Assembly (NCBI GenBank): GCA_003223515.1
Contig: QHVI01000028.1
Location: forward strand, 1 to 64,000
Length of the DNA stretch: 64,000 nucleotides
Origin: Candidatus Angelobacter sp. Gp1-AA117
GTDB lineage: Bacteria; Acidobacteriota; Terriglobia; Terriglobales; Acidobacteriaceae
Reading direction: 5' to 3'
A program made the position numbers and the translations under genes. The notes under the pieces were generated by a model, which was not told where the DNA came from, ran no database searches, and saw nothing but the letters and a program-made list of their open reading frames with translations. Position 1 is the first letter of the stretch. The number at the start of each line of letters is the position of its first letter. This document shows, piece by piece, positions 1 through 64,000 of the stretch.

Positions 1-2688
1 AACACCGACATGATGTTGATCATGGGCGGCAATCCAGCGGAAAATCATCCCTGCGGTTTCAAGTGGCCGATTGAGGCCAAGCGCAACCGCAATGCCAAGA
101 TGCTGGTGGTGGATCCACGCTTTACGCGGACTGCGTCTGTGGCAGATATGTTCTGCCAGATTCGCGCCGGGACAGACATCGCCTTCCTGGGCGGCCTGAT
201 CAACTACGCCATCCAGAACAACCGCATCGCCAAAGACTACCTCGTCAACTACACCAACGCCGCCTTCATTATTAAGGAAGGGTTCACGCTGCCCGCCGAT
301 GGCGACGGTCTGTATTCCGGCTTTGACGAGCAGGCAAAGAAGTATGATCCCGCCACCTGGAACTACGAAGAAGGCGGGGACATGACGCCGAAGGAAGCAG
401 CGGAGTCGGCCACGGCGATGACCGTCTCCACGCTGGTGAAGCCCCCGGCAGCCGCAGGCGGGGCAAAGCCTTCGGGCGGCAAGCCGGTGTCCCCACAACA
501 TTATGGCGCTCCGGCCGGGTTTCATCCTCAAGGTGGCCAGCAGAGCACCAAGGCGGAAGGCGGCGGATACCAGGCACAAGGCCCGGTAGGCGCAAAGGCC
601 GCTCCCGGTGCTCCGGTACCGGTGGCACTGCCTCCCAAGGTGGCTTATGACGTTTCACTGGAGCATCCGCGCTGCGTCTTCCAATTGCTGAAGAAGCAGT
701 ATTCGCGCTACACGCCGGAGATGGTTTCCAGGATCACCGGCATTCCCGCCGACAAGCTGACCAAGGCGTGGGAGCTGTTCACCTCCGTCCGCAAAAACGG
801 AGACATGAAAAAGGTCGCCACCATTATCTATGCGGTGGGCTGGACGCAGCACGCGCACGGATCACAGATCATCCGCACGGCAGCCATGGCACAGTTGCTG
901 CTGGGCAATGTGGGCCGCGCGGGCGGCGGAGTGAATGCGTTGCGCGGACACTCCAATATCCAGGGCGCTACCGATATGGCCGGAGTCTTTGACATTCTGC
1001 CCGGCTACCTCAAGGTGCCTACTCCCGCCGACAAGGACTTTGATACCTATATCACGCGCATCACTCCCAAAACGTCCAAGCCCAATGAGTGGGACTCGTT
1101 CAATTACTGGTCGAACACGCCGAAATTTGCCGTGTCATTCATGAAAGCCATGTACGGCGATGCGGCCAAGAAAGAGAACGACTGGGCCTTCCACTACCTG
1201 CCCAAGATTGACCGCAAGTACTCATGGGTGGAGCTGTGGGACGGCATGTACAAAGACAAGGTCAAAGGCCTGATTGCCTTTGGCATGAACGGCGTGGCCA
1301 TTGGCCCGAACAGCGACAAGAACATTGACGCGCTGAAGAAGGCCGACTGGCTGGTGGTGTGTGAAATCTATCCTGATGAGACCAGCGAGTTCTGGATGTC
1401 GCCTGGCATTTCCAAAGACGACATGAAGAACATCAAGACTGAGGTCTACCGCCTGCCCGGCGCAGGTTTTGCCGAAAAGGATGGGACCTTCGTCAATTCA
1501 GCGCGCTGGCTGAAGTGGAAATACACGGCGCTGCCCACACCGGGAGACGCGAGGCTGGACCAGGAAATTCTGGCGCGCATCTTCCTGGCCGTCCGCGACC
1601 TGTACAAGAAGGAAGGCGGCAAGTTCCCTGACCCGATCCTGAATGCAAGCTGGGCCTATGCTACTCCCAACAATCCTTCGTTCACGGAGATTGCCAAGGA
1701 GATCAACGGCAAGGCGCTGGCCGACCTGAAGGACGAGAAGACAGGACAGGAGATCAAGTCCGGACAGCAGCTCCCCGGCTTCGCGTGGCTCAAAGACGAT
1801 GGTACCACCATGTGCGGCAACTGGCTGTACAGCGGCTCATGGACGGAGGCCGGAGCACAGAGCCAGCGGCGCGGACTGGAAGACCCGTCCGGGTTGGGAA
1901 TCTATCCCAACTATGCGTGGTCATGGCCGGCCAACCGGCGCGTGATGTACAACCGCGCATCCTGCGACATCAATGGCAAGCCGTGGGATCCCGATCGCAA
2001 GCAGGTCTGGTGGAACGATGCACAGCAGAAGTGGGTAGGCAACGATGTCCCCGACTTCAAGGTTGACTCGCATCCTCACGATCACATGGGGCCATTCATC
2101 ATGAATCCTGAGGGGGTGGGGCGCTTGTTCACGCCTCTGGCAGCCATGGCAGACGGGCCATTCCCTGAGCACTACGAGCCATTCGAAAGCCCGATTGCCA
2201 ATCCGCTCCACCCGAAGCACTCAAACAATCCGGTGGCCAAGCAATTCAAATCCGAGCGCGACAAGTACTCGAAGACCGGTGATGAATACAACGTGGTCTG
2301 CACCACCTACCGGCTGACGGAGCACTATCACTACTGGACGAAGAACAATCCCATGAACGTCCAGTTGGTGCCGGAGCCGTTCGTGGAGATGTCAGAGGAA
2401 CATGCGAGTGACATGGGAATCAAGGGCGGGGACAAGATTAAAGTCTCCAGCGCCCGCGGTTCCTACGTGGCCAAGGCCATGGTCACCAAGCGCATCAAGC
2501 CCCTGCAAATCGATGGCAAAAAGGTTCATCCCATCGGCATTCCCATTCACTGGGGTTATCGCGGCATCAAGGAGGACGAAGGAAAGACGGCCAGAAATAC
2601 CGCCAATATCCTGAGCCCCAGCGTGATTGACCCCAACGCCTACACACCTGAATTCAAAGGATTCATGGTGAAGGTAGAGAAAGCCTGA
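1..2688 (+). CDS. fdnG: Formate dehydrogenase, catalytic (alpha) subunit, 5'-truncated by window
   Basis: Catalytic subunit of a respiratory formate dehydrogenase (FdnG/FdoG type, molybdopterin oxidoreductase family). It oxidises formate to CO2 and passes electrons to the beta subunit, normally on the periplasmic face. The frame is already open at base 1, so the Tat signal, the [4Fe-4S] ligands and the Cys/Sec active-site residue lie outside the window; 895 residues remain. Recognisable stretches are MGGNPAENHP, VDPRFTRTASVADMF, SRYTPEMV and the C-terminal PIGIPIHWGYRG of the cofactor-binding domain. Around bases 385-645 there is an insertion of about 85 Ala/Gly/Pro/Gln-rich residues that I do not recall in E. 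coli FdnG. The beta subunit gene starts 11 bases after the stop. Family is certain; Mo versus W and Sec versus Cys cannot be judged from what is visible. Confidence 0.95.
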   Translation, partial: NTDMMLIMGGNPAENHPCGFKWPIEAKRNRNAKMLVVDPRFTRTASVADMFCQIRAGTDIAFLGGLINYAIQNNRIAKDYLVNYTNAAFIIKEGFTLPADGDGLYSGFDEQAKKYDPATWNYEEGGDMTPKEAAESATAMTVSTLVKPPAAAGGAKPSGGKPVSPQHYGAPAGFHPQGGQQSTKAEGGGYQAQGPVGAKAAPGAPVPVALPPKVAYDVSLEHPRCVFQLLKKQYSRYTPEMVSRITGIPADKLTKAWELFTSVRKNGDMKKVATIIYAVGWTQHAHGSQIIRTAAMAQLLLGNVGRAGGGVNALRGHSNIQGATDMAGVFDILPGYLKVPTPADKDFDTYITRITPKTSKPNEWDSFNYWSNTPKFAVSFMKAMYGDAAKKENDWAFHYLPKIDRKYSWVELWDGMYKDKVKGLIAFGMNGVAIGPNSDKNIDALKKADWLVVCEIYPDETSEFWMSPGISKDDMKNIKTEVYRLPGAGFAEKDGTFVNSARWLKWKYTALPTPGDARLDQEILARIFLAVRDLYKKEGGKFPDPILNASWAYATPNNPSFTEIAKEINGKALADLKDEKTGQEIKSGQQLPGFAWLKDDGTTMCGNWLYSGSWTEAGAQSQRRGLEDPSGLGIYPNYAWSWPANRRVMYNRASCDINGKPWDPDRKQVWWNDAQQKWVGNDVPDFKVDSHPHDHMGPFIMNPEGVGRLFTPLAAMADGPFPEHYEPFESPIANPLHPKHSNNPVAKQFKSERDKYSKTGDEYNVVCTTYRLTEHYHYWTKNNPMNVQLVPEPFVEMSEEHASDMGIKGGDKIKVSSARGSYVAKAMVTKRIKPLQIDGKKVHPIGIPIHWGYRGIKEDEGKTARNTANILSPSVIDPNAYTPEFKGFMVKVEKA

Positions 2689-2699
2689 AGGAGCCGACC

Positions 2700-3581
2700 A
2701 TGCCAAACGAAGCGATGCAAGTCAAAGCGATTTCGGCGCATCCGGGTCCGGTTCCTGGAGGCAATGTCTCGCGCGACTATGACGTTTGCAAGCTCATTGA
2801 CACCACCACCTGCATTGGCTGCAAGGCCTGTGAGGTGGCGTGCCTGGAGTGGAACGGATACGAGTTCCGCGAAACCACTTTCGACAATACCTACCAGACC
2901 ATGCCGGATACGGCCTGGAACTACTGGAACCTGATCCGCTTCAACGAGGTGGAGAGCGAGGAGCACGGCCTGCAGTGGCTCATGCGCAAAGACCAGTGCA
3001 TGCACTGCGCCGAGCCGGGCTGCCTGGAAGCTTGTCCAGCGGACGGAGCGATCGTCCAGTACAAAAACGGTATTGTTGATTTCAACCAGGAAAATTGCAT
3101 TGGCTGCCAGTACTGCGTGACCGGCTGCCCCTTCAATATTCCTAAATTCAATCCCGAAACCAAGAAGGTCTTCAAATGCACGCTGTGCTCTGACCGCGTA
3201 GGCGCAGGGCTGGAGCCGGCGTGCATTAAGGCGTGTCCGACGGGCTGCCTGCACTTTGGCAGCAAGGAGGACATGAAAGACCTGGCCGAGCGGCGCGTGG
3301 CGCAGTTGCATAAAGAAACGTCCTACAACAAAGCGGGCGTCTATGATCCGGAAGGTGTAGGCGGAACGCACGTGATCTATGTTCTGCACGATGCCGAGAA
3401 CCCGGAGAAATACGGGGGCCTGCCCAAGAACCCGCGCATCCCGCTGATGGTCAGCTTCTGGAAGCATCCTCTGAAATGGCTGGGCAACGTCGGCCTGGTG
3501 TTTGGCATTGCCGGCGTGCTGCTGCACTATGTGCGCTTTGGGCCAAAAGTGATCGACAAAAAAGAGGAGAAAAAGCCATGA
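2700..3581 (+). CDS. fdnH: Formate dehydrogenase, iron-sulfur (beta) subunit
   Basis: Electron-transfer subunit that carries electrons from the catalytic subunit to the membrane cytochrome b. The 293 residues contain four ferredoxin-type Cys clusters: CIGCKACEVAC, CMHCAEPGCLEAC, CIGCQYCVTGC and CTLCSDRVGAG with a later CIKAC. This is the FdnH/FdoH four-cluster pattern. One hydrophobic C-terminal segment (about residues 255-278) would anchor it in the membrane, as in E. coli FdnH. An AAGGAG Shine-Dalgarno lies about 7 bases before the ATG. The stop overlaps the gamma subunit start (ATGA), so the three genes form one operon and are probably translationally coupled. Confidence 0.96.
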   Translation: MPNEAMQVKAISAHPGPVPGGNVSRDYDVCKLIDTTTCIGCKACEVACLEWNGYEFRETTFDNTYQTMPDTAWNYWNLIRFNEVESEEHGLQWLMRKDQCMHCAEPGCLEACPADGAIVQYKNGIVDFNQENCIGCQYCVTGCPFNIPKFNPETKKVFKCTLCSDRVGAGLEPACIKACPTGCLHFGSKEDMKDLAERRVAQLHKETSYNKAGVYDPEGVGGTHVIYVLHDAENPEKYGGLPKNPRIPLMVSFWKHPLKWLGNVGLVFGIAGVLLHYVRFGPKVIDKKEEKKP

Positions 3582-4243
3582 GCACACCCACCATTCTTCG
3601 TGAAGGCACGATTCTCCCGGAAGGCCAGGTGGTCCGCTATACGTTTGAAGAGCGCGCCTGCCACTGGGTGAATGGCGTGACCTATCTCTTCTGCATGCTT
3701 ACGGGGCTGGCGTTCTACTCGCCTTATCTTTATTGGATGTCCTACGTGGGGGGAAGCCCAGCCACGGCGCGCACGCTGCATCCGTGGGTGGGAGTGTTCT
3801 TCTTTGTTGCAATGCTGTGGATGCACACGCTGTGGAAGGTGCAGATGGCGTCCATACCGGAAGACCAGCAATGGAAGGACAACATGAAGTACTACATCGA
3901 GAACCGGGACGAACTGCTTCCACCCGCTGGCCGCTTCAACGCCGGGCAGAAGCTCTTCTACTGGGTGATGTATTACGCAGCTATCATCCTGCTGCTTACG
4001 GGAGTCGTGATGTGGTTTCCGGAATTGATGCCGCGCAACCTGCACTGGCTGCTGACGATCATCATTCCGATCCATGCGGCAGCGGCGCTGGTCACCATTG
4101 GAGCTTTCATCATCCACATCTATATGGGAATCCTGATGGTTCCCGGTGGGCTAAAAGGCATTGCCTACGGCCGGGTCTCGGAAGAGTGGGCAGCCCATCA
4201 TCACCGGTTGTGGTATGAGAAGATCAAGAAAGACAGCCGCTAG
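3578..4243 (+). CDS. fdnI: Formate dehydrogenase, cytochrome b556 (gamma) subunit
   Basis: Membrane subunit (221 residues) that binds haem b and hands electrons to the quinone pool. It has about four hydrophobic helices with conserved histidines (HWVNG near residue 27, HPWVG near 68, and further His in the last two helices), as in FdnI/FdoI. The start is the ATG that overlaps the fdnH stop codon by four bases; an upstream in-frame start would lie inside fdnH and is not needed. The C-terminal HRLWYEKIK segment matters because a diverged copy of it reappears at about 6.8 kb, beyond the next gene. A stem-loop follows the stop codon. Confidence 0.95.
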   Translation: MSTPTILREGTILPEGQVVRYTFEERACHWVNGVTYLFCMLTGLAFYSPYLYWMSYVGGSPATARTLHPWVGVFFFVAMLWMHTLWKVQMASIPEDQQWKDNMKYYIENRDELLPPAGRFNAGQKLFYWVMYYAAIILLLTGVVMWFPELMPRNLHWLLTIIIPIHAAAALVTIGAFIIHIYMGILMVPGGLKGIAYGRVSEEWAAHHHRLWYEKIKKDSR

Positions 4244-4269
4244 CTCTGGCTTCTGGCTTTTGTGATCAG

Positions 4270-4292
4270 GGGGTGCGACATGGTCGTACCCC
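4270..4292 (+). terminator. Stem-loop after fdnI, probable operon terminator
   Basis: Ten-base-pair hairpin, GGGGTGCGAC-ATG-GTCGTACCCC with one G-T wobble, 26 bases after the fdnI stop. The 3' side is pyrimidine-rich (CTCTTCCCTC) but not a clean T run, so termination strength is uncertain. A diverged copy with a real T tract lies after the next gene. Confidence 0.6.
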
Positions 4293-4520
4293 TCTTCCCT
4301 CAAAATATACCATTTCGACTCGTCGACCCATACATCTCTCAATTGCAAATTTTGCATGATCAATTATTTCTTAGATCAAATATCCTTGAGATTCGGATCC
4401 TGTCCGCCCGAAGTTCGTAAGAAGCAGCATGCTGCGAATACGTTTTTAAAAAACTTTCTGAACACAATTGACACGCTACTTCTAATTTGCATAGACTCGA
4501 ATACCCGAAGGGGGACAAGC

Positions 4521-6737
4521 TTGGAAGGCGCAACGACTTCAGAATCACGTCGGGATGACCCACTCACCTTATTGTATAGAACTGGCGGATACGCCGTTTT
4601 CTCATTCTTGGCGCTCTTTTCAAATCCTTGGAATTTTTCTAATTTACGTTTCCCAATTGTTACGACTCTACTCTTTGCTTTTTTTATTTCTCTGGGTTTT
4701 TTTGCCGCGTACTCGGCGATCTTTCATCCAACTAGAAGACACTTTCCCATACCGCCAATTGAATTAAAATTAGAACGCAAGGACTTTAAGTTCTTCACTA
4801 TAATAGGTGTCGGGGTGGCTGCAGGATGTGCTTACCATCTTTGGAGTGTTCCCGAGCGCGTCCCAATCCCTTTATTGTTAGCACTTTTAAGTTATTCTTT
4901 GGCAACACTTTCGTATGGGATCTTTTTACTATGGAAATATCCCACTTATGAAAATCCACCTATTCGGTATCAGCTGATCTTTCCGATTTTATTGTCCATC
5001 ACGTTACCCCTCTATATTGGCCTTAATCTCTCACATTTCACAAGTTATGTCGCATTATTACCATTTGTTTTTTTAACCGTATACTTCTTTGTTGCAACGA
5101 CCATAAAGAGACGCCTTTGGCTCACAGTATGGAGTTCATCCTGCGTTGGAGGAATGTGCTGGTTTAGTAATATTTTTCCTTGGGCCCAACCACACGTGAA
5201 TTCATTTCTATTTGCAACAGCAGTTTCTGCTTATGCGGCAGTATTCGAATCATGGAATGTAACAAATAGAGCTGCGCATCTATCAAGTACTTGGGATAGT
5301 CTCTCAGAGAGAAATTACTATGCCAGTTTTGCTGCGCTAGTATTTTCTGTGTTTTCTGCCGCCATTCTATTTGTATTTACTTCTCGCAGTTCCTTGCTTT
5401 TGATGTTTCTAGCAATACATAGCACAGTTTCTCTTTTTGTCTGGTACACAGCTGCGCCCCCATCAAAGCTTTTAGTGGATAGCGATAAATGGTGGCTGAT
5501 CAAACTATTTCTTGGTTTGTGTATTTTTGCTGGACTCATTTTCGATGACAAGATTGGTAACCGTACTCTCAAAACATCGCTGGGTATCGAGAGTGTTAGC
5601 ATTACTGTATTTCTATCTATTCTCAATTTCCTTGGCTTTCTCAGAATATCAGATCAACCGATTCTGACAGTTCCAGGAATGGTTGAGTATTATAACCGCG
5701 ATAAAAGAAATCTTCTAAGACATATGTTCATTGTAATTATTATCGGATTGGGAGTCTTTTTTAATCTATATTCAAACCGTGGCACTATTCTTAATGAAGA
5801 AATGGTAAAACGAGCAGGCAATGGCTTTTATTTATTCATGCTTTATTGCACTTTAACAATTATCAGTTTGGGTTTAACTAATAGACCACCGGATACGCAC
5901 AATCGTTTGCAAATTACACTTCACAGAATTATGGGAATAGCCATTAGTATGCGGCTTTTTTCCTCTATTTGCGTTGGATTGAGTGTTTTTTTGACAGCTT
6001 GGCATCGCGGAGATCATCCAAAGCATGCTTTTTGGGTAGGCTTGCCTTTTTCATTAGCTGCAATGGGTGGTTTTTGCCTTAATGACTTCTTGGATATTGA
6101 AAAAGATCGTCAAAATAGACCTTATCGGGCACTTCCAAGAGGGATAATACAACCTCTGACCATCCTATCTTTATCAATACTACTACTTCTCGTAGCAACA
6201 ATTACTATTTTTTTTGTGGCAGAGAGCAAATTCGACTATTTAATATATTTTTCAGTCGTCGGCGGCTTAGCCGCTTATAATGTGGTTCTTCGGATCAGTG
6301 CTGGTTTTAAGACAATATATACGGGCTTAATTTCGTGCCTTCCATTTGTTCTAGTCATATTTAAATATCAATACCCTCATGAATTTTGGATTTTTCCGCT
6401 TAGTGTTTTGTTTTTTGTGTCGGGGCGGGAGCTTTGGATGGATGTTTATGACATAGAGGGTGATCGCCAATATGGACTGCGGACTTTACCAGTGCTCGTC
6501 GGCGAGAATATAACATCGACACTGGGTGCGCTCTGTCTGGCCGTTGGGAGCCTTAGCCTTCTTCTGCTTTCGACTATTCGAGGCGATTGGCTTGGGCAAT
6601 TGGTTGCTATATTGCTTACAATCAGTTGCGCAGGCCTTATTGTTCTCTGGAGAAAGCGCCGAGTCTGGGCACAACAGATCATATACGGCTGCTGGATACC
6701 TATGGCTTTTGGCTTACTGCTTTTAATCAGAGCATAA
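4521..6737 (+). CDS. Large polytopic membrane protein with C-terminal UbiA-type prenyltransferase domain
   Basis: About 738 residues, almost all hydrophobic. The last 290 or so residues are a UbiA-superfamily intramembrane prenyltransferase: the first Asp-rich motif NDFLDIEKD begins near residue 521 and the second, DVYDIEGD, near 641, with RPYRALPRG between them. This superfamily transfers polyprenyl chains to aromatic or lipid acceptors; the acceptor here is unknown. The first 450 residues form many membrane segments that I cannot assign, and the fusion is unusual because UbiA proteins are normally about 300 residues. I prefer the TTG start at 4521 because AAGGGGG lies 6 bases upstream. The frame also opens at an ATG at 4356, which has no ribosome site. 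The gene is strikingly AT-rich against its neighbours, which suggests horizontal acquisition. Confidence 0.8.
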   Translation: MEGATTSESRRDDPLTLLYRTGGYAVFSFLALFSNPWNFSNLRFPIVTTLLFAFFISLGFFAAYSAIFHPTRRHFPIPPIELKLERKDFKFFTIIGVGVAAGCAYHLWSVPERVPIPLLLALLSYSLATLSYGIFLLWKYPTYENPPIRYQLIFPILLSITLPLYIGLNLSHFTSYVALLPFVFLTVYFFVATTIKRRLWLTVWSSSCVGGMCWFSNIFPWAQPHVNSFLFATAVSAYAAVFESWNVTNRAAHLSSTWDSLSERNYYASFAALVFSVFSAAILFVFTSRSSLLLMFLAIHSTVSLFVWYTAAPPSKLLVDSDKWWLIKLFLGLCIFAGLIFDDKIGNRTLKTSLGIESVSITVFLSILNFLGFLRISDQPILTVPGMVEYYNRDKRNLLRHMFIVIIIGLGVFFNLYSNRGTILNEEMVKRAGNGFYLFMLYCTLTIISLGLTNRPPDTHNRLQITLHRIMGIAISMRLFSSICVGLSVFLTAWHRGDHPKHAFWVGLPFSLAAMGGFCLNDFLDIEKDRQNRPYRALPRGIIQPLTILSLSILLLLVATITIFFVAESKFDYLIYFSVVGGLAAYNVVLRISAGFKTIYTGLISCLPFVLVIFKYQYPHEFWIFPLSVLFFVSGRELWMDVYDIEGDRQYGLRTLPVLVGENITSTLGALCLAVGSLSLLLLSTIRGDWLGQLVAILLTISCAGLIVLWRKRRVWAQQIIYGCWIPMAFGLLLLIRA

Positions 6738-6793
6738 TATTTAGAGGCATGCATCAATTTTGTTGCATTTCTGGAAGGACGGTCTGGGCGTAC

Positions 6794-6845
6794 GGGAAGA
6801 CTGGGCCCACCTATTTGTCACCGGTTGTGGTACGACAAGATAGAG
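6794..6845 (+). pseudogene. Decayed remnant of an fdnI-like 3' end
   Basis: The sequence matches the last codons of fdnI (4189-4230). In two frames joined by a one-base shift it reads EDWA then HRLWYDKIE, against EEWA and HRLWYEKIK in fdnI. Several differences fall at third codon positions, as expected for a copy that was once translated. It is followed, as in fdnI, by the same hairpin. The best reading is the tail of a second, diverged fdnI or of a duplicated locus, with the AT-rich gene lying between the two copies. Confidence 0.6.
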
Positions 6846-6870
6846 GGGTGCGATATTGTCGTACCCTTTT
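6846..6870 (+). terminator. Intrinsic terminator, copy of the fdnI hairpin
   Basis: Stem GGGTGCGAT / GTCGTACCC with loop ATT and a TTTT tail. It is homologous to the hairpin at 4270-4292; the C-to-T change on the 5' arm keeps pairing as a G-T wobble. It lies about 110 bases after the UbiA-domain gene and probably ends its transcript. Confidence 0.6.
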
Positions 6871-7024
6871 GAATTTGTGAACCTTATCATTTCTCTGCGT
6901 TCCCTGCGGCGGCCTTTGCGGGTTAAGGTTTTTTATTGCGTTTCCCGGAAGAGGTTGGTTTTCTTAATTTTTCCATATTGATAGGCGTATACTTCTCAAT
7001 CTGCGCGTTTTGAAGTGAGGCCTT

Positions 7025-8935
7025 ATGGTTCCCAAGCCTGTAGCCCTGATTAGCATGCCTTCGCAGTCGGCCGGTATCCCTTCCATCCAACTGGCTTTGT
7101 TGAAACCCACACTGGAGAGGGCCGGCATTCCTGCCCAGTCGTTTTCCCTTTATATGTACCTGGGAACTCAGCTTGGGTGGCGGCTCAGCGAGACCCTGGC
7201 CGAAGTGTGGCCCAGCCTGGTGGGCGAGTGGATATGGTCGAAAGCCGCCTTCGGCGATGAAGCCAATCCCGACGTGGAAGAGTATTTCATCACGCACCGC
7301 GAGACCTTTGACGCATTCTGCAAAGCCGCCGGATGTACCCTGGAAGACCTGCGCCAGCTTCGCAATCAGGGCGCGCAGGAATTTATCGACTTCTGCGTAG
7401 AGAGCACCGACTGGAGCCGCTTTGGGCTGATCGGCCTTACGGTGGTCTACCAGCAGATGCTTTCCAGCCTGGCCATGGCGCGCGCTCTCAAGAAGAAGTA
7501 TCCGCAGATTCCCATCATCATGGGCGGCGGGGCCATGGAAGACGATATTGCCGAAGAGATCATGAAGGGCTGCCCGCAGATGGATTATGTGCACTGCGGC
7601 GATGCCGACATAGGATTTCCCGAGATGGTTCACCGCCTGTATGCGGGCCAGAGCATGGAAAGCCAGCGGGGCATCATGTGGCGCGATGCGCAGGGCAAAG
7701 TACAATACGCCGGACGCGCTCCCAACTTCCATGAGATGAATGCCATCCCCATTCCCGATTATGACGAGTTTTACTATGCGCGGCGGGCCAGCGGCTACGA
7801 TACGTGGCCCAAGGCGCGTCCGGTGCAGTTGCCGTTTGAGACTTCGCGCGGATGCTGGTGGGGAGAGAAAAATCACTGCACCTTCTGCGGCTTGAACCGT
7901 TCAGGCATGGAATTCAGGGCCAAGAGCGTGGATAACGTAATCGAGCAGTTAGAGACGCTCTCCAGCCGTTATCGCTGCTTCGATTTTTTTGCCATCGACA
8001 ACATCATGGCCCCGGAATATACCGAGAAGCTTTTCAGCCGCCTGGCGGCCGCCAACAGCGACATCTCCATGCACTATGAGATTCGGCCCAACTTCTCGCG
8101 CACGCAACTGGCGCGCATGCGGCGCGGCGGACTTCATTCGGTGTTGCCGGGCGTCGAAAGTTTCGCCACCAACATTCTCAAGAGCATGAGAAAGTTCACC
8201 ACCGGCATGCGCAACATCGAGTTGGTGAAGTGGTGCACGTATTACAAGATCAACGTTACCTATAACATTCTCTGCCGCTTTGCCGGAGAGACAGAACAAG
8301 ACTACCGCACGCAGTGCGAGGTAATGGCCAAAATTCCGCACCTGCAGCCGCCCTATGCGGCGGTCATGGCGCGCGCCGACCGGGGTTCGCCGATGTTCAC
8401 CGATCCGGCCTCGCAATCGATCTCAAAGCTTGTGCCTTTCAAGTGCTACCAGTACATCTTTCCCAAAGGAAAGTTCGACCTGCCCCGCATCTCTTATTTC
8501 TTCGATCAGGAGATGACCAACATCGCGGGCGAAGCTTCTTATGCCGCCACCTTTGATGCCGTGGACAACTGGCGGGAGAAATGGGATCAGTCGCAGAAGC
8601 CGTATCTGAAGTACCGCAAGTCGTGGTCTACGATCTTCATCTTTGATGGCCGGCAGGAACAACCGCGGACGCACCGCTATCACGATCAGGAGGCCGCTCT
8701 GTACGAATACTGCTCTGATGCGCGGACGCCCAGGGACATCAGCACGAATTTCAGCTCTGAGCCGTGGGTTGAGGGGGCGCTCAAAGAATTCCTGGCGAAA
8801 GATCTGATGCTGTTCCTGGATGGCCGGTACCTGAGCCTGGCGCTTCCTGAAAACCGCAACTTTGAATTGGAAGCCGGGCCCAGCGCGAAGATCATGACAG
8901 GGGCGCAGGAGCAGCGGGCGGAGACGTTTGCGTAA
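7025..8935 (+). CDS. Cobalamin-type radical SAM protein, RiPP-maturation family (orphan copy)
   Basis: A 636-residue radical SAM enzyme of the bacteriocin/RiPP maturation type. The N-terminal 200 residues resemble a B12-binding domain (GLIGLTVVYQQ, IPIIMGGGAME). The cluster motif near residue 277 is CWWGEKNHCTFC, that is CX7CX2C instead of the usual CX3CX2C; this spacing is what I know from RiPP-maturation radical SAM C-methyltransferases. GTGAGG just before the ATG sets the start. It is clearly related over its full length to the enzyme at 55248-57164 and more distantly to those at 47-51 kb. No precursor gene or small peptide ORF is obvious on either side, so it may act on a distant substrate. 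Methylation is inferred from the family. Confidence 0.85.
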   Translation: MVPKPVALISMPSQSAGIPSIQLALLKPTLERAGIPAQSFSLYMYLGTQLGWRLSETLAEVWPSLVGEWIWSKAAFGDEANPDVEEYFITHRETFDAFCKAAGCTLEDLRQLRNQGAQEFIDFCVESTDWSRFGLIGLTVVYQQMLSSLAMARALKKKYPQIPIIMGGGAMEDDIAEEIMKGCPQMDYVHCGDADIGFPEMVHRLYAGQSMESQRGIMWRDAQGKVQYAGRAPNFHEMNAIPIPDYDEFYYARRASGYDTWPKARPVQLPFETSRGCWWGEKNHCTFCGLNRSGMEFRAKSVDNVIEQLETLSSRYRCFDFFAIDNIMAPEYTEKLFSRLAAANSDISMHYEIRPNFSRTQLARMRRGGLHSVLPGVESFATNILKSMRKFTTGMRNIELVKWCTYYKINVTYNILCRFAGETEQDYRTQCEVMAKIPHLQPPYAAVMARADRGSPMFTDPASQSISKLVPFKCYQYIFPKGKFDLPRISYFFDQEMTNIAGEASYAATFDAVDNWREKWDQSQKPYLKYRKSWSTIFIFDGRQEQPRTHRYHDQEAALYEYCSDARTPRDISTNFSSEPWVEGALKEFLAKDLMLFLDGRYLSLALPENRNFELEAGPSAKIMTGAQEQRAETFA

Positions 8936-8941
8936 GATTTT

Positions 8942-8975
8942 TACCACTGATCAACACAGATAAACACTGATCGAT
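8942..8975. repeat. Dispersed box: ACTGATCAACACAGATAAACA type
   Basis: Short tandem-like box built from CTGAT and ACACAGAT units just after the radical SAM gene. Related boxes occur at 60757-60835 and 62927-63000. This is an intergenic repeat of unknown role. Confidence 0.5.
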
Positions 8976-9152
8976 TTACGTGTCTTTACAGCAGTTTATC
9001 GTCCAATGATCTAGACTGTAGGGTTTGGAATTGCTGCGATCCATCAGGACACAGCCGGCAGCGGCTAAAGCCGATTTGCCGAGAGCTTTGCGGCACCTGC
9101 ATTAAGACCAAACATCATCAAGACAAACATCGCTTTACGATACTATAAAAAA

Positions 9153-11666
9153 ATGAGCGGGAAAAGAATGGATTCCAATACCCAGGTTGTTCATGATTAC
9201 AACCCAGGCGCCGGAGCGTGGCTGTCATCCTTGTGGCAGGATGTCCGCTTTGGCTGCCGCATGATGATCAAGAATCCCGGATTCAGTGTTGCAGCCATCC
9301 TTACGCTGGCGCTGGGTATCGGCGGCAACGTGGCTATCTTCGCGATTTTCAACGCCGTGCTGTTGCGCCCTCTGCCCTATGCCGATCCGCAGAAACTCGT
9401 AACTCTGGGGGTTGCCAGGCAGGGTGAGTTGGAGACCGTCAATCCATTTTCTATTGTTCGCTACGAGATGCTCCGCGACCGCAGCCATTCGTTTTCCGGA
9501 GTTGCAGCCTTTTGCGTGGAATTTTTCAACCTGACCGGACGCGGAGAGCCGCAGCAGGTGCATGGGGCGCGTGTTTCACCGAATTTCTTCGACGTGCTGG
9601 GCATAAAACCACAAATGGGCCGCTTCTTCGTTCCCGACGAAGGCGAGTCCGGCGGCAAAGCAACCGTGGTCATCAGCGACTCGCTATGGAAGAACCAGTT
9701 GGGCGGCAAATCCGATATCGTTGATCAATCCATCACGCTTGATTCTACGGTCTATACCGTGGTGGGAGTATTGCCTGCCAATTTTCGCTGGCCCCTGCTG
9801 GGCACAGTGGATGTGTGGAGTCCGAGATTTTTCGAGATAAACCTGGCCACTGCAGCGCAGGTTCGCGCGGCTGGAACCGGATACCTGGCGGGAATCGCCC
9901 GCCTGAAGGCGGATACCTCCATGGAGCAGGCCAAGGCCGAAATGGATATCCTCAATCAGCAGTACAAACAGGCCAATCCCAGGTTTCCAGATGCCAATCC
10001 GAAAATCGCGCTGGTGGTGAAAAATCTCCGCGAGCGGCTGGTGGCTAATATCAGGACCAACATCTTGTTTCTTTTTCTGGCGGTCGCGCTGGTGCTGCTG
10101 CTGGCCTGCGCCAATGTTGCCGGGCTGCTGCTGGCGCGTGCCATCGCCCGCACCAGGGAAATTGCCGTCCGCACGGTGCTGGGAGCGAAGCGGGGCGCGG
10201 TGATGCGCCAGCTTTTGACAGAAAGTCTGCTGCTGGCGCTGGTGAGTGGCGCTCTGGGTCTGGGGCTGGGCTTTGCGGGAATGAGGCTCGCCTCGCAGAT
10301 GATTCCCAAAGACTCGCTCCCGGATTCATCTTTGGTGATCGATGGCTGGGTGCTTCTTTTTGTGCTGGGCATCTCCGTGCTCACCGGCCTGGTCTTCGGC
10401 ATCTTCCCGGCATTGCAGTTGTCACGAACCAACGTGAACCAGGTATTGCGGGATGAAGGCCGGGGCAGTGTTGGAAGCAGACGGCGTTCCCTCTTCGGAA
10501 GCGCGCTCGTGGTTTTCCAGATTGGCATCTCCATGCTTCTGCTGGTGTGTGCCGGATCGCTGATCCGCAGCTTTGACCGCCTCAAGAAAATCGACCTCGG
10601 TTTCGATTCCCGTGACGTCCTCACGTTGAATATTTCTCTGCCTCCAGCCAAATACTCCAGCCACGAGAAACAGATTGCCTTCTATGAAGAATGCCTGCGG
10701 CGCATTCAGGCCTTGCCGGGAGTACGCAACGCTTCCATCTCGTCGGCGCTGCCGCTGCATCCTGAACGTTTCACACCGTCATTACCCGAAGGGCAGCCGG
10801 AAGTGCCGTTACGCCAGCGTCCTTTGTTCGTGGTGGAAGCCGTGAGCCCTGATTATTTCCACACCATGGGTATCGCGCTCAAGGCCGGCCGCGTATTCAC
10901 CGACCACGATAATGCGCAGGCGCCAAGAGTGATCATCATCAATGAAGTGATGGCGCGCCGCTACTGGCCCAATGAGAATGCAGTCGGCAAGCACGTGCTG
11001 GTGGGACTGGGTCCGAACCCATCTGAGATTGTGGGCATTGCCGGAAACGTGAAGAACATGAGCCTGGCAGATGAAACGCAGCCCCAGATGTACATGCCGT
11101 TTCCTCAACTGCCCTGGGGCAGTCTCAACCTGGAAGCGCGATCCTCATCTGATCCATTGCAATTGGTAGGCGCGGTGCGCAGCCAGATTCTGGGCATCGA
11201 TCCGGGCCAGCCTATCACCAACGTACAGTCGCTCGATCAAATGTTGAACGTCGACCGTTCGCAGCCTCGATTCAATATGCTGGTGACGGGAATGTTCTCG
11301 GGCATCGCACTGGTGCTGGTGATTGTTGGTATCTATGGCGTGATTTCCTATTCGGTGACGCAGCGCAGGTCGGAGCTGGGAATCCGGCTCGCTCTGGGCG
11401 CGGAGAAGGGCGATATCCTGCGACTGGTGGTTGGCCACGGAGTCATTCTGGCCCTGGTTGGAATTGGGTTGGGAGTTGTGGCGGCTTTACTGGTGACCAG
11501 GATGACCAGCATCCTGTCTGATCTCTTGTATCAGGCGAACACACGGGATTTGCCGACCTTCGCAGCATGCAGCGTGGCCCTGCTGTGCATCGCGCTGGCA
11601 GCCAGTTATTTACCGGCACGGCGGGCGATGCGGGTTGATCCATCAGAGGCTCTGCGGCACGGGTAA
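9153..11666 (+). CDS. ADOP-family ABC transporter permease (MacB/FtsX type)
   Basis: 837-residue permease of the acidobacterial duplicated orphan permease family. An N-terminal membrane segment (about residues 45-70, preceded by QDVRFGCRMMIKNPGF) is followed by a MacB-like periplasmic core, a first FtsX module (about 290-440), a second periplasmic core and a second FtsX module (about 700-830, ending in PARRAMRVDPSEALRHG). No ATPase gene is adjacent, as is usual for this family. The substrate is unknown; MacB-type systems usually act in mechanotransmission or export from the periplasm rather than as classical pores. The ATG at 9153 has no Shine-Dalgarno, but TACTAT ends 6 bases before it, so the mRNA may be leaderless. 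An in-frame ATG at 9168 is an alternative start. Confidence 0.9.
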   Translation: MSGKRMDSNTQVVHDYNPGAGAWLSSLWQDVRFGCRMMIKNPGFSVAAILTLALGIGGNVAIFAIFNAVLLRPLPYADPQKLVTLGVARQGELETVNPFSIVRYEMLRDRSHSFSGVAAFCVEFFNLTGRGEPQQVHGARVSPNFFDVLGIKPQMGRFFVPDEGESGGKATVVISDSLWKNQLGGKSDIVDQSITLDSTVYTVVGVLPANFRWPLLGTVDVWSPRFFEINLATAAQVRAAGTGYLAGIARLKADTSMEQAKAEMDILNQQYKQANPRFPDANPKIALVVKNLRERLVANIRTNILFLFLAVALVLLLACANVAGLLLARAIARTREIAVRTVLGAKRGAVMRQLLTESLLLALVSGALGLGLGFAGMRLASQMIPKDSLPDSSLVIDGWVLLFVLGISVLTGLVFGIFPALQLSRTNVNQVLRDEGRGSVGSRRRSLFGSALVVFQIGISMLLLVCAGSLIRSFDRLKKIDLGFDSRDVLTLNISLPPAKYSSHEKQIAFYEECLRRIQALPGVRNASISSALPLHPERFTPSLPEGQPEVPLRQRPLFVVEAVSPDYFHTMGIALKAGRVFTDHDNAQAPRVIIINEVMARRYWPNENAVGKHVLVGLGPNPSEIVGIAGNVKNMSLADETQPQMYMPFPQLPWGSLNLEARSSSDPLQLVGAVRSQILGIDPGQPITNVQSLDQMLNVDRSQPRFNMLVTGMFSGIALVLVIVGIYGVISYSVTQRRSELGIRLALGAEKGDILRLVVGHGVILALVGIGLGVVAALLVTRMTSILSDLLYQANTRDLPTFAACSVALLCIALAASYLPARRAMRVDPSEALRHG

Positions 11667-11736
11667 GACATACTTATTGGTTAAAGTGACACATCTTATT
11701 CACGATGGGGTCTGCGGTCATGGAATGTTAAGAACT

Positions 11737-11750
11737 GTTACGCGAGTAAC
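11737..11750. promoter_or_regulatory. GTTAC-GCGA-GTAAC dyad upstream of the RND operon
   Basis: A small perfect inverted repeat, 160 bases before the efflux pump start, with the half-site that also recurs at 41417-41482. It could be an operator, but no regulator gene is adjacent. Confidence 0.3.
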
Positions 11751-11911
11751 TGAGCCACCCTCCATTTCAGCTTATCAAGTTATCATTGAATAGAGACGCT
11801 CCCCGGAAACTGTAACTGGCAGGAGTTACGACCGCATTTTTTGCGTCCAGCCTGAATCTCCGGCTGGATATTTTGAGTCCAAACTAAATAGCTCACAAAG
11901 GATTGTCGTAG

Positions 11912-14900
11912 ATGTGGATTGTTCGACTGGCGCTGAATCGCCCTTATACCTTCGTGGTGATGGCGCTGCTTATCCTGATTCTCAGCCCGCTGGTAATCAT
12001 GCGTACGCCAGTGGATGTTTTTCCTGAGATCAACATTCCGGTCATCAGCGTTATCTGGCAGTTCAACGGCCTTTCGCCCCAGGAAATGGCCGATCGCATC
12101 GTCAGCAACACGGAGCGCGGCCTTACTACCACCGTCAACGACATTGAGCACGTGGAATCGCAGGCCATGGACGGCCGCGCCATCGAAAAGATTTTCTTCC
12201 AGCCCACGGCCAATTTACAGACGGCTATTGCCCAGGTTACCGCTATCTCGCAGACTGCCGTGCGGCAGTTGCCGGCTGGAACCAATCCGCCCCTGATCAT
12301 TGTTTATTCGGCATCCAGCGTGCCCATTGTGCAAATAGGCATTAGCAGCAAGACCATGCCGGAGCAGGCGCTGAATGACATCTCTGTGAACTTTGTACGG
12401 CCGCAGATGACCACCGTCGCCGGGGCAGCAATTCCCTTCCCGTATGGCGGCAAGCAGCGCGTGGTGGCCGTAGACATCGATACGGCTGCGCTCCAGGCCA
12501 AAGGGCTTACGCCTGTAGATGTAGTGAATGCAGTCAGTGCGCAGAACCTCATTCTGCCATCAGGAACCGCAAAGATCGGCGAGTTGCAATACAACATTCA
12601 GATGAATGGCAGCCCGGACACCATCGCCGAGATCAATAACCTTCCGATACGCACCCAGAGCGGCACGACTACGTATATCCGCGATGTGGCCCACGTCCGC
12701 GATGGCTTCTCGCCGCAGACTAACATTGTTCGCCAGAATGGAACGCGCGGCACGCTCATCACCGTAATGAAGAACGGCGGGGCCTCTACCCTCGACATCA
12801 TCAGCCAGATTAAAGAGCGGTTGGAGCGCGTGGCCCAAACCCTGCCGCAAGACTTGGTGATGAAGCCGCTGTTTGACCAGTCGCTGTTTGTGCGCGCCTC
12901 AATTGAGGGAGTGCTCAAAGAAGCGCTTATTGCCGCGTGCCTGACTGCAGCCATGATTCTCCTGTTCCTGGGGAACTGGCGCAGCACGTTGATCATCGCC
13001 ATTTCTATTCCGCTCTCGATCCTCTGCTCGGTGATTCTTCTGAGCGCTCTGGGACAGACCTTCAACATCATGACCCTGGGAGGTTTGGCCCTTGCCGTGG
13101 GCATCCTTGTGGACGATGCCACGGTCACCATTGAAAACATCGACCGCAACCTGGCTATGGGCAAAGATCTGCGGCTGGCCATTCTCGATGGCGCGCAGCA
13201 GATCGCGGTTCCCGCATTTGTCTCTACGCTTTCTATCTGTATCGTGTTCGTGCCCATGTTCTTCCTGACGGGCGTGGCCAAATACCTGTTTGTTCCATTG
13301 GCAGAGGCTGTAGTGTTTGCCATGCTGGCCTCTTACCTGCTTTCGCGAACTCTTGTGCCAACCATGATGATGTACCTGATGCGCGGCCACGAGCATGAAA
13401 TGCATGGCAGCAGTGGCCGGGCCGGTCTCTTCAAACGCTTCCAGCAGCGGTTTGAAAATGGCTTTGAGCGGATTCGTGAAACCTATCATCACACCTTGGC
13501 AAGCTGTCTAGAGCACCGGAAGGTGTTCATCGTTTGTTTCCTGGGCTTCTGCCTGTTCTCTTTCGTCTTCGTATTCTTTCTCGGCCAGGATTTCTTCCCG
13601 CAGGTGGATGCCGGAGTATTCCGCCTGCACGTCCGCGGACGCGCCGGCCTGCGCATTGAAGAGACGGCCCGCCTGTGTGATCAGGTAGAGCAGTTCCTGC
13701 GCAAACAGATTCCACAGCGCGAGCTGAGCACGATTCTCGACAACATCGGCCTGCCTTACAGCTCGATCAACAACTCCTACAGCACCAGTGGAACCATCGG
13801 CACTTCCGATGCCGAGATTCTGGTCTCATTGAACCAGGAGAAGCACCGCCCCACAGAAGAGTATGTGAAGCAACTGCGCGAGCAATTGCCGGCCAACTTC
13901 CCCGGGGTTGAGTTCTTCTTCCAGCCCGCGGATATCGTCAGCCAGATTCTCAACTTCGGCCTGCCTTCCCCAATCGATATTCAGGTAGTGGGCAAAAACC
14001 AGGCAGATAATTACCTACTGGCGCAGCGTATCGCCAACCAGCTTCGTCGCATTCCCGGCGCTGCGGACGTCCACGTGCAGCAGTTGATGAACGATCCCGC
14101 TCTGAAGCTCACGGTAGACCGCAGCCGCGCACAGCAAGTCGGCCTGGAACAGAGAGACGTGGCGCAGAACCTGCTGGTCTCGCTCAGCGGCAGCTTCCAG
14201 ACCTCACCCACGTTCTGGCTGAATCCGGAAAATGGCGTGACCTATAACGTGGCTGTGCAGACGCCGGAATACCGCCTGGATTCGCTGCAAGCGCTGATGA
14301 ACACGCCCATCAATGCCTCACGGGCTCCTGCCCCACAGGTGCTGGCGAACCTGGCCACCATACGGCCATCTGTAACGCCTGCCCTGGTATCGCACTACAA
14401 CATCGTGCCGGTGATGGATGTCTATGCCAGCGTGCAGGGACGCGATCTTGGCGGCCTGGCCCGCGATACCCGCGCCATGCTCAAGAATTTTGAAAAGAAC
14501 CTGCCACGCGGCACCTCCATTGTTTTGCGCGGACAGGTGGAGACCATGAGTTCCTCATTCCTGGGATTGGGTGTGGGACTAGTGATGGCCATCATTCTGG
14601 TGTACCTGCTGATCGTGGTGAACTTCCAGTCGTGGCTCGATCCTTTTATCATCATCAGCGGCCTGCTGGGCGCACTGGCGGGAATCATCTGGATGCTGCT
14701 GCTCACACACACAACCCTCAATGTGCCTTCGCTCACCGGAGCAGTCATGTGCATGGGTGTGGCCACTGCCAACAGTATTCTTGTAATTTCATTCGCGCGG
14801 GAGCGCATGGCCGAAGGGATCGATTCCTGGCACGCCGCGCTGGAGGCCGGCTACACGCGTATGCGCCCGGTCATTATGACCGCGCTGGCTATGGTCATCG

Positions 14901-15079
14901 GCATGGTGCCCATGGCTATCGGCCTGGGTGAGGGCGGCGAACAGAATGCTCCACTGGGCCGGGCAGTTATCGGCGGCCTGATCGTAGCTACAATAACGAC
15001 ATTGTTTTTTGTTCCTGTGGTATTCAGCGTCTTGCACCGTGAAAAGCCCGGCGCTGCGCCACAAACCAGTGAGATTTAA
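11912..15079 (+). CDS. RND efflux pump inner-membrane subunit (AcrB/HAE1-like)
   Basis: 1055-residue proton-driven efflux permease, the usual length for the HAE1 family. It starts with MWIVRLALNRPY, followed by the first transmembrane helix and the VDVFPEI motif. The helix-4 proton-relay region reads VGILVDDATVTIEN, with the paired Asp expected here. Large periplasmic loops flank two six-helix bundles. The adaptor gene starts 13 bases downstream and the outer membrane factor follows, giving a complete tripartite system in pump-adaptor-channel order. Substrates (drugs, solvents or other amphiphiles) cannot be told from the sequence. AAAGGA precedes the ATG. Confidence 0.95.
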   Translation: MWIVRLALNRPYTFVVMALLILILSPLVIMRTPVDVFPEINIPVISVIWQFNGLSPQEMADRIVSNTERGLTTTVNDIEHVESQAMDGRAIEKIFFQPTANLQTAIAQVTAISQTAVRQLPAGTNPPLIIVYSASSVPIVQIGISSKTMPEQALNDISVNFVRPQMTTVAGAAIPFPYGGKQRVVAVDIDTAALQAKGLTPVDVVNAVSAQNLILPSGTAKIGELQYNIQMNGSPDTIAEINNLPIRTQSGTTTYIRDVAHVRDGFSPQTNIVRQNGTRGTLITVMKNGGASTLDIISQIKERLERVAQTLPQDLVMKPLFDQSLFVRASIEGVLKEALIAACLTAAMILLFLGNWRSTLIIAISIPLSILCSVILLSALGQTFNIMTLGGLALAVGILVDDATVTIENIDRNLAMGKDLRLAILDGAQQIAVPAFVSTLSICIVFVPMFFLTGVAKYLFVPLAEAVVFAMLASYLLSRTLVPTMMMYLMRGHEHEMHGSSGRAGLFKRFQQRFENGFERIRETYHHTLASCLEHRKVFIVCFLGFCLFSFVFVFFLGQDFFPQVDAGVFRLHVRGRAGLRIEETARLCDQVEQFLRKQIPQRELSTILDNIGLPYSSINNSYSTSGTIGTSDAEILVSLNQEKHRPTEEYVKQLREQLPANFPGVEFFFQPADIVSQILNFGLPSPIDIQVVGKNQADNYLLAQRIANQLRRIPGAADVHVQQLMNDPALKLTVDRSRAQQVGLEQRDVAQNLLVSLSGSFQTSPTFWLNPENGVTYNVAVQTPEYRLDSLQALMNTPINASRAPAPQVLANLATIRPSVTPALVSHYNIVPVMDVYASVQGRDLGGLARDTRAMLKNFEKNLPRGTSIVLRGQVETMSSSFLGLGVGLVMAIILVYLLIVVNFQSWLDPFIIISGLLGALAGIIWMLLLTHTTLNVPSLTGAVMCMGVATANSILVISFARERMAEGIDSWHAALEAGYTRMRPVIMTALAMVIGMVPMAIGLGEGGEQNAPLGRAVIGGLIVATITTLFFVPVVFSVLHREKPGAAPQTSEI

Positions 15080-15092
15080 GGACTCGAATCGT

Positions 15093-16295
15093 ATGACGCA
15101 GCTTGCTCAGCAACCAACCACGCCAACCACTCACAGTTCTGGAAATACGTCCGGAGGCAGATCGCATGGCCTTCTGCTGGTGGTCCTCGTTCTGGCGGTG
15201 CTGGTGTTTGCAGGCGCATTCTCGGTGGCCCGCCGTTTCTCAGAAAAGAAGGCGCTGGCGGCTGAAACAGAAAGACTGGCCGTTCCTACGGTTTCAGTGC
15301 TGAAGCCTTCCACGGAGCCCGCCAGTGACGAAATGGTGCTGCCGGCTCAACTGCAGGCCTATGTTGAGTCCTCAATTTATGCGCGCACCAATGGATATCT
15401 GCTGCGCTGGTACAAAGACATTGGCAGCAAAGTGAACAAGAGCGATCTGCTGGCGGATATCGATACCCCTGAAATAGACCAGGAGCTGGCGCAAGCCAAA
15501 GCAGCCCGTCAGCAGATACAGGCTCAGCTTGAGCTGGCTAAATCATCGGCTGAACGCTGGACCAACCTGCGCAAAACCGATTCAGTCTCGCAGCAGGAGG
15601 CTGACCAGGAAACCAGCGGGTACCGCCAGGCGCAGGCCAACCTTGCGGCTTCTGATGCGAATGTCCGCCGGCTGGAACAACTGGAATCTTTCAAGCACAT
15701 CTACGCGCCGTTTTCTGGAGTTCTCACCCGCCGCAACGTGGATACCGGAGCCCTGATCACCGCCGGAAGCACTGGCCAGACCAAAGAACTGTTCGATCTG
15801 GCGCAGGTAGATCCTTTGCGCGTCTACGTCAGCGTGCCCCAGAGCTACGCTCCCTCAATTCGCAAGGGCATGACCGCTTACATTCTATTGAACGAATATC
15901 CCGGCCAGAAATTTACCGGGAAAGTAGTGCGCACAGCCGATGCCATCGATCCGGCCACCCGCACGCTGCTTACAGAGGTCGATGTTTCCAATAAAGATGG
16001 AGGCCTTCTGCCCGGATCCTATGCCCAGGTTCACTTCGCCGTGCCGGTGCAGACCATCCGCATTTCAGTGCCGGTCAACGCCCTGCTCTTCCGTAGCGAA
16101 GGGCCGCGCGTGGCGGTGGTCGGGCCTGACCAGAAGGCGCATCTCAAAGCCGTAGCTATTGGCCGGGACTTTGGAACCAAGGTGGAAATTCTCAGCGGCC
16201 TCGATCCTAATGACGAAATCATTGTGAACCCTGCCGACTCTCTTGAAGATGGCCAGCAGGTGCATGTACAAACCGGCAACGGAGCGAAATCTTGA
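15093..16295 (+). CDS. RND efflux periplasmic adaptor (HlyD/MFP family)
   Basis: 400-residue membrane fusion protein that links the inner-membrane pump to the outer membrane channel. A polar N-terminus is followed by one membrane anchor (about residues 25-45), then the barrel-sandwich half QAYVESSIYARTNGYL, a coiled-coil hairpin (about 130-195), the second lipoyl half FSGVLTRRNVDTGALI and beta-barrel domains. I chose the ATG at 15093 because the longer frame starts inside the pump gene. Its stop overlaps the start of the outer membrane factor, so the two are probably translationally coupled. Confidence 0.93.
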   Translation: MTQLAQQPTTPTTHSSGNTSGGRSHGLLLVVLVLAVLVFAGAFSVARRFSEKKALAAETERLAVPTVSVLKPSTEPASDEMVLPAQLQAYVESSIYARTNGYLLRWYKDIGSKVNKSDLLADIDTPEIDQELAQAKAARQQIQAQLELAKSSAERWTNLRKTDSVSQQEADQETSGYRQAQANLAASDANVRRLEQLESFKHIYAPFSGVLTRRNVDTGALITAGSTGQTKELFDLAQVDPLRVYVSVPQSYAPSIRKGMTAYILLNEYPGQKFTGKVVRTADAIDPATRTLLTEVDVSNKDGGLLPGSYAQVHFAVPVQTIRISVPVNALLFRSEGPRVAVVGPDQKAHLKAVAIGRDFGTKVEILSGLDPNDEIIVNPADSLEDGQQVHVQTGNGAKS

Positions 16296-17761
16296 AGCAG
16301 AAGTTCTTCCGGTTTGCTCCACTACTTCTGTTACTGGTTGCCGGCTGCGCCGTAGGTCCCAACTACCACCGCCCGAACGCTCCGACTGCGCCTGCATGGA
16401 AAGAGCAGGCCCCGTGGCGTGCCTCTGATCCTAAAGACTCCATTCCTAAGGGCTCATGGTGGACGATCTTCGGCGACCCCGAACTGGACAAATACGAAGC
16501 CCAGGCTTTGGCTGCCAACCAGACAATAGAGATTGCCCGCAATCAGCTTGAACAGGCCCGCGCCTCGGCCCGCATCACCCAGTCAGGACTATTTCCGCAG
16601 GCCTCCATCGGTCTCAATGCCCAACGCTCATTGATTTCGGGAAACCGTCCGGCGAATGGAGCAACGACCCCGCCGGTAGCAGCCACTCAGAATAACTTCA
16701 CCCTTCCCTTTAACTTAAGCTGGGAAACTGATGTCTTCGGTAGAGTTCGCCGCAGCGTGGAATCGGTTCATGCGCTCTACCAGGCAACCGCCGCACAACT
16801 GGAAAACGTGCGGCTGGTGGTGACATCAGAGCTAGCGGTGGACTACTTCACCCTGCGCGAACTGGATGCGGAAATCGCCGTAGTGGATTCGGCAGTGGAA
16901 TACCAGCAGAAGGGTCTCACGCTGGTACAGAACCGCCACCAGGGCGGCATCGCCTCAGGCCTCGACGTTTCGCAGCAGGAGACCCTGCTAGAATCCACGC
17001 GCACCCAGGCCACATTGCTGCGCCGCCAGCGGGCCCAGTTTGAACACGCGATGGCTGCGCTGGTGGGAACACCGGCTTCCAGCTTCAGCGTTCCGGCAAA
17101 ACCCCTTGACACCCAATTGCCAGCCATTCCCACGGGAGTGCCTTCCGACGTACTGGAGCGCCGCCCTGACATTGCCACTGCCGAACGGCAGATGGCCTCA
17201 CAGAACGCCCAGATCGGAGTCGCTAAGAGCGCATTCTTTCCCAGTATCGGCCTCAGCACCGCCGGAGGTTTCCAGAGCAGCAGCTTCACCCATATTCTCA
17301 ATCTCTCCAGCGGCTTTTGGGCGGTGGGCGCCGATGTAGCTGAAACAGTTTTGAGCGGAGGACGCCGCCGCGCCCAGGTTGATTTCGCCCAATCAGCCTA
17401 CGGAGCTTCTGTGGCCAACTATCGCCAGACGGTGCTGGGCGCATTTCAGGAAGTGGAAGACAATCTCTCAGGTTTATCCGTACTGGGGCAAGCGGCAGAC
17501 ACACAGCAGCGCGCCGTAGATGCGGCTCAGCGCGCATTGAAAATCTCCAATGACCGTTACGTGGGTGGACTTGTGACCTACCTTGACGTAATTACCGAAC
17601 AGGAAAATCTCTTAAATAACCAGCGCCTCGCCACCCAAATTCTCGGCCAGCGCCTGGTCACCTCAGTTGGCTTAGTGAAAGCATTAGGCGGAGGCTTCGA
17701 TGCCGCTTCGCTGCAGGCCATCCATGTGAATGCGACGGTGAAGCAGGCGCTCGAACCTTAA
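16292..17761 (+). CDS. Outer membrane efflux lipoprotein (TolC/NodT family)
   Basis: 489-residue outer membrane channel of the tripartite pump. The TTG start overlaps the adaptor stop. The signal peptide ends in a lipobox, VAGC, with Cys19 followed by AVGPNYHRP, a hallmark of NodT/OprM-type lipoproteins. The two internally repeated outer membrane efflux domains cover about residues 55-250 and 275-470. It trims off the adaptor in the periplasm and forms the exit duct. Convergent with the kinase gene, with about 105 bases between stops and no clear terminator. Confidence 0.93.
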   Translation: MKQKFFRFAPLLLLLVAGCAVGPNYHRPNAPTAPAWKEQAPWRASDPKDSIPKGSWWTIFGDPELDKYEAQALAANQTIEIARNQLEQARASARITQSGLFPQASIGLNAQRSLISGNRPANGATTPPVAATQNNFTLPFNLSWETDVFGRVRRSVESVHALYQATAAQLENVRLVVTSELAVDYFTLRELDAEIAVVDSAVEYQQKGLTLVQNRHQGGIASGLDVSQQETLLESTRTQATLLRRQRAQFEHAMAALVGTPASSFSVPAKPLDTQLPAIPTGVPSDVLERRPDIATAERQMASQNAQIGVAKSAFFPSIGLSTAGGFQSSSFTHILNLSSGFWAVGADVAETVLSGGRRRAQVDFAQSAYGASVANYRQTVLGAFQEVEDNLSGLSVLGQAADTQQRAVDAAQRALKISNDRYVGGLVTYLDVITEQENLLNNQRLATQILGQRLVTSVGLVKALGGGFDAASLQAIHVNATVKQALEP

Positions 17762-17866
17762 AGTAAACCTTCAATATTTCTTTCTTGCTTTGAAATTCCT
17801 CCGCGCAGGCGAGGGTACCTACGCTCCATATAGATTTTCACGTTTGGTTGCGGCTCTACTGCCTGT

Positions 17867-20800
17867 TCACATACTGGTACCTGCTACAAGCCCATTTTTG
17901 CCGGAGTCCATCCAAGTTTGTGCCTCCCCTATAGAGTGAGGCCCAGGACTGACAACCTGCTGAAGAGCATGCGCCAGTTCCTGCATGTTCACGGGTTTGG
18001 CTATGTAACCGTCCATTCCTTTTTCCAGGCATTGGTCCCGGTCACCCTCCATTGCGTTAGCCGTCATTGCGATGATGGGAATGTGCTCGCCCATTCCCCT
18101 GATGTCCTCCAGTTGGCGAATGGCCTCGGTGGCAGCATAGCCGTCCATTTCAGGCATGTGTACATCCATAAGCACCACGTCATAGTGAGTGTCCTTGCGC
18201 AAGTGCTGGACTGCCAAGCGGCCATTTTCCATGACTGTGACTTCATGTCCTAACTTCTCCAGCATCTTCACGGCGAGTTTTTGATTCACCAGGTTGTCTT
18301 CCGCGAGCAGGATTCTTAATTTACCGGTTGCTTCAACCTGGCTGCCGGTCCTGGTTGGCACGCTTGATTCGGTCTGCTCCTCCGGAGATAGCAAGCTTGT
18401 AACTGCAGACCGCAATTCAGATGGACCGATTGGTTTTATCAGCCAGGCTTCAACCTGCATTCGCCGGCAACGCTCGGCAGCGGCGGCATAGTCATTCGAA
18501 GACAGCATCATGATGGTTTTCAGATGCAGCCCAGGATCGCCCTTGACTTGCTGCAGCAGAACGAAACCATCCATCTCCGGCATATGGCTGCCGCAGATCA
18601 ACAGGTCGAAATGCTGACCGTTGCGGCTGGCGGATTTCAATTCGGTCAGAGCCTCCAGTGCCGAGGTACAAGCCACCACCGCGGCTCCCCAGGCGCGCAA
18701 CATGCGTTCAAGAATCCAGCAGTTCGTGGAGTTATCGTCCACCACCATGATCCGGCGGCCTGACAACGAGACCGGCACAGCACCGGAGTCTGCTGCCTGC
18801 TTTTCCTGCGCCCTGTTCAAGGTCACAGTGAAATGAAATGTTGAACCTCTGCCGGGAGTGCTTTCCACCCAGATTCTTCCGCCAAGAAGGTTGATGATAC
18901 GGGCACAGATGGCGAGCCCCAGGCCCGTTCCTCCAAACTGGCGGGTAACCGACGTATCAGCCTGAGAGAAAGCTTCAAAGATGCTCTCCTGCTTGTCGGG
19001 CGGGATGCCGATTCCGGTATCCGATACTGAGAAGTTAAGAGCTATCTCCTGGCTCTCCTGCTTTTCTGCCTGCACACTGACCAGGATTTCACCTTGCTGG
19101 GTAAACTTCACGGCATTTCCCAAAAGATTCAGCAGTACCTGCTTTAAGCGGGTTGAATCGCCACGCAGCCAGGCCGGGACTTCAGGATCGATGCAGTAAG
19201 CCAGTTCCAGTTTCTTCTGGTGGGCGCTGACTGCCATCACGCGCACGGCTTCGCCCACGGTGTCCGCCAGGTGGAATTCGGCTTCTTCAAAACGCAGCTT
19301 ACCGGCTTCAATCTTGGAAAAGTCGAGAATGTCATTGAGCACAGCCAGCAATGAATTGGCCGAGCTGCGGCACATGGAAAGCAGCTCCTTCTGCTCGCCG
19401 GTCAGTTCCGTCTGTGCGGCCAGGTCAAGCGTCCCAATCACTCCATTTAAAGGCGTGCGAATCTCATGGCTCATATTTGCCAGAAATTCGCCTTTGGTTC
19501 GCGCCGCCGCCTGCGCTTTTTCTGTGGCCCGGTTACGCTCGATCACCTGCTCCTGAAGTTGCTCTTCCGCTGCCTTGCGTTGCACAATCTCGGCCTGCAA
19601 GTTCCTGGTACGCCCGTCTACCAGCGCCACCAATTCCTCCTCACGGTTGCGCAACTGACTGATCCTGACTCGGTATGCACCGGCCGCCATCAGCAACACA
19701 CTCAGGCTGCAAAGCAGGCCGAACCACGTGGTCTGGTAGAAATGTGGCTTGAGATACAAATCAATGGAAGCGCCGCTGGTGTTCCAGACTCCGTCGTTGT
19801 TGGCGGCCAGGACACGAAATTGGTATTGGCCGGGAGGGATATTGGTGTAGTAAGCGACCCGGCGGGTACCGGCAAAAGTCCAGTCTTTATCAAAGCCCTC
19901 CAGCTTGTATTTGATGGCGACCTTTTGGGGGGCCACAAAGCTTAATCCGGCAAAATGGAATTCAAGTTCTCCGCCTCCTATGGGCACCGTTTCCCTGCTC
20001 AAAATCGATCTCTTGTCCACCATGGCTGCTTCGATCACCACAGGAGGCGGGAGAGTGTTGGTTTTGAAATGACGCGGATCAACCTCCACCAGGCCGATAC
20101 TGCTGGCAAACAACAGCTTTCCCTCGCGAGTTTTCCATCCAGTGTTCTGCTCGCCGCCGTTGAAGTCGGTCGTCAACAGGCCGTCAGCAGTGCCGTAGGG
20201 AGTGGATGTGATCCGGGTTATCTTACCCTCTGCAAATTCGTTGAGCTCAGTTTTGGGGGTCCGGAAAAGGCCACGGTTGGAACTCATCCACAAATTCCCG
20301 GAGTCATCTTCCACGATGCTCCAGATGGAATCATCAAAGAGCCCATCCCGAGTCTTGAAGCTGACGAACTTCCCATCATGGAAGCGAACCAGGCCGGAAC
20401 CATACGTACCAATCCACATTACATGACTGCCATCTTCATGAACGCAGACAGCGCCGCCGGTGGCGCCGCCCTTTCCTTTTTCGAGGGCGAGGTTGGTGAA
20501 GTTTTTGTTGCTATACCGGGTCAAGCCTTCTTCTGTACTGAACCACAGGCTGCCTTCGTGATCCTCAAAGATGTGGCGCACGCGGGTCGAATCCAGACCA
20601 TCCTGTGCCGTAAAGCGAGTAAAGATTCCATTTTTGTAGCGGGTCAACCCGCCGTTACGGTCACCAATCCATAATGCGCCTTCATGGTCACGCAGCATCG
20701 CATGAATGGTGTTTGTTGCCAGCCCGTCACGGGTGGTATAAGTACGGACCACTTGGTCGCCGCGCAGCAGCTTGAGACCGTATTCTGTGCCCAGCCATAG

Positions 20801-21991
20801 ATCACCATTGCCGGCATCTTCAATGACCTCTACCGTATTGCCGGATACTGACGGGGCAACGCGAATCGCAGTAATGTTTCCATTTCTGATTCTATTGAGT
20901 CCCTGCCTGCCGCCCGTCCAGATATCCCCATTCCGGCCTTCATAGATTCCCAGCACATAACTATCGGAAAACCCGACCCGCTTATTGTAGGTGACAAAAT
21001 TCGTATCCCTGAGGCAGATCATGCCGTTGGCCTCGGTACCAAGCCATAAGTTTCCTTCATGGTCTTCATCCATGGAGACGATACTCAATTCCATGGGGCC
21101 ATCTTTAGCGTAATAACAATCAAATTTCTCATCTGCTCCCAACCGGCAGAGTGCTACGCCATAGGCAGCCACCCACATCTTGCCTCCAGAATCCTCATAT
21201 AAAACCCGGACTGGTGCTTTGGGCAGTCTGGCTGCAACAGAATAAGAAATGATTTTTCCGTTTACCCATTTGTAGACCCCATGGTTCATTGTTCCAATCC
21301 ACAGGCTGCCGCTGCGGTCGGCATAGATTTTCTGCGGTTCAGGAACTGTGGCGGCTATTCTGGAGATGTTGCCCTGCTTGTCTGCCTGATAAATTGCGTT
21401 GCGAACCAGAAACCACATTGTTCCATCAGTGCCGGCGGCCAGGTCTGACACTGGCGAGGCAGTATTCTCACCGGGCCATTTGAAGGGAACAATCCTTCCC
21501 TTGGCATAGATCACCAGACCTTTATCTGTGCCAATCCACAGGTCTCCGGAAGAACCCCATGCGAGAGCAAGGACAAAATCTCCGGGCAGCCCATCGGCTA
21601 CGGTATATGTCCTGAACTTGCCGTCAAAATAGCGGGTAAGCCCCCCGCCATAGGTGCCAATCCAAAGCGCTCCCTCTTTTTTGTCAGGCAGCAATACACG
21701 AATATTGTTGTGGTTGATCTCAGCGACATTGCCTTTGTCGAAATTGGTGAACTGCTCTCCGTTAAAGCGGGAGAGCCCTTCCTGGGTTCCAAACCACATG
21801 TAACCATCCGGCGTCTGCGCAATGGCTTGTACCCAGGGCTGGGGCAATCCGTCTGCGACCGTGAAAGATTTCGACACGTACTGTCTTACGGACTTGGAAG
21901 GGTCCAAAGCCGCTGCCAACCCGACCGCCAGCATAGTCATGCTTAAAACCAAAACGCGGAATAGCCGATTCGCACTCCAAACACTGCACAT
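17867..21991 (-). CDS. Propeller-type hybrid sensor histidine kinase with two receiver domains
   Basis: 1374-residue one-piece two-component system. A signal peptide is followed by about 14 propeller repeats with the W(I/F)GT pattern (to about residue 660), a Y_Y_Y domain, one membrane segment near 745-765, a HisKA domain with the phosphorylated His842 in SHEIRTPLNG, and a HATPase with DTGIGIP and GGTGLGLAI. Two receiver domains follow. The second is intact, with Asp1276 in VLMDVHMPEMDG and the usual Lys. In the first, the phospho-acceptor position is Gly1134 (LLICGSHMPEMDG; codon at 18590-18592), so it is probably a pseudo-receiver. The propeller implies sensing of a periplasmic ligand, often polysaccharide-related. 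There is no adjacent output regulator. AGGAGG lies 5 bases before the ATG. Confidence 0.95.
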   Translation of the reverse strand: MCSVWSANRLFRVLVLSMTMLAVGLAAALDPSKSVRQYVSKSFTVADGLPQPWVQAIAQTPDGYMWFGTQEGLSRFNGEQFTNFDKGNVAEINHNNIRVLLPDKKEGALWIGTYGGGLTRYFDGKFRTYTVADGLPGDFVLALAWGSSGDLWIGTDKGLVIYAKGRIVPFKWPGENTASPVSDLAAGTDGTMWFLVRNAIYQADKQGNISRIAATVPEPQKIYADRSGSLWIGTMNHGVYKWVNGKIISYSVAARLPKAPVRVLYEDSGGKMWVAAYGVALCRLGADEKFDCYYAKDGPMELSIVSMDEDHEGNLWLGTEANGMICLRDTNFVTYNKRVGFSDSYVLGIYEGRNGDIWTGGRQGLNRIRNGNITAIRVAPSVSGNTVEVIEDAGNGDLWLGTEYGLKLLRGDQVVRTYTTRDGLATNTIHAMLRDHEGALWIGDRNGGLTRYKNGIFTRFTAQDGLDSTRVRHIFEDHEGSLWFSTEEGLTRYSNKNFTNLALEKGKGGATGGAVCVHEDGSHVMWIGTYGSGLVRFHDGKFVSFKTRDGLFDDSIWSIVEDDSGNLWMSSNRGLFRTPKTELNEFAEGKITRITSTPYGTADGLLTTDFNGGEQNTGWKTREGKLLFASSIGLVEVDPRHFKTNTLPPPVVIEAAMVDKRSILSRETVPIGGGELEFHFAGLSFVAPQKVAIKYKLEGFDKDWTFAGTRRVAYYTNIPPGQYQFRVLAANNDGVWNTSGASIDLYLKPHFYQTTWFGLLCSLSVLLMAAGAYRVRISQLRNREEELVALVDGRTRNLQAEIVQRKAAEEQLQEQVIERNRATEKAQAAARTKGEFLANMSHEIRTPLNGVIGTLDLAAQTELTGEQKELLSMCRSSANSLLAVLNDILDFSKIEAGKLRFEEAEFHLADTVGEAVRVMAVSAHQKKLELAYCIDPEVPAWLRGDSTRLKQVLLNLLGNAVKFTQQGEILVSVQAEKQESQEIALNFSVSDTGIGIPPDKQESIFEAFSQADTSVTRQFGGTGLGLAICARIINLLGGRIWVESTPGRGSTFHFTVTLNRAQEKQAADSGAVPVSLSGRRIMVVDDNSTNCWILERMLRAWGAAVVACTSALEALTELKSASRNGQHFDLLICGSHMPEMDGFVLLQQVKGDPGLHLKTIMMLSSNDYAAAAERCRRMQVEAWLIKPIGPSELRSAVTSLLSPEEQTESSVPTRTGSQVEATGKLRILLAEDNLVNQKLAVKMLEKLGHEVTVMENGRLAVQHLRKDTHYDVVLMDVHMPEMDGYAATEAIRQLEDIRGMGEHIPIIAMTANAMEGDRDQCLEKGMDGYIAKPVNMQELAHALQQVVSPGPHSIGEAQTWMDSGKNGLVAGTSM

Positions 21992-22142
21992 CAGCGCCTC
22001 CTGGGCAAAGTTACTCCTTACTGATATCGGCAGATTGGCGGGGAAGGCTTAAGGATGACCGTGGTTTGCCGGCATTACGTTTGTAATGCAGACACGCCAC
22101 AGTGTTCCTTCATAAAATGTCCATACCGTCGAAAGTCCAGGT

Positions 22143-22598
22143 ATGAAAACGTTTCGTCTCATCATCTTCGGAATCATCTTTGTATGCGTGGCCGAATGCA
22201 TGTGCGCGGCCAAGCAAATGGCCGTGATCGTGCACAAAAGCAACGGCGCACAGGACGTGACCACAGCGGAACTAAGCAAGATTTTCAAGTGTGATACGCG
22301 CAAGTGGGCCAGTGGCTCGGCCATCACCATCGTGCTCCGCGATCCTGCAACTCCTGAGATGGAGTTGCTGCTGTCACGCATCTACAAGACCAACCCTGAG
22401 GACCTGCGGAATTTCATCGCTCAGCATCATGACAACGTTGTCATCGTCGATTCCAATGAAGCAATGTTGAACGCGATACATACCATTCCTGGAGCAATCG
22501 GGTTGATTGATGTGTTTCGCATCGACCATGAAGTCAAAGTGCTGAAGATCGACGGCAAACTGCCGGTTGAGTACGGCTACATCCTCCGTGGAAATTAG
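22143..22598 (+). CDS. Small periplasmic phosphate-binding-like (PstS-like) protein
   Basis: 151-residue secreted protein with a signal peptide (cleavage near residue 22). The rest resembles the first lobe of PstS-like binding proteins: AVIVHKSNGAQDVTTAELSKIF, a KWASG segment and AIGLIDVFRID. It is less than half the length of true PstS, so it may not bind phosphate and may act as a partner of the downstream TPR protein. Only five bases separate the two genes. It is divergent from the kinase gene, and the 150 bases between them must hold both promoters. Confidence 0.7.
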   Translation: MKTFRLIIFGIIFVCVAECMCAAKQMAVIVHKSNGAQDVTTAELSKIFKCDTRKWASGSAITIVLRDPATPEMELLLSRIYKTNPEDLRNFIAQHHDNVVIVDSNEAMLNAIHTIPGAIGLIDVFRIDHEVKVLKIDGKLPVEYGYILRGN

Positions 22599-22602
22599 CA
22601 GA

Positions 22603-24114
22603 ATGAAAAACCATTTACATGTCCATCGCTGGGTCTTATTGGCATTGCTGCCTGCCGCCATCACGGCTGCGGCAGCGGCCCAAACGCCGGGTACCGGAGC
22701 AGGCTCAGACCGCATGCTCATTACCACCAGTTCACCCGAAGCCCGCGCTCTTTTTGAGCAGGGCATTGTTGCATGGGAGAACCTGCACATTCCTCAGGCT
22801 CTGCAATGCTGGCAGGACGCGATCAAGAAAGATCCCAATTTCCTGCTGGCTCACCTCTACATTTCCGAGCGCATTCCCGATCCTGATCAGCAGGCTGCGG
22901 AACGCAAAAAAGCCCTTGCGCTTATGGATTCAGTCACGCCCGATGAGCGTCTGATGGCTGAATGGATTCTCGATGAGAGCCGCGACGACACCATTGGCAC
23001 CCTTGCAGCCATGAACGAATTGCTGGTCCGTTATCCCCGGGACAAGCATCTTTACTGGTTTGCCGCTCTTACTATGGGAGCGAACTATCACCAGTGGGAA
23101 CGCGCAGCCGAACTGGCGGAGCAGGCGGTGCGTGTCGATCCCGATTTTGCCGGCGCCCTCAACAACCTTGGATACGACTACGCTTTCCAGGGCAAGTTTG
23201 ACCAGGCTTTCCCGGTCATGCGTCATTACATTGAAGTTCTTCCCACAGAACCCAATCCGCAAGACTCATACGCTGAAATCCTGAGAATGGCCGGACGATT
23301 CGATGAGGCGGTGGAGCACTATCACGCCTCACTCAAGCTGGAGCCGAACTTCGGCGAATCCCTGCTTGGACTTGCCGATACCTATGCGCTTATGGGCCGT
23401 GAAGATGACGCCCGGGCACAGTACGAAGTTGCTATCCAGCATGCTTATACCAGGGCTTATGCGGTTCAGTGGAAGCTCAAATGGGCTGCAACCTATCTGC
23501 GCGAGAAGCGCTTCAGCGATGCCGATGCAGCCTTTCAGAGTGCGGCCAAAATGGCCCATGAGAGTTCCGTAGGCGGGCTGGAGGCGGAAGCATACCGCAC
23601 CATGGCCCTGTACCAGACAGATGAAGCTGCGGCTGCCCGCTGGCTGCAGAAAGCCAAAGAATCGCTCGATCATCCTCATGACACTTCGCAGACCGCCCGC
23701 CAGCAGCAACTGGCTTTGATCTACCGCACTTCCATTTACCGGGCAGTACAGCGTGGCCGTATGCTTGAGGCTGAAAAGACTCTGGAACAACTCAGCAAAA
23801 TCGCGAGTGCTTCCCATAATCCCGGCATCGATGTGGCCTTTCATGCGTCGGCCGGAACAGTGCTGATGGCGAAGCGCAAGTGGCTGGAAGCGATTCCGCA
23901 TCTTGAAGAAGACGCCAATGATCCGTACTCGATGGAACTGCTGGTGAATGCGTATCAGAAAGCCGGACTGCCGGCCAAAGCAGAGCGAACAGCGAAAGAA
24001 CTGGCTGCATTGAACGCGCCCTCGGTAGAGCAGGCGCTGGTCGTTCCTGAATTCCGGGCGAAGCGGAATCAGAAACAGCCGGTAAACTCCGCCAGCTCTG
24101 CTGCCGATAAATAA
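22603..24114 (+). CDS. Secreted tetratricopeptide-repeat protein
   Basis: 503-residue protein with a signal peptide (about residues 1-28, ending in AAAAAQ) and TPR-type helical repeats over most of its length, for example RAAELAEQAVRVDPDFAGALNNLG and the FDEAVEHYHASLKLEPNFGE region. TPRs mediate protein-protein contacts; no catalytic domain is visible. It probably forms an operon with the small binding-like protein directly upstream. The start is the first ATG after that gene's stop codon; the longer frame starts inside the upstream gene. Confidence 0.8.
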   Translation: MKNHLHVHRWVLLALLPAAITAAAAAQTPGTGAGSDRMLITTSSPEARALFEQGIVAWENLHIPQALQCWQDAIKKDPNFLLAHLYISERIPDPDQQAAERKKALALMDSVTPDERLMAEWILDESRDDTIGTLAAMNELLVRYPRDKHLYWFAALTMGANYHQWERAAELAEQAVRVDPDFAGALNNLGYDYAFQGKFDQAFPVMRHYIEVLPTEPNPQDSYAEILRMAGRFDEAVEHYHASLKLEPNFGESLLGLADTYALMGREDDARAQYEVAIQHAYTRAYAVQWKLKWAATYLREKRFSDADAAFQSAAKMAHESSVGGLEAEAYRTMALYQTDEAAAARWLQKAKESLDHPHDTSQTARQQQLALIYRTSIYRAVQRGRMLEAEKTLEQLSKIASASHNPGIDVAFHASAGTVLMAKRKWLEAIPHLEEDANDPYSMELLVNAYQKAGLPAKAERTAKELAALNAPSVEQALVVPEFRAKRNQKQPVNSASSAADK

Positions 24115-24189
24115 CCCAGCCCTTATCTCTTTTAAGAGAAGTGATCTCTATGGAGTGTAGGGTCGGAGCCTGTCTTGCAGGAGGATACC

Positions 24190-26232
24190 ATGCTCTTTAG
24201 ACAAACCGTGGTTTTGCTTTTCTGCTGCGCCCTCGCGCCGTGCCTTGTATTCAGCCAGGAAAAACAGACAGCGGTCACGCGGCCCAAGATGTTTGATGTG
24301 ACTGCTCTCGATGCCAGTGCCGATCCTTGTGAAGATTTCGATCAGTACGCCTGTGGCACATGGAAGAAGAATAATCCTGTTCCTTCTGACCAGGTATTCT
24401 GGGCTCGCTATAACCAATTGGGTGAATATAACCGCGAAGTGCTCCGCAAGATCATGGAACAAGCAGGCAGTACGCCTGCCGGCAGCCAGACGGCCAGAAT
24501 AGTCGGGAATTTCTATACCTCATGCATGGACGAAACCGCTGCCAACCGGGCAGGCATAACACCGCTCCAGAGCGAACTCAGGCGCATTGCGGCAGTTTCC
24601 AGCCACAAAGAACTCATTGATGCCGTCGCCCATCTGCATTCCATCGGCGTACCGGTTCTGTTCGAATTTGGCGCGCAGCCTGAGCTGCATGATGCCACCA
24701 GAATGGGGGCGGTTATCGTTCAGGGCGGTCTCGGACTGCCTGACCGTGATTACTATCTCAACCAGAATGACAATTCCAAACAGATTCGAAGCAAATATGT
24801 GGCGCATATCAGCACCATGCTCAAGCTTGTGGGGGACAGCTCTGAGTCGGCCGAGAAGCAAGCCAGTGCGATTCTCGATGTAGAAAAGGGCCTGGCGGAA
24901 GCGTCTCTCGATCGCGTGAGCATGCGCGATCCTAAAAACCGTGATCACAAGATGCAGGTAAGCGCGCTGGACGCATTAGCGCCTAATCTCCTGCTGCTCC
25001 GCTTCTTCAAGGCTGCTGGAGCACCGCAGTTTGAACAGGTCAATATAGTGCCTCCGGATTATTTCCAGAGGCTGAATACGGCTGTTTCGTCAGTGCCCCT
25101 GGATGACTGGAAGACCTACCTGAAGTGGCATCTCATCCGGGCCAATGCTCCCTATCTCTCTGAACCATTCGTCAATGAAGACTTTGCCTTTGAGCGCCGC
25201 TCTCTCAATGGTCAGCGCGAGATTGAGCCACGCTGGAAAAGATGCGTATCCGCTGCCGACCGTCTGCTTGGGGAGGCCCTGGGCCGTCTCTATGTTGAAC
25301 AGACGTTTTCTCCGGAAAACAAGCGGCGCACCGTGGAAATGGTAAAGCTTGAAGAGGCGGCGCTGGCTGAAAATATTCAGCAACTGCCCTGGATGAACGC
25401 CCAGACCAAACAGCAGGCGCTGCTCAAACTGAATGCCGTTACCAACAAGATTGGCTATCCCGAGGTGTGGCTTGATTACAGTTCGGTAAAGATCAAACGT
25501 GATGACCTGGCGGAGAATATCCGGCAGGCGCGCACCTTTCTGGTGAAACACAACCTCGTGAAAATCGGGCACCCGATGGACAAGAGTGAATGGATCGTCA
25601 CCACTCCCACGGTGAACGCCTATTATTATTCTCCGGAAAACAGCATCAACTTCCCTGCCGGAGTGTTTCAATCACCGCTGTTTGATGCAGGCATGGATGA
25701 TGCAGTGAACTTTGGCGCGATTGGATGGCTCATTGGCCATGAACTGACGCATGGATTCGACGACCAGGGAAGCAAGTTTGACGGGCAGGGGAATCTGACC
25801 AACTGGTGGACCCAGACCGACCGGGAAGAATTTGAAAAACGCACAAGCTGTATCGCCGATCAATACCAGGACTTTGTCGTGGTGGATGATATTCACCTGA
25901 ATGGACGGCTCACACTAGGCGAAAATACCGCCGATAACGGCGGTATCAGGATTGCCTTCGCCGCCATGCATAAAGCTGCTGCCACTAAGAATGCGGAGCA
26001 AATCACGATTGACGGGTTCACTCCTGAGCAGCGGTTCTTTATCAGCTTCGCCCAGCAGTGGTGCGCCAATATCACTCCGGAAAGACTTAGGGTAATCGCG
26101 AAAGTCGATCCGCATGCTCCGGTACGCTTCCGGACTCTGGGGACATTACGAAACTATTCTGAATTCGCGAAGGCCTTCGGGTGTAAGGAGAAGCAAAAGA
26201 TGGTCAGCGAGAACGCCTGCCGGGTGTGGTGA
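24190..26232 (+). CDS. M13-family (neprilysin-like) zinc metallopeptidase
   Basis: 680-residue extracytoplasmic peptidase that cuts short peptides. It begins with a signal peptide. The M13 N-terminal domain starts with DPCEDFDQYACGTW. The zinc site is HELTH at residues 517-521, the third ligand is in ENTADNGG (Glu578), and the substrate-binding NAYYYSPENSINFPAG lies upstream of them. The C-terminal CRVW is typical of the family. Length is normal and all key residues are present. AGGAGG ends 5 bases before the ATG at 24190. It appears to be transcribed alone. Confidence 0.95.
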   Translation: MLFRQTVVLLFCCALAPCLVFSQEKQTAVTRPKMFDVTALDASADPCEDFDQYACGTWKKNNPVPSDQVFWARYNQLGEYNREVLRKIMEQAGSTPAGSQTARIVGNFYTSCMDETAANRAGITPLQSELRRIAAVSSHKELIDAVAHLHSIGVPVLFEFGAQPELHDATRMGAVIVQGGLGLPDRDYYLNQNDNSKQIRSKYVAHISTMLKLVGDSSESAEKQASAILDVEKGLAEASLDRVSMRDPKNRDHKMQVSALDALAPNLLLLRFFKAAGAPQFEQVNIVPPDYFQRLNTAVSSVPLDDWKTYLKWHLIRANAPYLSEPFVNEDFAFERRSLNGQREIEPRWKRCVSAADRLLGEALGRLYVEQTFSPENKRRTVEMVKLEEAALAENIQQLPWMNAQTKQQALLKLNAVTNKIGYPEVWLDYSSVKIKRDDLAENIRQARTFLVKHNLVKIGHPMDKSEWIVTTPTVNAYYYSPENSINFPAGVFQSPLFDAGMDDAVNFGAIGWLIGHELTHGFDDQGSKFDGQGNLTNWWTQTDREEFEKRTSCIADQYQDFVVVDDIHLNGRLTLGENTADNGGIRIAFAAMHKAAATKNAEQITIDGFTPEQRFFISFAQQWCANITPERLRVIAKVDPHAPVRFRTLGTLRNYSEFAKAFGCKEKQKMVSENACRVW

Positions 26233-26278
26233 GTGATTAACCGCAGAGCGGCGGAACCGCAACCAAACGAGTACCTTT

Positions 26279-26506
26279 ATGGAGCGCAGCCGCCCTCGGC
26301 CAATGCCACTTACTTTAGGGAAGACCATGCTGTATCCCAATGAGAGATGTCATTCCGAACGCCCGTTAAGCTCACGCGCGTTTTCTTCAGCGCGTGAGTA
26401 GGGCGGAGGAATCTGCCCCGCTGCCGCCCGCCCATGCGACAAAATTCTCAAATTTATGCTCGAATGTGCAAAGTAAGTGGCATTAGGCGAAGCGCCTGCG
26501 ATCCAT
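26279..26506. mobile_element. Miniature inverted-repeat element, family 1, copy A
   Basis: 228-base element whose ends are imperfect inverted repeats of about 37 bases. The inner 15 bases, AATGCCACTTACTTT (26302-26316) and AAAGTAAGTGGCATT (26470-26484), are a perfect pair. The centre contains the hairpin CTCACGCGC...GCGCGTGAG. A second copy of the same length lies at 40187-40414 and is nearly identical inside. There is no coding capacity, so it would need a transposase in trans. It sits between the M13 peptidase and the small Cys-rich gene. Confidence 0.7.
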
Positions 26507-26520
26507 AAGAATTGTTCTGC

Positions 26521-26742
26521 TTATCTGCTGATCTTCCGTCCGCTCTCGCTGGCCCAGTCACCAACTGTCACTGGCGGTTTCTTCATATAGGAGAGGTGTT
26601 CGCCGGCCATTTCAGAGTGGCACTCGGCACAAACCATCATGTCACACATATCGCAATAGTCCGCAGGAGCGTTGCACTCCATCGCGTTCTCACCGGTCGG
26701 ATCGTAACCACTCACTTTGAATATCTGGCAGCGATTTTCCAT
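26521..26742 (-). CDS. Small Cys-rich, probably zinc-binding protein
   Basis: 73-residue protein, MENRCQIFKVSGY..., with six Cys and one His in the arrangement C-x17-C-x6-C-x2-C-x4-C-x2-CH, ending in a charged tail. The pattern suggests a small zinc-finger fold of B-box or ribbon type. I do not recognise a named family. The composition is protein-like, and the frame sits alone between a repeat element and the Ku gene, in the same direction as Ku. A weak AAAAGGA lies about 11 bases before the ATG. The function is unknown; DNA or protein binding would be a guess. Confidence 0.55.
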   Translation of the reverse strand: MENRCQIFKVSGYDPTGENAMECNAPADYCDMCDMMVCAECHSEMAGEHLSYMKKPPVTVGDWASESGRKISR

Positions 26743-26824
26743 AGTAATAGCAATCCTTTTACAGCACGTATGGTCCTGGTTTTCCTAAGTACTAAATACT
26801 AAATACTAAGTACTAACTATTTTT

Positions 26825-27676
26825 TTAGCTCTTCCTGGCCTTCTTCGTCTTGGGTGCGTCGTCACTAACCACAGCTCCCGTTGATGCCTCTTTCACCGAA
26901 CTCACCGGCTTCTTGGCCTGTGCCAGGCTCATCTTGAGCGCCTCAAGAATATCAATAACCGGCGCCTTGTGTTGCGGGGTAGAAGCGGCAACAACGTCCT
27001 CACCTTTTACTCTGGCCTCGATCAGGGCCAGCAGATTTTCCCGGTATTCGTCTTTGTACTTGTCGGGCTCAAACGGCGCTTCCAGAGACTGGATGAGCGT
27101 CATGGCCAGCTCCAGTTCTTTGTCTTTCACGGTGCTGCGGTCGGTCCGGAACTCCTCCACCTGGCGGATTTCATTCTTGTAATACATGGTATGCAGCAGG
27201 ATTCCGTGCGCTCCAGGACGCAGGATCACGATGTGCTCGCGGTTATGCATGGCGATCTGCGCCACGCCTACACATCCGCTCTTGCGCAACGCCTCAAACA
27301 GCAGCGCATAAGGCTTCTCACCGGCTTCATCCGGCGCGAGATAGTAGGAGCTTTCGAAATAGATGGGATCGACCTCAGAGGACTTTACGAACTCCAGGAC
27401 TTCCATGGTCTTGGCGGTTTTGGGCGCTACTTTCTTGATGTCTTCTTCGTCTATGACGACGTAGCGGTCTTTTTCATACTCGTAGCCTTTGACGATCTCG
27501 CTGCGCTGGATGGGCTTGTCTTCCACCTGGCAATACAAAACCTGCTTCACACGCGAGTGGTCGTCTTTGTGCAACTGGTTGAAGCTGACGGTCTCGCTGC
27601 GGGCTGCGCTGTACAATTTGACTGGAAGCGATAACAGGCCAAAAGTCAGATATCCCTTCCATACGGTGCTGGCCAT
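26825..27676 (-). CDS. ku: Non-homologous end joining protein Ku
   Basis: 283-residue bacterial Ku, a homodimeric ring that binds double-strand DNA ends and recruits LigD. It begins MASTVWKGYLTFGLLSLPVKLY, the classic Ku start, and contains the RVKQVLYC, EIVKGYEYEKDRYVVIDEEDI and ELELAMTLIQSL segments. The C-terminal 40 residues are Lys/Ala-rich, as in many bacterial Ku proteins, and may bind DNA or LigD. GGAGA lies 5 bases before the ATG. The gene is divergent from ligD; the pair makes a complete two-component repair pathway. Confidence 0.96.
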   Translation of the reverse strand: MASTVWKGYLTFGLLSLPVKLYSAARSETVSFNQLHKDDHSRVKQVLYCQVEDKPIQRSEIVKGYEYEKDRYVVIDEEDIKKVAPKTAKTMEVLEFVKSSEVDPIYFESSYYLAPDEAGEKPYALLFEALRKSGCVGVAQIAMHNREHIVILRPGAHGILLHTMYYKNEIRQVEEFRTDRSTVKDKELELAMTLIQSLEAPFEPDKYKDEYRENLLALIEARVKGEDVVAASTPQHKAPVIDILEALKMSLAQAKKPVSSVKEASTGAVVSDDAPKTKKARKS

Positions 27677-27751
27677 GATGTTCTCCGAATAAATGGGCGC
27701 GAGTTACGTAGTGGGGCAATTCAGAAATTGACCCACTGGTACAAGCGTTTA

Positions 27752-27807
27752 GCGATTCGCTTGCGAATCGCGGGCCTTCAGGCAGACGTTCATCGCGCAG
27801 CGATGAA
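27752..27807. repeat. Two short perfect hairpins between ku and ligD
   Basis: GCGATTCGC-TT-GCGAATCGC (27752-27771) and TTCATCGC-GCA-GCGATGAA (27789-27807) stand in tandem, joined by CGGGCCTTCAGGC, which resembles the core of the family 2 miniature element at 44307. They are probably dispersed repeat debris, but their place between divergent repair genes could affect expression. Confidence 0.5.
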
Positions 27808-27854
27808 TTTAAATAGCACAAAAAGGCAGTGCATTACAACATTACTGTTTATCC

Positions 27855-30338
27855 ATGTCACTGAATGAATACCGGCGAAAACGGGTCTTTTCCCGCACGC
27901 CTGAACCTCAACCCTCTTCATCCAATGATACCGGGAACCGGTTCTACGTGCAGCGGCACAGCGCCCGCCGCCTGCACTATGACCTGCGCCTGGAGATGGA
28001 GGGTGTCCTGAAGTCATGGGCCCTGCCCCACGGCCCTACGCTCGACCCGGCCATTAAAAGGCTGGCCGTACACGTGGAAGACCATCCGCTGGATTACGGC
28101 AACTTCGAGGGCACTATTCCCAGCGGCAATTACGGCGCAGGACAGGTCACCCTGTGGGATCGCGGCACCTACGAGTGGCTCGGCCCAAAAACTCCCGAGC
28201 AGCAGTGGCAGGCCGGGGACCTGAAGTTCCGCTTGCACGGCCAGCGCCTTATGGGTGAATTCGCCCTGGTGAGAACCAAGAGAAGCAATGGCAAAGACTG
28301 GCTGCTGATCAAGAAGCAGGATTTCGCCGTCCATTCGGGCTGGGACCCGGAGCAGGATGTACGCAGCATTGTGCCCGGACGGCCCGCGCTTTCGTCGGTT
28401 GAGGGCGCACTGGAAGCGCCGATGCCGGAGAGCATCACGCCTATGCTGGCTGTCCTGGGAACGGGATTGCCGGCCGGCTCTGACTGGCTTTACGAAGTGA
28501 AGTGGGACGGCGTACGCGCCATCGTGTTCATCGACAAGAAGCACGTTCACATGCAGGCGCGCCGGGGCATGGCCATCGAGAAACAATATCCTGAACTGCA
28601 TAAGATCGTGGACGCGGTGGATGCTGAAACCGCCATTCTCGATGGTGAGATCGTCTGCTTTGACGAGAATGGCTTACCCAGCTTTCAACTGCTGCAAAAC
28701 CGGATCGGCGCCAGCCCGCGTGCCATTCCTAAGCTTGTGCAAAGCCAGCCGGCCAGCTTCTTTGCTTTTGACCTGCTCTATCTCGATGGCTACGACCTGC
28801 GCCGCACACCCTTGATCGAACGCAAACAGCTTCTGCAGGCGGTGCTGCGGCCCGATGAAACTTTTCGCTTCTCTGAGCACTTTACCGGCAACGGTGAAGA
28901 GTTGTTGCAGGCCGTCCATGAGAAAGGACTCGAAGGCCTGGTCGCCAAGCAGACGTATAGCCTGTATGAGCCCAAGCGCAGCCGTGAGTGGGTGAAAGTG
29001 AAGGTTCTGAACCAGCAGGATTTCGTAATCTGCGGCCTGCTGGAAGGCGAGCGCGATTACTTCGGCGCTCTGCTGCTGGCCTACTACGATGACCGGCGGC
29101 TGGTCTATGCCGGCAACGTAGGCTCAGGGTTCACGCAGGAATCATTGAAAGCCGTTTATAAAAAGCTCGAACCGCTGATCATATCGAAGTCCCCGCTGAG
29201 CGTCACCCCTAAAGATATTGGCAAGCCCATCTGGATGAAGCCGGAGTTGGTCTGCACGGTGCGCTTTAATACCTGGACCAACGAAGACCGCCTACGCGCG
29301 CCGGTATTCCTTGGCCTGCGTGACGATCAAGATCCCCGCGAGGTGGTGCGCGAAACCGGACTCAACATCTCTGAGCCGCCTGTTCCAGCGAAACTATTGC
29401 CGGGGGATGAGAATGAAGTTTCTCTGATCATAGATAGCCGTCGGCTGAAATTCACCAACCTGAAGAAAGTTTTTTATCCGCAGGAGGGCCACACCAAACG
29501 CGATGTAATCAACTTTTATGCGGGAGTTGCTGACATGCTGGTGCCTTATCTACAAGGCCGTCCGCTCTCTCTGCGCCGCTATCCCAACGGCATTGAAGGC
29601 GAGTCCTTCTTCCAGAAAGACGCTCCGGCAGGAATTCCTGAGTGGCTGCATACCGAGTTGATCACGGAAGAAAGTTCTTCCAAGAATTATGTGATTGCCG
29701 ACGACAAGGCTTCCCTGCTTTATCTCGCCAATCTCGGCTGTATCGACCAGAATCCCTGGATGAGCCGGGTGGGCTCGCTCGACAACCCTGACTTCATCCT
29801 GATCGATCTTGACCCTTATCACTGCGGATATGACCGCATCATCGAAGCGGCGCAGCTTGTGCGGCAGAAGCTCGATCAGATCAGGCTGCAGGGGTATCCG
29901 AAAACTACTGGCGGCGATGGCATGCACGTCTATGTGCCGGTCGAACCGATTTACAGCTTCCAGCAAACACGCTCGTTTGCCGAAATCCTGGCACGCTGGA
30001 TGGCCGCCGAACGGCCGGACATGTTTACGACTCCGCGTACCGTGGCCGCGCGCGAAAAAGGCAAAGTTTATTTCGATTACCTGCAAAATTCTTCCGGAAA
30101 AACTATCTCTGCGCCCTACGTGCTGCGTGCCTATCCCGGCGCGCCAGTGGCTACGCCGCTCAAATGGGACGAAGTAAAACCCGGCCTGAAACCCACCCAG
30201 TTCCACATCGGCAACGCGCTGCGACGGTTTGAGCGCATGGGTGATCTATTCGCGGGAGTGCTGAACAAATCCCAGCGGATTGAGGATGCGCTGGAGAGGA
30301 TTGCTAAGTTGGTCTCTTCTCCTGTGGATCGTATCTGA
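27855..30338 (+). CDS. ligD: Multifunctional NHEJ DNA ligase D
   Basis: 827-residue repair enzyme with domains in the order phosphoesterase (about residues 28-150), ATP-dependent ligase (about 195-505) and primase-polymerase (about 535-800). The phosphoesterase shows FYVQRHSARRLHYDLRLE. The ligase nucleophile is Lys216 in YEVKWDGVRA, and the polymerase metal site is the Asp pair in LIDLDP (651 and 653). It processes and seals Ku-bound ends. No Shine-Dalgarno is visible; TACTGT ends 6 bases before the ATG, which fits a leaderless mRNA. The linker before the ligase domain (GRPALSSVEGALEAP) looks low in complexity and may derive from a small intragenic repeat. Confidence 0.96.
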   Translation: MSLNEYRRKRVFSRTPEPQPSSSNDTGNRFYVQRHSARRLHYDLRLEMEGVLKSWALPHGPTLDPAIKRLAVHVEDHPLDYGNFEGTIPSGNYGAGQVTLWDRGTYEWLGPKTPEQQWQAGDLKFRLHGQRLMGEFALVRTKRSNGKDWLLIKKQDFAVHSGWDPEQDVRSIVPGRPALSSVEGALEAPMPESITPMLAVLGTGLPAGSDWLYEVKWDGVRAIVFIDKKHVHMQARRGMAIEKQYPELHKIVDAVDAETAILDGEIVCFDENGLPSFQLLQNRIGASPRAIPKLVQSQPASFFAFDLLYLDGYDLRRTPLIERKQLLQAVLRPDETFRFSEHFTGNGEELLQAVHEKGLEGLVAKQTYSLYEPKRSREWVKVKVLNQQDFVICGLLEGERDYFGALLLAYYDDRRLVYAGNVGSGFTQESLKAVYKKLEPLIISKSPLSVTPKDIGKPIWMKPELVCTVRFNTWTNEDRLRAPVFLGLRDDQDPREVVRETGLNISEPPVPAKLLPGDENEVSLIIDSRRLKFTNLKKVFYPQEGHTKRDVINFYAGVADMLVPYLQGRPLSLRRYPNGIEGESFFQKDAPAGIPEWLHTELITEESSSKNYVIADDKASLLYLANLGCIDQNPWMSRVGSLDNPDFILIDLDPYHCGYDRIIEAAQLVRQKLDQIRLQGYPKTTGGDGMHVYVPVEPIYSFQQTRSFAEILARWMAAERPDMFTTPRTVAAREKGKVYFDYLQNSSGKTISAPYVLRAYPGAPVATPLKWDEVKPGLKPTQFHIGNALRRFERMGDLFAGVLNKSQRIEDALERIAKLVSSPVDRI

Positions 30339-30373
30339 ACAAAATTCGCAGATCGGCTCAATCACCAGCAGAG

Positions 30374-30706
30374 TTAAGACTTTGAATTCAAAGTACGATC
30401 CACATGCTCGGGATCGCGAGCAATAAGAGTCAAATATGCCTTTGTGGGCTGGTCGGGCTCGGCACGGCCCTGCTCCCAGTCGCGCAGGGTGCCCAGTGGA
30501 ATATGATAGCGGTCGGCAAATTCTTCCTGGGTCAAATCCAATGCACGGCGAACGATTTTCACCTGTGGCGTGCGTTTCATACGCGCTAAATCAGCAAGAG
30601 TTAACGGCTGGGCATCACGGTCGACGCGAGCAGCCCGTTCAACCGCTTCCCGGCTCATAGATCGCGGAGGCTTAGGAATTTTGCTGGAAATAATCTTCTT
30701 CTTCAT
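30374..30706 (-). CDS. XRE-type helix-turn-helix antitoxin
   Basis: 110-residue DNA-binding protein. The helix-turn-helix lies near residues 55-95: VKIVRRALDLTQEEFADRYH followed by IPLGTLRDWEQGR. I place the start at the ATG at 30706 (MKKKIIS); the longer frame runs into the toxin gene. The gene overlaps the end of the upstream BrnT-like gene by 35 bases, the usual coupling of a toxin-antitoxin pair. It should bind the toxin and repress the operon. BrnT normally pairs with a CopG/ribbon-helix-helix BrnA, so an XRE-type partner is less common. Confidence 0.8.
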   Translation of the reverse strand: MKKKIISSKIPKPPRSMSREAVERAARVDRDAQPLTLADLARMKRTPQVKIVRRALDLTQEEFADRYHIPLGTLRDWEQGRAEPDQPTKAYLTLIARDPEHVDRTLNSKS

Positions 30707-30950
30707 GCTGGGTCGTCCGTCGAGCAGAAATAATGCGAATGCAGTCTCCGCGCTCGGTGTAAACAACAAACACGATCATGTGGCCGGCTGCCATCCCGAT
30801 AAGGATGAAACGGCGTTCGCCGTAATCCTCACGGTCATCCATACGCTCTACCGCGAACACATCTCTAAATACCGTTTTTGCCAGCTCAAAACTAACTCCA
30901 TGGAGCCGCAAGTTCGCCTGCGCTTTATCCTGATCCCATTCGAATTCCAA
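30672..30950 (-). CDS. brnT: BrnT-family toxin
   Basis: 92-residue protein of the BrnT family, ribonuclease toxins with a RelE-like fold. MEFEWDQDKAQANLRLHGVSFELA matches the typical start FEWDxxKAxxNxxKHGVsFexA, and YTERGDCIRIISARRTT matches the conserved C-terminal strand and helix. The only fitting start is a TTG at 30950, with AGGA close upstream. It is the first gene of a two-gene unit with the XRE antitoxin, the toxin-first order known for BrnT/BrnA. Confidence 0.85.
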   Translation of the reverse strand: MEFEWDQDKAQANLRLHGVSFELAKTVFRDVFAVERMDDREDYGERRFILIGMAAGHMIVFVVYTERGDCIRIISARRTTQHEEEDYFQQNS

Positions 30951-31066
30951 ATTCCTATGCTACGGGATTCCAGTAGTTTTTTCAATGCTCAAGGCATACA
31001 GCATGTCGAGCGCGTGGACAATCATTTGTGGGAGTGCTGAACAAACCTCTCGGATTCACAAACAGC

Positions 31067-31897
31067 TCATCTCTTCATGTGCTCTGCCAGGAAGCTAAGC
31101 ACATCCGTGCCCCAGATGTCGGTGGCGGTAGCGCAGAATTTGCCGTGTCCCTCCTGATGGCTGCTGCCAAACGGAGGATAAATTTTCGATTGAAAATCTT
31201 TGTGTTTGCCGGCTGCCTCTTTGCTGAGGACTTTGCTCGGTTCCAGGTTGTAATCATTCTGCGCCTGAATCATGAGAATGGGAGCTTTCGCCTGATCGAC
31301 GGCGCGCACCAAGCGCTCGCGCAAGGGCTGATTGCCTTCCCACGACATTGCGGCAGGAGCGAAGGGGACCAGTGCTTTTACACCAAGATCCCGTTCCCCG
31401 GCCAGCAGTGTCTGAATCCCACCGTAAGAACAGCCTGAAACAGCGATTCTTTCAGGATCGACAAAGGGCTGTGATTTCAGATAATTAAGAGCCGCTATTA
31501 CATCTTCTACTTCAACTTCCTGAAGTTCTACCATGCGCCGGGCGCGCTGTGATGAAGGCGCTTGCTGCACCAGATCTTCTATGTAATCGCCGGGCGAGCG
31601 GCCTTGTCCCCTGCGGTGCGGAACAAAGAAGACGAAGAAATGGCTGGTATAAAAGCTGCCCAATTCCGGGCGCCAGCCTGGCAGCTTCTCGCGGCCATGA
31701 TTCCAGAGAATGGCAGGGAATGGACCAGGGCCGTTGGGCCTCCAGAGAAAACCGTGCAGTTGCAGTTTGCCGCTCTGGAACGTCACTTCTTGCGGGGTTA
31801 CAGGAGCGGGCGCCAGGTTGGATTGCGTGCCTGCGCCAACGGCAAAGCTCAGAAACATCAATGCGCAAAGCGTTGTTCTTGCCAATGCTTTGGGCAC
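31067..31897 (-). CDS. Secreted alpha/beta hydrolase, dienelactone hydrolase-like
   Basis: 276-residue hydrolase. I choose the GTG at 31897, one base after the stop of the upstream aldolase gene. AGGAAG precedes it, and the protein then begins with a clean signal peptide (VPKALARTTLCALMFLSFAVGA). The alpha/beta fold is shown by GFLWRPNGPGPFPAILWNHG (oxyanion loop), the nucleophile Ser in GCSYGG, an acid in IQAQNDYN, and the catalytic His near SSHQEGHGKF. The substrate is unknown. It is the last gene of the aromatic cluster, so an ester or lactone substrate is possible. Confidence 0.85.
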   Translation of the reverse strand: MPKALARTTLCALMFLSFAVGAGTQSNLAPAPVTPQEVTFQSGKLQLHGFLWRPNGPGPFPAILWNHGREKLPGWRPELGSFYTSHFFVFFVPHRRGQGRSPGDYIEDLVQQAPSSQRARRMVELQEVEVEDVIAALNYLKSQPFVDPERIAVSGCSYGGIQTLLAGERDLGVKALVPFAPAAMSWEGNQPLRERLVRAVDQAKAPILMIQAQNDYNLEPSKVLSKEAAGKHKDFQSKIYPPFGSSHQEGHGKFCATATDIWGTDVLSFLAEHMKR

Positions 31898-31898
31898 G

Positions 31899-32666
31899 CT
31901 AGTTTCTTCCTGCGAAGGCCATCTCCGATGTTCTTGCAAACAATCCCGGATCGGTCTGCTGCAGCCTCTTGAGCAGATCTTCCCACAAGTTATCAACGAT
32001 AGGAATCTTGGCCAGTTCGTGCTTAGCTGTGAGCGCATGCTCGGGTGCAATGGCATGCGGCTTGAGCCCAGTGGCTTGCGCGGCAGATGCCACGGAGATG
32101 TTCCTCTGGCATGTGCCTTCCAGCAGCATCATGCGAAAGAGCGCGTGCCTGATGCTGGGGCCGGTGGTGATCGCGCCATGATTGGGCAGAAGCACAACCG
32201 GCTTCTTACCGAGCGCTTCAGCAAAGGGACGCACGCGGTCTTCCGAGGAGGCCAGCCCGGTGAATTCGTCGTCGACAATGGCAATATCATCAGCGAGGAG
32301 GCAGCTCTCCTGATCGAACGTCTCCGGGACTTTGCGGAAGGTCGTCCAGGTAACGGTCGCCGGCGGATGCGTATGGGCGACGGCAGCAATGTGCGGATTG
32401 TAGCGGTGAATCACGCCATGCAGATGAATCGTTTCATTCACATAGGGATTCACAGAGGGATCATGATCCAGCACCTTACCGTTGTAATCCATGATGAGAA
32501 TGTCTGCGGGAGTGAGGGTTGCAAATGACGGCCCGAAGCGGTTCACCAGCATGGTGTTTTCCGCCACGGTGATGCTCAGGTGTCCGGCATTGCCGACACT
32601 CAGGCCAAAACGAAACAGCAGCCGCGCCGCATAACAGATATCAAGCTTCAACGATTCAACAGACAT
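31899..32666 (-). CDS. Class II aldolase/adducin-family protein
   Basis: 255-residue metal-dependent aldolase or decarboxylase of the class II aldolase/adducin fold. The zinc ligands are visible in ETIHLHGVIHRYNPHIAAVAHTHPP-type spacing (HxH around residue 100) and in PNHG. GNAGHLSI corresponds to the GNxSxR phosphate-binding loop in degenerate form, so the substrate may not be phosphorylated. AGGAG lies before the ATG. It follows the cupin gene by 75 bases and is directly coupled to the hydrolase. In this context it may act on a ring-cleavage product or an aromatic side chain. Confidence 0.85.
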   Translation of the reverse strand: MSVESLKLDICYAARLLFRFGLSVGNAGHLSITVAENTMLVNRFGPSFATLTPADILIMDYNGKVLDHDPSVNPYVNETIHLHGVIHRYNPHIAAVAHTHPPATVTWTTFRKVPETFDQESCLLADDIAIVDDEFTGLASSEDRVRPFAEALGKKPVVLLPNHGAITTGPSIRHALFRMMLLEGTCQRNISVASAAQATGLKPHAIAPEHALTAKHELAKIPIVDNLWEDLLKRLQQTDPGLFARTSEMAFAGRN

Positions 32667-32741
32667 ATTCCGCTCCTGTCCTTTGTTTCCTTTGCGGTAA
32701 AAAACGGATTTTGGTTGTGGCTCACTACGCTGCGGGTAAAG

Positions 32742-33128
32742 CTATTCACCTTCCTGCTGGTGCTTGACCAGGTGCGCATAATCCTCACGCGCCGGGACAA
32801 AGAAATCCAGGTTCATCACCGGTTCATCTCCTAGGGGTTCAATGTAATGCACCGCACCCGCAGGGATCACCAGAATGGAGCCGGGGCCAACCTCGTGTCC
32901 GGTCTCACCTATATGGTAAATGGCGCGCCCGCTCACAATGCAGGCCAATTGCTCGAACGTATGGCTGTGCGGATTGATGGCCATTCCCGGATGGCATTCG
33001 TTCATCACCATCATTATATCTTTCCATTGAAAACCTTTGCGGCTTAGCCCTTTACGGACTACCTCTGAAGGAATAGTTGACCAGTTGTAAGCTTTGCCGT
33101 CAGTCTTTTTGTCAGCGGTCGTGCTCAT
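32742..33128 (-). CDS. Cupin-domain protein
   Basis: 128-residue single-domain cupin. Motif 1 is PHSHTFEQLACIVSGRA and motif 2 is GSILVIPAGAVHYIEP, which supply the metal-binding His and Glu residues. It has no other domain. The start could be the ATG at 33128 or the GTG one codon upstream; both fit the GGAAGGGAG sequence before them. It lies 3 bases behind the DUF6282-like gene, so the two are coupled. Cupins in aromatic clusters can be dioxygenases, isomerases or ligand sensors; I cannot choose. Confidence 0.85.
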   Translation of the reverse strand: MSTTADKKTDGKAYNWSTIPSEVVRKGLSRKGFQWKDIMMVMNECHPGMAINPHSHTFEQLACIVSGRAIYHIGETGHEVGPGSILVIPAGAVHYIEPLGDEPVMNLDFFVPAREDYAHLVKHQQEGE

Positions 33129-33131
33129 CAC

Positions 33132-34067
33132 TTATGCTCCCTTCCTGGCTGCGGGCAGGCGGCGCTCGGCTTCCTGCTCCAGTCCCAGCAGCGATTCAGC
33201 GTTCTTCTTGATCATCATCTCAATCTCGTGCTCTTTCACTCCAATATCGAGCAGCTTCTCAATGGTGTAACGGAGTCCTTCGACAGGAAGAGGATTGTTC
33301 TTCTGTCCCAAGTCGGAGCCCAGCAGGGTGCGCTCCGGCCCAACCAGCTCAATCCAGTGCTTCAGGCGGTCGAAGTCCCAGAAATGAAATGTCGATTGCG
33401 GATGGTACATGCACATGGAATGCTCGATGTAAGCGCCGAGCCGGACGAACTCCTGCACATCTTTTTCGCTGGCATCAATCACGAAATCAGGATGGTTGAT
33501 CAGCATGCGGCGCACTCCGACCTCGCGCCCACCGCGCAAGAGCGCCAGAACCTCCGGCACTGAGACGTGGCCCGAGGACATGATGGCATCTTTTTCGGCA
33601 ATTAGTTCCAGGATCAGCCGTGCCTCGGGCAGAAGCTCACCACGCTCATCGATGACTTTTACCGGGATGTCGGGCAGTTCCCTGCCTTCCTGGTGAGGAA
33701 ACTTCATGTGCGGGTGAGCTTCATGATGCTTGATGTGGTTCTCAGAAGAGATGGTTGGGAACCAGACGATCTTTCCGCCCAGGCGCAGAGTCATGTCCAC
33801 AATATAGGGATTCAATCCGCCTACATAGCTGTTGAGCACCACGCCGCCGAATACATGAATAGGAATATCTTTCAGGTCATGCGTCTTGAGAGGGATTAAC
33901 TCCGGCGCGGTGGTGTGATGATGGCTCTTGATGACAATGGCACGCATTCCGGCATCACTGGCCTGCCGCGCAGCCTCAACCGCATCAATACGGCGTGGAA
34001 AAAGCGACGGTGCAGGATGAATATGCAAATCAATCGAACCATGCATCAAGCGGGAAACAGCATCCAT
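33132..34067 (-). CDS. DUF6282-like metal-dependent hydrolase (amidohydrolase fold)
   Basis: 311-residue TIM-barrel protein with the amidohydrolase-like metal motif DLHIHPAP near residue 12 and further His in IKSHHHTTAPE, SSGHVSVPE and LINHPD. The family is known mainly by sequence. Pyrone dicarboxylate lactonase (LigI) has a similar fold and acts after LigAB ring cleavage, so hydrolysis of a ring-cleavage lactone is a reasonable inference here. GGAGG precedes the ATG. It is the first of four close genes (hydrolase, cupin, class II aldolase, alpha/beta hydrolase). Confidence 0.75.
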   Translation of the reverse strand: MDAVSRLMHGSIDLHIHPAPSLFPRRIDAVEAARQASDAGMRAIVIKSHHHTTAPELIPLKTHDLKDIPIHVFGGVVLNSYVGGLNPYIVDMTLRLGGKIVWFPTISSENHIKHHEAHPHMKFPHQEGRELPDIPVKVIDERGELLPEARLILELIAEKDAIMSSGHVSVPEVLALLRGGREVGVRRMLINHPDFVIDASEKDVQEFVRLGAYIEHSMCMYHPQSTFHFWDFDRLKHWIELVGPERTLLGSDLGQKNNPLPVEGLRYTIEKLLDIGVKEHEIEMMIKKNAESLLGLEQEAERRLPAARKGA

Positions 34068-34212
34068 GGGGGCCTCCAGAAAAACAACAAATTGCAGCTA
34101 GCAATGGCAATTAGCAAAACCGGTGTTGGCTCTTAGCTCTACTAATCGACTTTCTTTTTTTACATACAGTGGTCCGCAGTTTAAATTTTGGCAATTTTGG
34201 CAATAAATAGCT

Positions 34213-34276
34213 GACCCGATTACCCGATGACCGGATGACCCGATCTCAGATCACTCGATCACCGGATCTCCCGATT
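34213..34276. repeat. CCCGAT box cluster, copy A
   Basis: Seven or so CCCGAT-like units (GATGACCCGATCT and variants) in 64 bases, ending at the stop codon of the flavin reductase gene. A matching cluster lies at 36566-36612, next to the ligB stop. Both spacers also contain an AATTAGCAAAA...TAGCTCT box on their far side. Confidence 0.6.
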
Positions 34277-34278
34277 CT

Positions 34279-34866
34279 TCACCATCCCCATCCCGGCAGC
34301 CCGATATCTTTCGCCGATCCCCAGGGTTCCAGGTTGTTTGCCGGGGATTCCGATGCGGGAGAGAGTTTGCGATAGTTGCGATCGAAGTACAGCAGCGGAT
34401 GAGGTTCTTTGTCGTTTAACTCACAAGCCACTACCCGGCCAACGAACAGAATGTGATCAGTTATCGCGAACGACTGCTCCACCGTACACACAAAATGTCC
34501 TAAAGATTCGTTCAGAATAGGGACACCGGCCGCCTCGTCAGAGTGCCAGGCAATGCCCTCGAAGTGATCTTTGCTGGTTGAGGCAAACTGCTCTGCGCAG
34601 GGCTTGGCTGCATGGCTCAGCAGATGGACGGCAAAGGCTCCGGTTTCCTGCACTCCCTGCGCCGTATTCGAGGTGGTGGTTAGTGAAATAAGTATCATCG
34701 GCGGCCTGGCGGAAACAGAACACACGGCGGTAGCGGTCAAGCCCACGGGAGTACCCTTTGAGGTTGAGGTAATAACCGTGACTCCCGAGGCCAGATGTCT
34801 TATGACATTGCGAAACAGTTCTGGCGATATCGGCTCAGGAGTCTTCTTTGGTTCAGGCTGTGACAT
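34279..34866 (-). CDS. Flavin reductase, HpaC-like small component
   Basis: 195-residue flavin:NAD(P)H reductase domain protein. It supplies reduced flavin to the HpaB-type oxygenase encoded just upstream. Typical segments are FRNVIRHLASGVTVITS, VGLTATAVCSVSARPPMILISL and HFEGIAWH. The ATG at 34866 overlaps the hpaB stop by 14 bases, with GAGGA ahead of it, so the two components are translationally coupled. A C-terminal tail of about 25 residues is not part of the domain. The family is secure; the pairing is inferred from position. Confidence 0.9.
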   Translation of the reverse strand: MSQPEPKKTPEPISPELFRNVIRHLASGVTVITSTSKGTPVGLTATAVCSVSARPPMILISLTTTSNTAQGVQETGAFAVHLLSHAAKPCAEQFASTSKDHFEGIAWHSDEAAGVPILNESLGHFVCTVEQSFAITDHILFVGRVVACELNDKEPHPLLYFDRNYRKLSPASESPANNLEPWGSAKDIGLPGWGW

Positions 34867-36334
34867 GACTTTCCTCGGAGGCGCGGGCGTCCCATTCGGC
34901 GGTACGCCGGGCAAAATCCCATATCCTCTGCTTCAACTCATTCTGAAGAGGATAGTTCTGGTAGCGCATCATTCCTAACCGCCACGGATCACCGGAGAAA
35001 TACCGCTCATAAAGCGTTTGCCGTCCTGCGAACGAGGAACAGGAGACGTCCCAGGCAATGCGGAACAACTGGATGCGTTTATCGGCAGCGATATTGGCGC
35101 CCTGGTAATAACGTTCGATATCAGCGGCCCGCTCGCCGGTAAGCTCCTGCGAGCCGGGTACCATGACCAGTCCACTGGCACCGAGGATCTGGATGATTTC
35201 CACGAGTCTGGGATAAAGCTGCGGGAACAGAGTCCGCACTGTAAGCAACGGCTGATCATGGGGCAGCACGGTGCCATTCAGCCCGGGAATACAATCAGCC
35301 TCGGAGGCGCGAATACAACTGCGCACCAACTCCACGGTATTGATCATTTCATGGATATAGTTCTGTACATGCTGAAAGCCATTGATGCCCACCGCTTCAG
35401 ACATATTCAGCGCTACACCCAGCAGGAACTCGGCCTTAGCCAGGTTCTTGATGGCGAACTGGTGCATGATCTGGTTCATGCATCCGCTCTCAATGAACAT
35501 GCCATTGCCCAGCTTGGGATTTTGATAGACGAAGACGCGCTCCCAGGGCACCAGAACATTATCAAAGATGGCGACACAATCCATCTCGTCCATGCGGGCA
35601 GAAAAAGGATAATCTTGCACCCGCGCATCTACAGGGGTGATCGCCGGACGGCAGATGAAGCGCAGCCCTTTGGTGGCTACCGAGATGCTGAAGGCGAACG
35701 CGTATGGTTTAGCTTCTTCTGAGAGCTGCAGGAAAGTAGAAGGAAAAACAGCAATATCGTTGGAAAACGGCGCCAGAGTTGCAATCATGCGTGCGCCGTG
35801 GATGATAATTCCTGCATCGGTTTCCTTTACTACCGCGGCCGCCGTATTCTGCTGGTGAACGGGCTTCGAACGATCGGTTTGCGGGTTGATGAGCGTGTGG
35901 GTAAGAGCAAGGTCGTTTTCACGCAGGTACTCGTAATAGTTACGGATATTTTTGCCGAACTTCTCTCCACCGCGCGCGAAATATTCAGAACCGGAGCCAA
36001 AGCCGGTCATGTGGACATTCATGAAATCGGGGCTGCGTCCCATCATGCCGCCGGTCCAGTCCATCCAGGTTTTCACCATCTCACGCCGGCGCACCAGATC
36101 GGCCTGTGATTTCGGCTCAATATAAGACAGGCCGTAGCGCTTGCCGTCAGCGCCGGCATAAGTGAGTTTTTCCTGCAATTCCGGACGGTGCTGCAGGTCG
36201 TAGAGTTCGGCAATGGATGCAGCTACGTCTTTAAACCGGGGATCGAGGGTCACATCGCGGACGCGTTCGCCATCCATCCAGATTTCCCGGTCATCCCGCA
36301 GGGAATCCAGATATTGCCGGCCGGTTTTTATCAT
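34853..36334 (-). CDS. hpaB: HpaB-type flavin-dependent aromatic monooxygenase (oxygenase component)
   Basis: 493-residue oxygenase of the 4-hydroxyphenylacetate 3-hydroxylase family, which ortho-hydroxylates phenols with FADH2 supplied by a reductase. It starts MIKTGRQYLDSLRDDREIWMDGERV, the standard family opening. It contains THTLINPQTDRSKP, the flavin-site region near RMIATLAPFSNDIAVFPS and DNVLVPWERVFVY. Length is normal for the family. AGGAG precedes the ATG. Lying between a LigAB dioxygenase and a flavin reductase, it probably makes the catecholic substrate that LigAB then cleaves. The exact phenol cannot be named. Confidence 0.92.
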   Translation of the reverse strand: MIKTGRQYLDSLRDDREIWMDGERVRDVTLDPRFKDVAASIAELYDLQHRPELQEKLTYAGADGKRYGLSYIEPKSQADLVRRREMVKTWMDWTGGMMGRSPDFMNVHMTGFGSGSEYFARGGEKFGKNIRNYYEYLRENDLALTHTLINPQTDRSKPVHQQNTAAAVVKETDAGIIIHGARMIATLAPFSNDIAVFPSTFLQLSEEAKPYAFAFSISVATKGLRFICRPAITPVDARVQDYPFSARMDEMDCVAIFDNVLVPWERVFVYQNPKLGNGMFIESGCMNQIMHQFAIKNLAKAEFLLGVALNMSEAVGINGFQHVQNYIHEMINTVELVRSCIRASEADCIPGLNGTVLPHDQPLLTVRTLFPQLYPRLVEIIQILGASGLVMVPGSQELTGERAADIERYYQGANIAADKRIQLFRIAWDVSCSSFAGRQTLYERYFSGDPWRLGMMRYQNYPLQNELKQRIWDFARRTAEWDARASEESHVTA

Positions 36335-36635
36335 GAAAGGCTCCTGACGATAGCAATTAGCAAAAGCGACTTTGGCTATTAGCTCTTAGCTCCTCGCTCC
36401 TGGCTCCAATACTGTTTACTTAAGGTGAATTCAAAACCGCTTCGTCATCCCGAGGAATTCCCCACGCGGCAGCGGGGGAAATTCGGAGGGACCTTGTGGT
36501 TTGGCTGTTGACTCCGAACCTTCCAAAAAGTTCTTAAGTAAATAGTATTGCTCCTGGCTCGTGCTCGATTTCCCGATGACCCGATCTTCAGATCACCCGA
36601 TCACCCGATTCTTCATTACCCATTTACCCAATTTT
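36335..36635. other. Spacer with dispersed repeats between hpaB and ligB
   Basis: 301 bases without a gene. It holds an AATTAGCAAAAGCG...TTAGCTCTTAGCTCC box (about 36357-36405), an inverted GTTTACTTAAG / CTTAAGTAAATA pair flanking 36412-36545, and the CCCGAT cluster copy B (36566-36612). The layout repeats that of the spacer at 34068-34278. No promoter is obvious. Confidence 0.5.
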
Positions 36636-37469
36636 CTAGCTCTCCGGCACGCGGAAGTTGATGATTCCGTAACCCATCATTCCATACGGGTAATAAAACT
36701 TTCGTTCCGCTTTTGCATTCTCCGGCAGGGCGGCGCGCATGGCCATCCACTGCACCACTTCCACGGAATGTTCTCCACCCAGTCTGGCAAAATCCTTCAT
36801 CGTGTAAGAATTCAGCTCCTGTGGAGAGTTCTCGATCAAGTCCATGAACTTGCGATCCCATTCGGGAGTGACGCGGCCGCAGTTCGCTCCAGTCAACTGA
36901 TGGGAAAGCCCGCCAGTACCAAAGACCACCACGCGCAAGTCCTGAGGAAATGAACGGATTGCGCGCCCTACCGCTTCACCCATGGCCCAGCAGCGTCGGG
37001 GTGAGGGCAACGGCTCAAGCACCACATTAATCGTCAGGGGCACAACCGGAATCTCCCATCCTTTATCCAGCAGGGGCATGGGAGAAAGAAAACCGTGATC
37101 GAGTGACATTCTGTGGGAGGCGGTCAGATCAAAACCATCGTCCACCATGCGGCTGGCCATGTGCCGGGCCAGGGGTTCGTGTCCGGGGATTGGAGGAAAG
37201 GCTCGCGCTCCCAGGCCTTCATCCGGAATGTCATAATTCCCGGCTATCCCGATGCTGAACATGGGCCAGGCATCGTAAAAATATTGATCGATATGATCGT
37301 TGTAGATCACTACCAGAACATCCGGCTTGAGATTCGCCAGCCACTGCTGCGATTGCTCAAAGGCATGAAAGAGCGGCTTCCAGCCGGGGCCTTCAGTAAG
37401 TCCATGATCATAGGCATGGGCAATGGAGGGAGCATGCGAACAACCCACCCCGGCGATGATCTTTGCCAT
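36636..37469 (-). CDS. ligB: Class III extradiol dioxygenase, catalytic (LigB) subunit
   Basis: 277-residue catalytic subunit of a protocatechuate 4,5-dioxygenase-like enzyme, which cleaves a catechol ring next to the hydroxyls using Fe(II). His12 in GVGCSHAPS and the His in YNDHIDQ are the expected iron ligands. GTGGLSHQLTG holds the catalytic His region. AAGGAG lies 8 bases before the ATG. The alpha subunit gene lies 11 bases upstream. The substrate may be protocatechuate, gallate or a methylated or longer-chain catechol. Confidence 0.92.
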   Translation of the reverse strand: MAKIIAGVGCSHAPSIAHAYDHGLTEGPGWKPLFHAFEQSQQWLANLKPDVLVVIYNDHIDQYFYDAWPMFSIGIAGNYDIPDEGLGARAFPPIPGHEPLARHMASRMVDDGFDLTASHRMSLDHGFLSPMPLLDKGWEIPVVPLTINVVLEPLPSPRRCWAMGEAVGRAIRSFPQDLRVVVFGTGGLSHQLTGANCGRVTPEWDRKFMDLIENSPQELNSYTMKDFARLGGEHSVEVVQWMAMRAALPENAKAERKFYYPYGMMGYGIINFRVPES

Positions 37470-37480
37470 CCCAGAACTCC

Positions 37481-37801
37481 TTATTCCGCGCCTGCAATGA
37501 AGCGCTTATTCTCTTCTGCCTGTTCTTTCAGGAATTGCAGGAACTGCTCTTTATTCATGCCGCGCATGGCCGCCTCAAGCTCTACAAACTCCACTCCGGA
37601 GGCAGCGCCCAGCTTGGTCAGCACATAGATGCTGACGCCCGCCTCGGCCAGCGCGCGCCAATCCTGGTTGAGCAGCATCTCGCGCTCTTTGTCTGTCAAT
37701 GAATATTGTGCCGCGTAAGCGGCGGGACTGGTGCGAAAATGCTCGCGCTTTTCCAGTTCACGAAGTTCATAGCAGGCCCGGGATAGTTCGTAGAGACTCA
37801 C
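37481..37801 (-). CDS. ligA: Extradiol dioxygenase small (LigA-type) subunit
   Basis: 106-residue alpha-helical subunit of the LigAB dioxygenase. The YAAQYSLTDKEREMLLNQDWRALAEAGVSIYVLTKL segment is the LigA signature; this subunit caps the active site of LigB. It starts at a GTG (37801) preceded by AAGGA. It is the first gene of the eight-gene minus-strand aromatic cluster, so the promoter should lie in the 250 bases between it and the divergent aldolase gene at 38054. Confidence 0.9.
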   Translation of the reverse strand: MSLYELSRACYELRELEKREHFRTSPAAYAAQYSLTDKEREMLLNQDWRALAEAGVSIYVLTKLGAASGVEFVELEAAMRGMNKEQFLQFLKEQAEENKRFIAGAE

Positions 37802-38053
37802 GCTTTAGTCCTTGGAAGTTGATTCCAGCCGCATGCGCCGGTATTACATTTGAGATGCCGATGTTAGTAAGTCCGCAATCAGCATGTCAAATGAACCAAT
37901 TCAATGGTTCCCTCTATTCTGACAAATCTTATATAGAGTCATAACCAACTGAAAGGTTTCATCTCTGGAATCCAGAATCTTTAGCGTCCTTTGCGTCCTT
38001 TGCGGTAAAAAACCTGCAACAACTTCTCGCTGCGCTACAATGCTTCCTTCCTG

Positions 38054-38815
38054 ATGACTGCCGCCGCCATACTCCGCAACAAACTTGCCTCAAAGCCGGT
38101 ATTCGGGACTTTTCTGAAGCTGGGCAGGCGGGAAGTCGTAGAAATCCTGGCGCGTGCAGGGCTGGATTTTGTTATCTGCGACCTGGAGCACGCACAAATT
38201 ACTGAGCAGGAGGCAGGCACGGTGATCCTGGCAGGCATCAGTTGCGGCTTGCCGGTCATTGTGCGCCTGCCGGAATTCAATGCCGGTTTAATCAACCGCC
38301 TGCTGGAGGCCGGGGCTGCGGGAATACAACTGCCGCAGGTGCGGACGTGCCGCGACGTGGAATTGTTTCGCAATGCCATGAAGTATCCGCCGGAAGGCCA
38401 ACGCAGCATCAGCCTGGCGCAACCGGCCGCAAATTACGGTGCTGAACCGCTTGCCGAATACATCCAGCGCGCCAACAAAGAGGCGCTGCTGGTTGGACAA
38501 CTGGAGAGCAACCAACCGGAGCCTCTGGAACAGCTTATCCGTGGCCTCGACGTGGCTTTCATCGGGACGCTGGACCTCTCGGTCGACATGGGCAAGCCTC
38601 TCGATCACCCAGAGGTGCAGCAGCGCCTGCGCGAGATCGAGCGTGCCACTGCGGCAGCCAATGTGCACCTTGGAATCTATGCGGACTCCCCCGCCCGCGC
38701 CGTTCAGGCCGCAGCCGCCGGATATCGCTATATTGCGATTTCTTCAGATTTAGGCGCGCTCTCCGGCGCAGCCAAAAGCTGGGTTTCACAAGTGCAGCGG
38801 GAAAAGAAATCTTGA
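38054..38815 (+). CDS. HpcH/HpaI-family aldolase
   Basis: 253-residue metal-dependent class II aldolase of the HpcH/HpaI (2,4-dihydroxyhept-2-enedioate aldolase, macrophomate synthase) family. It shows FGTFLKLGRREVVEILARAGLDFVICDLEHA, GLPVIVRLPE and AAGIQLPQVRT, the usual barrel strands, and the pyruvate/metal-site Glu in GQLESNQ. Such enzymes release pyruvate from the last intermediate of meta-cleavage pathways. The gene is divergent from the ligA-hpaB cluster and probably completes that pathway. No strong ribosome site is visible. Confidence 0.9.
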   Translation: MTAAAILRNKLASKPVFGTFLKLGRREVVEILARAGLDFVICDLEHAQITEQEAGTVILAGISCGLPVIVRLPEFNAGLINRLLEAGAAGIQLPQVRTCRDVELFRNAMKYPPEGQRSISLAQPAANYGAEPLAEYIQRANKEALLVGQLESNQPEPLEQLIRGLDVAFIGTLDLSVDMGKPLDHPEVQQRLREIERATAAANVHLGIYADSPARAVQAAAAGYRYIAISSDLGALSGAAKSWVSQVQREKKS

Positions 38816-38917
38816 CCAACATATATTCAAACGCTCCTCTGTTTTCTCTGTGCCTTCTCCGTGTCTCTGTGTCTCCGTGGTTGAGGTTTGGGCGGCGTCC
38901 TTTGCGGTGAGAAACTG

Positions 38918-39967
38918 ATGGATCTTTCTGTCCAACTCGGCAAGCTTCGCCTAAAGAATCCTCTGATCTGCGCCTCCTGTGAGTTCACCATGACCACCGC
39001 CGGAATCAAGGCGGCACTGGACGCGGGTGCAGGAGCAGTCATCGCCAAGTCAGTGAATGAGTCACCGCAGGCCGCGCGCCAGCTTGATACTGCTGAGTAC
39101 GTGTTGCTGGACGACAACTGGCACGTGATTCCCTGGGAAGACAGCCACGCTCAGGATGCCTCCCTCTTCTGCCGTTCAGGGCTGGCCAGGACTCCGTTGC
39201 ATGAATGGCTGCCCATGCTGGCCGAGCTGGATGCCTATGCGCGCAGCAAAGACTCTTATGTGGTGGGCAGCATCACGGTGGCCGAGGCTGAACCAGCGGC
39301 AGAGATTGCCGCCAAAATGGAGGCCGCCGGACTGCGCTGGATCGAGCTGAATTTGAGCGCACCTCATGGACGCGAAGCTGCCGCAGGAGCGGTACGCCAG
39401 ATCACGGCAACGGAGACCGTCGCGGATTATGTCCGGCGGGTGCGCCGCGCCGTGAGCGTGCCGCTGGCCGTGAAACTGACTGCCCAGAGTGACGATCCCC
39501 TGGAGTTGGCCAGAGTAGCCATTGGCGAAGGGGCAGACATGCTCGTCATGATCGGCCGCACTCCAGGATTCATGCCGGACATTGAAACGCAAAAGCCAAT
39601 TTTGAATTCCTGGGCGGCCATTGGCGGACGCTGGGCACTGCCCTCAAGCCTCTACTGGATCAGCAAATATTGGCGTAATGTCTCGCGTGAAATTCCCATC
39701 ATCGGCACCAACGGCGCCCGCTATGCGGAAGACGTCCTGCGTTTTCTGCTGAGTGGTGCGCGGGCGGTGGAGATGGCCAGCGTGGTCATGACCAATGGGC
39801 CCCAGACCTTTTCCAGCATGATTAGGGAATTACAGAGTTATTGTGAAGCCGAGAATGTTTCACGCCTGGAGGAACTCGTGGGGAAAGCCGCCGATGCCGC
39901 TGCTACGTATGGAGAACTTCCCATGATTTCACGGTCGGGTTATCCGTGGGACAGGTTCACGCGTTAG
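38918..39967 (+). CDS. Dihydroorotate dehydrogenase-like flavoprotein
   Basis: 349-residue FMN-binding TIM barrel of the dihydroorotate/dihydropyrimidine dehydrogenase family. It shows LRLKNPLICASCEFTMT, GAGAVIAKSVNESPQ, the ELNLSAPHG substrate loop, VPLAVKLTAQ, and the phosphate-binding GTNGARYAEDVLRFLLSGA. The catalytic base region around ELNLSAPHG lacks the Cys or Ser base position I would expect in a true pyrD. With its aromatic context, this suggests a different reductase substrate. The ATG at 38918 follows GGTGAG. It lies about 100 bases after the HpcH-like aldolase gene and in the same direction. Confidence 0.8.
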   Translation: MDLSVQLGKLRLKNPLICASCEFTMTTAGIKAALDAGAGAVIAKSVNESPQAARQLDTAEYVLLDDNWHVIPWEDSHAQDASLFCRSGLARTPLHEWLPMLAELDAYARSKDSYVVGSITVAEAEPAAEIAAKMEAAGLRWIELNLSAPHGREAAAGAVRQITATETVADYVRRVRRAVSVPLAVKLTAQSDDPLELARVAIGEGADMLVMIGRTPGFMPDIETQKPILNSWAAIGGRWALPSSLYWISKYWRNVSREIPIIGTNGARYAEDVLRFLLSGARAVEMASVVMTNGPQTFSSMIRELQSYCEAENVSRLEELVGKAADAAATYGELPMISRSGYPWDRFTR

Positions 39968-40186
39968 CAGACGAGGATTACCGGAACCGGACGGTCTGCA
40001 TCGTATCAACCAGTTTCAGCATTTCCTCTGACGCTTCAGTCGTCCTGCGGAGCCGGACTGAATCGTCTTTGTTTCTTATCCCGGCACTCCGCTTACGCTC
40101 CGTGCCGGGCTACTTTCATATCGTGCCTTCGACACGCAGTGCTCCGATTCGACATGATGTTCTTAATCCCTTTATGGCAAGCATTC
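39968..40186. other. Noncoding stretch with short hairpins
   Basis: No gene is visible between the dehydrogenase-like gene and the miniature element. It contains CCCGGCAC...GTGCCGGG (40080-40109) and CAGTC...GACTG inverted repeats, of the dispersed type common in this genome. Confidence 0.4.
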
Positions 40187-40414
40187 ATCCACGCAGCCGA
40201 GGGCGGCTAATGTCACTTACTTTTGGGGACACCATGCTGTATCCCAATGAGAGATGTCATTCCGAACGCCCGTTAAGCTCACGCGCGTTTTCTTCAGCGC
40301 GTGAGTAGGGCGGAGGAATCTGCCCCGCTGCTGCCCGCCCATGCGAAAATTCTTTTAAATTCATGCTCGAATGTGCAAAGTAAGTAGCATTAGCCGAGGG
40401 CGGCTGCGCTCCAT
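40187..40414. mobile_element. Miniature inverted-repeat element, family 1, copy B
   Basis: 228 bases, the same length as copy A at 26279-26506, and nearly identical from about 40220 to 40345. The inner ends AATGTCACTTACTTT and AAAGTAAGTAGCATT each carry a change from copy A. In the outer ends the GCCGCCCTCGGC hairpin appears in the opposite orientation on the left side. The central CTCACGCGC / GCGCGTGAG hairpin is kept. Confidence 0.7.
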
Positions 40415-40444
40415 TGACATCTTTCTGGAGCAGCCATGAGCTGC

Positions 40445-41239
40445 TCACGCACTCTTCTTCAAAATAAAGATCATCTGCCCGGCGTTGTTGTCGAGCGGGG
40501 TCAGTTCAAATGAGCCGTACTCCTCTTTTACTTCCAGTCCGGCCAGCAGAAAGAGTGCCCGCAGATGAGGATAGGTGTACCAGGACATCTTCAGCGGCTC
40601 GGCTTCTTCTTTCACCAACTTGCCGTCACGATAGGTGCGATAGATAAAGGAGGCGGCAAAAGTCTGGGCGATCTTGTCTACCGTGTGCTTCTTGAAAAAG
40701 CGGCGCATGATGGTGCCCGGCTCGGCTTGCAGGGTCCATTCAAGATCCAGAATTTCAGAACCGATGCCGGAGAAGACCATGTCATATTTGGGATAGAAAA
40801 CATCGAAGGCCAGCACACCTTCAGGCTCAAGGTGAAAGGCGGCGGTTTTCAAGGCGTTGATCTGGTCCTCCACGGTGTACATGTGCTGCATGGGACGGAA
40901 TGGAATCATCACCAGCGGATATCTCCGGTTCGAGCGAAAGCTGCGTATATCGGCGTGAACGGTTGAGACCAGTTCGCGCACGTCTTTGGGTTCACGCTCC
41001 AGCTTCTTTTGAAGCTCGGCGAGCATGGGCGCTGAATTATCGACCCCATGAATGGCAATGCCCTGGCGAGCGATGGGCAGCAGTACCCGTCCGGTACCGC
41101 AGGCCAGTTCCAGCACGGGCCTTCCAATTTGTCTGGCGAGATCGAGATAAAAAGGCAGATCGGCCAAATCTTGTTTGGCTCCATAGGCCTGGTCGTAGTA
41201 TTTGGCGGAGACCGCATAAGTATCGGTGGCAGTGCTCAT
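40445..41239 (-). CDS. Class I SAM-dependent methyltransferase
   Basis: 264-residue methyltransferase. The SAM-binding motif I is PVLELACGTGRVLLP (near residue 43), with GVDNSAPML as motif II. YPLVMIPFRPMQHMYTVEDQ and VLAFDVFYPKYDM correspond to the later strands. The N-terminus has the AKYYDQAYG motif seen in many small-molecule methyltransferases of this group. The acceptor is unknown. TACTAT lies 7 bases before the ATG and there is no ribosome site, so the transcript may be leaderless. Confidence 0.88.
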   Translation of the reverse strand: MSTATDTYAVSAKYYDQAYGAKQDLADLPFYLDLARQIGRPVLELACGTGRVLLPIARQGIAIHGVDNSAPMLAELQKKLEREPKDVRELVSTVHADIRSFRSNRRYPLVMIPFRPMQHMYTVEDQINALKTAAFHLEPEGVLAFDVFYPKYDMVFSGIGSEILDLEWTLQAEPGTIMRRFFKKHTVDKIAQTFAASFIYRTYRDGKLVKEEAEPLKMSWYTYPHLRALFLLAGLEVKEEYGSFELTPLDNNAGQMIFILKKSA

Positions 41240-41632
41240 GCATAAAATAGTAGCGCATCCGCCCGGCCGCCCAAATTAAAAATTTCTCTTAACATCTCCA
41301 TAGTAATATTATTAGAGTACTATTTTGCCTGACTCATCTGCCCCCATTTGCGATGGAAATGTTGCCTGTTTGGAAACTTTCGTGCTTTGCGGGAACAACG
41401 TGTGAACGCCACAGCCGTAACCCCGTAACCTGCCGTAACAGACTTCGTTTTACGCGGCTTGTAACGGCGTTACGGGTGTTACGCCTCATTTTATGCGGAT
41501 AGCCGGCAGAAGGGACGCAGTACCAGTTTAAGGAGTTAAGAGATTTTTCATGCGATCGCCCTGGCGCTGATAGAGACAGAGCACCCGGATTCCGGTACAA
41601 TTTGCAGAACCCTTCGCTGGAACTGGACATCT
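41240..41632. other. 393-base divergent intergenic region with GTAAC boxes
   Basis: The region lies between the methyltransferase and the oligopeptidase genes, which diverge, so it must contain both promoters. An AT-rich stretch at 41280-41330 is followed by six GTAAC/GTTAC pentamers at 41417-41482. No gene is seen. Confidence 0.5.
41417..41482. promoter_or_regulatory. Array of six GTAAC/GTTAC boxes
   Basis: GTAAC at 41417, 41425, 41435 and 41461, then GTTAC at 41469 and 41478, about 150 bases before the oligopeptidase start. The regular spacing (8-10 bases) suggests a cooperative binding array or repeat debris. GTTAC-GCGA-GTAAC at 11737 uses the same half-site. Confidence 0.4.
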
Positions 41633-43762
41633 ATGAAAGAGCTTCTATTTTTCGCCTTGATGATCACTGCAAACAATCTGCTCACTTCCGATAGTAAATC
41701 CGCGAACACTCCGCCGAACGCGGCGGCTCCGCCCGTAGCCAAGGTTATCCATACGGAAAACCACATCAATGGCGGCCACCTGGTGGACGACTACAAATGG
41801 CTGCGGGAGAAATCTAACCCTGAGGTGGCTCAATACCTGGAAGCGGAGAACGCTTACACGGACTCGATCATGAAGCCGACCGAGCCTCTTCAGCAGAAGC
41901 TCTATGAAGAGATGGTCAGCCACATCAAGGAAACCGATGTGAATGTCCCCTTTAAAGACGGCGATTACTTCTATTACTTTCGCTGGGAGGCGGGCAAGCA
42001 GTACCAGATTTACGCGCGGAGGAAGGGCAGCCTGGAGACGGGTGAACAGATCACGCTGGACGTTAACGAACTGGCCAAAGGCGAAAAGTTTATGGCCCTG
42101 GGCGGATATACCGTAAGCGACGATGGCAATCTGCTCGCCTACTCCACTGACAATACCGGCTTCCGCCAGTATCACCTGCATGTGCGTGATCTGCGCACGC
42201 ACAAAGACCTGCCGGATACAGCGGAAAAGGCCGGCTCCATCGCCTGGGCCAATGACAACCAGACCCTCTTCTACACGGTGGAAGATGCGGCCAAGCGCCA
42301 GTATCGCGTCTACCGCCACAAAGTGGGCACAGATACCAAAGATGACGAACTGATCTACGAAGAAAAAGACGAGCGCTTTGAGGTCTCTGTAGCCAAGACC
42401 CGCAGCCGCAAATACCTCTTTATTTTTTCCAACAGCCATACTACCTCTGAAGCGCGCTATCTTGATGCATCGACTCCCAGCAGCGAGTGGAAGCTGATTG
42501 CGCCACGCGAGCAGGACATTGAATATTATCCCGACCACAGCGGCGACCAGTTCTTCATTCGCACCAACGATAAGGGCCGCACTTTCCGGCTGGTAAGCGC
42601 TCCGGTCGCCGATCCGGGCAAGAACAACTGGAAAGAAATTGTCCCAATGCGGCCTGACGTAATGCTTTCGGACATCGAGATTTTCCAGGATTTCTATGTC
42701 CTGATCGAACGGGAAAACGGGCTGCCACAGCTCACCGTAGTGGATCTGGCCAGCGGCGCGAAGAACCGCATCACCTTCCCGGAACCTGTCTACACGGCTG
42801 GTCCGGAGGTCAACATGGAATTCAAGACCAGGTTTTTCCGGTACGCTTACCAGTCGCTGGTAACACCACCGTCGGTGTTTGATTATGACGTGGCCCGCCA
42901 TACTTCAGTCCTGCGCAAGCAGAACGAAGTGCCCGGCGGATATGATCCTGCAAACTACAAGTCAGAACGCCTCTGGGCTACAGCCAAAGACGGGGTGAAG
43001 GTACCCATTTCGGTGGTGTACCGCAAGGATTTGAAGAAGCCGGATGGCTCGAATCCACTGTATGTCTCCGGGTATGGGTCTTACGGAATTTCCACGAATG
43101 CTACTTTCAGTTCAGCCCGCATAAGCATGCTCGACCGTGGAGTTGTGATGGCTTATGCGCATATCAGGGGAGGTGGTGATCTGGGCAAGACCTGGCATGA
43201 TGCCGGACGGATGATGAACAAGATGAACACCTTCACCGACTTCATCGCCTGCACCGAATACCTGGCCGCCAACAAGTATGGCGCACGTAACAAGATCGCG
43301 ATTGAAGGTGGATCGGCGGGCGGATTGCTGATGGGCGCGGTCACCAACCTGCGTCCTGACCTGTTCAGGGCCGTGGTTTCCCACGTTCCTTTTGTGGACG
43401 TGATGAATACCATGCTCGATGCTTCCCTACCCCTTACTGTGGGTGAATACGAAGAGTGGGGCAACCCCAACGAGAAGCCCGCATACGATTACATGCTGAA
43501 GTACTCGCCTTATGACAACCTGAAAAAGGGCGCGTACCCGGCGATCCTGGTGAAGACTTCGTTCAATGACAGCCAGGTGATGTACTGGGAGCCGGCAAAA
43601 TATGTGGCCAAGCTGCGCACGCTGAAGAGCGATCACAACGTCCTGCTGCTCAAGACCAATATGGCTGCAGGGCACGGCGGCGCATCGGGCCGCTACAACC
43701 GTTTCAAGGACGTTGCGTTCGATTACGCGTTCGTGCTGACGCAGCTCGGGGTTGAACGATAA
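41633..43762 (+). CDS. Prolyl oligopeptidase-family serine peptidase (oligopeptidase B-like)
   Basis: 709-residue S9A peptidase. The N-terminus has a hydrophobic segment that may be a signal. HTENHINGGHLVDDYKWLRE opens the peptidase part, a seven-bladed propeller follows, and the C-terminal catalytic domain carries Ser561 in GGSAGG, Asp646 in FNDSQV and His681 in AGHGG. RGGGDLGKTWHDAGR is the family loop before the nucleophile. It cuts short peptides after Pro or basic residues; the oligopeptidase B-like C-terminus favours basic residues. The ATG at 41633 lacks a clear ribosome site. It seems to be transcribed alone. Confidence 0.93.
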   Translation: MKELLFFALMITANNLLTSDSKSANTPPNAAAPPVAKVIHTENHINGGHLVDDYKWLREKSNPEVAQYLEAENAYTDSIMKPTEPLQQKLYEEMVSHIKETDVNVPFKDGDYFYYFRWEAGKQYQIYARRKGSLETGEQITLDVNELAKGEKFMALGGYTVSDDGNLLAYSTDNTGFRQYHLHVRDLRTHKDLPDTAEKAGSIAWANDNQTLFYTVEDAAKRQYRVYRHKVGTDTKDDELIYEEKDERFEVSVAKTRSRKYLFIFSNSHTTSEARYLDASTPSSEWKLIAPREQDIEYYPDHSGDQFFIRTNDKGRTFRLVSAPVADPGKNNWKEIVPMRPDVMLSDIEIFQDFYVLIERENGLPQLTVVDLASGAKNRITFPEPVYTAGPEVNMEFKTRFFRYAYQSLVTPPSVFDYDVARHTSVLRKQNEVPGGYDPANYKSERLWATAKDGVKVPISVVYRKDLKKPDGSNPLYVSGYGSYGISTNATFSSARISMLDRGVVMAYAHIRGGGDLGKTWHDAGRMMNKMNTFTDFIACTEYLAANKYGARNKIAIEGGSAGGLLMGAVTNLRPDLFRAVVSHVPFVDVMNTMLDASLPLTVGEYEEWGNPNEKPAYDYMLKYSPYDNLKKGAYPAILVKTSFNDSQVMYWEPAKYVAKLRTLKSDHNVLLLKTNMAAGHGGASGRYNRFKDVAFDYAFVLTQLGVER

Positions 43763-43809
43763 GCACCCGCATAGCTTTAGCTGTGTAGCTTGGCTGTAAG
43801 AGTTTCCGA

Positions 43810-43896
43810 GCCAGCGAAGCTGGCGCTATTCTTCTAGCTCACAGCGCAAGCTGTGGGTAAAGAAGAAAAGAATGACGAAGCCCGCTTTAGCGGGCT
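43810..43896. repeat. Three short perfect hairpins in a row
   Basis: GCCAGC-GAA-GCTGGC (43810-43824), CACAGC-GCAA-GCTGTG (43840-43855) and AGCCCGC-TTTA-GCGGGCT (43879-43896) lie between the oligopeptidase and DoxX genes. They belong to the small dispersed hairpins of this genome and may act as a weak terminator. Confidence 0.55.
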
Positions 43897-43919
43897 GCAT
43901 AGCGTCTGAGGCAGTTTTC

Positions 43920-44309
43920 ATGTTTCCAGAGCTGACGCGATTCACCGATCTTACGCTGCTGCTCTTGCGGCTGATGGTGGCTCTTGTTTTTGGTTCCAGC
44001 GGCTGGAGCCATCTCACGCACGCTGAAGAACGCAGCAAAAGCATTGGCATGAGCAAGGGCTTTACCCGCTTCCTGGGCGCGGCAGAACTTGCAGGCAGCC
44101 TGGGCGTGGTTTTCGGAGTCCTTCCCCAGTTTGCTGCCCTCGGCCTGATTCTGGTGATGCTGGGGGCCATTCAGAAGAAAATCTTTGTCTGGCACACCGG
44201 TTTCTGGGGCAAAAACAGCGATGGGTGGCATTACGACCTGATGCTGATTATCATGAACCTGGTCATCCTCACCACAGGTGGCGGGCGGTTCGGGATCATG
44301 CATTTCTAG
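43920..44309 (+). CDS. DoxX-family small membrane protein
   Basis: 129-residue protein with four hydrophobic helices, starting MFPELTRFTDLTLLLLRLMVALVFGSSGWSHL, the usual DoxX opening with the conserved Arg in helix 1. It continues with FLGAAELAGSLGVVFGVLPQ and ends near a Gly-rich tail. DoxX-like proteins are linked to membrane redox or stress processes, but the exact role is unclear. I start at 43920, since the 43872 start lies in a hairpin and GAGG precedes this ATG. Its TAG stop lies inside the conserved edge of the family 2 miniature element. Confidence 0.85.
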   Translation: MFPELTRFTDLTLLLLRLMVALVFGSSGWSHLTHAEERSKSIGMSKGFTRFLGAAELAGSLGVVFGVLPQFAALGLILVMLGAIQKKIFVWHTGFWGKNSDGWHYDLMLIIMNLVILTTGGGRFGIMHF

Positions 44310-44440
44310 AAGCCATCTCATAAATGCGCTTAGCGCAATCGGTGGAAGAGCGGGCCTTCAGGCCCGCGTTACCGCCCGCGATAAAAAAGGGCTTTAGCCC
44401 GGGTGGCAACGCCGCCGCCGCATTTATGAGATCAGTTGTA
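44307..44440. mobile_element. Miniature inverted-repeat element, family 2, copy A
   Basis: 134-base element with ends ATCTCATAAATGC (44315-44327) and GCATTTATGAGAT (44420-44432), a perfect 13-base inverted pair, plus conserved outer edges TAGAAGCC and AGTTGTA. The core has the hairpin GCGGGCC-TTCA-GGCCCGC and GGGCTTTAGCCC. A second copy, in the opposite orientation and carrying an insertion, lies at 60261-60472. It supplies the last stop codon of the DoxX gene. Confidence 0.7.
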
Positions 44441-44529
44441 AAAACCCTTACTGCTCATAACGCTGATTTCCGCCGGTCAAAGTAGTTCTACGTGATCACG
44501 CCTGCTGCAATATACTTTCCTTAGTCATT

Positions 44530-47097
44530 GTGTCCCTGAAATCCATTTTTATTACCTGGTTACTGGCTGTTTTTCTGGTATGTGGCACTGGTCTGCATGC
44601 ACAGACTGATCTCAGTTCTGAAGTTGCGCGAGCCAATATTCTGCGGGCAAAAGGCGCAGCACCGGAAGCGCAAAAAGTCTATGAGTCGGTTCTGCCGCGA
44701 TTGCGGGCGCAGGGGGCGAGCGCCGATCTGGCCACAGCGCTCACCAACCTCAGCGATATCGCTACGTGGGCAGGCGAGTATGACAAAGCTGTGGCATTAG
44801 CCCACGAAGGTGCAAGTGTTTATCGTCGCCTCGGCGATAACAATGGAGAAGCAGAGGCGCTCAATGATGCAGGGTTTGCCGGCCTTAATGCCGGCAACTA
44901 TGCTTCCGCAGCCGCCGATCTGGAACATGCTCTGGCACTGAACAGCGGCACAGGCAATGCGCGCGCTAGAATCCTGATCCTGAATAACCAGGGCAATGTC
45001 TACTATTACCAGGCCAGGTATTCTGAAGCTTTACGCGCGTATGAATCCGCATTTCAGATAGTGAATAAGTCTGAGACTGAAGCGTGGGCCGATACCATGC
45101 GCGTCCTCACGCTCTTCAACCTGGCTACGCTCTACCAGCGCGTTGGCAACTACCAGAGAGCCATCGAGCTATACCAGACTGTGCGGCAATCGAAGGTCAC
45201 CACGCCGGATGACATGGGGCACGTTTTTACCAATCTTGGCGTGCTCTACCGGCACATGGGCGATCCGGAGAAAGCTCTGGCAAACTACCGCGAAGCCCAG
45301 GCATTCTATGCCGAGCAGAAGGATGCAGACGGCGAGCTTGGAGTGCTGAAGAACACCGGCATTGTCCTGGGCCTTGATCTGGGCCGGCTGCAGGACGCGC
45401 TCAAGACTTTCGATGCTGCCTACGAACTCGCCGAAAAAGCCAGCAACAAACGCGAGGCCATGCAGGCTGTCCTCTATCGTGCCGAAGTTCTCTTTCGCAT
45501 GACCCGGCTTGCCGGAGCGGAAAAAGAATTCAAATCTGCCCTGGCCCTGGCAGAACAGTTGGGCACCATAGAAGAACAGTGGAAGGCGCTTTACGGCCTG
45601 GGAAGGATTGCTGAAAGCAACAGCAATCATGATCTCGCGGAAAAAAAGTTTCGTGACGCTATTACCCGAATCGAGAGTGTTCGCTCCAGGCTGCAGTTTT
45701 CGCGGCTGAAAACCGACTTCTTTGCCGACAAGCGGGATGTATACGACGCACTCATTCGCCTGCTGCTCAAACGGAACGATACTGCTGCAGCTTTTGAATA
45801 CATGGAGCGCAGCCGCGCCCGCGCCTTTCAGGATCGTTTTTTTCAAGACAAGGAGCCGCATGAGCCAGTCTCATTGAAATCTATCCAGGCAAACCTGGAT
45901 GGGAAAACCGCGCTGGTGGAATTCTGGGCAGGAAACGATGCCCTTGCGGCGATCTGGGTGACCCGAGACGCAGCGGGAATCACGCACCATGAACTTTCTG
46001 CGGGTGAAAGCCAGGACTTATTGCAGTTTCTCTCGGGCCTGCCCGAGAATCTCAGCGGCAACTGGCAGGCGGATTTTCAACGGCTGAATGCAGTGCTCGC
46101 GAGTGGCATTGTTCCTTTTACAGACAGCCGCTTTCAGCACCTTCTCATTGTTCCTGACGGATTCTTGAGCCTGATACCTTTTGAGCTTACCTCGCCTGCT
46201 TCAGGTCCGCTGCTCCTGGAGAATCACGATCTCGCTTATCTTCCCAGCGCTGTCCTTTTATTGCGTGGCACTGAGAGCGGCGAGGCGCGTTTCCGGCTTC
46301 CCTGGCAGCGGGAATTGCTGGCGTTCGGCGACCCGGCAGTTTCCGGCAGCAGCGAAAGCCCGCTGGTTTCGCGTTCAAGAGAAGAGGGCGGCAAACTGCT
46401 GCCCTATTCTGCGGAGGAAATCCACGCGATTGCCGCTATGAGCGCAGGCCGTTCGCTCACATACCTTGGCCCTGCAGACCGCAAGCAGGACTTTTTCGGC
46501 GTCACCCGGTTCAAAACCGCGCTTCTGCATGTGAGCACCCATGCCATCGCGGACATGGATAATCCTGAACGCTCGCGCCTCTTGTTTTCTCCGGGTCAAT
46601 CCGGTGAAGCCAACAATTATGTTTTCCTCAAGGAACTTTATGACCTTGATCTGCGCGGCACCAGCCTGGCCACACTCTCGGCCTGCGATACCGAACGAGG
46701 CAAGCTGGTTCCGGGTGAAGGAGTACAGGCTTTCAGCCGCGCCTTGCTTTCTGCCGGATCAAAGGCGACATTGACCACTCTGTGGCGCGTTCCTGACCAG
46801 CCCACAGCGGAATTTATGAAGCAGTTTTATTACCTGCTGCTGAAGGAGCACGAATCCAAGGCCGAGGCCCTACGCCTGACCAAGCTGAAATTTCTACATT
46901 CCGGGACAGAGCTGAGTCATCCACGTTACTGGGCGGCCTTTGTGTTGAATGGCGAAGGCTCTGAGCCCGTGCCGAGATTTATTTCATGGCAACTTTTGGC
47001 ATTGGTATTTGTGGCATTGATTTTTGTGATATGGGTCGTTTTGCAGTTGAGAGGTAAAGTCAAATTCTTCTCTCCTACACGGCAGCCACGGCGCTGA
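44530..47097 (+). CDS. TPR-CHAT protein with signal peptide and C-terminal membrane anchor
   Basis: 855-residue protein. A GTG start gives a signal peptide ending in GTGLHAQ. TPR repeats cover about residues 30-370. A CHAT domain, a caspase-like cysteine peptidase fold, covers about 480-800, with the catalytic pair His671 in HVSTHAIAD and Cys719 in LSACDTERGK; TLWRVPDQPTAEFM follows as in other CHAT proteins. A transmembrane helix (about 820-842) and a basic tail end the protein. The topology suggests an extracytoplasmic protease anchored at the inner membrane, unlike the cytoplasmic CHAT effectors of defence systems. The 3' end overlaps that of the convergent radical SAM gene by 23 bases. 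Confidence 0.9.
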   Translation: MSLKSIFITWLLAVFLVCGTGLHAQTDLSSEVARANILRAKGAAPEAQKVYESVLPRLRAQGASADLATALTNLSDIATWAGEYDKAVALAHEGASVYRRLGDNNGEAEALNDAGFAGLNAGNYASAAADLEHALALNSGTGNARARILILNNQGNVYYYQARYSEALRAYESAFQIVNKSETEAWADTMRVLTLFNLATLYQRVGNYQRAIELYQTVRQSKVTTPDDMGHVFTNLGVLYRHMGDPEKALANYREAQAFYAEQKDADGELGVLKNTGIVLGLDLGRLQDALKTFDAAYELAEKASNKREAMQAVLYRAEVLFRMTRLAGAEKEFKSALALAEQLGTIEEQWKALYGLGRIAESNSNHDLAEKKFRDAITRIESVRSRLQFSRLKTDFFADKRDVYDALIRLLLKRNDTAAAFEYMERSRARAFQDRFFQDKEPHEPVSLKSIQANLDGKTALVEFWAGNDALAAIWVTRDAAGITHHELSAGESQDLLQFLSGLPENLSGNWQADFQRLNAVLASGIVPFTDSRFQHLLIVPDGFLSLIPFELTSPASGPLLLENHDLAYLPSAVLLLRGTESGEARFRLPWQRELLAFGDPAVSGSSESPLVSRSREEGGKLLPYSAEEIHAIAAMSAGRSLTYLGPADRKQDFFGVTRFKTALLHVSTHAIADMDNPERSRLLFSPGQSGEANNYVFLKELYDLDLRGTSLATLSACDTERGKLVPGEGVQAFSRALLSAGSKATLTTLWRVPDQPTAEFMKQFYYLLLKEHESKAEALRLTKLKFLHSGTELSHPRYWAAFVLNGEGSEPVPRFISWQLLALVFVALIFVIWVVLQLRGKVKFFSPTRQPRR

Positions 47098-48976
47098 GGT
47101 TTGCTGATGTGTGCATTGCCGGCATCTCTACGTTTTCGTAGTTGAGCGGCAGAATGGCCAGGCTCAGATACAGGTTCCCTTCCTGAAGCATCAGGTCGCG
47201 GGCGACGAACTCACTCAGTATCCTGCGCACTTTTTCAAGGGTGATTGATTCCTCGGGATGACGACCGGCGACAGATTCAAAAATCACAGAATCGGAGTGC
47301 ACGGCATCGGCGGCGAGATAGATGTCCCGCTCGAGTCCCTCAAAGCCGTAACTCACCGGAGTATAACCAGCGCGGCGCTCATGAATGATGAGTGAAGATA
47401 GAGTCACCTCTGCATTCAGAGTACTTTCATCATGAACACGCTGCCACCTCTCGGCTGCTTTCCATGTGCCCTGAGTCGCCTCCTGTATTTCCGGTGTGGT
47501 GGGCGGGTCACAGTTCTGATAGTAAGAGAGGCGCAGAAGCGAATCTTCAGGAAATGGATAGCAGAGGCGGTATCCAGCGTAGCTTCTGATGTTGACGATG
47601 CCATATTTTTCCGGCCACTTGAACATGGGGCTGAAGCGGTCGAGGCGAAAACGGGTCATCACGGTCGGCGGGGGCAGATGGGTGAGAGCGCCAATCCAGC
47701 GGGTGCTCTGGCGATAATCGTCAGCAGTCTCGCCGGGGAAACCACAGAGAATATTCCAGAGGACGTCAAATCCTATCTCTTCCGACCAGCGGAGGAGTTG
47801 CACATTCTGAATTCCCTTCACGCCTTTGTCCATCACCGTGAGCACGTGAGTGCTCAGGCTTTCAATGCCCGGACAAAATCTGTTGCTGCCGACGTTCCAC
47901 AGCGACAGCAATTGGCTCTTCTTCAGGTTTGACTTCATCTCATAGAAAAGCTGAACTTTGAAGCCATCGGCTTCAAGGCGCGGGAACAGTTCACTGAAAT
48001 AACGAACGTCGATGATGTTATCAGTATTGAAAATCTCAGGACTCTTGTAGGTCTCCAGCAGATACCTGATTTCCTGATAGGCGCGGTCCGGCGTCTTGCT
48101 GCGGTAGGTCATGCCCATGCCATTCAGACCGCAGAACGTGCAGTGGTGCTTCTGCCCCCACCAGCAGCCGCGCGAGGTTTCCATGGTGGTTTCAGGAACA
48201 ACCATGTCCCGGGCGGTGGAGTTCTGCAAAGCTTGATAGTAGTCGGTATGGTCCGGGTACGGCAGTTCATTCAGATTGGTTACGAACATCTGGGGTGTGG
48301 AACTGGTCACTGTTTCTCCGTTCTCACGGAAAGTCACCCCACCAATCTCATGCAGCGACTGGCCTGTGCGGATTCGGCGCACCAGCTCAGGAAAAACGTA
48401 ATCAGCCTCACCCGAACACACGATGTCGATAAAAGGAAAGCGGCGGTGCAATTCCACTCCCATTTCTGATTCGAAGTTGGCGCCGCCGAATACCGTGATC
48501 ATGTGCGGGGCGCGGCGCTTGATCTCCTGGGCCATGGCCAGCGAGGCTATGTTCTGCTCAAAGCTGGAAGTAAACCCGACAATATCGTATCGGCTGAAAT
48601 CGATCTCATTGGCGCATTGCTCGATAAACGCCGGGGTCAGATTGCGAACGCGCTCCAGTTGCTGCAGGAACTCCTCGGAATATTGGCGGGCGTAACCGGC
48701 AATACTGGCCTTGAAGTCCGCGAAAGGACGCGCCTCTTCGCCATAAAGAGCCGGCGTGAAGAGAAATTCTCCCATCAGCAGGTGGGCGGGCGCTCTCTCG
48801 GCAAGAAGGACATATAAAGGCACGCCGATGGCGTCGGCAAAACGGAAGCTGAAGTAGCGAATCTCGCAATCCAATTCCTGTTTGTCCATCTGGGCCTTGA
48901 GCAGCGCCAGGCCGAGATGCGGACGAGGCAAGGTAAGGAACGGCATCACGAGCAGGAGTACGCGTTTTTCAGGCAT
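47075..48976 (-). CDS. Cobalamin-type radical SAM protein, RiPP-maturation family (operon gene 5)
   Basis: 633-residue radical SAM enzyme and last gene of the five-gene operon. The start is the ATG at 48976 with GAGGG upstream; a GTG 12 bases earlier is possible. The N-terminal B12-type domain contains VLLLVMPFLTLPRPHLGLALLKA and MITVFGGANFESEMG. The cluster motif in METSRGCWWGQKHHCTFCGLN has CX7CX2C spacing. The radical SAM barrel follows (NTDNIIDVRYFSELFPRLE). The C-terminal 150 residues resemble a small winged-helix-like region (LEKVRRILSEFVARDLMLQEG), which may bind substrate. It is a close paralogue of the gene directly upstream, so tandem duplication is likely. C-methylation or related chemistry is inferred from the family. 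Confidence 0.87.
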   Translation of the reverse strand: MPEKRVLLLVMPFLTLPRPHLGLALLKAQMDKQELDCEIRYFSFRFADAIGVPLYVLLAERAPAHLLMGEFLFTPALYGEEARPFADFKASIAGYARQYSEEFLQQLERVRNLTPAFIEQCANEIDFSRYDIVGFTSSFEQNIASLAMAQEIKRRAPHMITVFGGANFESEMGVELHRRFPFIDIVCSGEADYVFPELVRRIRTGQSLHEIGGVTFRENGETVTSSTPQMFVTNLNELPYPDHTDYYQALQNSTARDMVVPETTMETSRGCWWGQKHHCTFCGLNGMGMTYRSKTPDRAYQEIRYLLETYKSPEIFNTDNIIDVRYFSELFPRLEADGFKVQLFYEMKSNLKKSQLLSLWNVGSNRFCPGIESLSTHVLTVMDKGVKGIQNVQLLRWSEEIGFDVLWNILCGFPGETADDYRQSTRWIGALTHLPPPTVMTRFRLDRFSPMFKWPEKYGIVNIRSYAGYRLCYPFPEDSLLRLSYYQNCDPPTTPEIQEATQGTWKAAERWQRVHDESTLNAEVTLSSLIIHERRAGYTPVSYGFEGLERDIYLAADAVHSDSVIFESVAGRHPEESITLEKVRRILSEFVARDLMLQEGNLYLSLAILPLNYENVEMPAMHTSANLSAVAAV

Positions 48977-49009
48977 TGCGGCCCTCACTGAATTCCATAT
49001 TTGCGCTCA

Positions 49010-50920
49010 TCAGCCGGCATGAGAAACAGCCACCTGAGCAGCCCTCTGCGGAGGTGGCGGGGGCATGATTTCAAATGACTGATCTAGCGGCAGCAGCGCC
49101 AGGCTCAAATACAAGTTATCTTCCTGAAGCATCAGTTCATGTTCCACGAAAATTCGCAGAACCTGGCTGATCTCCTCAAGACTGAATGACCGGTCAAGGT
49201 GTTGAGACGCAGCATACTCCAGCAGGAAGGAGTCAGAGTGGACCCCATCAGCAGCCAGGTAGAGTGTGCGCGCCAAGCCTTCATAGCGATAATCAGCCGC
49301 AGGAAACCCGGCCCGCCGGTCGCGCAGGATGAGTGCAGAGGATGTCACCTCCGCTGTAAGACTGCTGCCGGCGCAAACATTTTTCCAGTCATCGACTGCG
49401 CTCCACATGACTTTGATTTCCCGCAGGGTCTCCGGCAGCATAGGCGGATCACAATCGAGATAAAAGGTGAGCCGCTGCAGAGATTCCTCAGGAATCGGAT
49501 AGCAGAGCTGGTGCGCGGACGAGCTGCGGATATTGGTGATGCCGTACTTCACCGGATCCTTGAACATCGGGCTGAAACGATCGAGCCGGAAGCGAGTCAC
49601 AAATACCGGAGGCTGCAGATGAGGAATGGCGTGTACCCAGCGCGTAATCTGCTGATAATCCTCAGGCACCTCTCCGGGAAAACCGCAAATAATGTTCCAG
49701 GAGACGTTGAATCCCATTTCTGCCGCCCAGCGCAGAAGCTGCACGTTCTGGATGCCCTTTACGCCCTTGTCCATGAGGGTGAGAACGTGCGAGTTCAGGC
49801 TCTCGATCCCAGGCTGGAATTCCCTGCTGCCCACGTTCTTAAAGGTCAGCAACTGGCTTTTCTTCAGATTCGATTTGGTTTCATAGAAAAGCTGCATCTT
49901 CACGCCATCGGCGGCAATGCGCGGAAACAGCTCATTGAAATAGCGCAGGTCCACGATGTTATCGGTATTGAAGATGTCATAGCTGCCATAGGTGGCGAGC
50001 AGATGCTTGATTTCGCTGTAGGCGCGGTCGGCAGATTTGCTGCGGAAGGTCATGCTGAGGCCATTCAATCCGCAGAAAGTGCAATGATGCTTCTGCCCCC
50101 ACCAGCAGCCCCGCGAGGTCTCCATGGTCATCTCCGGAACAATGATCGAGGAAGCTGTGGAGGAATGGAAGGCGCGGAAATAATCATCGTGATCGGGATA
50201 GGGCAGCTCGTTAAGATTGCTCACGAACTTTTGCGGCGTTGAACTGGTCACGGTATTGCCCTGATCATCACGATGGGTAACACCGCCCAAGTCGGAGAGT
50301 GGCTCCCCGGCGCGCAGCCGGCGAACCACTTCAGGAAAGATATGATCAGCTTCGCCGGAGCACACAACGTCAACAAATGGAAAGATGCTGTGCAGTTCCA
50401 CGCCCATCTCGGACTCGAAGTTGGAGCCGCCGAATACCGTAGTGATCTCCGGCGAGCGGCGTTTCAACTCCTGGGCGAGAGCCAGGGAGGCCATGTTCTG
50501 CTGGAAGGTAGAGGTGAAACCGATAATGTCATACTGGGTGAGGTCGATCTGGTTGGCGCATTCCTGGATGAAGATGGGGCTCAGGTTGCGGCAGCGCTCC
50601 AGTTGCTGAAGAAAATCTTCAGGATAGGGCCGCATGTAACCTTCAACACTGTCTTTGAAATCCTGGAACGGACGAGCATCTTCACTGTAGAGTGCGGTCG
50701 TGAAAATGAATTCTCCGGCGAGATGGTGCGATGGAGAATTTTCAGCGATGCGGTCGTAGAGAGAAGCGCCAATGATATCGGCAAAGCGAAAGTTGAAATA
50801 GCGGACATCACACTGGATGCCGGCCTGACTCAGTCCAGCCTTGAGCAAGGCCACCCCCAGATGCGGGCGGCGCAAGGTCAGGAAAGGCATGATCAGGAGG
50901 AGCACCCTCTTGTCAGACAT
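49010..50920 (-). CDS. Cobalamin-type radical SAM protein, RiPP-maturation family (operon gene 4)
   Basis: 636-residue enzyme, clearly homologous over its full length to gene 5 (VLLLIMPFLTLRRPHLGVALLKA, ITTVFGGSNFESEMG, METSRGCWWGQKHHCTFCGLN). The start at the ATG 50920 matches its paralogue; a TTG 15 bases upstream lacks support. It lies 83 bases after the repeat-protein gene, and a strong stem-loop occupies that gap, so its expression is probably below that of the repeat protein. The stop is 33 bases before gene 5. All three Cys of the CX7CX2C motif are present. The FATTCAL-like C-terminal region (LEEISQVLRIFVEHELMLQED) is shared with the other copies. Confidence 0.87.
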   Translation of the reverse strand: MSDKRVLLLIMPFLTLRRPHLGVALLKAGLSQAGIQCDVRYFNFRFADIIGASLYDRIAENSPSHHLAGEFIFTTALYSEDARPFQDFKDSVEGYMRPYPEDFLQQLERCRNLSPIFIQECANQIDLTQYDIIGFTSTFQQNMASLALAQELKRRSPEITTVFGGSNFESEMGVELHSIFPFVDVVCSGEADHIFPEVVRRLRAGEPLSDLGGVTHRDDQGNTVTSSTPQKFVSNLNELPYPDHDDYFRAFHSSTASSIIVPEMTMETSRGCWWGQKHHCTFCGLNGLSMTFRSKSADRAYSEIKHLLATYGSYDIFNTDNIVDLRYFNELFPRIAADGVKMQLFYETKSNLKKSQLLTFKNVGSREFQPGIESLNSHVLTLMDKGVKGIQNVQLLRWAAEMGFNVSWNIICGFPGEVPEDYQQITRWVHAIPHLQPPVFVTRFRLDRFSPMFKDPVKYGITNIRSSSAHQLCYPIPEESLQRLTFYLDCDPPMLPETLREIKVMWSAVDDWKNVCAGSSLTAEVTSSALILRDRRAGFPAADYRYEGLARTLYLAADGVHSDSFLLEYAASQHLDRSFSLEEISQVLRIFVEHELMLQEDNLYLSLALLPLDQSFEIMPPPPPQRAAQVAVSHAG

Positions 50921-50957
50921 CGTAAAAGGCCTCAATAAACTGCGTTTGCATGAAAGA

Positions 50958-50989
50958 GAAAAGGGCGGGTCTGGCGGCCCTCCCTTTTC
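50958..50989 (-). terminator. Stem-loop between repeat-protein and radical SAM genes, probable attenuator
   Basis: Read on the minus strand: GAAAAGGGAGGG, an 8-base loop, then CCCGCCCTTTTC. This gives 12 stem positions with a single A-G mismatch, followed by TCTTTC. It lies 15 bases after the stop of the repeat-protein gene and 37 bases before the next start. Partial termination here would give more substrate protein than enzyme, an arrangement well known behind RiPP precursor genes. Confidence 0.65.
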
Positions 50990-51003
50990 GAGATTGGGTA
51001 AAT

Positions 51004-52422
51004 CTATTTTTTGGGTCTAACATCCGGCGACACTTCCACAATCGGTCGTGAGGCCGGCTTCTTTGTCTCTTTGGCCAACTGTGGCGGCCTCTCAGGTGAT
51101 ACTTCCACGATCGGACGCGCTGCTGCCTTCGGCTGTAGCTCACTGGTCTGCACCGCCGGGTTGAAGTCCGGCGATACTTCGACGATGGGACGCGAGATTG
51201 GCACACTTGTGGTCTGAACCGGCGGCTTGAAGGGCGATACTTCTACTATGGGACGAGCGACTGGAATACTCGCCTTGGGCTGCGGTTCCCTGGTCTGCAC
51301 GGGCACATCGCTAATGTCCGGAGACATTTCTACGATAGGACGAGCGACTGGTCTCGGCAGTGCCTCTCTGGCCTGAACTCCCGGCCCGATATCAGGCGAT
51401 ACTTCGACAATCGGACGTGTGACTGCCGCCTTCGGTTGTGGCTCACTACTCTTCGCCGCAGGCGTGAAGTTTGGCGACACCTCTACGATGGGACGCGCGA
51501 TTGGTATATTCGCCCGAACCGGTGGATTGATGTCCGGAGACATTTCCACGATAGGACGAGCGACTGGTCTCGGCAGTGCCTCTCTGGCCTGAACTCCCGG
51601 CCCGATATCAGGCGATACTTCGACGATGGGACGTGTGACTGCCGCCTTGGGCTGTGGCTCACTACTCTTTGCCGCAGGCGTGAAGTCTGGCGACATCTCT
51701 ACGATGGGACGCGCGATTGGTATATTCGCCTTCGGTTGTGCCTGGTGTGGATCTCTCTTCTCCATTTCCGCATGGGGGAAGTCCGCAACGACCTCGACGA
51801 TGGGACGCGCTACAGGCTTCGGTAGCGGATCTCTTACCGGCTCTGCCTTCTTCTCCATTTCCGCATGAGGGAAGTCCGCAACGACCTCCACGATAGGACG
51901 CGCTACAGGCTTCGGCAGCGGATCTCTTACCGGCTCTGCCTTCTTCTCCATTTCCGCATGGGGGAAGTCCGCAACGACCTCCACAATGGGACGCGCCACA
52001 GGCTTCGGCAGCGGATCTCTTACCGGCTCTTGCGCCTCGGCCTTCGCGGGGGGAATATCACCCGGTGAAACCTCAACAATGGGACGCACTACTGCCTTGG
52101 GCAGTGCTTCCCTTACCGGCTCTTGCGCCTCGGTCTTTGCGGAGGCAATGTCACCCGGTGAAACCTCAACAATGGGACGCACTACTGCCTTGGGCAATGC
52201 TTCCCTTACTGGCTCTGTTCTATTGGTTTCCGCAGCAGAGATATCTTGCGATACGTCAACGATGGGACGAGACACCGCCTTCGAAAGGTGGACCTGTTCG
52301 GTGCTTACGAGAGTCGTGTCTGGGGTAAAGGAGCGAGGTTCCTTATTTGTGGCCCTGGTTTCTCCGGTGGAAGGTTCTTCAATTACTTCAGGTGCTAATT
52401 GCGGCCGCTTGCTCTCACTCAT
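51004..52422 (-). CDS. Repetitive protein with 16 RPIV(E/D)(V/M) motifs, candidate multi-site RiPP-like substrate
   Basis: 472-residue, highly repetitive, Pro-rich protein that I do not recognise from any named family. After a 50-residue N-terminal part that may serve as leader (MSESKRPQLAPEVIEEPS...), the hexapeptide RPIVEV, RPIVEM or RPIVDV occurs 16 times, usually as ARPIVEVSPD, at intervals of about 18-31 residues. Linkers are rich in Pro, Ala, Lys and Glu. I find no Cys, Trp or Tyr, no signal peptide and no membrane segment, so the protein looks disordered. The gene lies between modification enzyme genes, with AAGGAG overlapping the stop of the upstream gene and a stem-loop behind it. 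The invariant motif in variable linkers suggests a residue-specific modification site. A scaffold or binding-motif array is the alternative. Confidence 0.8.
   Translation of the reverse strand: MSESKRPQLAPEVIEEPSTGETRATNKEPRSFTPDTTLVSTEQVHLSKAVSRPIVDVSQDISAAETNRTEPVREALPKAVVRPIVEVSPGDIASAKTEAQEPVREALPKAVVRPIVEVSPGDIPPAKAEAQEPVRDPLPKPVARPIVEVVADFPHAEMEKKAEPVRDPLPKPVARPIVEVVADFPHAEMEKKAEPVRDPLPKPVARPIVEVVADFPHAEMEKRDPHQAQPKANIPIARPIVEMSPDFTPAAKSSEPQPKAAVTRPIVEVSPDIGPGVQAREALPRPVARPIVEMSPDINPPVRANIPIARPIVEVSPNFTPAAKSSEPQPKAAVTRPIVEVSPDIGPGVQAREALPRPVARPIVEMSPDISDVPVQTREPQPKASIPVARPIVEVSPFKPPVQTTSVPISRPIVEVSPDFNPAVQTSELQPKAAARPIVEVSPERPPQLAKETKKPASRPIVEVSPDVRPKK
51758..52036. repeat. Three tandem 93-base units inside the repeat-protein gene
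   Basis: Units start at 51758, 51851 and 51944, each exactly 93 bases and almost identical. They encode the 31-residue block with KPVARPIVEVVADFPHAEME. A second, 216-base near-duplication runs about 51327-51542 and 51543-51758. All units keep the reading frame, so the gene grows and shrinks in whole motifs. Confidence 0.85.
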
Positions 52423-52433
52423 TTGGCGTCTCC

Positions 52434-52967
52434 TTACAAAACTGCCTGTGTGTTATCTGAGATTATTTCTAGTTCTTTCAAGTTTGGCTTCCGGGACACC
52501 CCGGCAGCCGTAATTTGTTCGTATATTTCAAGCACGGCAGAAAGCCCATGCTGAACAAAATCAACCCGTACAAAACTGGAATTCAACCCCATGCGCAGTC
52601 CGCCCACGGCAAAATCGCTGTTGGGCAGCACTGCTGAATGACCCGGTTGGATGGTGATACGGTTCAGGAAGCGGAGGCCACGCAGCCAGGCATCAAGATA
52701 TTGCTGCCGCCGCGCATCATCGCCGGAAAGTTCCGCGAGGTGGACCGCGGCTCCCACGCCTTCAACATACAAAGCTGTGGTATAGCCCGGAGTGTCAGCC
52801 TGGTGATGGTTGATGAAACCGCCGCTCTTCTCCTGCTGCCACTGAAGCAGCCAATCGCCGATTTCAAAGACCAAGTCAGAAAATTCGGAGTTGCGCTGGA
52901 CGCGGGACCATACGCTGAAGGCCTGCATCAGCCATGCCACCTGGCCAAAATCACGCAGATAACGGAA
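52434..52967 (-). CDS. C-terminal part of the PRTase-AMMECR1 fusion, in a shifted frame
   Basis: The codons from about 52967 down to 52434 continue the protein of the upstream gene in another frame: FRYLRDFGQVAWLMQAFSVW, then FEIGDWLLQWQQEKSGGFINH, LYVEGVGAAVHLAELSGDDARRQQYLDAWLRGLRFLN and FVQHGLSAVLEIYEQI. These are paired helices of an alpha/alpha-toroid, the same fold as the last 140 residues of the upstream frame. An in-frame ATG exists at 53078, but the residues before 52967 look like a shadow of the overlapping gene. The TAA stop overlaps the Shine-Dalgarno of the repeat-protein gene, which argues that this stretch is still the true 3' end. Confidence 0.65.
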   Translation of the reverse strand, partial: FRYLRDFGQVAWLMQAFSVWSRVQRNSEFSDLVFEIGDWLLQWQQEKSGGFINHHQADTPGYTTALYVEGVGAAVHLAELSGDDARRQQYLDAWLRGLRFLNRITIQPGHSAVLPNSDFAVGGLRMGLNSSFVRVDFVQHGLSAVLEIYEQITAAGVSRKPNLKELEIISDNTQAVL

Positions 52968-55251
52968 TGTAGCCGTGCTGGCCAATGGAAGTCCACAGCG
53001 TCTCTGCGAGTCCCCGCACCTGGCTACGGCGATGGTCTCCTTTGGGAAGCTGGCAGAGCGCCAGAATGAGAAACGCAATCTCTGAAACTGAAGGCAGGTC
53101 CTGGCCTCTTTCCAACCAGACTTCCAAGCGGTCGAGCTTCATGCATTGCAACAGGTACGCAATGGTCCTTTCCGCGGCTGTATGAATCCGGGGATCTGTC
53201 AGAACCCTTGCAGCCCGCGCCAGCACCCATGCGGCATGTGCAAGCCGGGGAAGATTGCCGCCCTGCCGCAGGCGGTTACCAAATGGCTCATAACTCTCGT
53301 AAAAAGTTCCATCGCGCCGCTGGTGATTGAGCAGGTAATTGGCATAGAGGCGGGCAAGGTGGAAAGGCAGTTCAAGGTCTTCATATTCATCCGGAAGCCG
53401 CCTGAACGCTCCTTCCATCTGGCTCGCACCTTCTGCATCGGCCAGCCAGGTGGTGCAATCGAAGCGCTCCCAGAAGTAAGGAGGACGCGTGATTCCAGCT
53501 TTATCGATCACTTCCAATGGATATGCTTCGCGGGCAACACTCTCTCTGGCAGCCCAGAAGGGCAGCAACATGCCCGAACGTTTGCCCTGACTGACCTGAA
53601 GCATTTGCCGTCCGGAAATCACGTAGCGTATGACCTCGTCAGGCGAAACTTCTCCCATATTCGACCCATCGCTGAGGAGCGAGATGCCGGCAGCAACAGC
53701 TTCAGGAGATGACGCCTGCACATGTTTAAATCGCTCATCGTGCAGGGCAGAGAGAACCAGTCCACGCAGCTCTTCATCGCCATGCATGCTTGATATTTCC
53801 AGACCCATACACCCACGTAGACGGCCCCAGAGGTAAATCGTCACAAAAAGAAAATCAGCGCCCTGAGGCAATGCTTTGGCGGACAAAGGCTGCGTGGTTT
53901 CAGGAACACCCAGCAATTGGGCAATGGCGATGTCCCGCGCGCGAGCGGCGATTGGCCCACAAACCTTGGGATCGTCGCAAGGAAGCGGCTTCGCCGGTGA
54001 TGGAACACCGGTGGGCTGCCAGGTTGCGCCCGGCTCAACGTGTTTTGTCACGCCATGGCGGTGAATCACGAACGGCTCAAAAGACTTCAGCTTGCCATTG
54101 GTAAGGCGCGCGTGCTGGAACTGGCGGAACTCGCTGCCGATTCCGGGCATGCGAGGCAGAGCGCCTCCCATTACGCCGGCACGTTCGCGGCTGCCGACCA
54201 CAATTCCATATTGATCGTTATCGAGCTGGCCCACGGTACATTCTTCGAGTTCTGAAAAGAATGTCACCGCAATGTGGCTTGAATCCACCAGGGTGCGGCC
54301 TTCGCTTCCCTGCGGCAGATGCTGGGCTGTAAGCAATACGGCGCGCAATACGCTTTCAGCCGCCGGCCACTGCTGATCGCCGGGGAAGCACCAGAAACCG
54401 TCGCGCGCATGGCGTACCTGAATATTGGAATGCGAGCGAATACTGACCCATGCTCCACCTGAGGAATCGTAGCTGCGGTCCAGCCGTACCGGAGGCCGCA
54501 AGAGCGTGCCCGTAGTGAGAAATTCGAGCAGCGCGAGGCGCGCCAGATGCGCCGGATGCAATCCGTCAGGCGCTTGGGATGTGCTCCAGTTCAATGGTGG
54601 AAATGCCTGAGAAGGGTTGAAGATGGGCTTCGGCTCACCTTCCAGGTAAGGCATGATGTCCTGGTAAAGATCGAAGAGCGTCTCCATGTGGAAGCCACGC
54701 TCCAACGCATCGGCAATGCCAAATTCCCAGCCGAAATGCACCAGGCAGACTCCGCCTTCTACGCGCAATCCCGCATTTTCCAGATGCTCGCAGCCCTTCC
54801 AGAAGGAGTTGCCTGAAGCAATGGAGTCATCGACAAGAATGACCGGCTCGTAAGGATTGATTTCACCTTCGATCACGCGCATGGCACCATGCCCTTTGGC
54901 TTCTTTCCGAACCAGCAGGCCACGATAACGGCCACGGGACTGCAGAATGATGGATTGAAGAATGGGGACGCCAATCAATCCATAGGTGGCGAGTTGCCGG
55001 CCATCAAAGTGTTCCAGCAGAGGCAGCAGGCAGCGAGCGGTCAGTTCAGCCCCATGAGGTTCCAGCGTGAATGCCAGAGAATTGAGCATCCAGCGGCCCG
55101 ATCTTCCATCCGGAGAGCAGATGGGCTGCGTAGGCGATGCGTAGAGAATTCCCTTCTTCAGCAGCAATTCCAGCAATTCGGTGCGGTCTGCATGGAAAGA
55201 GGCAGGCATGGAAGCCAGGGTCGATTTCATGTCGTCGCGCGGCGTGGTCAT
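52951..55251 (-). CDS. Phosphoribosyltransferase-AMMECR1-alpha/alpha-toroid fusion protein (operon gene 2)
   Basis: 766 residues before the stop. Residues 20-215 resemble orotate phosphoribosyltransferase: GLLVRKEAKGHG near 111 and the PRPP loop VILVDDSIASGNS at 137-149. Residues 235-420 look like a degenerate AMMECR1 unit (FFSELEECTVGQL, AGVMGGALPRMPG). Residues 430-600 are a more typical AMMECR1 domain, with VTIYLWGRLRGCMG near 470-483 and ALHDERFKHV. From about 625 on, paired helices (LPFHLARLYANYLLNHQRRD) begin an alpha/alpha-toroid that continues in a shifted frame below 52967. The start overlaps the stop of the radical SAM gene before it (ATGA). I know of no described protein with this layout. 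Its role in the operon is unknown; AMMECR1 domains also occur beside radical SAM proteins in AmmeMemoRadiSam. Confidence 0.8.
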   Translation of the reverse strand: MTTPRDDMKSTLASMPASFHADRTELLELLLKKGILYASPTQPICSPDGRSGRWMLNSLAFTLEPHGAELTARCLLPLLEHFDGRQLATYGLIGVPILQSIILQSRGRYRGLLVRKEAKGHGAMRVIEGEINPYEPVILVDDSIASGNSFWKGCEHLENAGLRVEGGVCLVHFGWEFGIADALERGFHMETLFDLYQDIMPYLEGEPKPIFNPSQAFPPLNWSTSQAPDGLHPAHLARLALLEFLTTGTLLRPPVRLDRSYDSSGGAWVSIRSHSNIQVRHARDGFWCFPGDQQWPAAESVLRAVLLTAQHLPQGSEGRTLVDSSHIAVTFFSELEECTVGQLDNDQYGIVVGSRERAGVMGGALPRMPGIGSEFRQFQHARLTNGKLKSFEPFVIHRHGVTKHVEPGATWQPTGVPSPAKPLPCDDPKVCGPIAARARDIAIAQLLGVPETTQPLSAKALPQGADFLFVTIYLWGRLRGCMGLEISSMHGDEELRGLVLSALHDERFKHVQASSPEAVAAGISLLSDGSNMGEVSPDEVIRYVISGRQMLQVSQGKRSGMLLPFWAARESVAREAYPLEVIDKAGITRPPYFWERFDCTTWLADAEGASQMEGAFRRLPDEYEDLELPFHLARLYANYLLNHQRRDGTFYESYEPFGNRLRQGGNLPRLAHAAWVLARAARVLTDPRIHTAAERTIAYLLQCMKLDRLEVWLERGQDLPSVSEIAFLILALCQLPKGDHRRSQVRGLAETLWTSIGQHGYIPLSA

Positions 55252-57164
55252 CGGGCAATCAACTCCGCATCTAGCTGGCTGGCGGTCGCCACCGCCTTGC
55301 GTTCTGGTATCTCACTCATCTCAAAATAAGGATTCTCCGGCAACGCCAGGCTCAAATAGCGTCCATCAAGGTGGAGCATCAGATCTTTGCTGACAAAATC
55401 GTTGAGAGCATCTTCAATCGAGGGATCGTCTCCAAAATTTGCAGCGATGTCTTTGGGTGTCCGCGCCTCAGCGCAATACTCATAAAGACTGGCCGCATCT
55501 CCGCGATAGGTGAATACCTTCTCCTCTGATTTTCTGCCATCGAAGATGCTGATGGTTGCCAGGGATTTCCGGTATTTCAGGTAAGGACGCACGGGCTGTT
55601 TCCACAATGCCTGCCACGCGCCCACACGGCCGAACAGCTCCTCGTAAACATCGTCGGTGACTGTTTTTCCCATCTGGTGTTCGAAGTAATAGGAAATGCG
55701 GCGCAGGTTAAAACTTTCCGGGAAGATGTACTGATAACACGTTGCGGGAACCAGGTTTGAAACCAATTGCGACTCCGGTTCGGCGTACATGGGTGATCCG
55801 CGGTCGGCGCGCGCCTTCACGATGGCATAGGGAGGCTGGAAATGAACAATCCGGCGAGCCACCTCGGCCTGTATTCGATAGTCTTCCTCGGTTTCGCCGG
55901 GGAAACGGCAGAGGATGTTATAGAGGCTGTTGATTCCGTAGTAGGTGCACCACTTGATTAGCTCCACGTTGCGCATCCCGGTGGAATGCTTTCTCATGAT
56001 CTTCAGAATATTGGTGGAGAGGCTTTCAATGCCGGGCTGCACGGAGAAAAGTCCGCTGCGGCGCAGCTTGCCCAGTTGTTTGCGGGAAAAATTGGGGCGA
56101 ATCTCGTAATGAATGCAGAGATCGCTATTGACGGCCGCGAGTTTGCCAAACAGCTTTTCCACGTACTCCGGGGCCATGATGTTGTCGATTGCATTGAAAT
56201 AGAACTGGCCATAGCGACGGGACAGAGCTTCCAGTTGCTGCAAGACGTTCTCGGGATCTTTAGCGCGAAACTCCATGCCTGAGCGGTTCAGGCCGCAGAA
56301 GGTGCAATGGTTTTTCTCTCCCCACCAGCAGCCACGGGCCGCTTCAAAGGGGACGAGCAGTTCCTGCACGTAGTCGGACTCCTCGTAACCGCTGGCTTTG
56401 CGCGCGTAGAAGTATTCGTCGAAATCGGGTAGTGGCGTGTTGTTCATTTCCATGAAGTTGGGAGCGCGTCCGGCGTAATGGACCTGGCCGGCAGAATCGC
56501 GCCACATAATGCCGCGCAATCCTTCCATGCTCTGGCCGCTGTACAGCCGCTTCACCATCTCCGGGAAGGAGATTTCCGCATCGCCACAATGCATGTAATC
56601 GATTTGCGGGCAGCCCTTCATGATCTCGTCCGCAATGTCGTCTTCCAGGCTTGCACCACCCATGATGATGGGCAGGTTGGGGTAGCGCTGCTTGAGCGCT
56701 CGCGCCAGCGCCAGGCTGCCAATGAGTTGTTGAAAGACTATCGTGAAGCCAACCAGGCCGAAGCGGCTCCAATCGACAGAATCGAGGCAAAAATCGATAA
56801 ATTCGGGCGCGGCTTCATCGCGCAAACGGCGAATGTCATCCAGAGTGCATCCCGCAGTCTCACAGATGGTCTCGAAAAGACTCTCGTAGGCGGCAAAATA
56901 CTCTTCATCCCTGGTATTGGCATCTTTGCCGAAAGCCACTTTCGACCAAATCCATTCACCCACCAGGCAGGGCCAGACATCGGCCATGGTTTCCGCCATT
57001 CGCCAGCCAATCTGGTGCCCCATATACATAAATAACGAAAATTGCTGGGCAGGAATCCCGGCTTGTTCCAACATGGGCTTGAGGAGTGCAAGCTGGAAAG
57101 AGGGATGACGCGCCGAGAGGGAGGGCATGCTGACAAGGGCGACCGGTTTAATGTTGTCAGGCAT
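55248..57164 (-). CDS. Cobalamin-type radical SAM protein, RiPP-maturation family (operon gene 1)
   Basis: 638-residue enzyme and first gene of the operon. It starts MPDNIKPVALVSMPSLSARHPSFQLALLKP, matching the orphan copy at 7025, which supports the ATG at 57164 over the GTG at 57203. The B12-type domain has LVGFTIVFQQL and LPIIMGGASLEDDIADEIMKGC. The cluster motif AARGCWWGEKNHCTFCGLN has CX7CX2C spacing. The barrel (FNAIDNIMAPEYVEKLF) and the C-terminal small domain (SIEDALNDFVSKDLMLHLDGRYLSLALPE) follow. It differs from genes 4 and 5 and forms a second subfamily with the 7025 gene, so the operon probably carries two distinct activities. Confidence 0.87.
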   Translation of the reverse strand: MPDNIKPVALVSMPSLSARHPSFQLALLKPMLEQAGIPAQQFSLFMYMGHQIGWRMAETMADVWPCLVGEWIWSKVAFGKDANTRDEEYFAAYESLFETICETAGCTLDDIRRLRDEAAPEFIDFCLDSVDWSRFGLVGFTIVFQQLIGSLALARALKQRYPNLPIIMGGASLEDDIADEIMKGCPQIDYMHCGDAEISFPEMVKRLYSGQSMEGLRGIMWRDSAGQVHYAGRAPNFMEMNNTPLPDFDEYFYARKASGYEESDYVQELLVPFEAARGCWWGEKNHCTFCGLNRSGMEFRAKDPENVLQQLEALSRRYGQFYFNAIDNIMAPEYVEKLFGKLAAVNSDLCIHYEIRPNFSRKQLGKLRRSGLFSVQPGIESLSTNILKIMRKHSTGMRNVELIKWCTYYGINSLYNILCRFPGETEEDYRIQAEVARRIVHFQPPYAIVKARADRGSPMYAEPESQLVSNLVPATCYQYIFPESFNLRRISYYFEHQMGKTVTDDVYEELFGRVGAWQALWKQPVRPYLKYRKSLATISIFDGRKSEEKVFTYRGDAASLYEYCAEARTPKDIAANFGDDPSIEDALNDFVSKDLMLHLDGRYLSLALPENPYFEMSEIPERKAVATASQLDAELIAR

Positions 57165-57680
57165 TCTAAGTGACCCGAACAGGGGGAAGTGGGAGTAAAC
57201 CACTTAAAAAGCCTCAAGAGTATACACTTTCCGGGAGTAGAAATACTCCATTCCATTATGGGAATTTACAGATTTGTAACATTAAGCAATTTCAGCGCCA
57301 GGTTCTCCGGAAATATTGGGGAGCTGTTCACAACAGAGAGAATTCTTGAGTAAGTATGCAAATCGAGCAGTTTCAAACTTTGTTGCTGGAATAGTTCAGG
57401 AGCACAAACTTCAATCGATGAGGCGACTATAGGCGATGTCCTGGTATTTTGCATGACACGCAAGCATTTTGAAAATTTCCGTCATTGGAAATTGTGCTCA
57501 GTTCAAAAAAGTCCTACTGTTGGATTTTTTGATGCAAGTTCTTGTTGCTTGCAAGAATTGCCAGCACATAGGTTGACTCTGGGCTGCTGCGCAGCCTCTC
57601 AGCAGCTTAGTGCGATCCGCACAGCCGGCCACCAATTTTCGTTTGGTTGCGGCGCGCCGCGCTGTACTACACGAGCCGTT
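57165..57680. other. 516-base upstream region of the radical SAM operon
   Basis: No gene is seen between the operon and the acetyl-CoA synthetase gene, which points the same way. It should contain the operon promoter. A TATACT box (minus strand, 57219-57224) and a sigma-54-like site (57285-57300) are present. The palindrome GCGGCGCGCCGC (57649-57660) lies near the acs stop and may belong to a terminator. I saw no cobalamin riboswitch core. Confidence 0.5.
57285..57300 (-). promoter_or_regulatory. Sigma-54-like -24/-12 promoter candidate for the radical SAM operon
   Basis: On the minus strand TGGCGCTGAAATTGCT matches the consensus TGGCAC-N5-TTGCW with one mismatch, and the GG and GC doublets have the right spacing. 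The start codon is about 110 bases further on. One such match can occur by chance, and no enhancer-binding regulator is nearby. Confidence 0.35.
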
Positions 57681-59597
57681 TTATTCTTCCAAAGTGGAGA
57701 TATCCCCCACATCTTTCCCTAATTCCTGGGCCTTGAGCAGGCGGCGCATGATTTTGCCGCTGCGGGTTTTGGGCAGCTTGTCGGGAAAAGCAATGTCTGC
57801 CGGCACAGCAATCGAGCCAAGCACATGGCGCACGTGGTCTTTCAATCTGGCTGCAAGCTCGGGTGAGGCTGCGTGTCCTACACGCAAAATGACAAAGGCC
57901 TTGATATTCTCGCCCTTGATCTCATCAGGACGACCGATGACGGCGGCTTCAGCAACTGCCGGATGGCTGACCAGCGCACTCTCCACGTCTGCGGTGCCGA
58001 TGCGATGGCCAGCGACATTCAAGACGTCATCGGCGCGGCCGACAACAGTGAAGTATCCGTCTTCATCGCACACAGCGACATCGCCTGTGGTGTATGCGTT
58101 GGGAATCTTGCCCCAGTCTTTTGCATAACGTTCCGGATCGCCGAAGACAGTGCGGAACATATGGGGAAACGGGCGGCGCAAAACCAGCAGTCCGCCTTTA
58201 TTCGGCGGCATTGGGTTTCCCTGCAGGTCTACAACTTCAGCGATAACACCGGGCAGCGCCTTCCCTGCCTTGGCGGGCCGCGCGGGAAAGACCGGCAAGG
58301 TTCCAAGACAGGGTCCACCGGTTTCGGTCTGCCACCAGTTGTCGGCAACGAATCCCCATTCGCCGTTACCGCACAGAACACGGTGAGCCCAGATCATGGC
58401 TTCAGGATTCAGCGGCTCGCCCGCACAGGTAAACAGGCGGATGCTGCGCAGATCATAGCGACGGGGCAGCTCATCGCCATGACGCATGAACATGCGTACT
58501 GCCGTGGGCGCGGTGAAGATCACCGAGGCGCGGTAACGCTGCACCAACTCCCAGGCAATCGCCGGGTGCGGATAATCGATGGCGCCTTCACGGAACAGCG
58601 TGGTCGCTCCGGCCAGCAGGGGCGCGTAGACGATATAAGAATGTCCCACGACCCAGCCGATATCCGAGGTGCAGAAGAAGACGTCATCATCACGGATATC
58701 CCAGAAGCGCGTCATGTGATAGTAAATGCCAACCATGTAGCCGCCGTGGACGTGGAGCACGCCCTTGGGTTTGCCGGTGGTGCCGCTGGTGTAAAGGATA
58801 TAGAGCGGATCTTCTGAATCCATGTGCTCCGGCGGACAATCGCGCGATTGCTGGTCCACGAGTTCGTAGAAATCAACCTCATGCAATGCCAGTTCGATGG
58901 AAGGCTGGGTGCGGCGCAGGACGACAACCATCTCCACGATCTCCAGGCCGGAAATGGCCTCATCGACAATCGAACGCAGGCCCACGCGTTTACCGCGACG
59001 GAAAGTCACATCAGCAGTTACGATGACCTTTGCCTGGGCATCTTCAATGCGGCTGCGCAGGGCCTGCACGCTGAAGCCCGCATAGACAACCGAATGCACC
59101 GCGCCAATCCGGGCACAGGCCAGCATGGAAACCACACCTTCCAGCGACAACGGCATATAAATAATGACGCGGTCGCCCTTCTTCACCCCGAGGGAACGCA
59201 GACCATTGGCGGCACGAGAGACGAAATCGAGAAGCTGGCCGTAGGTGATCTGCTGCTCCTCGCCCTCTTCTGAGGTCCATATATAGGCGACCTTATTCCT
59301 GCGTCCGGCTCTTACCTGGCGGTCAAGGCAGTTGTAGGTGATGTTGCATTTCGCGCCAATGAACCACTCAAAGGTCGGGTACTTCCATTCAAAGATTTTT
59401 GTCCAGGGCTTGAACCACTCCAGCTCCCGTGCAATTTCATCCCAGAAGGCTTCCGGATCCTGAACAGAGCGTGTGTACTCAGCAGCGTAGTCGCCCACAC
59501 GCGCATTGGCAGCCAGAGAGGCTGGTGGATGGATTTCCGTTCCGGCCTGTAAGAGCTGCTCAATTCCAGATTCAGCAGCAGGAGCATGGGTCGACAT
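57681..59597 (-). CDS. acs: Acetyl-CoA synthetase (AMP-forming)
   Basis: 638-residue adenylate-forming enzyme that makes acetyl-CoA from acetate, ATP and CoA in two steps. It has the Acs N-terminal domain (WNYWNLI-type region replaced by FKPWTKIFEWKYPTFEWFIG), the P-loop-like YTSGTTGKPKGVLH, WWQTETGGP, and the C-terminal PKTRSGKIMRR, where the Lys is acetylated in known Acs enzymes as a control. Length is close to that of E. coli Acs. GAGGAGG lies 5 bases before the ATG at 59597. A preference for propionate cannot be excluded. It probably feeds on acetate, including that from aromatic catabolism. Confidence 0.94.
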   Translation of the reverse strand: MSTHAPAAESGIEQLLQAGTEIHPPASLAANARVGDYAAEYTRSVQDPEAFWDEIARELEWFKPWTKIFEWKYPTFEWFIGAKCNITYNCLDRQVRAGRRNKVAYIWTSEEGEEQQITYGQLLDFVSRAANGLRSLGVKKGDRVIIYMPLSLEGVVSMLACARIGAVHSVVYAGFSVQALRSRIEDAQAKVIVTADVTFRRGKRVGLRSIVDEAISGLEIVEMVVVLRRTQPSIELALHEVDFYELVDQQSRDCPPEHMDSEDPLYILYTSGTTGKPKGVLHVHGGYMVGIYYHMTRFWDIRDDDVFFCTSDIGWVVGHSYIVYAPLLAGATTLFREGAIDYPHPAIAWELVQRYRASVIFTAPTAVRMFMRHGDELPRRYDLRSIRLFTCAGEPLNPEAMIWAHRVLCGNGEWGFVADNWWQTETGGPCLGTLPVFPARPAKAGKALPGVIAEVVDLQGNPMPPNKGGLLVLRRPFPHMFRTVFGDPERYAKDWGKIPNAYTTGDVAVCDEDGYFTVVGRADDVLNVAGHRIGTADVESALVSHPAVAEAAVIGRPDEIKGENIKAFVILRVGHAASPELAARLKDHVRHVLGSIAVPADIAFPDKLPKTRSGKIMRRLLKAQELGKDVGDISTLEE

Positions 59598-60260
59598 GGT
59601 GTCCTCCTCGGGCACGATTTCCGGACATCATCAGCCAATGAATTAGGGATGTCAATGACGGGGATCACATTCAGAGTGTGACGAGGAAATGCAACCGCAA
59701 AGGACGCTAAGGACGCAAAGGTGGCAAAAACTTTAACCGCAGAGAACGCAGAGGGCGCAGAGGGATTTAGGGAGTTAGTCTCTAACATTATCGAGGTCCC
59801 AAACTAAAATGCCGCGAATGACACTAACAGCGCGAATTTACGTGAATAAACCCTTGTTTCAAAAGCGCGTTCAACACAGTCGAGAATCTTCTCAAGAACA
59901 GATTTTGAGGTATAGCAAGGCAGAGGACGCAGAGAAAAAAGAAGATTTCAAATCTTTTAGTGAAACAGCGGAACCCAACCTTCAGAATCAGGGGCCGATG
60001 GCATCGGCCCCTACAGTCAACCTGAAGGGACAATCCAAGTTCTATTCAGTTTTCAAAGATCGAGAACCCGAATTCCGGGCCAAGGCATTTTGCCCTGTTT
60101 ACTCAGTCGTTAATTTTCAAAAATCGCAAAATGAAGCGGAACACGGAACAAATCGATTTAAGTGTTTACATTGCTTCAGGTTGCGCTGTTCCGGTTGCGA
60201 TTTTCTGTTCCGGAACAGAAGCGGAACAATCGAACTCATTGCCAAAATTGCCAAAATTTG
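59598..60260. other. Noncoding repeat-rich region upstream of acs
   Basis: No convincing gene. It has GCAAAGGACGC/CGCAGAG boxes at about 59693-59765, the perfect hairpin GGGGCCGAT-GGC-ATCGGCCCC at 59991-60011, and many direct repeats of GGAACA/GCGGAACA. The acs promoter should lie near 59600-59690. Confidence 0.45.
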
Positions 60261-60472
60261 TACAACTCATCTCATAAATGCTTGTAGCGGCGTTGCCACC
60301 AGGGCTGGTCTCCTTTTGCATCTCGAATGCGCTGCGGACAGCATCATAGCTTGTTCCGCGAGACCAGCCGTCTCATTCCATCTAAAGCCCTTTTCATCAC
60401 GGACTGTAACGCGGGCCTGAAGGCCCGCTCTTCCACCGATTGCGCTAAAGCGCATTTATGAGATGGCTTCTA
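60261..60472. mobile_element. Miniature inverted-repeat element, family 2, copy B (with insertion)
   Basis: 212 bases, inverted relative to copy A at 44307-44440. It has the same ends, ATCTCATAAATGC (60269-60281) and GCATTTATGAGAT (60452-60464), and the same edges. About 80 bases are inserted near the middle. They are bounded by GGCTGGTCTC and GAGACCAGCC, a perfect 10-base inverted pair, so this may be one small element nested in another. Confidence 0.65.
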
Positions 60473-61082
60473 ATTGCTATCACTGTAGCCCGGCAAGCAA
60501 TTACGAGACGCAAGGCTCATATGGAGCACTGAAAGCTTTATTATAGTAATACTTCTAAGAAGAATAATAATACGCCCGCTACAAAGAATTGCAAGGGTTT
60601 GGGCGGGAAAATTGGAGGCCTGATTTTTTGAATCTTTCAGCACAAATAATGAGAAAGGACGGCTGATGGTTCAGCCGTCCTTCCCTACTACGTCTGAATC
60701 AGTGCTGGAGAGCGGGTCACCAACCTGGCTGGTCTGGGGACTTGATTTTGTTTTGGCCGCTGATGAACGCTGATTCACGCTGAAAATTCAAATCTCAACA
60801 CAGATGACACAGATTCAAGATCGGCACAGATAAAGAAAGGTCTTTACCGCAACGCAGCTATGCCGCAACCAAAGGCAAAACCGTTACCACAGAGGGCAAA
60901 GGTTTCACAAAGGACACAGAGGAAAAACACCTAAGAGAAAGTAAACAGGTTATTTCGTGATCCAGTCCGGAAAAGTTTTTCGCGGCTCGAGACGAATTTG
61001 ATCGTTAGTAGTGGAGAGGTCGCAGAGAGCGCAGAAGAATTCATCAGTAAGTAATTTCGAATGTTCGTAAGTGATCATTCCA
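60473..61082. other. Noncoding region with hairpin and dispersed boxes
   Basis: No gene is seen. An AT-rich stretch (60535-60600) is followed by the hairpin at 60655-60682, CTGATGAACGCTGAT/ACACAGAT boxes (60757-60835), and CACAGAGG/CAAAGG boxes (60890-60930). Confidence 0.45.
60655..60682. terminator. Perfect 12-base-pair hairpin, orphan
   Basis: AAGGACGGCTGA-TGGT-TCAGCCGTCCTT. There is no gene within 400 bases on the left and no T run on either side, so it is not a standard terminator. It may be the remains of a gene's 3' end or part of an unannotated small RNA. Confidence 0.35.
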
Positions 61083-62027
61083 TCACTTGCGTGGATCTGT
61101 TGTGGTGGAAGGATGATCAGGAGATGGGTGCTGGTCATCAAATGAGTTATGCATGAGCATGATCTGCCAGCCATCCGGGGTGTGCTGGCAGATGGCGGTA
61201 CCGTGTCCGCGCAGATGCTCCTGGGGCGAGTCTATGCTCAGATTGTAGTAATACCAGAGAGCGTCGCCGAAGAGCTTGACTTCGTGAGTCTTCATCTCCA
61301 GTTTGACTGCTGGAGCAAAGCGCAGATAACGGTCTTTGAGGTATTGAATGGCCTTATCGCGGCCGTGCAGCTCAGCCGTGCCGGAATAAAGAGTAATGTC
61401 GCGGTCAAAGCATTGCTCAAGACGGGCAGCGTCACCGGAATTGAAGGCCGCGCTGCAGTTGGACATACTTCGTTCCATGTCCTGATATTTGCCACGAACA
61501 TCGACCGGCCCTGCATCCACAAGTCCTACATGGTGGCTCAGATCAATCGTAAGGCCGAGTTTCTGGATGAGATCTACGCCAAGAATTCCTTCGAGCGGGT
61601 GGCCGCAGGCTTTGCCAATACGCTCCAGGTCGATGGCAGGAAGCCTGACGTTGTGGACTGCATGTTCCCCCACCGATAGCTCGCCGATCATCACCACAGG
61701 AGCATTGAGCGCAGTGGTTCCTGTCCAGGAAGAGACACTGATCGACCGGGAGCTGAGTGAGCCGAAGGATTTCTCATTCACAAAGGACGTGGCCCCGGTG
61801 TCGAGAAGAAAAGGCAGTTCCCGGCCGTTGACCTTGACCTTGATGATGGGAAGACTGTCACAACGCTGGAGTTCAATCTGCTGGACGGAATGCTGGGCAG
61901 TATCGTGGACTTTGATGGCGTCAGCGGATTGGAGGGCTGAGGTTCTAATGACGAAAAGAAATGAAATCAGAGTAAGGAAAATTGCAACGCGGTCAGACAA
62001 ACCCCCAACAATACTCGGCCCTGGCAT
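61083..62027 (-). CDS. Retropepsin-like aspartic protease fused to an NTF2-like domain
   Basis: 314-residue protein. The N-terminus has a hydrophobic signal or anchor (about residues 12-32). Residues 50-170 resemble a single-lobed retropepsin-type aspartic protease: FLLDTGATSFV with the catalytic Asp, and GILGVDLI as the second hydrophobic-Gly motif, which implies a dimer. Residues 180-295 resemble the SnoaL/DUF4440 NTF2-like fold (MERSMSNCSAAFNSGDAARLEQCFDRDITLYSG and DGWQIMLMHNSF). GGGAGG lies 5 bases before the ATG. A TetR-type palindrome lies about 155 bases upstream. I do not know this fusion; the substrate is unknown. Confidence 0.75.
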   Translation of the reverse strand: MPGPSIVGGLSDRVAIFLTLISFLFVIRTSALQSADAIKVHDTAQHSVQQIELQRCDSLPIIKVKVNGRELPFLLDTGATSFVNEKSFGSLSSRSISVSSWTGTTALNAPVVMIGELSVGEHAVHNVRLPAIDLERIGKACGHPLEGILGVDLIQKLGLTIDLSHHVGLVDAGPVDVRGKYQDMERSMSNCSAAFNSGDAARLEQCFDRDITLYSGTAELHGRDKAIQYLKDRYLRFAPAVKLEMKTHEVKLFGDALWYYYNLSIDSPQEHLRGHGTAICQHTPDGWQIMLMHNSFDDQHPSPDHPSTTTDPRK

Positions 62028-62182
62028 TTTAGCCTCCCTTACAGTTGCGGTTCATACAGTCTTGTGAGAACGCCTTCATGCAGCATGGTTCGAATAAGCA
62101 TCCTTGGGGTCCTGCGCTTCGCCCTCGCTCCTTCGTCACTCGGTCTCGCTCAGGGATGACAAGGAGGAAAGGAATTTCTGAT

Positions 62183-62194
62183 ACGACCGGTCGT
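62183..62194. promoter_or_regulatory. TetR-type operator candidate upstream of the protease fusion gene
   Basis: Perfect palindrome ACGACCGGTCGT preceded by AT. The same ATACGACC start occurs at the tetR promoter site (62875-62882), where four more bases lie between the half-sites. It is placed about 155 bases before the protease gene and after the tetR stop. Confidence 0.5.
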
Positions 62195-62237
62195 GCTACA
62201 TTTGATGTGAAGATCACATTGAAAATTCCTCCGGGGA

Positions 62238-62858
62238 TCAGGCGCTCTTGTGGGAGCGGGGTTGGGGTTTGCTCTGGTTGCGGGCCAGCAGGTTTTCGAA
62301 GGCAGTGCGCGCCCGTGTTTCGGCTTTGGGATCGTTCATTAATTTGTGGGCATGTTTGAAGGCCATCCCGATGCCTACGATTTCATAGGCGAACTGCATG
62401 GGATCAAGATCGGCCACCAGATGTTTTTCATCGATGGCAGTCTGCACCACGCGGGCGATGGTATTGATCCAGGTGCGCTGGGATTCGACCAGCAGGTCGC
62501 GAACCGGGCCGGGCCGGTCACCGTATTCTGAAGAGAGCGCCATAAAGATGCAGCCACCTTTCACGTAGCGTCCGCCGACCCAGTCAAGAAACCCGGCAAA
62601 CAGAGCCCGCAGGCGAGGTTCGCCACGCGGCTGCTCCAGCGCCGGTTTCACCACCAAGGTCACAAAGCGATCCATGGCTTCGCGCAGCACATCAAGCTGC
62701 AGCTCTTCCTTGGATTTGAAATGAGCAAAGAGGCCGCTCTTGGAGCGCTTCAGGTCGGAAGCCAGAACGCCAAGCGAAAGCCCTTCGAGACCGACCTGGT
62801 TCGCGAGCACCAGCGCCCGGTCAACGATTTTCTTGTGGGCTTTGCCTGTAGTCTTCAT
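62238..62858 (-). CDS. TetR/AcrR-family transcriptional regulator
   Basis: 206-residue repressor. The helix-turn-helix lies near residues 25-50: LEGLSLGVLASDLKRSKSGLFAHFKSKEEL, the TetR signature. The C-terminal ligand domain (about 80-190) is of the TetR_C type found in YxaF/LmrA-like regulators, with RYVKGGCIFMALSSEYGDRPGPVRD. The start is the ATG at 62858. An 18-base palindrome lies 18 bases upstream, and TAGAAT between them could be the -10 box, so the gene should repress itself. A second site suggests that it also controls the protease fusion gene downstream. The ligand is unknown. Confidence 0.92.
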   Translation of the reverse strand: MKTTGKAHKKIVDRALVLANQVGLEGLSLGVLASDLKRSKSGLFAHFKSKEELQLDVLREAMDRFVTLVVKPALEQPRGEPRLRALFAGFLDWVGGRYVKGGCIFMALSSEYGDRPGPVRDLLVESQRTWINTIARVVQTAIDEKHLVADLDPMQFAYEIVGIGMAFKHAHKLMNDPKAETRARTAFENLLARNQSKPQPRSHKSA

Positions 62859-62876
62859 GACACAGACATTCTAATA

Positions 62877-62894
62877 CGACCGACCGGTCGGTCG
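62877..62894. promoter_or_regulatory. TetR operator, 18-base perfect palindrome
   Basis: CGACCGACCGGTCGGTCG directly upstream of the tetR -10 region. It resembles the GACCGACCGGTC operators of related TetR-family repressors. The position fits negative autoregulation. Confidence 0.75.
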
Positions 62895-63097
62895 CAAGCC
62901 TCTCTGATGCGACAGGACTCTTTAGCCGCTGATGAACACTGATGAACGCTGAAAAAACAAGATCCAACCACAGATCAACACAGATAAACACAGATTTCAT
63001 ATGCTAAACACGGACATACTGAGTTCACGGAGAGAACCAGACCACGAAGAATTTGACCGATAGCAATACAGATAAACATTCTCCGCTTAAAAAAAAT
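62895..63097. other. Noncoding stretch with CTGAT/ACACAGAT boxes
   Basis: Located between tetR and the multicopper oxidase terminator. It contains the dispersed box GCTGATGAACACTGATGAACG and ACACAGATAAACACAGAT units (62927-63000). No gene is seen. Confidence 0.45.
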
Positions 63098-63124
63098 GGC
63101 CGAAGTCAGCAAGTGGCTTCGGCC
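63098..63124 (-). terminator. Intrinsic terminator of the multicopper oxidase gene
   Basis: Stem GGCCGAAG / CTTCGGCC with an 11-base loop. On the minus strand it is followed by ATTTTTTTTAAG, a clear T run. It lies 42 bases after the stop codon of the oxidase gene. Confidence 0.85.
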
Positions 63125-63165
63125 TGAGTTTCAGTTGTTTTTTTCTACTTCGTTGAATTGTTTAT

Positions 63166-64000
63166 TTATTTTCCTTTTCCGCTGACGCTAGAACTACCTT
63201 TGCCACCGCCTCCAGTGGAATTACCAAGGCCGGAGGTGGAGTTGAGGCCGCTGGCGGTCTTGGTTGCTGAACCACCAATCACCTTGCTGCCCCCGCTGGT
63301 ACCGCCACCTCCAGAACCGGAGCCACCGCTGGCCGGGCCGAAGGCAGTCGCCTCGACCTCATCCGGATTCACGAAGGTGACACCCTGTGCAGTCGGAATG
63401 GGAGTCGGTAATGGACGCAGGAAGGGTGCGCCTCCGTCATCAAGCTCCCAGCGAACGAGCATGGCATTGTCTTCATGCACCGTGTTGTGACAATGCTCCA
63501 TGAACATGCCGCCCCAGTCACGGAACTGCATGGTCAGGGTTACGCTTCCACCCGGACGCAGACGGTACACATCTTTGCGGCCCTTCTCCCATGCCGGAAC
63601 GTTGCTGGCACTGCCGTTCCTGGCCAGGATCTGGCCTTCTTCGAAGTGGATATGGATCGGGTGATCCCAGCCTCCGCCACCGTTCTGCAGCGTCCAGATT
63701 TCACGCGTGCCGAACTTGGGCGCAGCCGAGACACGTCCGAAATCAGCCTTCTTCATGCCCAGATTGTCAGTGCTCACGCCCCAGTTACCCGTGCCGTTGT
63801 AAGCAGAGGTCGGGTCGTTGGTGGTCTGCTTGGCGCCACTGCCAAACTGGAAGGTACGCTGCGCAGCCACAGGAATGGCCGACAAATCAGGATTCAGAAT
63901 CATGGTATCGGGCACCTGGCTCTGGTCAGGCTGAGCCGGGTCACGCACGATGCGGAATTCCAGGAATTTGCCAACGCACGGATCCAGCGATGTGCCGGAA
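63166..64000 (-). CDS. Multicopper oxidase, C-terminal part (5' end outside window)
   Basis: The last 277 residues of a multicopper oxidase; the frame is open to the window edge (reading KFLEFRIVRDP before the first internal GTG). The third cupredoxin domain shows HPIHIHFEEGQIL and FMEHCHNTVHEDNAMLVRWE, which supply type 1, 2 and 3 copper ligands, including the His-Cys-His triad and the axial Met. A 75-residue Gly/Ser-rich tail (SGGSGSGGGGTSGG...) follows the catalytic domain and is unusual; it may act as a linker or cell-wall tether. The substrate (phenols, metals or bilirubin-like compounds) cannot be judged from this part. An intrinsic terminator follows. Confidence 0.92.
   Translation of the reverse strand, partial: SGTSLDPCVGKFLEFRIVRDPAQPDQSQVPDTMILNPDLSAIPVAAQRTFQFGSGAKQTTNDPTSAYNGTGNWGVSTDNLGMKKADFGRVSAAPKFGTREIWTLQNGGGGWDHPIHIHFEEGQILARNGSASNVPAWEKGRKDVYRLRPGGSVTLTMQFRDWGGMFMEHCHNTVHEDNAMLVRWELDDGGAPFLRPLPTPIPTAQGVTFVNPDEVEATAFGPASGGSGSGGGGTSGGSKVIGGSATKTASGLNSTSGLGNSTGGGGKGSSSVSGKGK

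Follow-up and report, generated by a model that had tools for sequence, protein, structure and literature searches.

A proline-rich tandem-repeat protein of Candidatus Angelobacter, a candidate multi-site substrate of B12-dependent radical SAM enzymes and a PRTase–AMMECR1 fusion protein

Related systems

The described enzymes closest to those of this locus are PoyC and PoyB of polytheonamide biosynthesis, which act on one core of 49 residues (PMC11285071). PoyC carries a Cx7Cx2C motif and is described in reviews as methylating Val and Ile (PMC11285071, PMC5682303), and PoyB is described as methylating Val and Met (PMC11285071). Two papers in the literature searched name the family TIGR03975, one of them PMC12350317.

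The four enzymes called here B1 to B4 resemble PoyC and PoyB in the combination of B12-binding and radical SAM domains, and the Cx7Cx2C of PoyC is also found in all four. In addition, the reported acceptors Val, Ile and Met are the residue types that follow Glu in the repeats described below. Unlike the polytheonamide enzymes, those of this locus occur with tens of tandem sites, with no shared leader seen and with a partner that joins phosphoribosyltransferase (PRTase), AMMECR1 and (alpha/alpha)6 domains; the two systems are likened here by description. B1–B4 score as members of TIGR03975 (rSAM_ocin_1), but the family model is silent on a repeat substrate and on the fusion. AmmeMemoRadiSam (TIGR04335 and its partners) is similar in that an AMMECR1 domain occurs with radical SAM proteins, whereas the AMMECR1 part found here falls below the cut-off and is fused to the PRTase and (alpha/alpha)6 domains. 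Orotate phosphoribosyltransferases share the fold and the PRPP loop of the N-terminal domain of the fusion, which in this case is part of a multidomain protein occurring with peptide-modifying enzymes. In the literature searched there was no paper combining RiPP, radical SAM and AMMECR1, and searches for the six-letter repeat strings gave no relevant match. While the enzymes belong to a known family, that literature yielded neither the repeat type nor its combination with the fusion.

Gene content of the window

The window is a stretch of 64,000 nucleotides in which B3 (55248..57203), the fusion gene, the repeat gene (51004..52422), B1 (49010..50935) and B2 (47075..48988) are all encoded on the minus strand. 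B4 (7025..8935, plus strand), a paralogue 63% identical to B3, is located about 40 kb from the rest; its relative in the congeneric genome G170 adjoins the relative of B2, and B1 also has a relative there. The orthologue of B3 is the one kept across phyla. B1–B4 have B12-binding and radical SAM domains with Cx7Cx2C, and belong to TIGR03975 with 618, 605.5, 528.4 and 512.3 bits, respectively, against a curated cut-off of 281.85 bits, the matches of B1–B3 being full-length. The three Cys of Cx7Cx2C are invariant across a 15-row radical SAM alignment and are also present in the loci L122–L124, a reading that left out the enzymes of genomes G998 and G569. The first-pass annotation had proposed B12-dependent C-methylation, and on this point the neighbours proved to be B12-binding radical SAM proteins of TIGR03975, a RiPP C-methyltransferase family.

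The predicted model of B3 is nearest to B12-dependent radical SAM enzymes (OxsB, TokK, TsrM, AprD4, CysS and MgmA), with Z 19.0, rmsd 3.5 and 399 aligned residues for 5ul4; the VIA-align comparison mainly spanned residues 16–540. OxsB and AprD4, the latter with a structure titled dehydratase, perform chemistry other than methylation, thus the nearest structures are not all methyltransferases. From what is known of the family, we infer that B3 is a B12-dependent C-methyltransferase. At the C-terminus of the radical SAM enzymes the predicted secondary structure runs as three strands, three helices and two strands, and only in this order do we see a resemblance to a RiPP recognition domain. The reading was rejected: the best E against PDB sequences in a profile search was 0.067, and no Pfam match was convincing.

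A fifth TIGR03975 protein of the genome (C190) has ABC-transporter-like and NRPS-like genes nearby (judged by eye), and the ORFs listed around it contain no EVxP repeats. In the window, a TPR-CHAT protein (44530–47097, plus strand) is encoded tail to tail with B2. Another ORF (41633–43762, plus strand), within a few kb of the gene for the Pro-rich repeats, resembles a prolyl oligopeptidase when judged by eye; no such ORF was seen next to the genes of G170.

The fusion protein

The first frame of the window fusion gene (52951..55251, minus strand) encodes 766 residues with a PRTase-like domain, a middle alpha/beta domain, an AMMECR1 domain and the start of an (alpha/alpha)6 domain, as indicated by profiles and, for the folds, by the model of the G170 relative. 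A C-terminal remnant lies in another frame (52434..53078, minus strand). The window gene lacks 154 bases found in G170, near 52967, and is thereby split by a frameshift within the (alpha/alpha)6 domain. The window copy may be decaying, or its assembly may be wrong, while the repeats stay conserved; since the fusion is broken, the system as encoded in the window may be in decay and intact only in other genomes. The intact G170 protein, identical to one on DAHUXR010000006.1, has all four domains in its predicted model (orotate-PRTase-like, middle alpha/beta, AMMECR1 and (alpha/alpha)6).

In a Foldseek search with this model, the N-terminal domain matched 5hki_A (E 8.3e-10, target TM 0.86), and it is predicted to be a type I phosphoribosyltransferase with the orotate PRTase fold and the PRPP loop, which reads LVDDSIASG in the window. 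The AMMECR1 part of the window protein reaches 54.6 bits for Pfam AMMECR1 (cut-off 25) and 53.7 bits for TIGR04335, under the cut-off of 99, so it was not assigned to the latter family. The (alpha/alpha)6 model resembles cellobiose 2-epimerase 3wkf (Z 28.9, rmsd 3.1, 327 aligned residues), in a VIA-align comparison that mainly spanned residues 623–968 of the fusion, and is also similar to mannanases and terpene cyclases. The middle domain was considered as a second copy of AMMECR1, with hhalign E values of 0.015 and 0.075 in the two directions; this reading was rejected as unsupported because a control pair, the middle domain against the (alpha/alpha)6 domain, also reached E 0.024.

The repeat protein and selection on its motif

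The repeat gene encodes a protein of 472 residues, 85 of which are Pro, without NCBIfam or Pfam family match; ten of the repeat proteins compared with curated families likewise gave no match above cut-off. Promoter- and terminator-like sites were not more frequent than in shuffled sequences. The first-pass annotation had described sixteen RPIV(E/D)(V/M) hexapeptides in a protein without Cys, Trp or Tyr, and both observations were reproduced: the ORF contains 12 copies of RPIVEV, three of RPIVEM and one of RPIVDV, spaced 21–32 residues, and its composition includes none of the three residues. Shuffling the protein 2000 times gave a mean of 0.001 copies and a maximum of 1. The description of the motif was right for the hexapeptide but left out the S-P that follows it directly in 12 of the 16 copies; E-V-x-P is not strict, four of the 16 window copies deviating from it.

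The 16 copies are encoded by 14 distinct DNA sequences. When the copies are compared in all 120 pairs, codons for R, P, I and V present 244 synonymous and no nonsynonymous differences, which indicates selection on the motif peptide, as the annotation had argued. At the E/D and V/M positions there are 15 and 39 nonsynonymous differences, respectively, and the ten residues upstream of the motif vary, with 156 synonymous and 866 nonsynonymous differences. Recent tandem DNA duplications are present among the copies (93 bp × 3.0 and 216 bp × 1.9, with 95–96% matches), so the 120 pairs are not independent tests; the contrast is strong despite the duplicated copies. On the shuffles and the codon comparison, a chance origin of the motif was rejected. 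In the partial repeat protein of G170, four of five copies read RPIVEV and one RPTVEV.

A shared repeat core

The annotation had further treated RPIVE as the general core, and this did not hold. RPIV is missing from 15 of the 19 repeat proteins encoded beside related enzymes, and occurs 16 times in the window, four times each in L033 and G170 and once in L034; repeats without RPIVE thus stand beside related enzymes, the very outcome that the annotation had named as refuting its reading. The repeat proteins have in common the core [VI]-x-E-[V/I/M]-x-P (as in EVAP, EVSP, EIRP and EVGP), with which the window motif coincides in its segment IVE[VM]SP, and RPIVE is therefore one genus's version. 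Examples are RPIPEVAP (L032), EVIVEVAPEIKP (L033), RPEIRPLPEIRP (L035), HPEVAPEISE (L037) and VVMEVGPVRP (L043). Copy numbers reach 39 per protein. Patterns were counted in 16 pieces of repeat proteins, treating V/I/L/M as one class and E/D as another; [VILM]-x-E-x-x-P and E-[VILM]-x-P ranked at the top, each occurring at least three times in 15 pieces. E[VIML].P exceeded all 500 shuffles in 18 of the 19 proteins, the exception being G170, of which there are two gene pieces only. When any residue was allowed after Glu (E?.P), that position was V, I or M at frequencies of 0.41, 0.37 and 0.05, against a background of 0.10, 0.08 and 0.02.

Residues 1–50, to which the annotation would fuse a single motif in a test substrate, are not supported as a general leader; judged by eye, likeness of the N-termini is confined to the window and G170, and beyond the genus they look unrelated. 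In L124 (7787–8824, plus strand) a longer non-repetitive N-terminal part precedes six exact RPPRPVIEIAPE-type repeats, so that the array looks like an attached tag.

Distribution of the fusion loci

Among 200 genomes of the family, the fusion was found in two, the window genome and its congener G170, and the repeat protein in the same two. Wider relatives came from a sample of 396 genomes of the phylum and from a pattern-limited scan of the collection. The first set contains 18 fusion loci (window, G170, the 12 loci L032–L043, L045, L046, L044 of genome G262 and L026 of genome G239), with contigs met twice merged and L047 dropped as matching only in the AMMECR1 part. The partial matches L027–L030 stand outside the counts, and the 16 and 11 genomes matching only the PRTase-like or the toroid stretch were not counted as fusions. 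In this set a repeat protein is encoded on the same strand and within 3 kb of the fusion in 15 loci; the repeat gene is cut by the contig end in G170, L039 and possibly others.

Seven new full-length loci, from the phylum of G573 (Myxococcaceae), served as a held-out set. The prediction, fixed before retrieval, was that in all seven a radical SAM gene with Cx7Cx2C and an ORF with E[VIML].P repeats would lie within 3 kb, G1035 being perhaps of another type. It failed for three: four loci had both features and three neither. In L122–L125 a repeat ORF directly adjoins the fusion, with repeats such as RPEIIREIAP and RPVIEIAPERP; in three of these loci the radical SAM gene is adjacent, and the fourth (G998) has it on the same contig at a distance of about 21 kb. 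In G1021, G1015 and G1035 no E[VIML].P repeat ORF was found in the stretch examined, and no radical SAM protein of these genomes scored above 384.2 bits, against at least 910 for orthologues.

In total, 25 fusion loci from at least four phyla were obtained. The taxa named for the first set are Acidobacteriota, Myxococcales, Archangiaceae, Myxococcaceae, Acidimicrobiaceae, Thiotrichaceae and Acetobacteraceae, with two loci in Mycobacterium sp. OAS707. In 19 of the 25, the gene of a tandem-repeat protein has the same orientation as the fusion gene and lies no more than 3 kb from it, which corresponds to the RiPP arrangement of a precursor gene beside modifying enzymes, the repeat gene being the putative precursor.

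The loci of G262 and G239 present another repeat type, LPGDLQIKHKLQLGDE-like and without E[VIML].P, beside a radical SAM enzyme without Cx7Cx2C, and no B3-level match was found in these genomes. They are perhaps a sister system with another substrate. Genes for LPGDLQIKHKLQLGDE-like repeats were observed at L025 (3553–4875, minus strand) and L026 (5163–6170, plus strand), where the nearby fusion lacks the AMMECR1 stretch.

A search with the L033 repeat protein matched 10 of the 396 phylum genomes. The strongest matches were in G356, the genome of L033, and in G426 (7.5e-17), which also has the fusion; those in the remaining eight ranged from 1.3e-8 to 8.5e-4. Of these eight, only the match in G531 (L060) was read, and to the eye it resembled a coding stretch rich in Ser and translated in another frame. 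Known members such as G462 and the window were not recovered, which makes the search insensitive, so repeat proteins free of these enzymes may exist.

A radical-SAM-like gene is common to three of the fusion loci, L041 (5064–7424, minus strand), L034 (4794–6299, minus strand) and L040 (13219–14682, plus strand). At L041, four short ORFs similar to one another come after this gene and presumably encode DUF1843-type peptides.

Co-occurrence and joint loss

A B3 orthologue was found for 18 of the 19 repeat loci, which correspond to 17 of 18 genomes because L037 and L038 lie in one genome with two B3 orthologues; for L042, a short contig, the 3.2-Mb assembly gave no B3 match. All 19 repeat loci retain the PRPP loop ([DE]D[STA]xx[ST]G), and all 18 that include the AMMECR1 stretch retain its Cys. 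L046, L120, L121 and L126, on the other hand, have neither a repeat protein nor a B3-level match. In these four the AMMECR1 Cys is gone, one of them lacking the whole stretch, and the PRPP loop is degenerate in three, with L046 retaining it; G262 and G239 retain the loop and miss the AMMECR1 stretch. Loop and Cys were picked after the loci had been seen, so these counts are not a pre-set test. Motif retention ties the fusion, the radical SAM enzyme and the repeats together as one pathway, and is a firmer link than gene order. The repeat-free homologues of the fusion look as if they had been kept for another role.

Proposed pathway and alternative explanations

Selection on the motif, the presence of the three genes together across phyla and their joint loss are demonstrated by these comparisons. 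On balance, and with modest confidence, we favor the view that the repeat protein is a multi-site substrate of a system composed of itself, the B12-dependent radical SAM enzyme and the three-function fusion. The substrate would be leaderless, with its own site in each repeat and hence no need for a leader. As a first step, the PoyC-like B3 would C-methylate the V, I or M after the conserved Glu of [VI]-x-E-[VIM]-x-P, the likeliest site because these residues match the types reported for PoyC and PoyB; Pro and Glu of the motif are other candidates. As a second step, proposed less firmly, the fusion may add or process a second group on the same repeats in a PRPP-dependent reaction; if so, to our knowledge, no use of PRPP in a pathway of this kind has been described before. 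The role of its (alpha/alpha)6 part is not fixed by resemblances that span cellobiose 2-epimerase, mannanases and terpene cyclases. The full sequence of events, in which Pro-rich repeats are hypermodified without a leader at tens of sites, C-methylated and then phosphoribosylated or otherwise changed by the PRPP-dependent fusion, is put forward only tentatively. In the genus of the window, B1, B2 and B4 may act on neighboring residues, and the near-frozen RPIV may reflect these extra enzymes, a reading for which two genomes are too few; L036 has a second radical SAM enzyme, yet no RPIV.

The main alternative is that the repeats are a docking array, which binds the enzymes or another partner and remains unmodified while the real substrate is encoded elsewhere. 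A short conserved motif repeated in a Pro-rich protein without known domain fits such a role, and docking would also conserve the motif between variable linkers. Recruitment alone, however, leaves unexplained both the up to 39 copies per protein and the constant V/I/M after Glu, and no second substrate family was recognized among the ORF clusters common to at least three loci, so that we regard docking as rather unlikely. A similarly low probability is given to a multicore RiPP, in which each repeat would be modified, excised and exported as one of many small peptides. Tandem-repeat architecture does resemble that of multicore precursors, and TIGR03975 is named as a RiPP maturation family, but the N-termini inspected by eye gave no conserved leader, the linkers differ in length and sequence so that a common cleavage site is not obvious, and in L124 the array is joined to a longer N-terminal part. 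Judged by eye, the clusters common to at least three loci of the first set, the held-out loci being outside this comparison, included no recognizable protease or exporter family, which makes a released peptide less likely than a modified whole protein. That no shared leader was seen and that no protease or exporter family was recognized are both unusual for RiPPs. The spread of low-complexity repeats by DNA duplication, with no motif-specific role, would account for the recent tandem duplications; it is contradicted by the codons for R, P, I and V, with 244 synonymous differences and not one nonsynonymous, and by a common core beside related genes at 19 loci, and is considered highly improbable.

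Implications

The presence of related gene sets in several phyla suggests an undescribed system for the multi-site marking of repeat proteins. Should the repeats prove to be modified, the short motif would act as a tag that directs unusual residues to many positions without a leader. AMMECR1 domains are widespread and their function is unknown. As an AMMECR1 domain with a conserved Cys is here tied to a repeat protein and a B12-dependent radical SAM enzyme, its role becomes directly testable, and if the hypermodification reading is true, this domain would gain a role in peptide chemistry.
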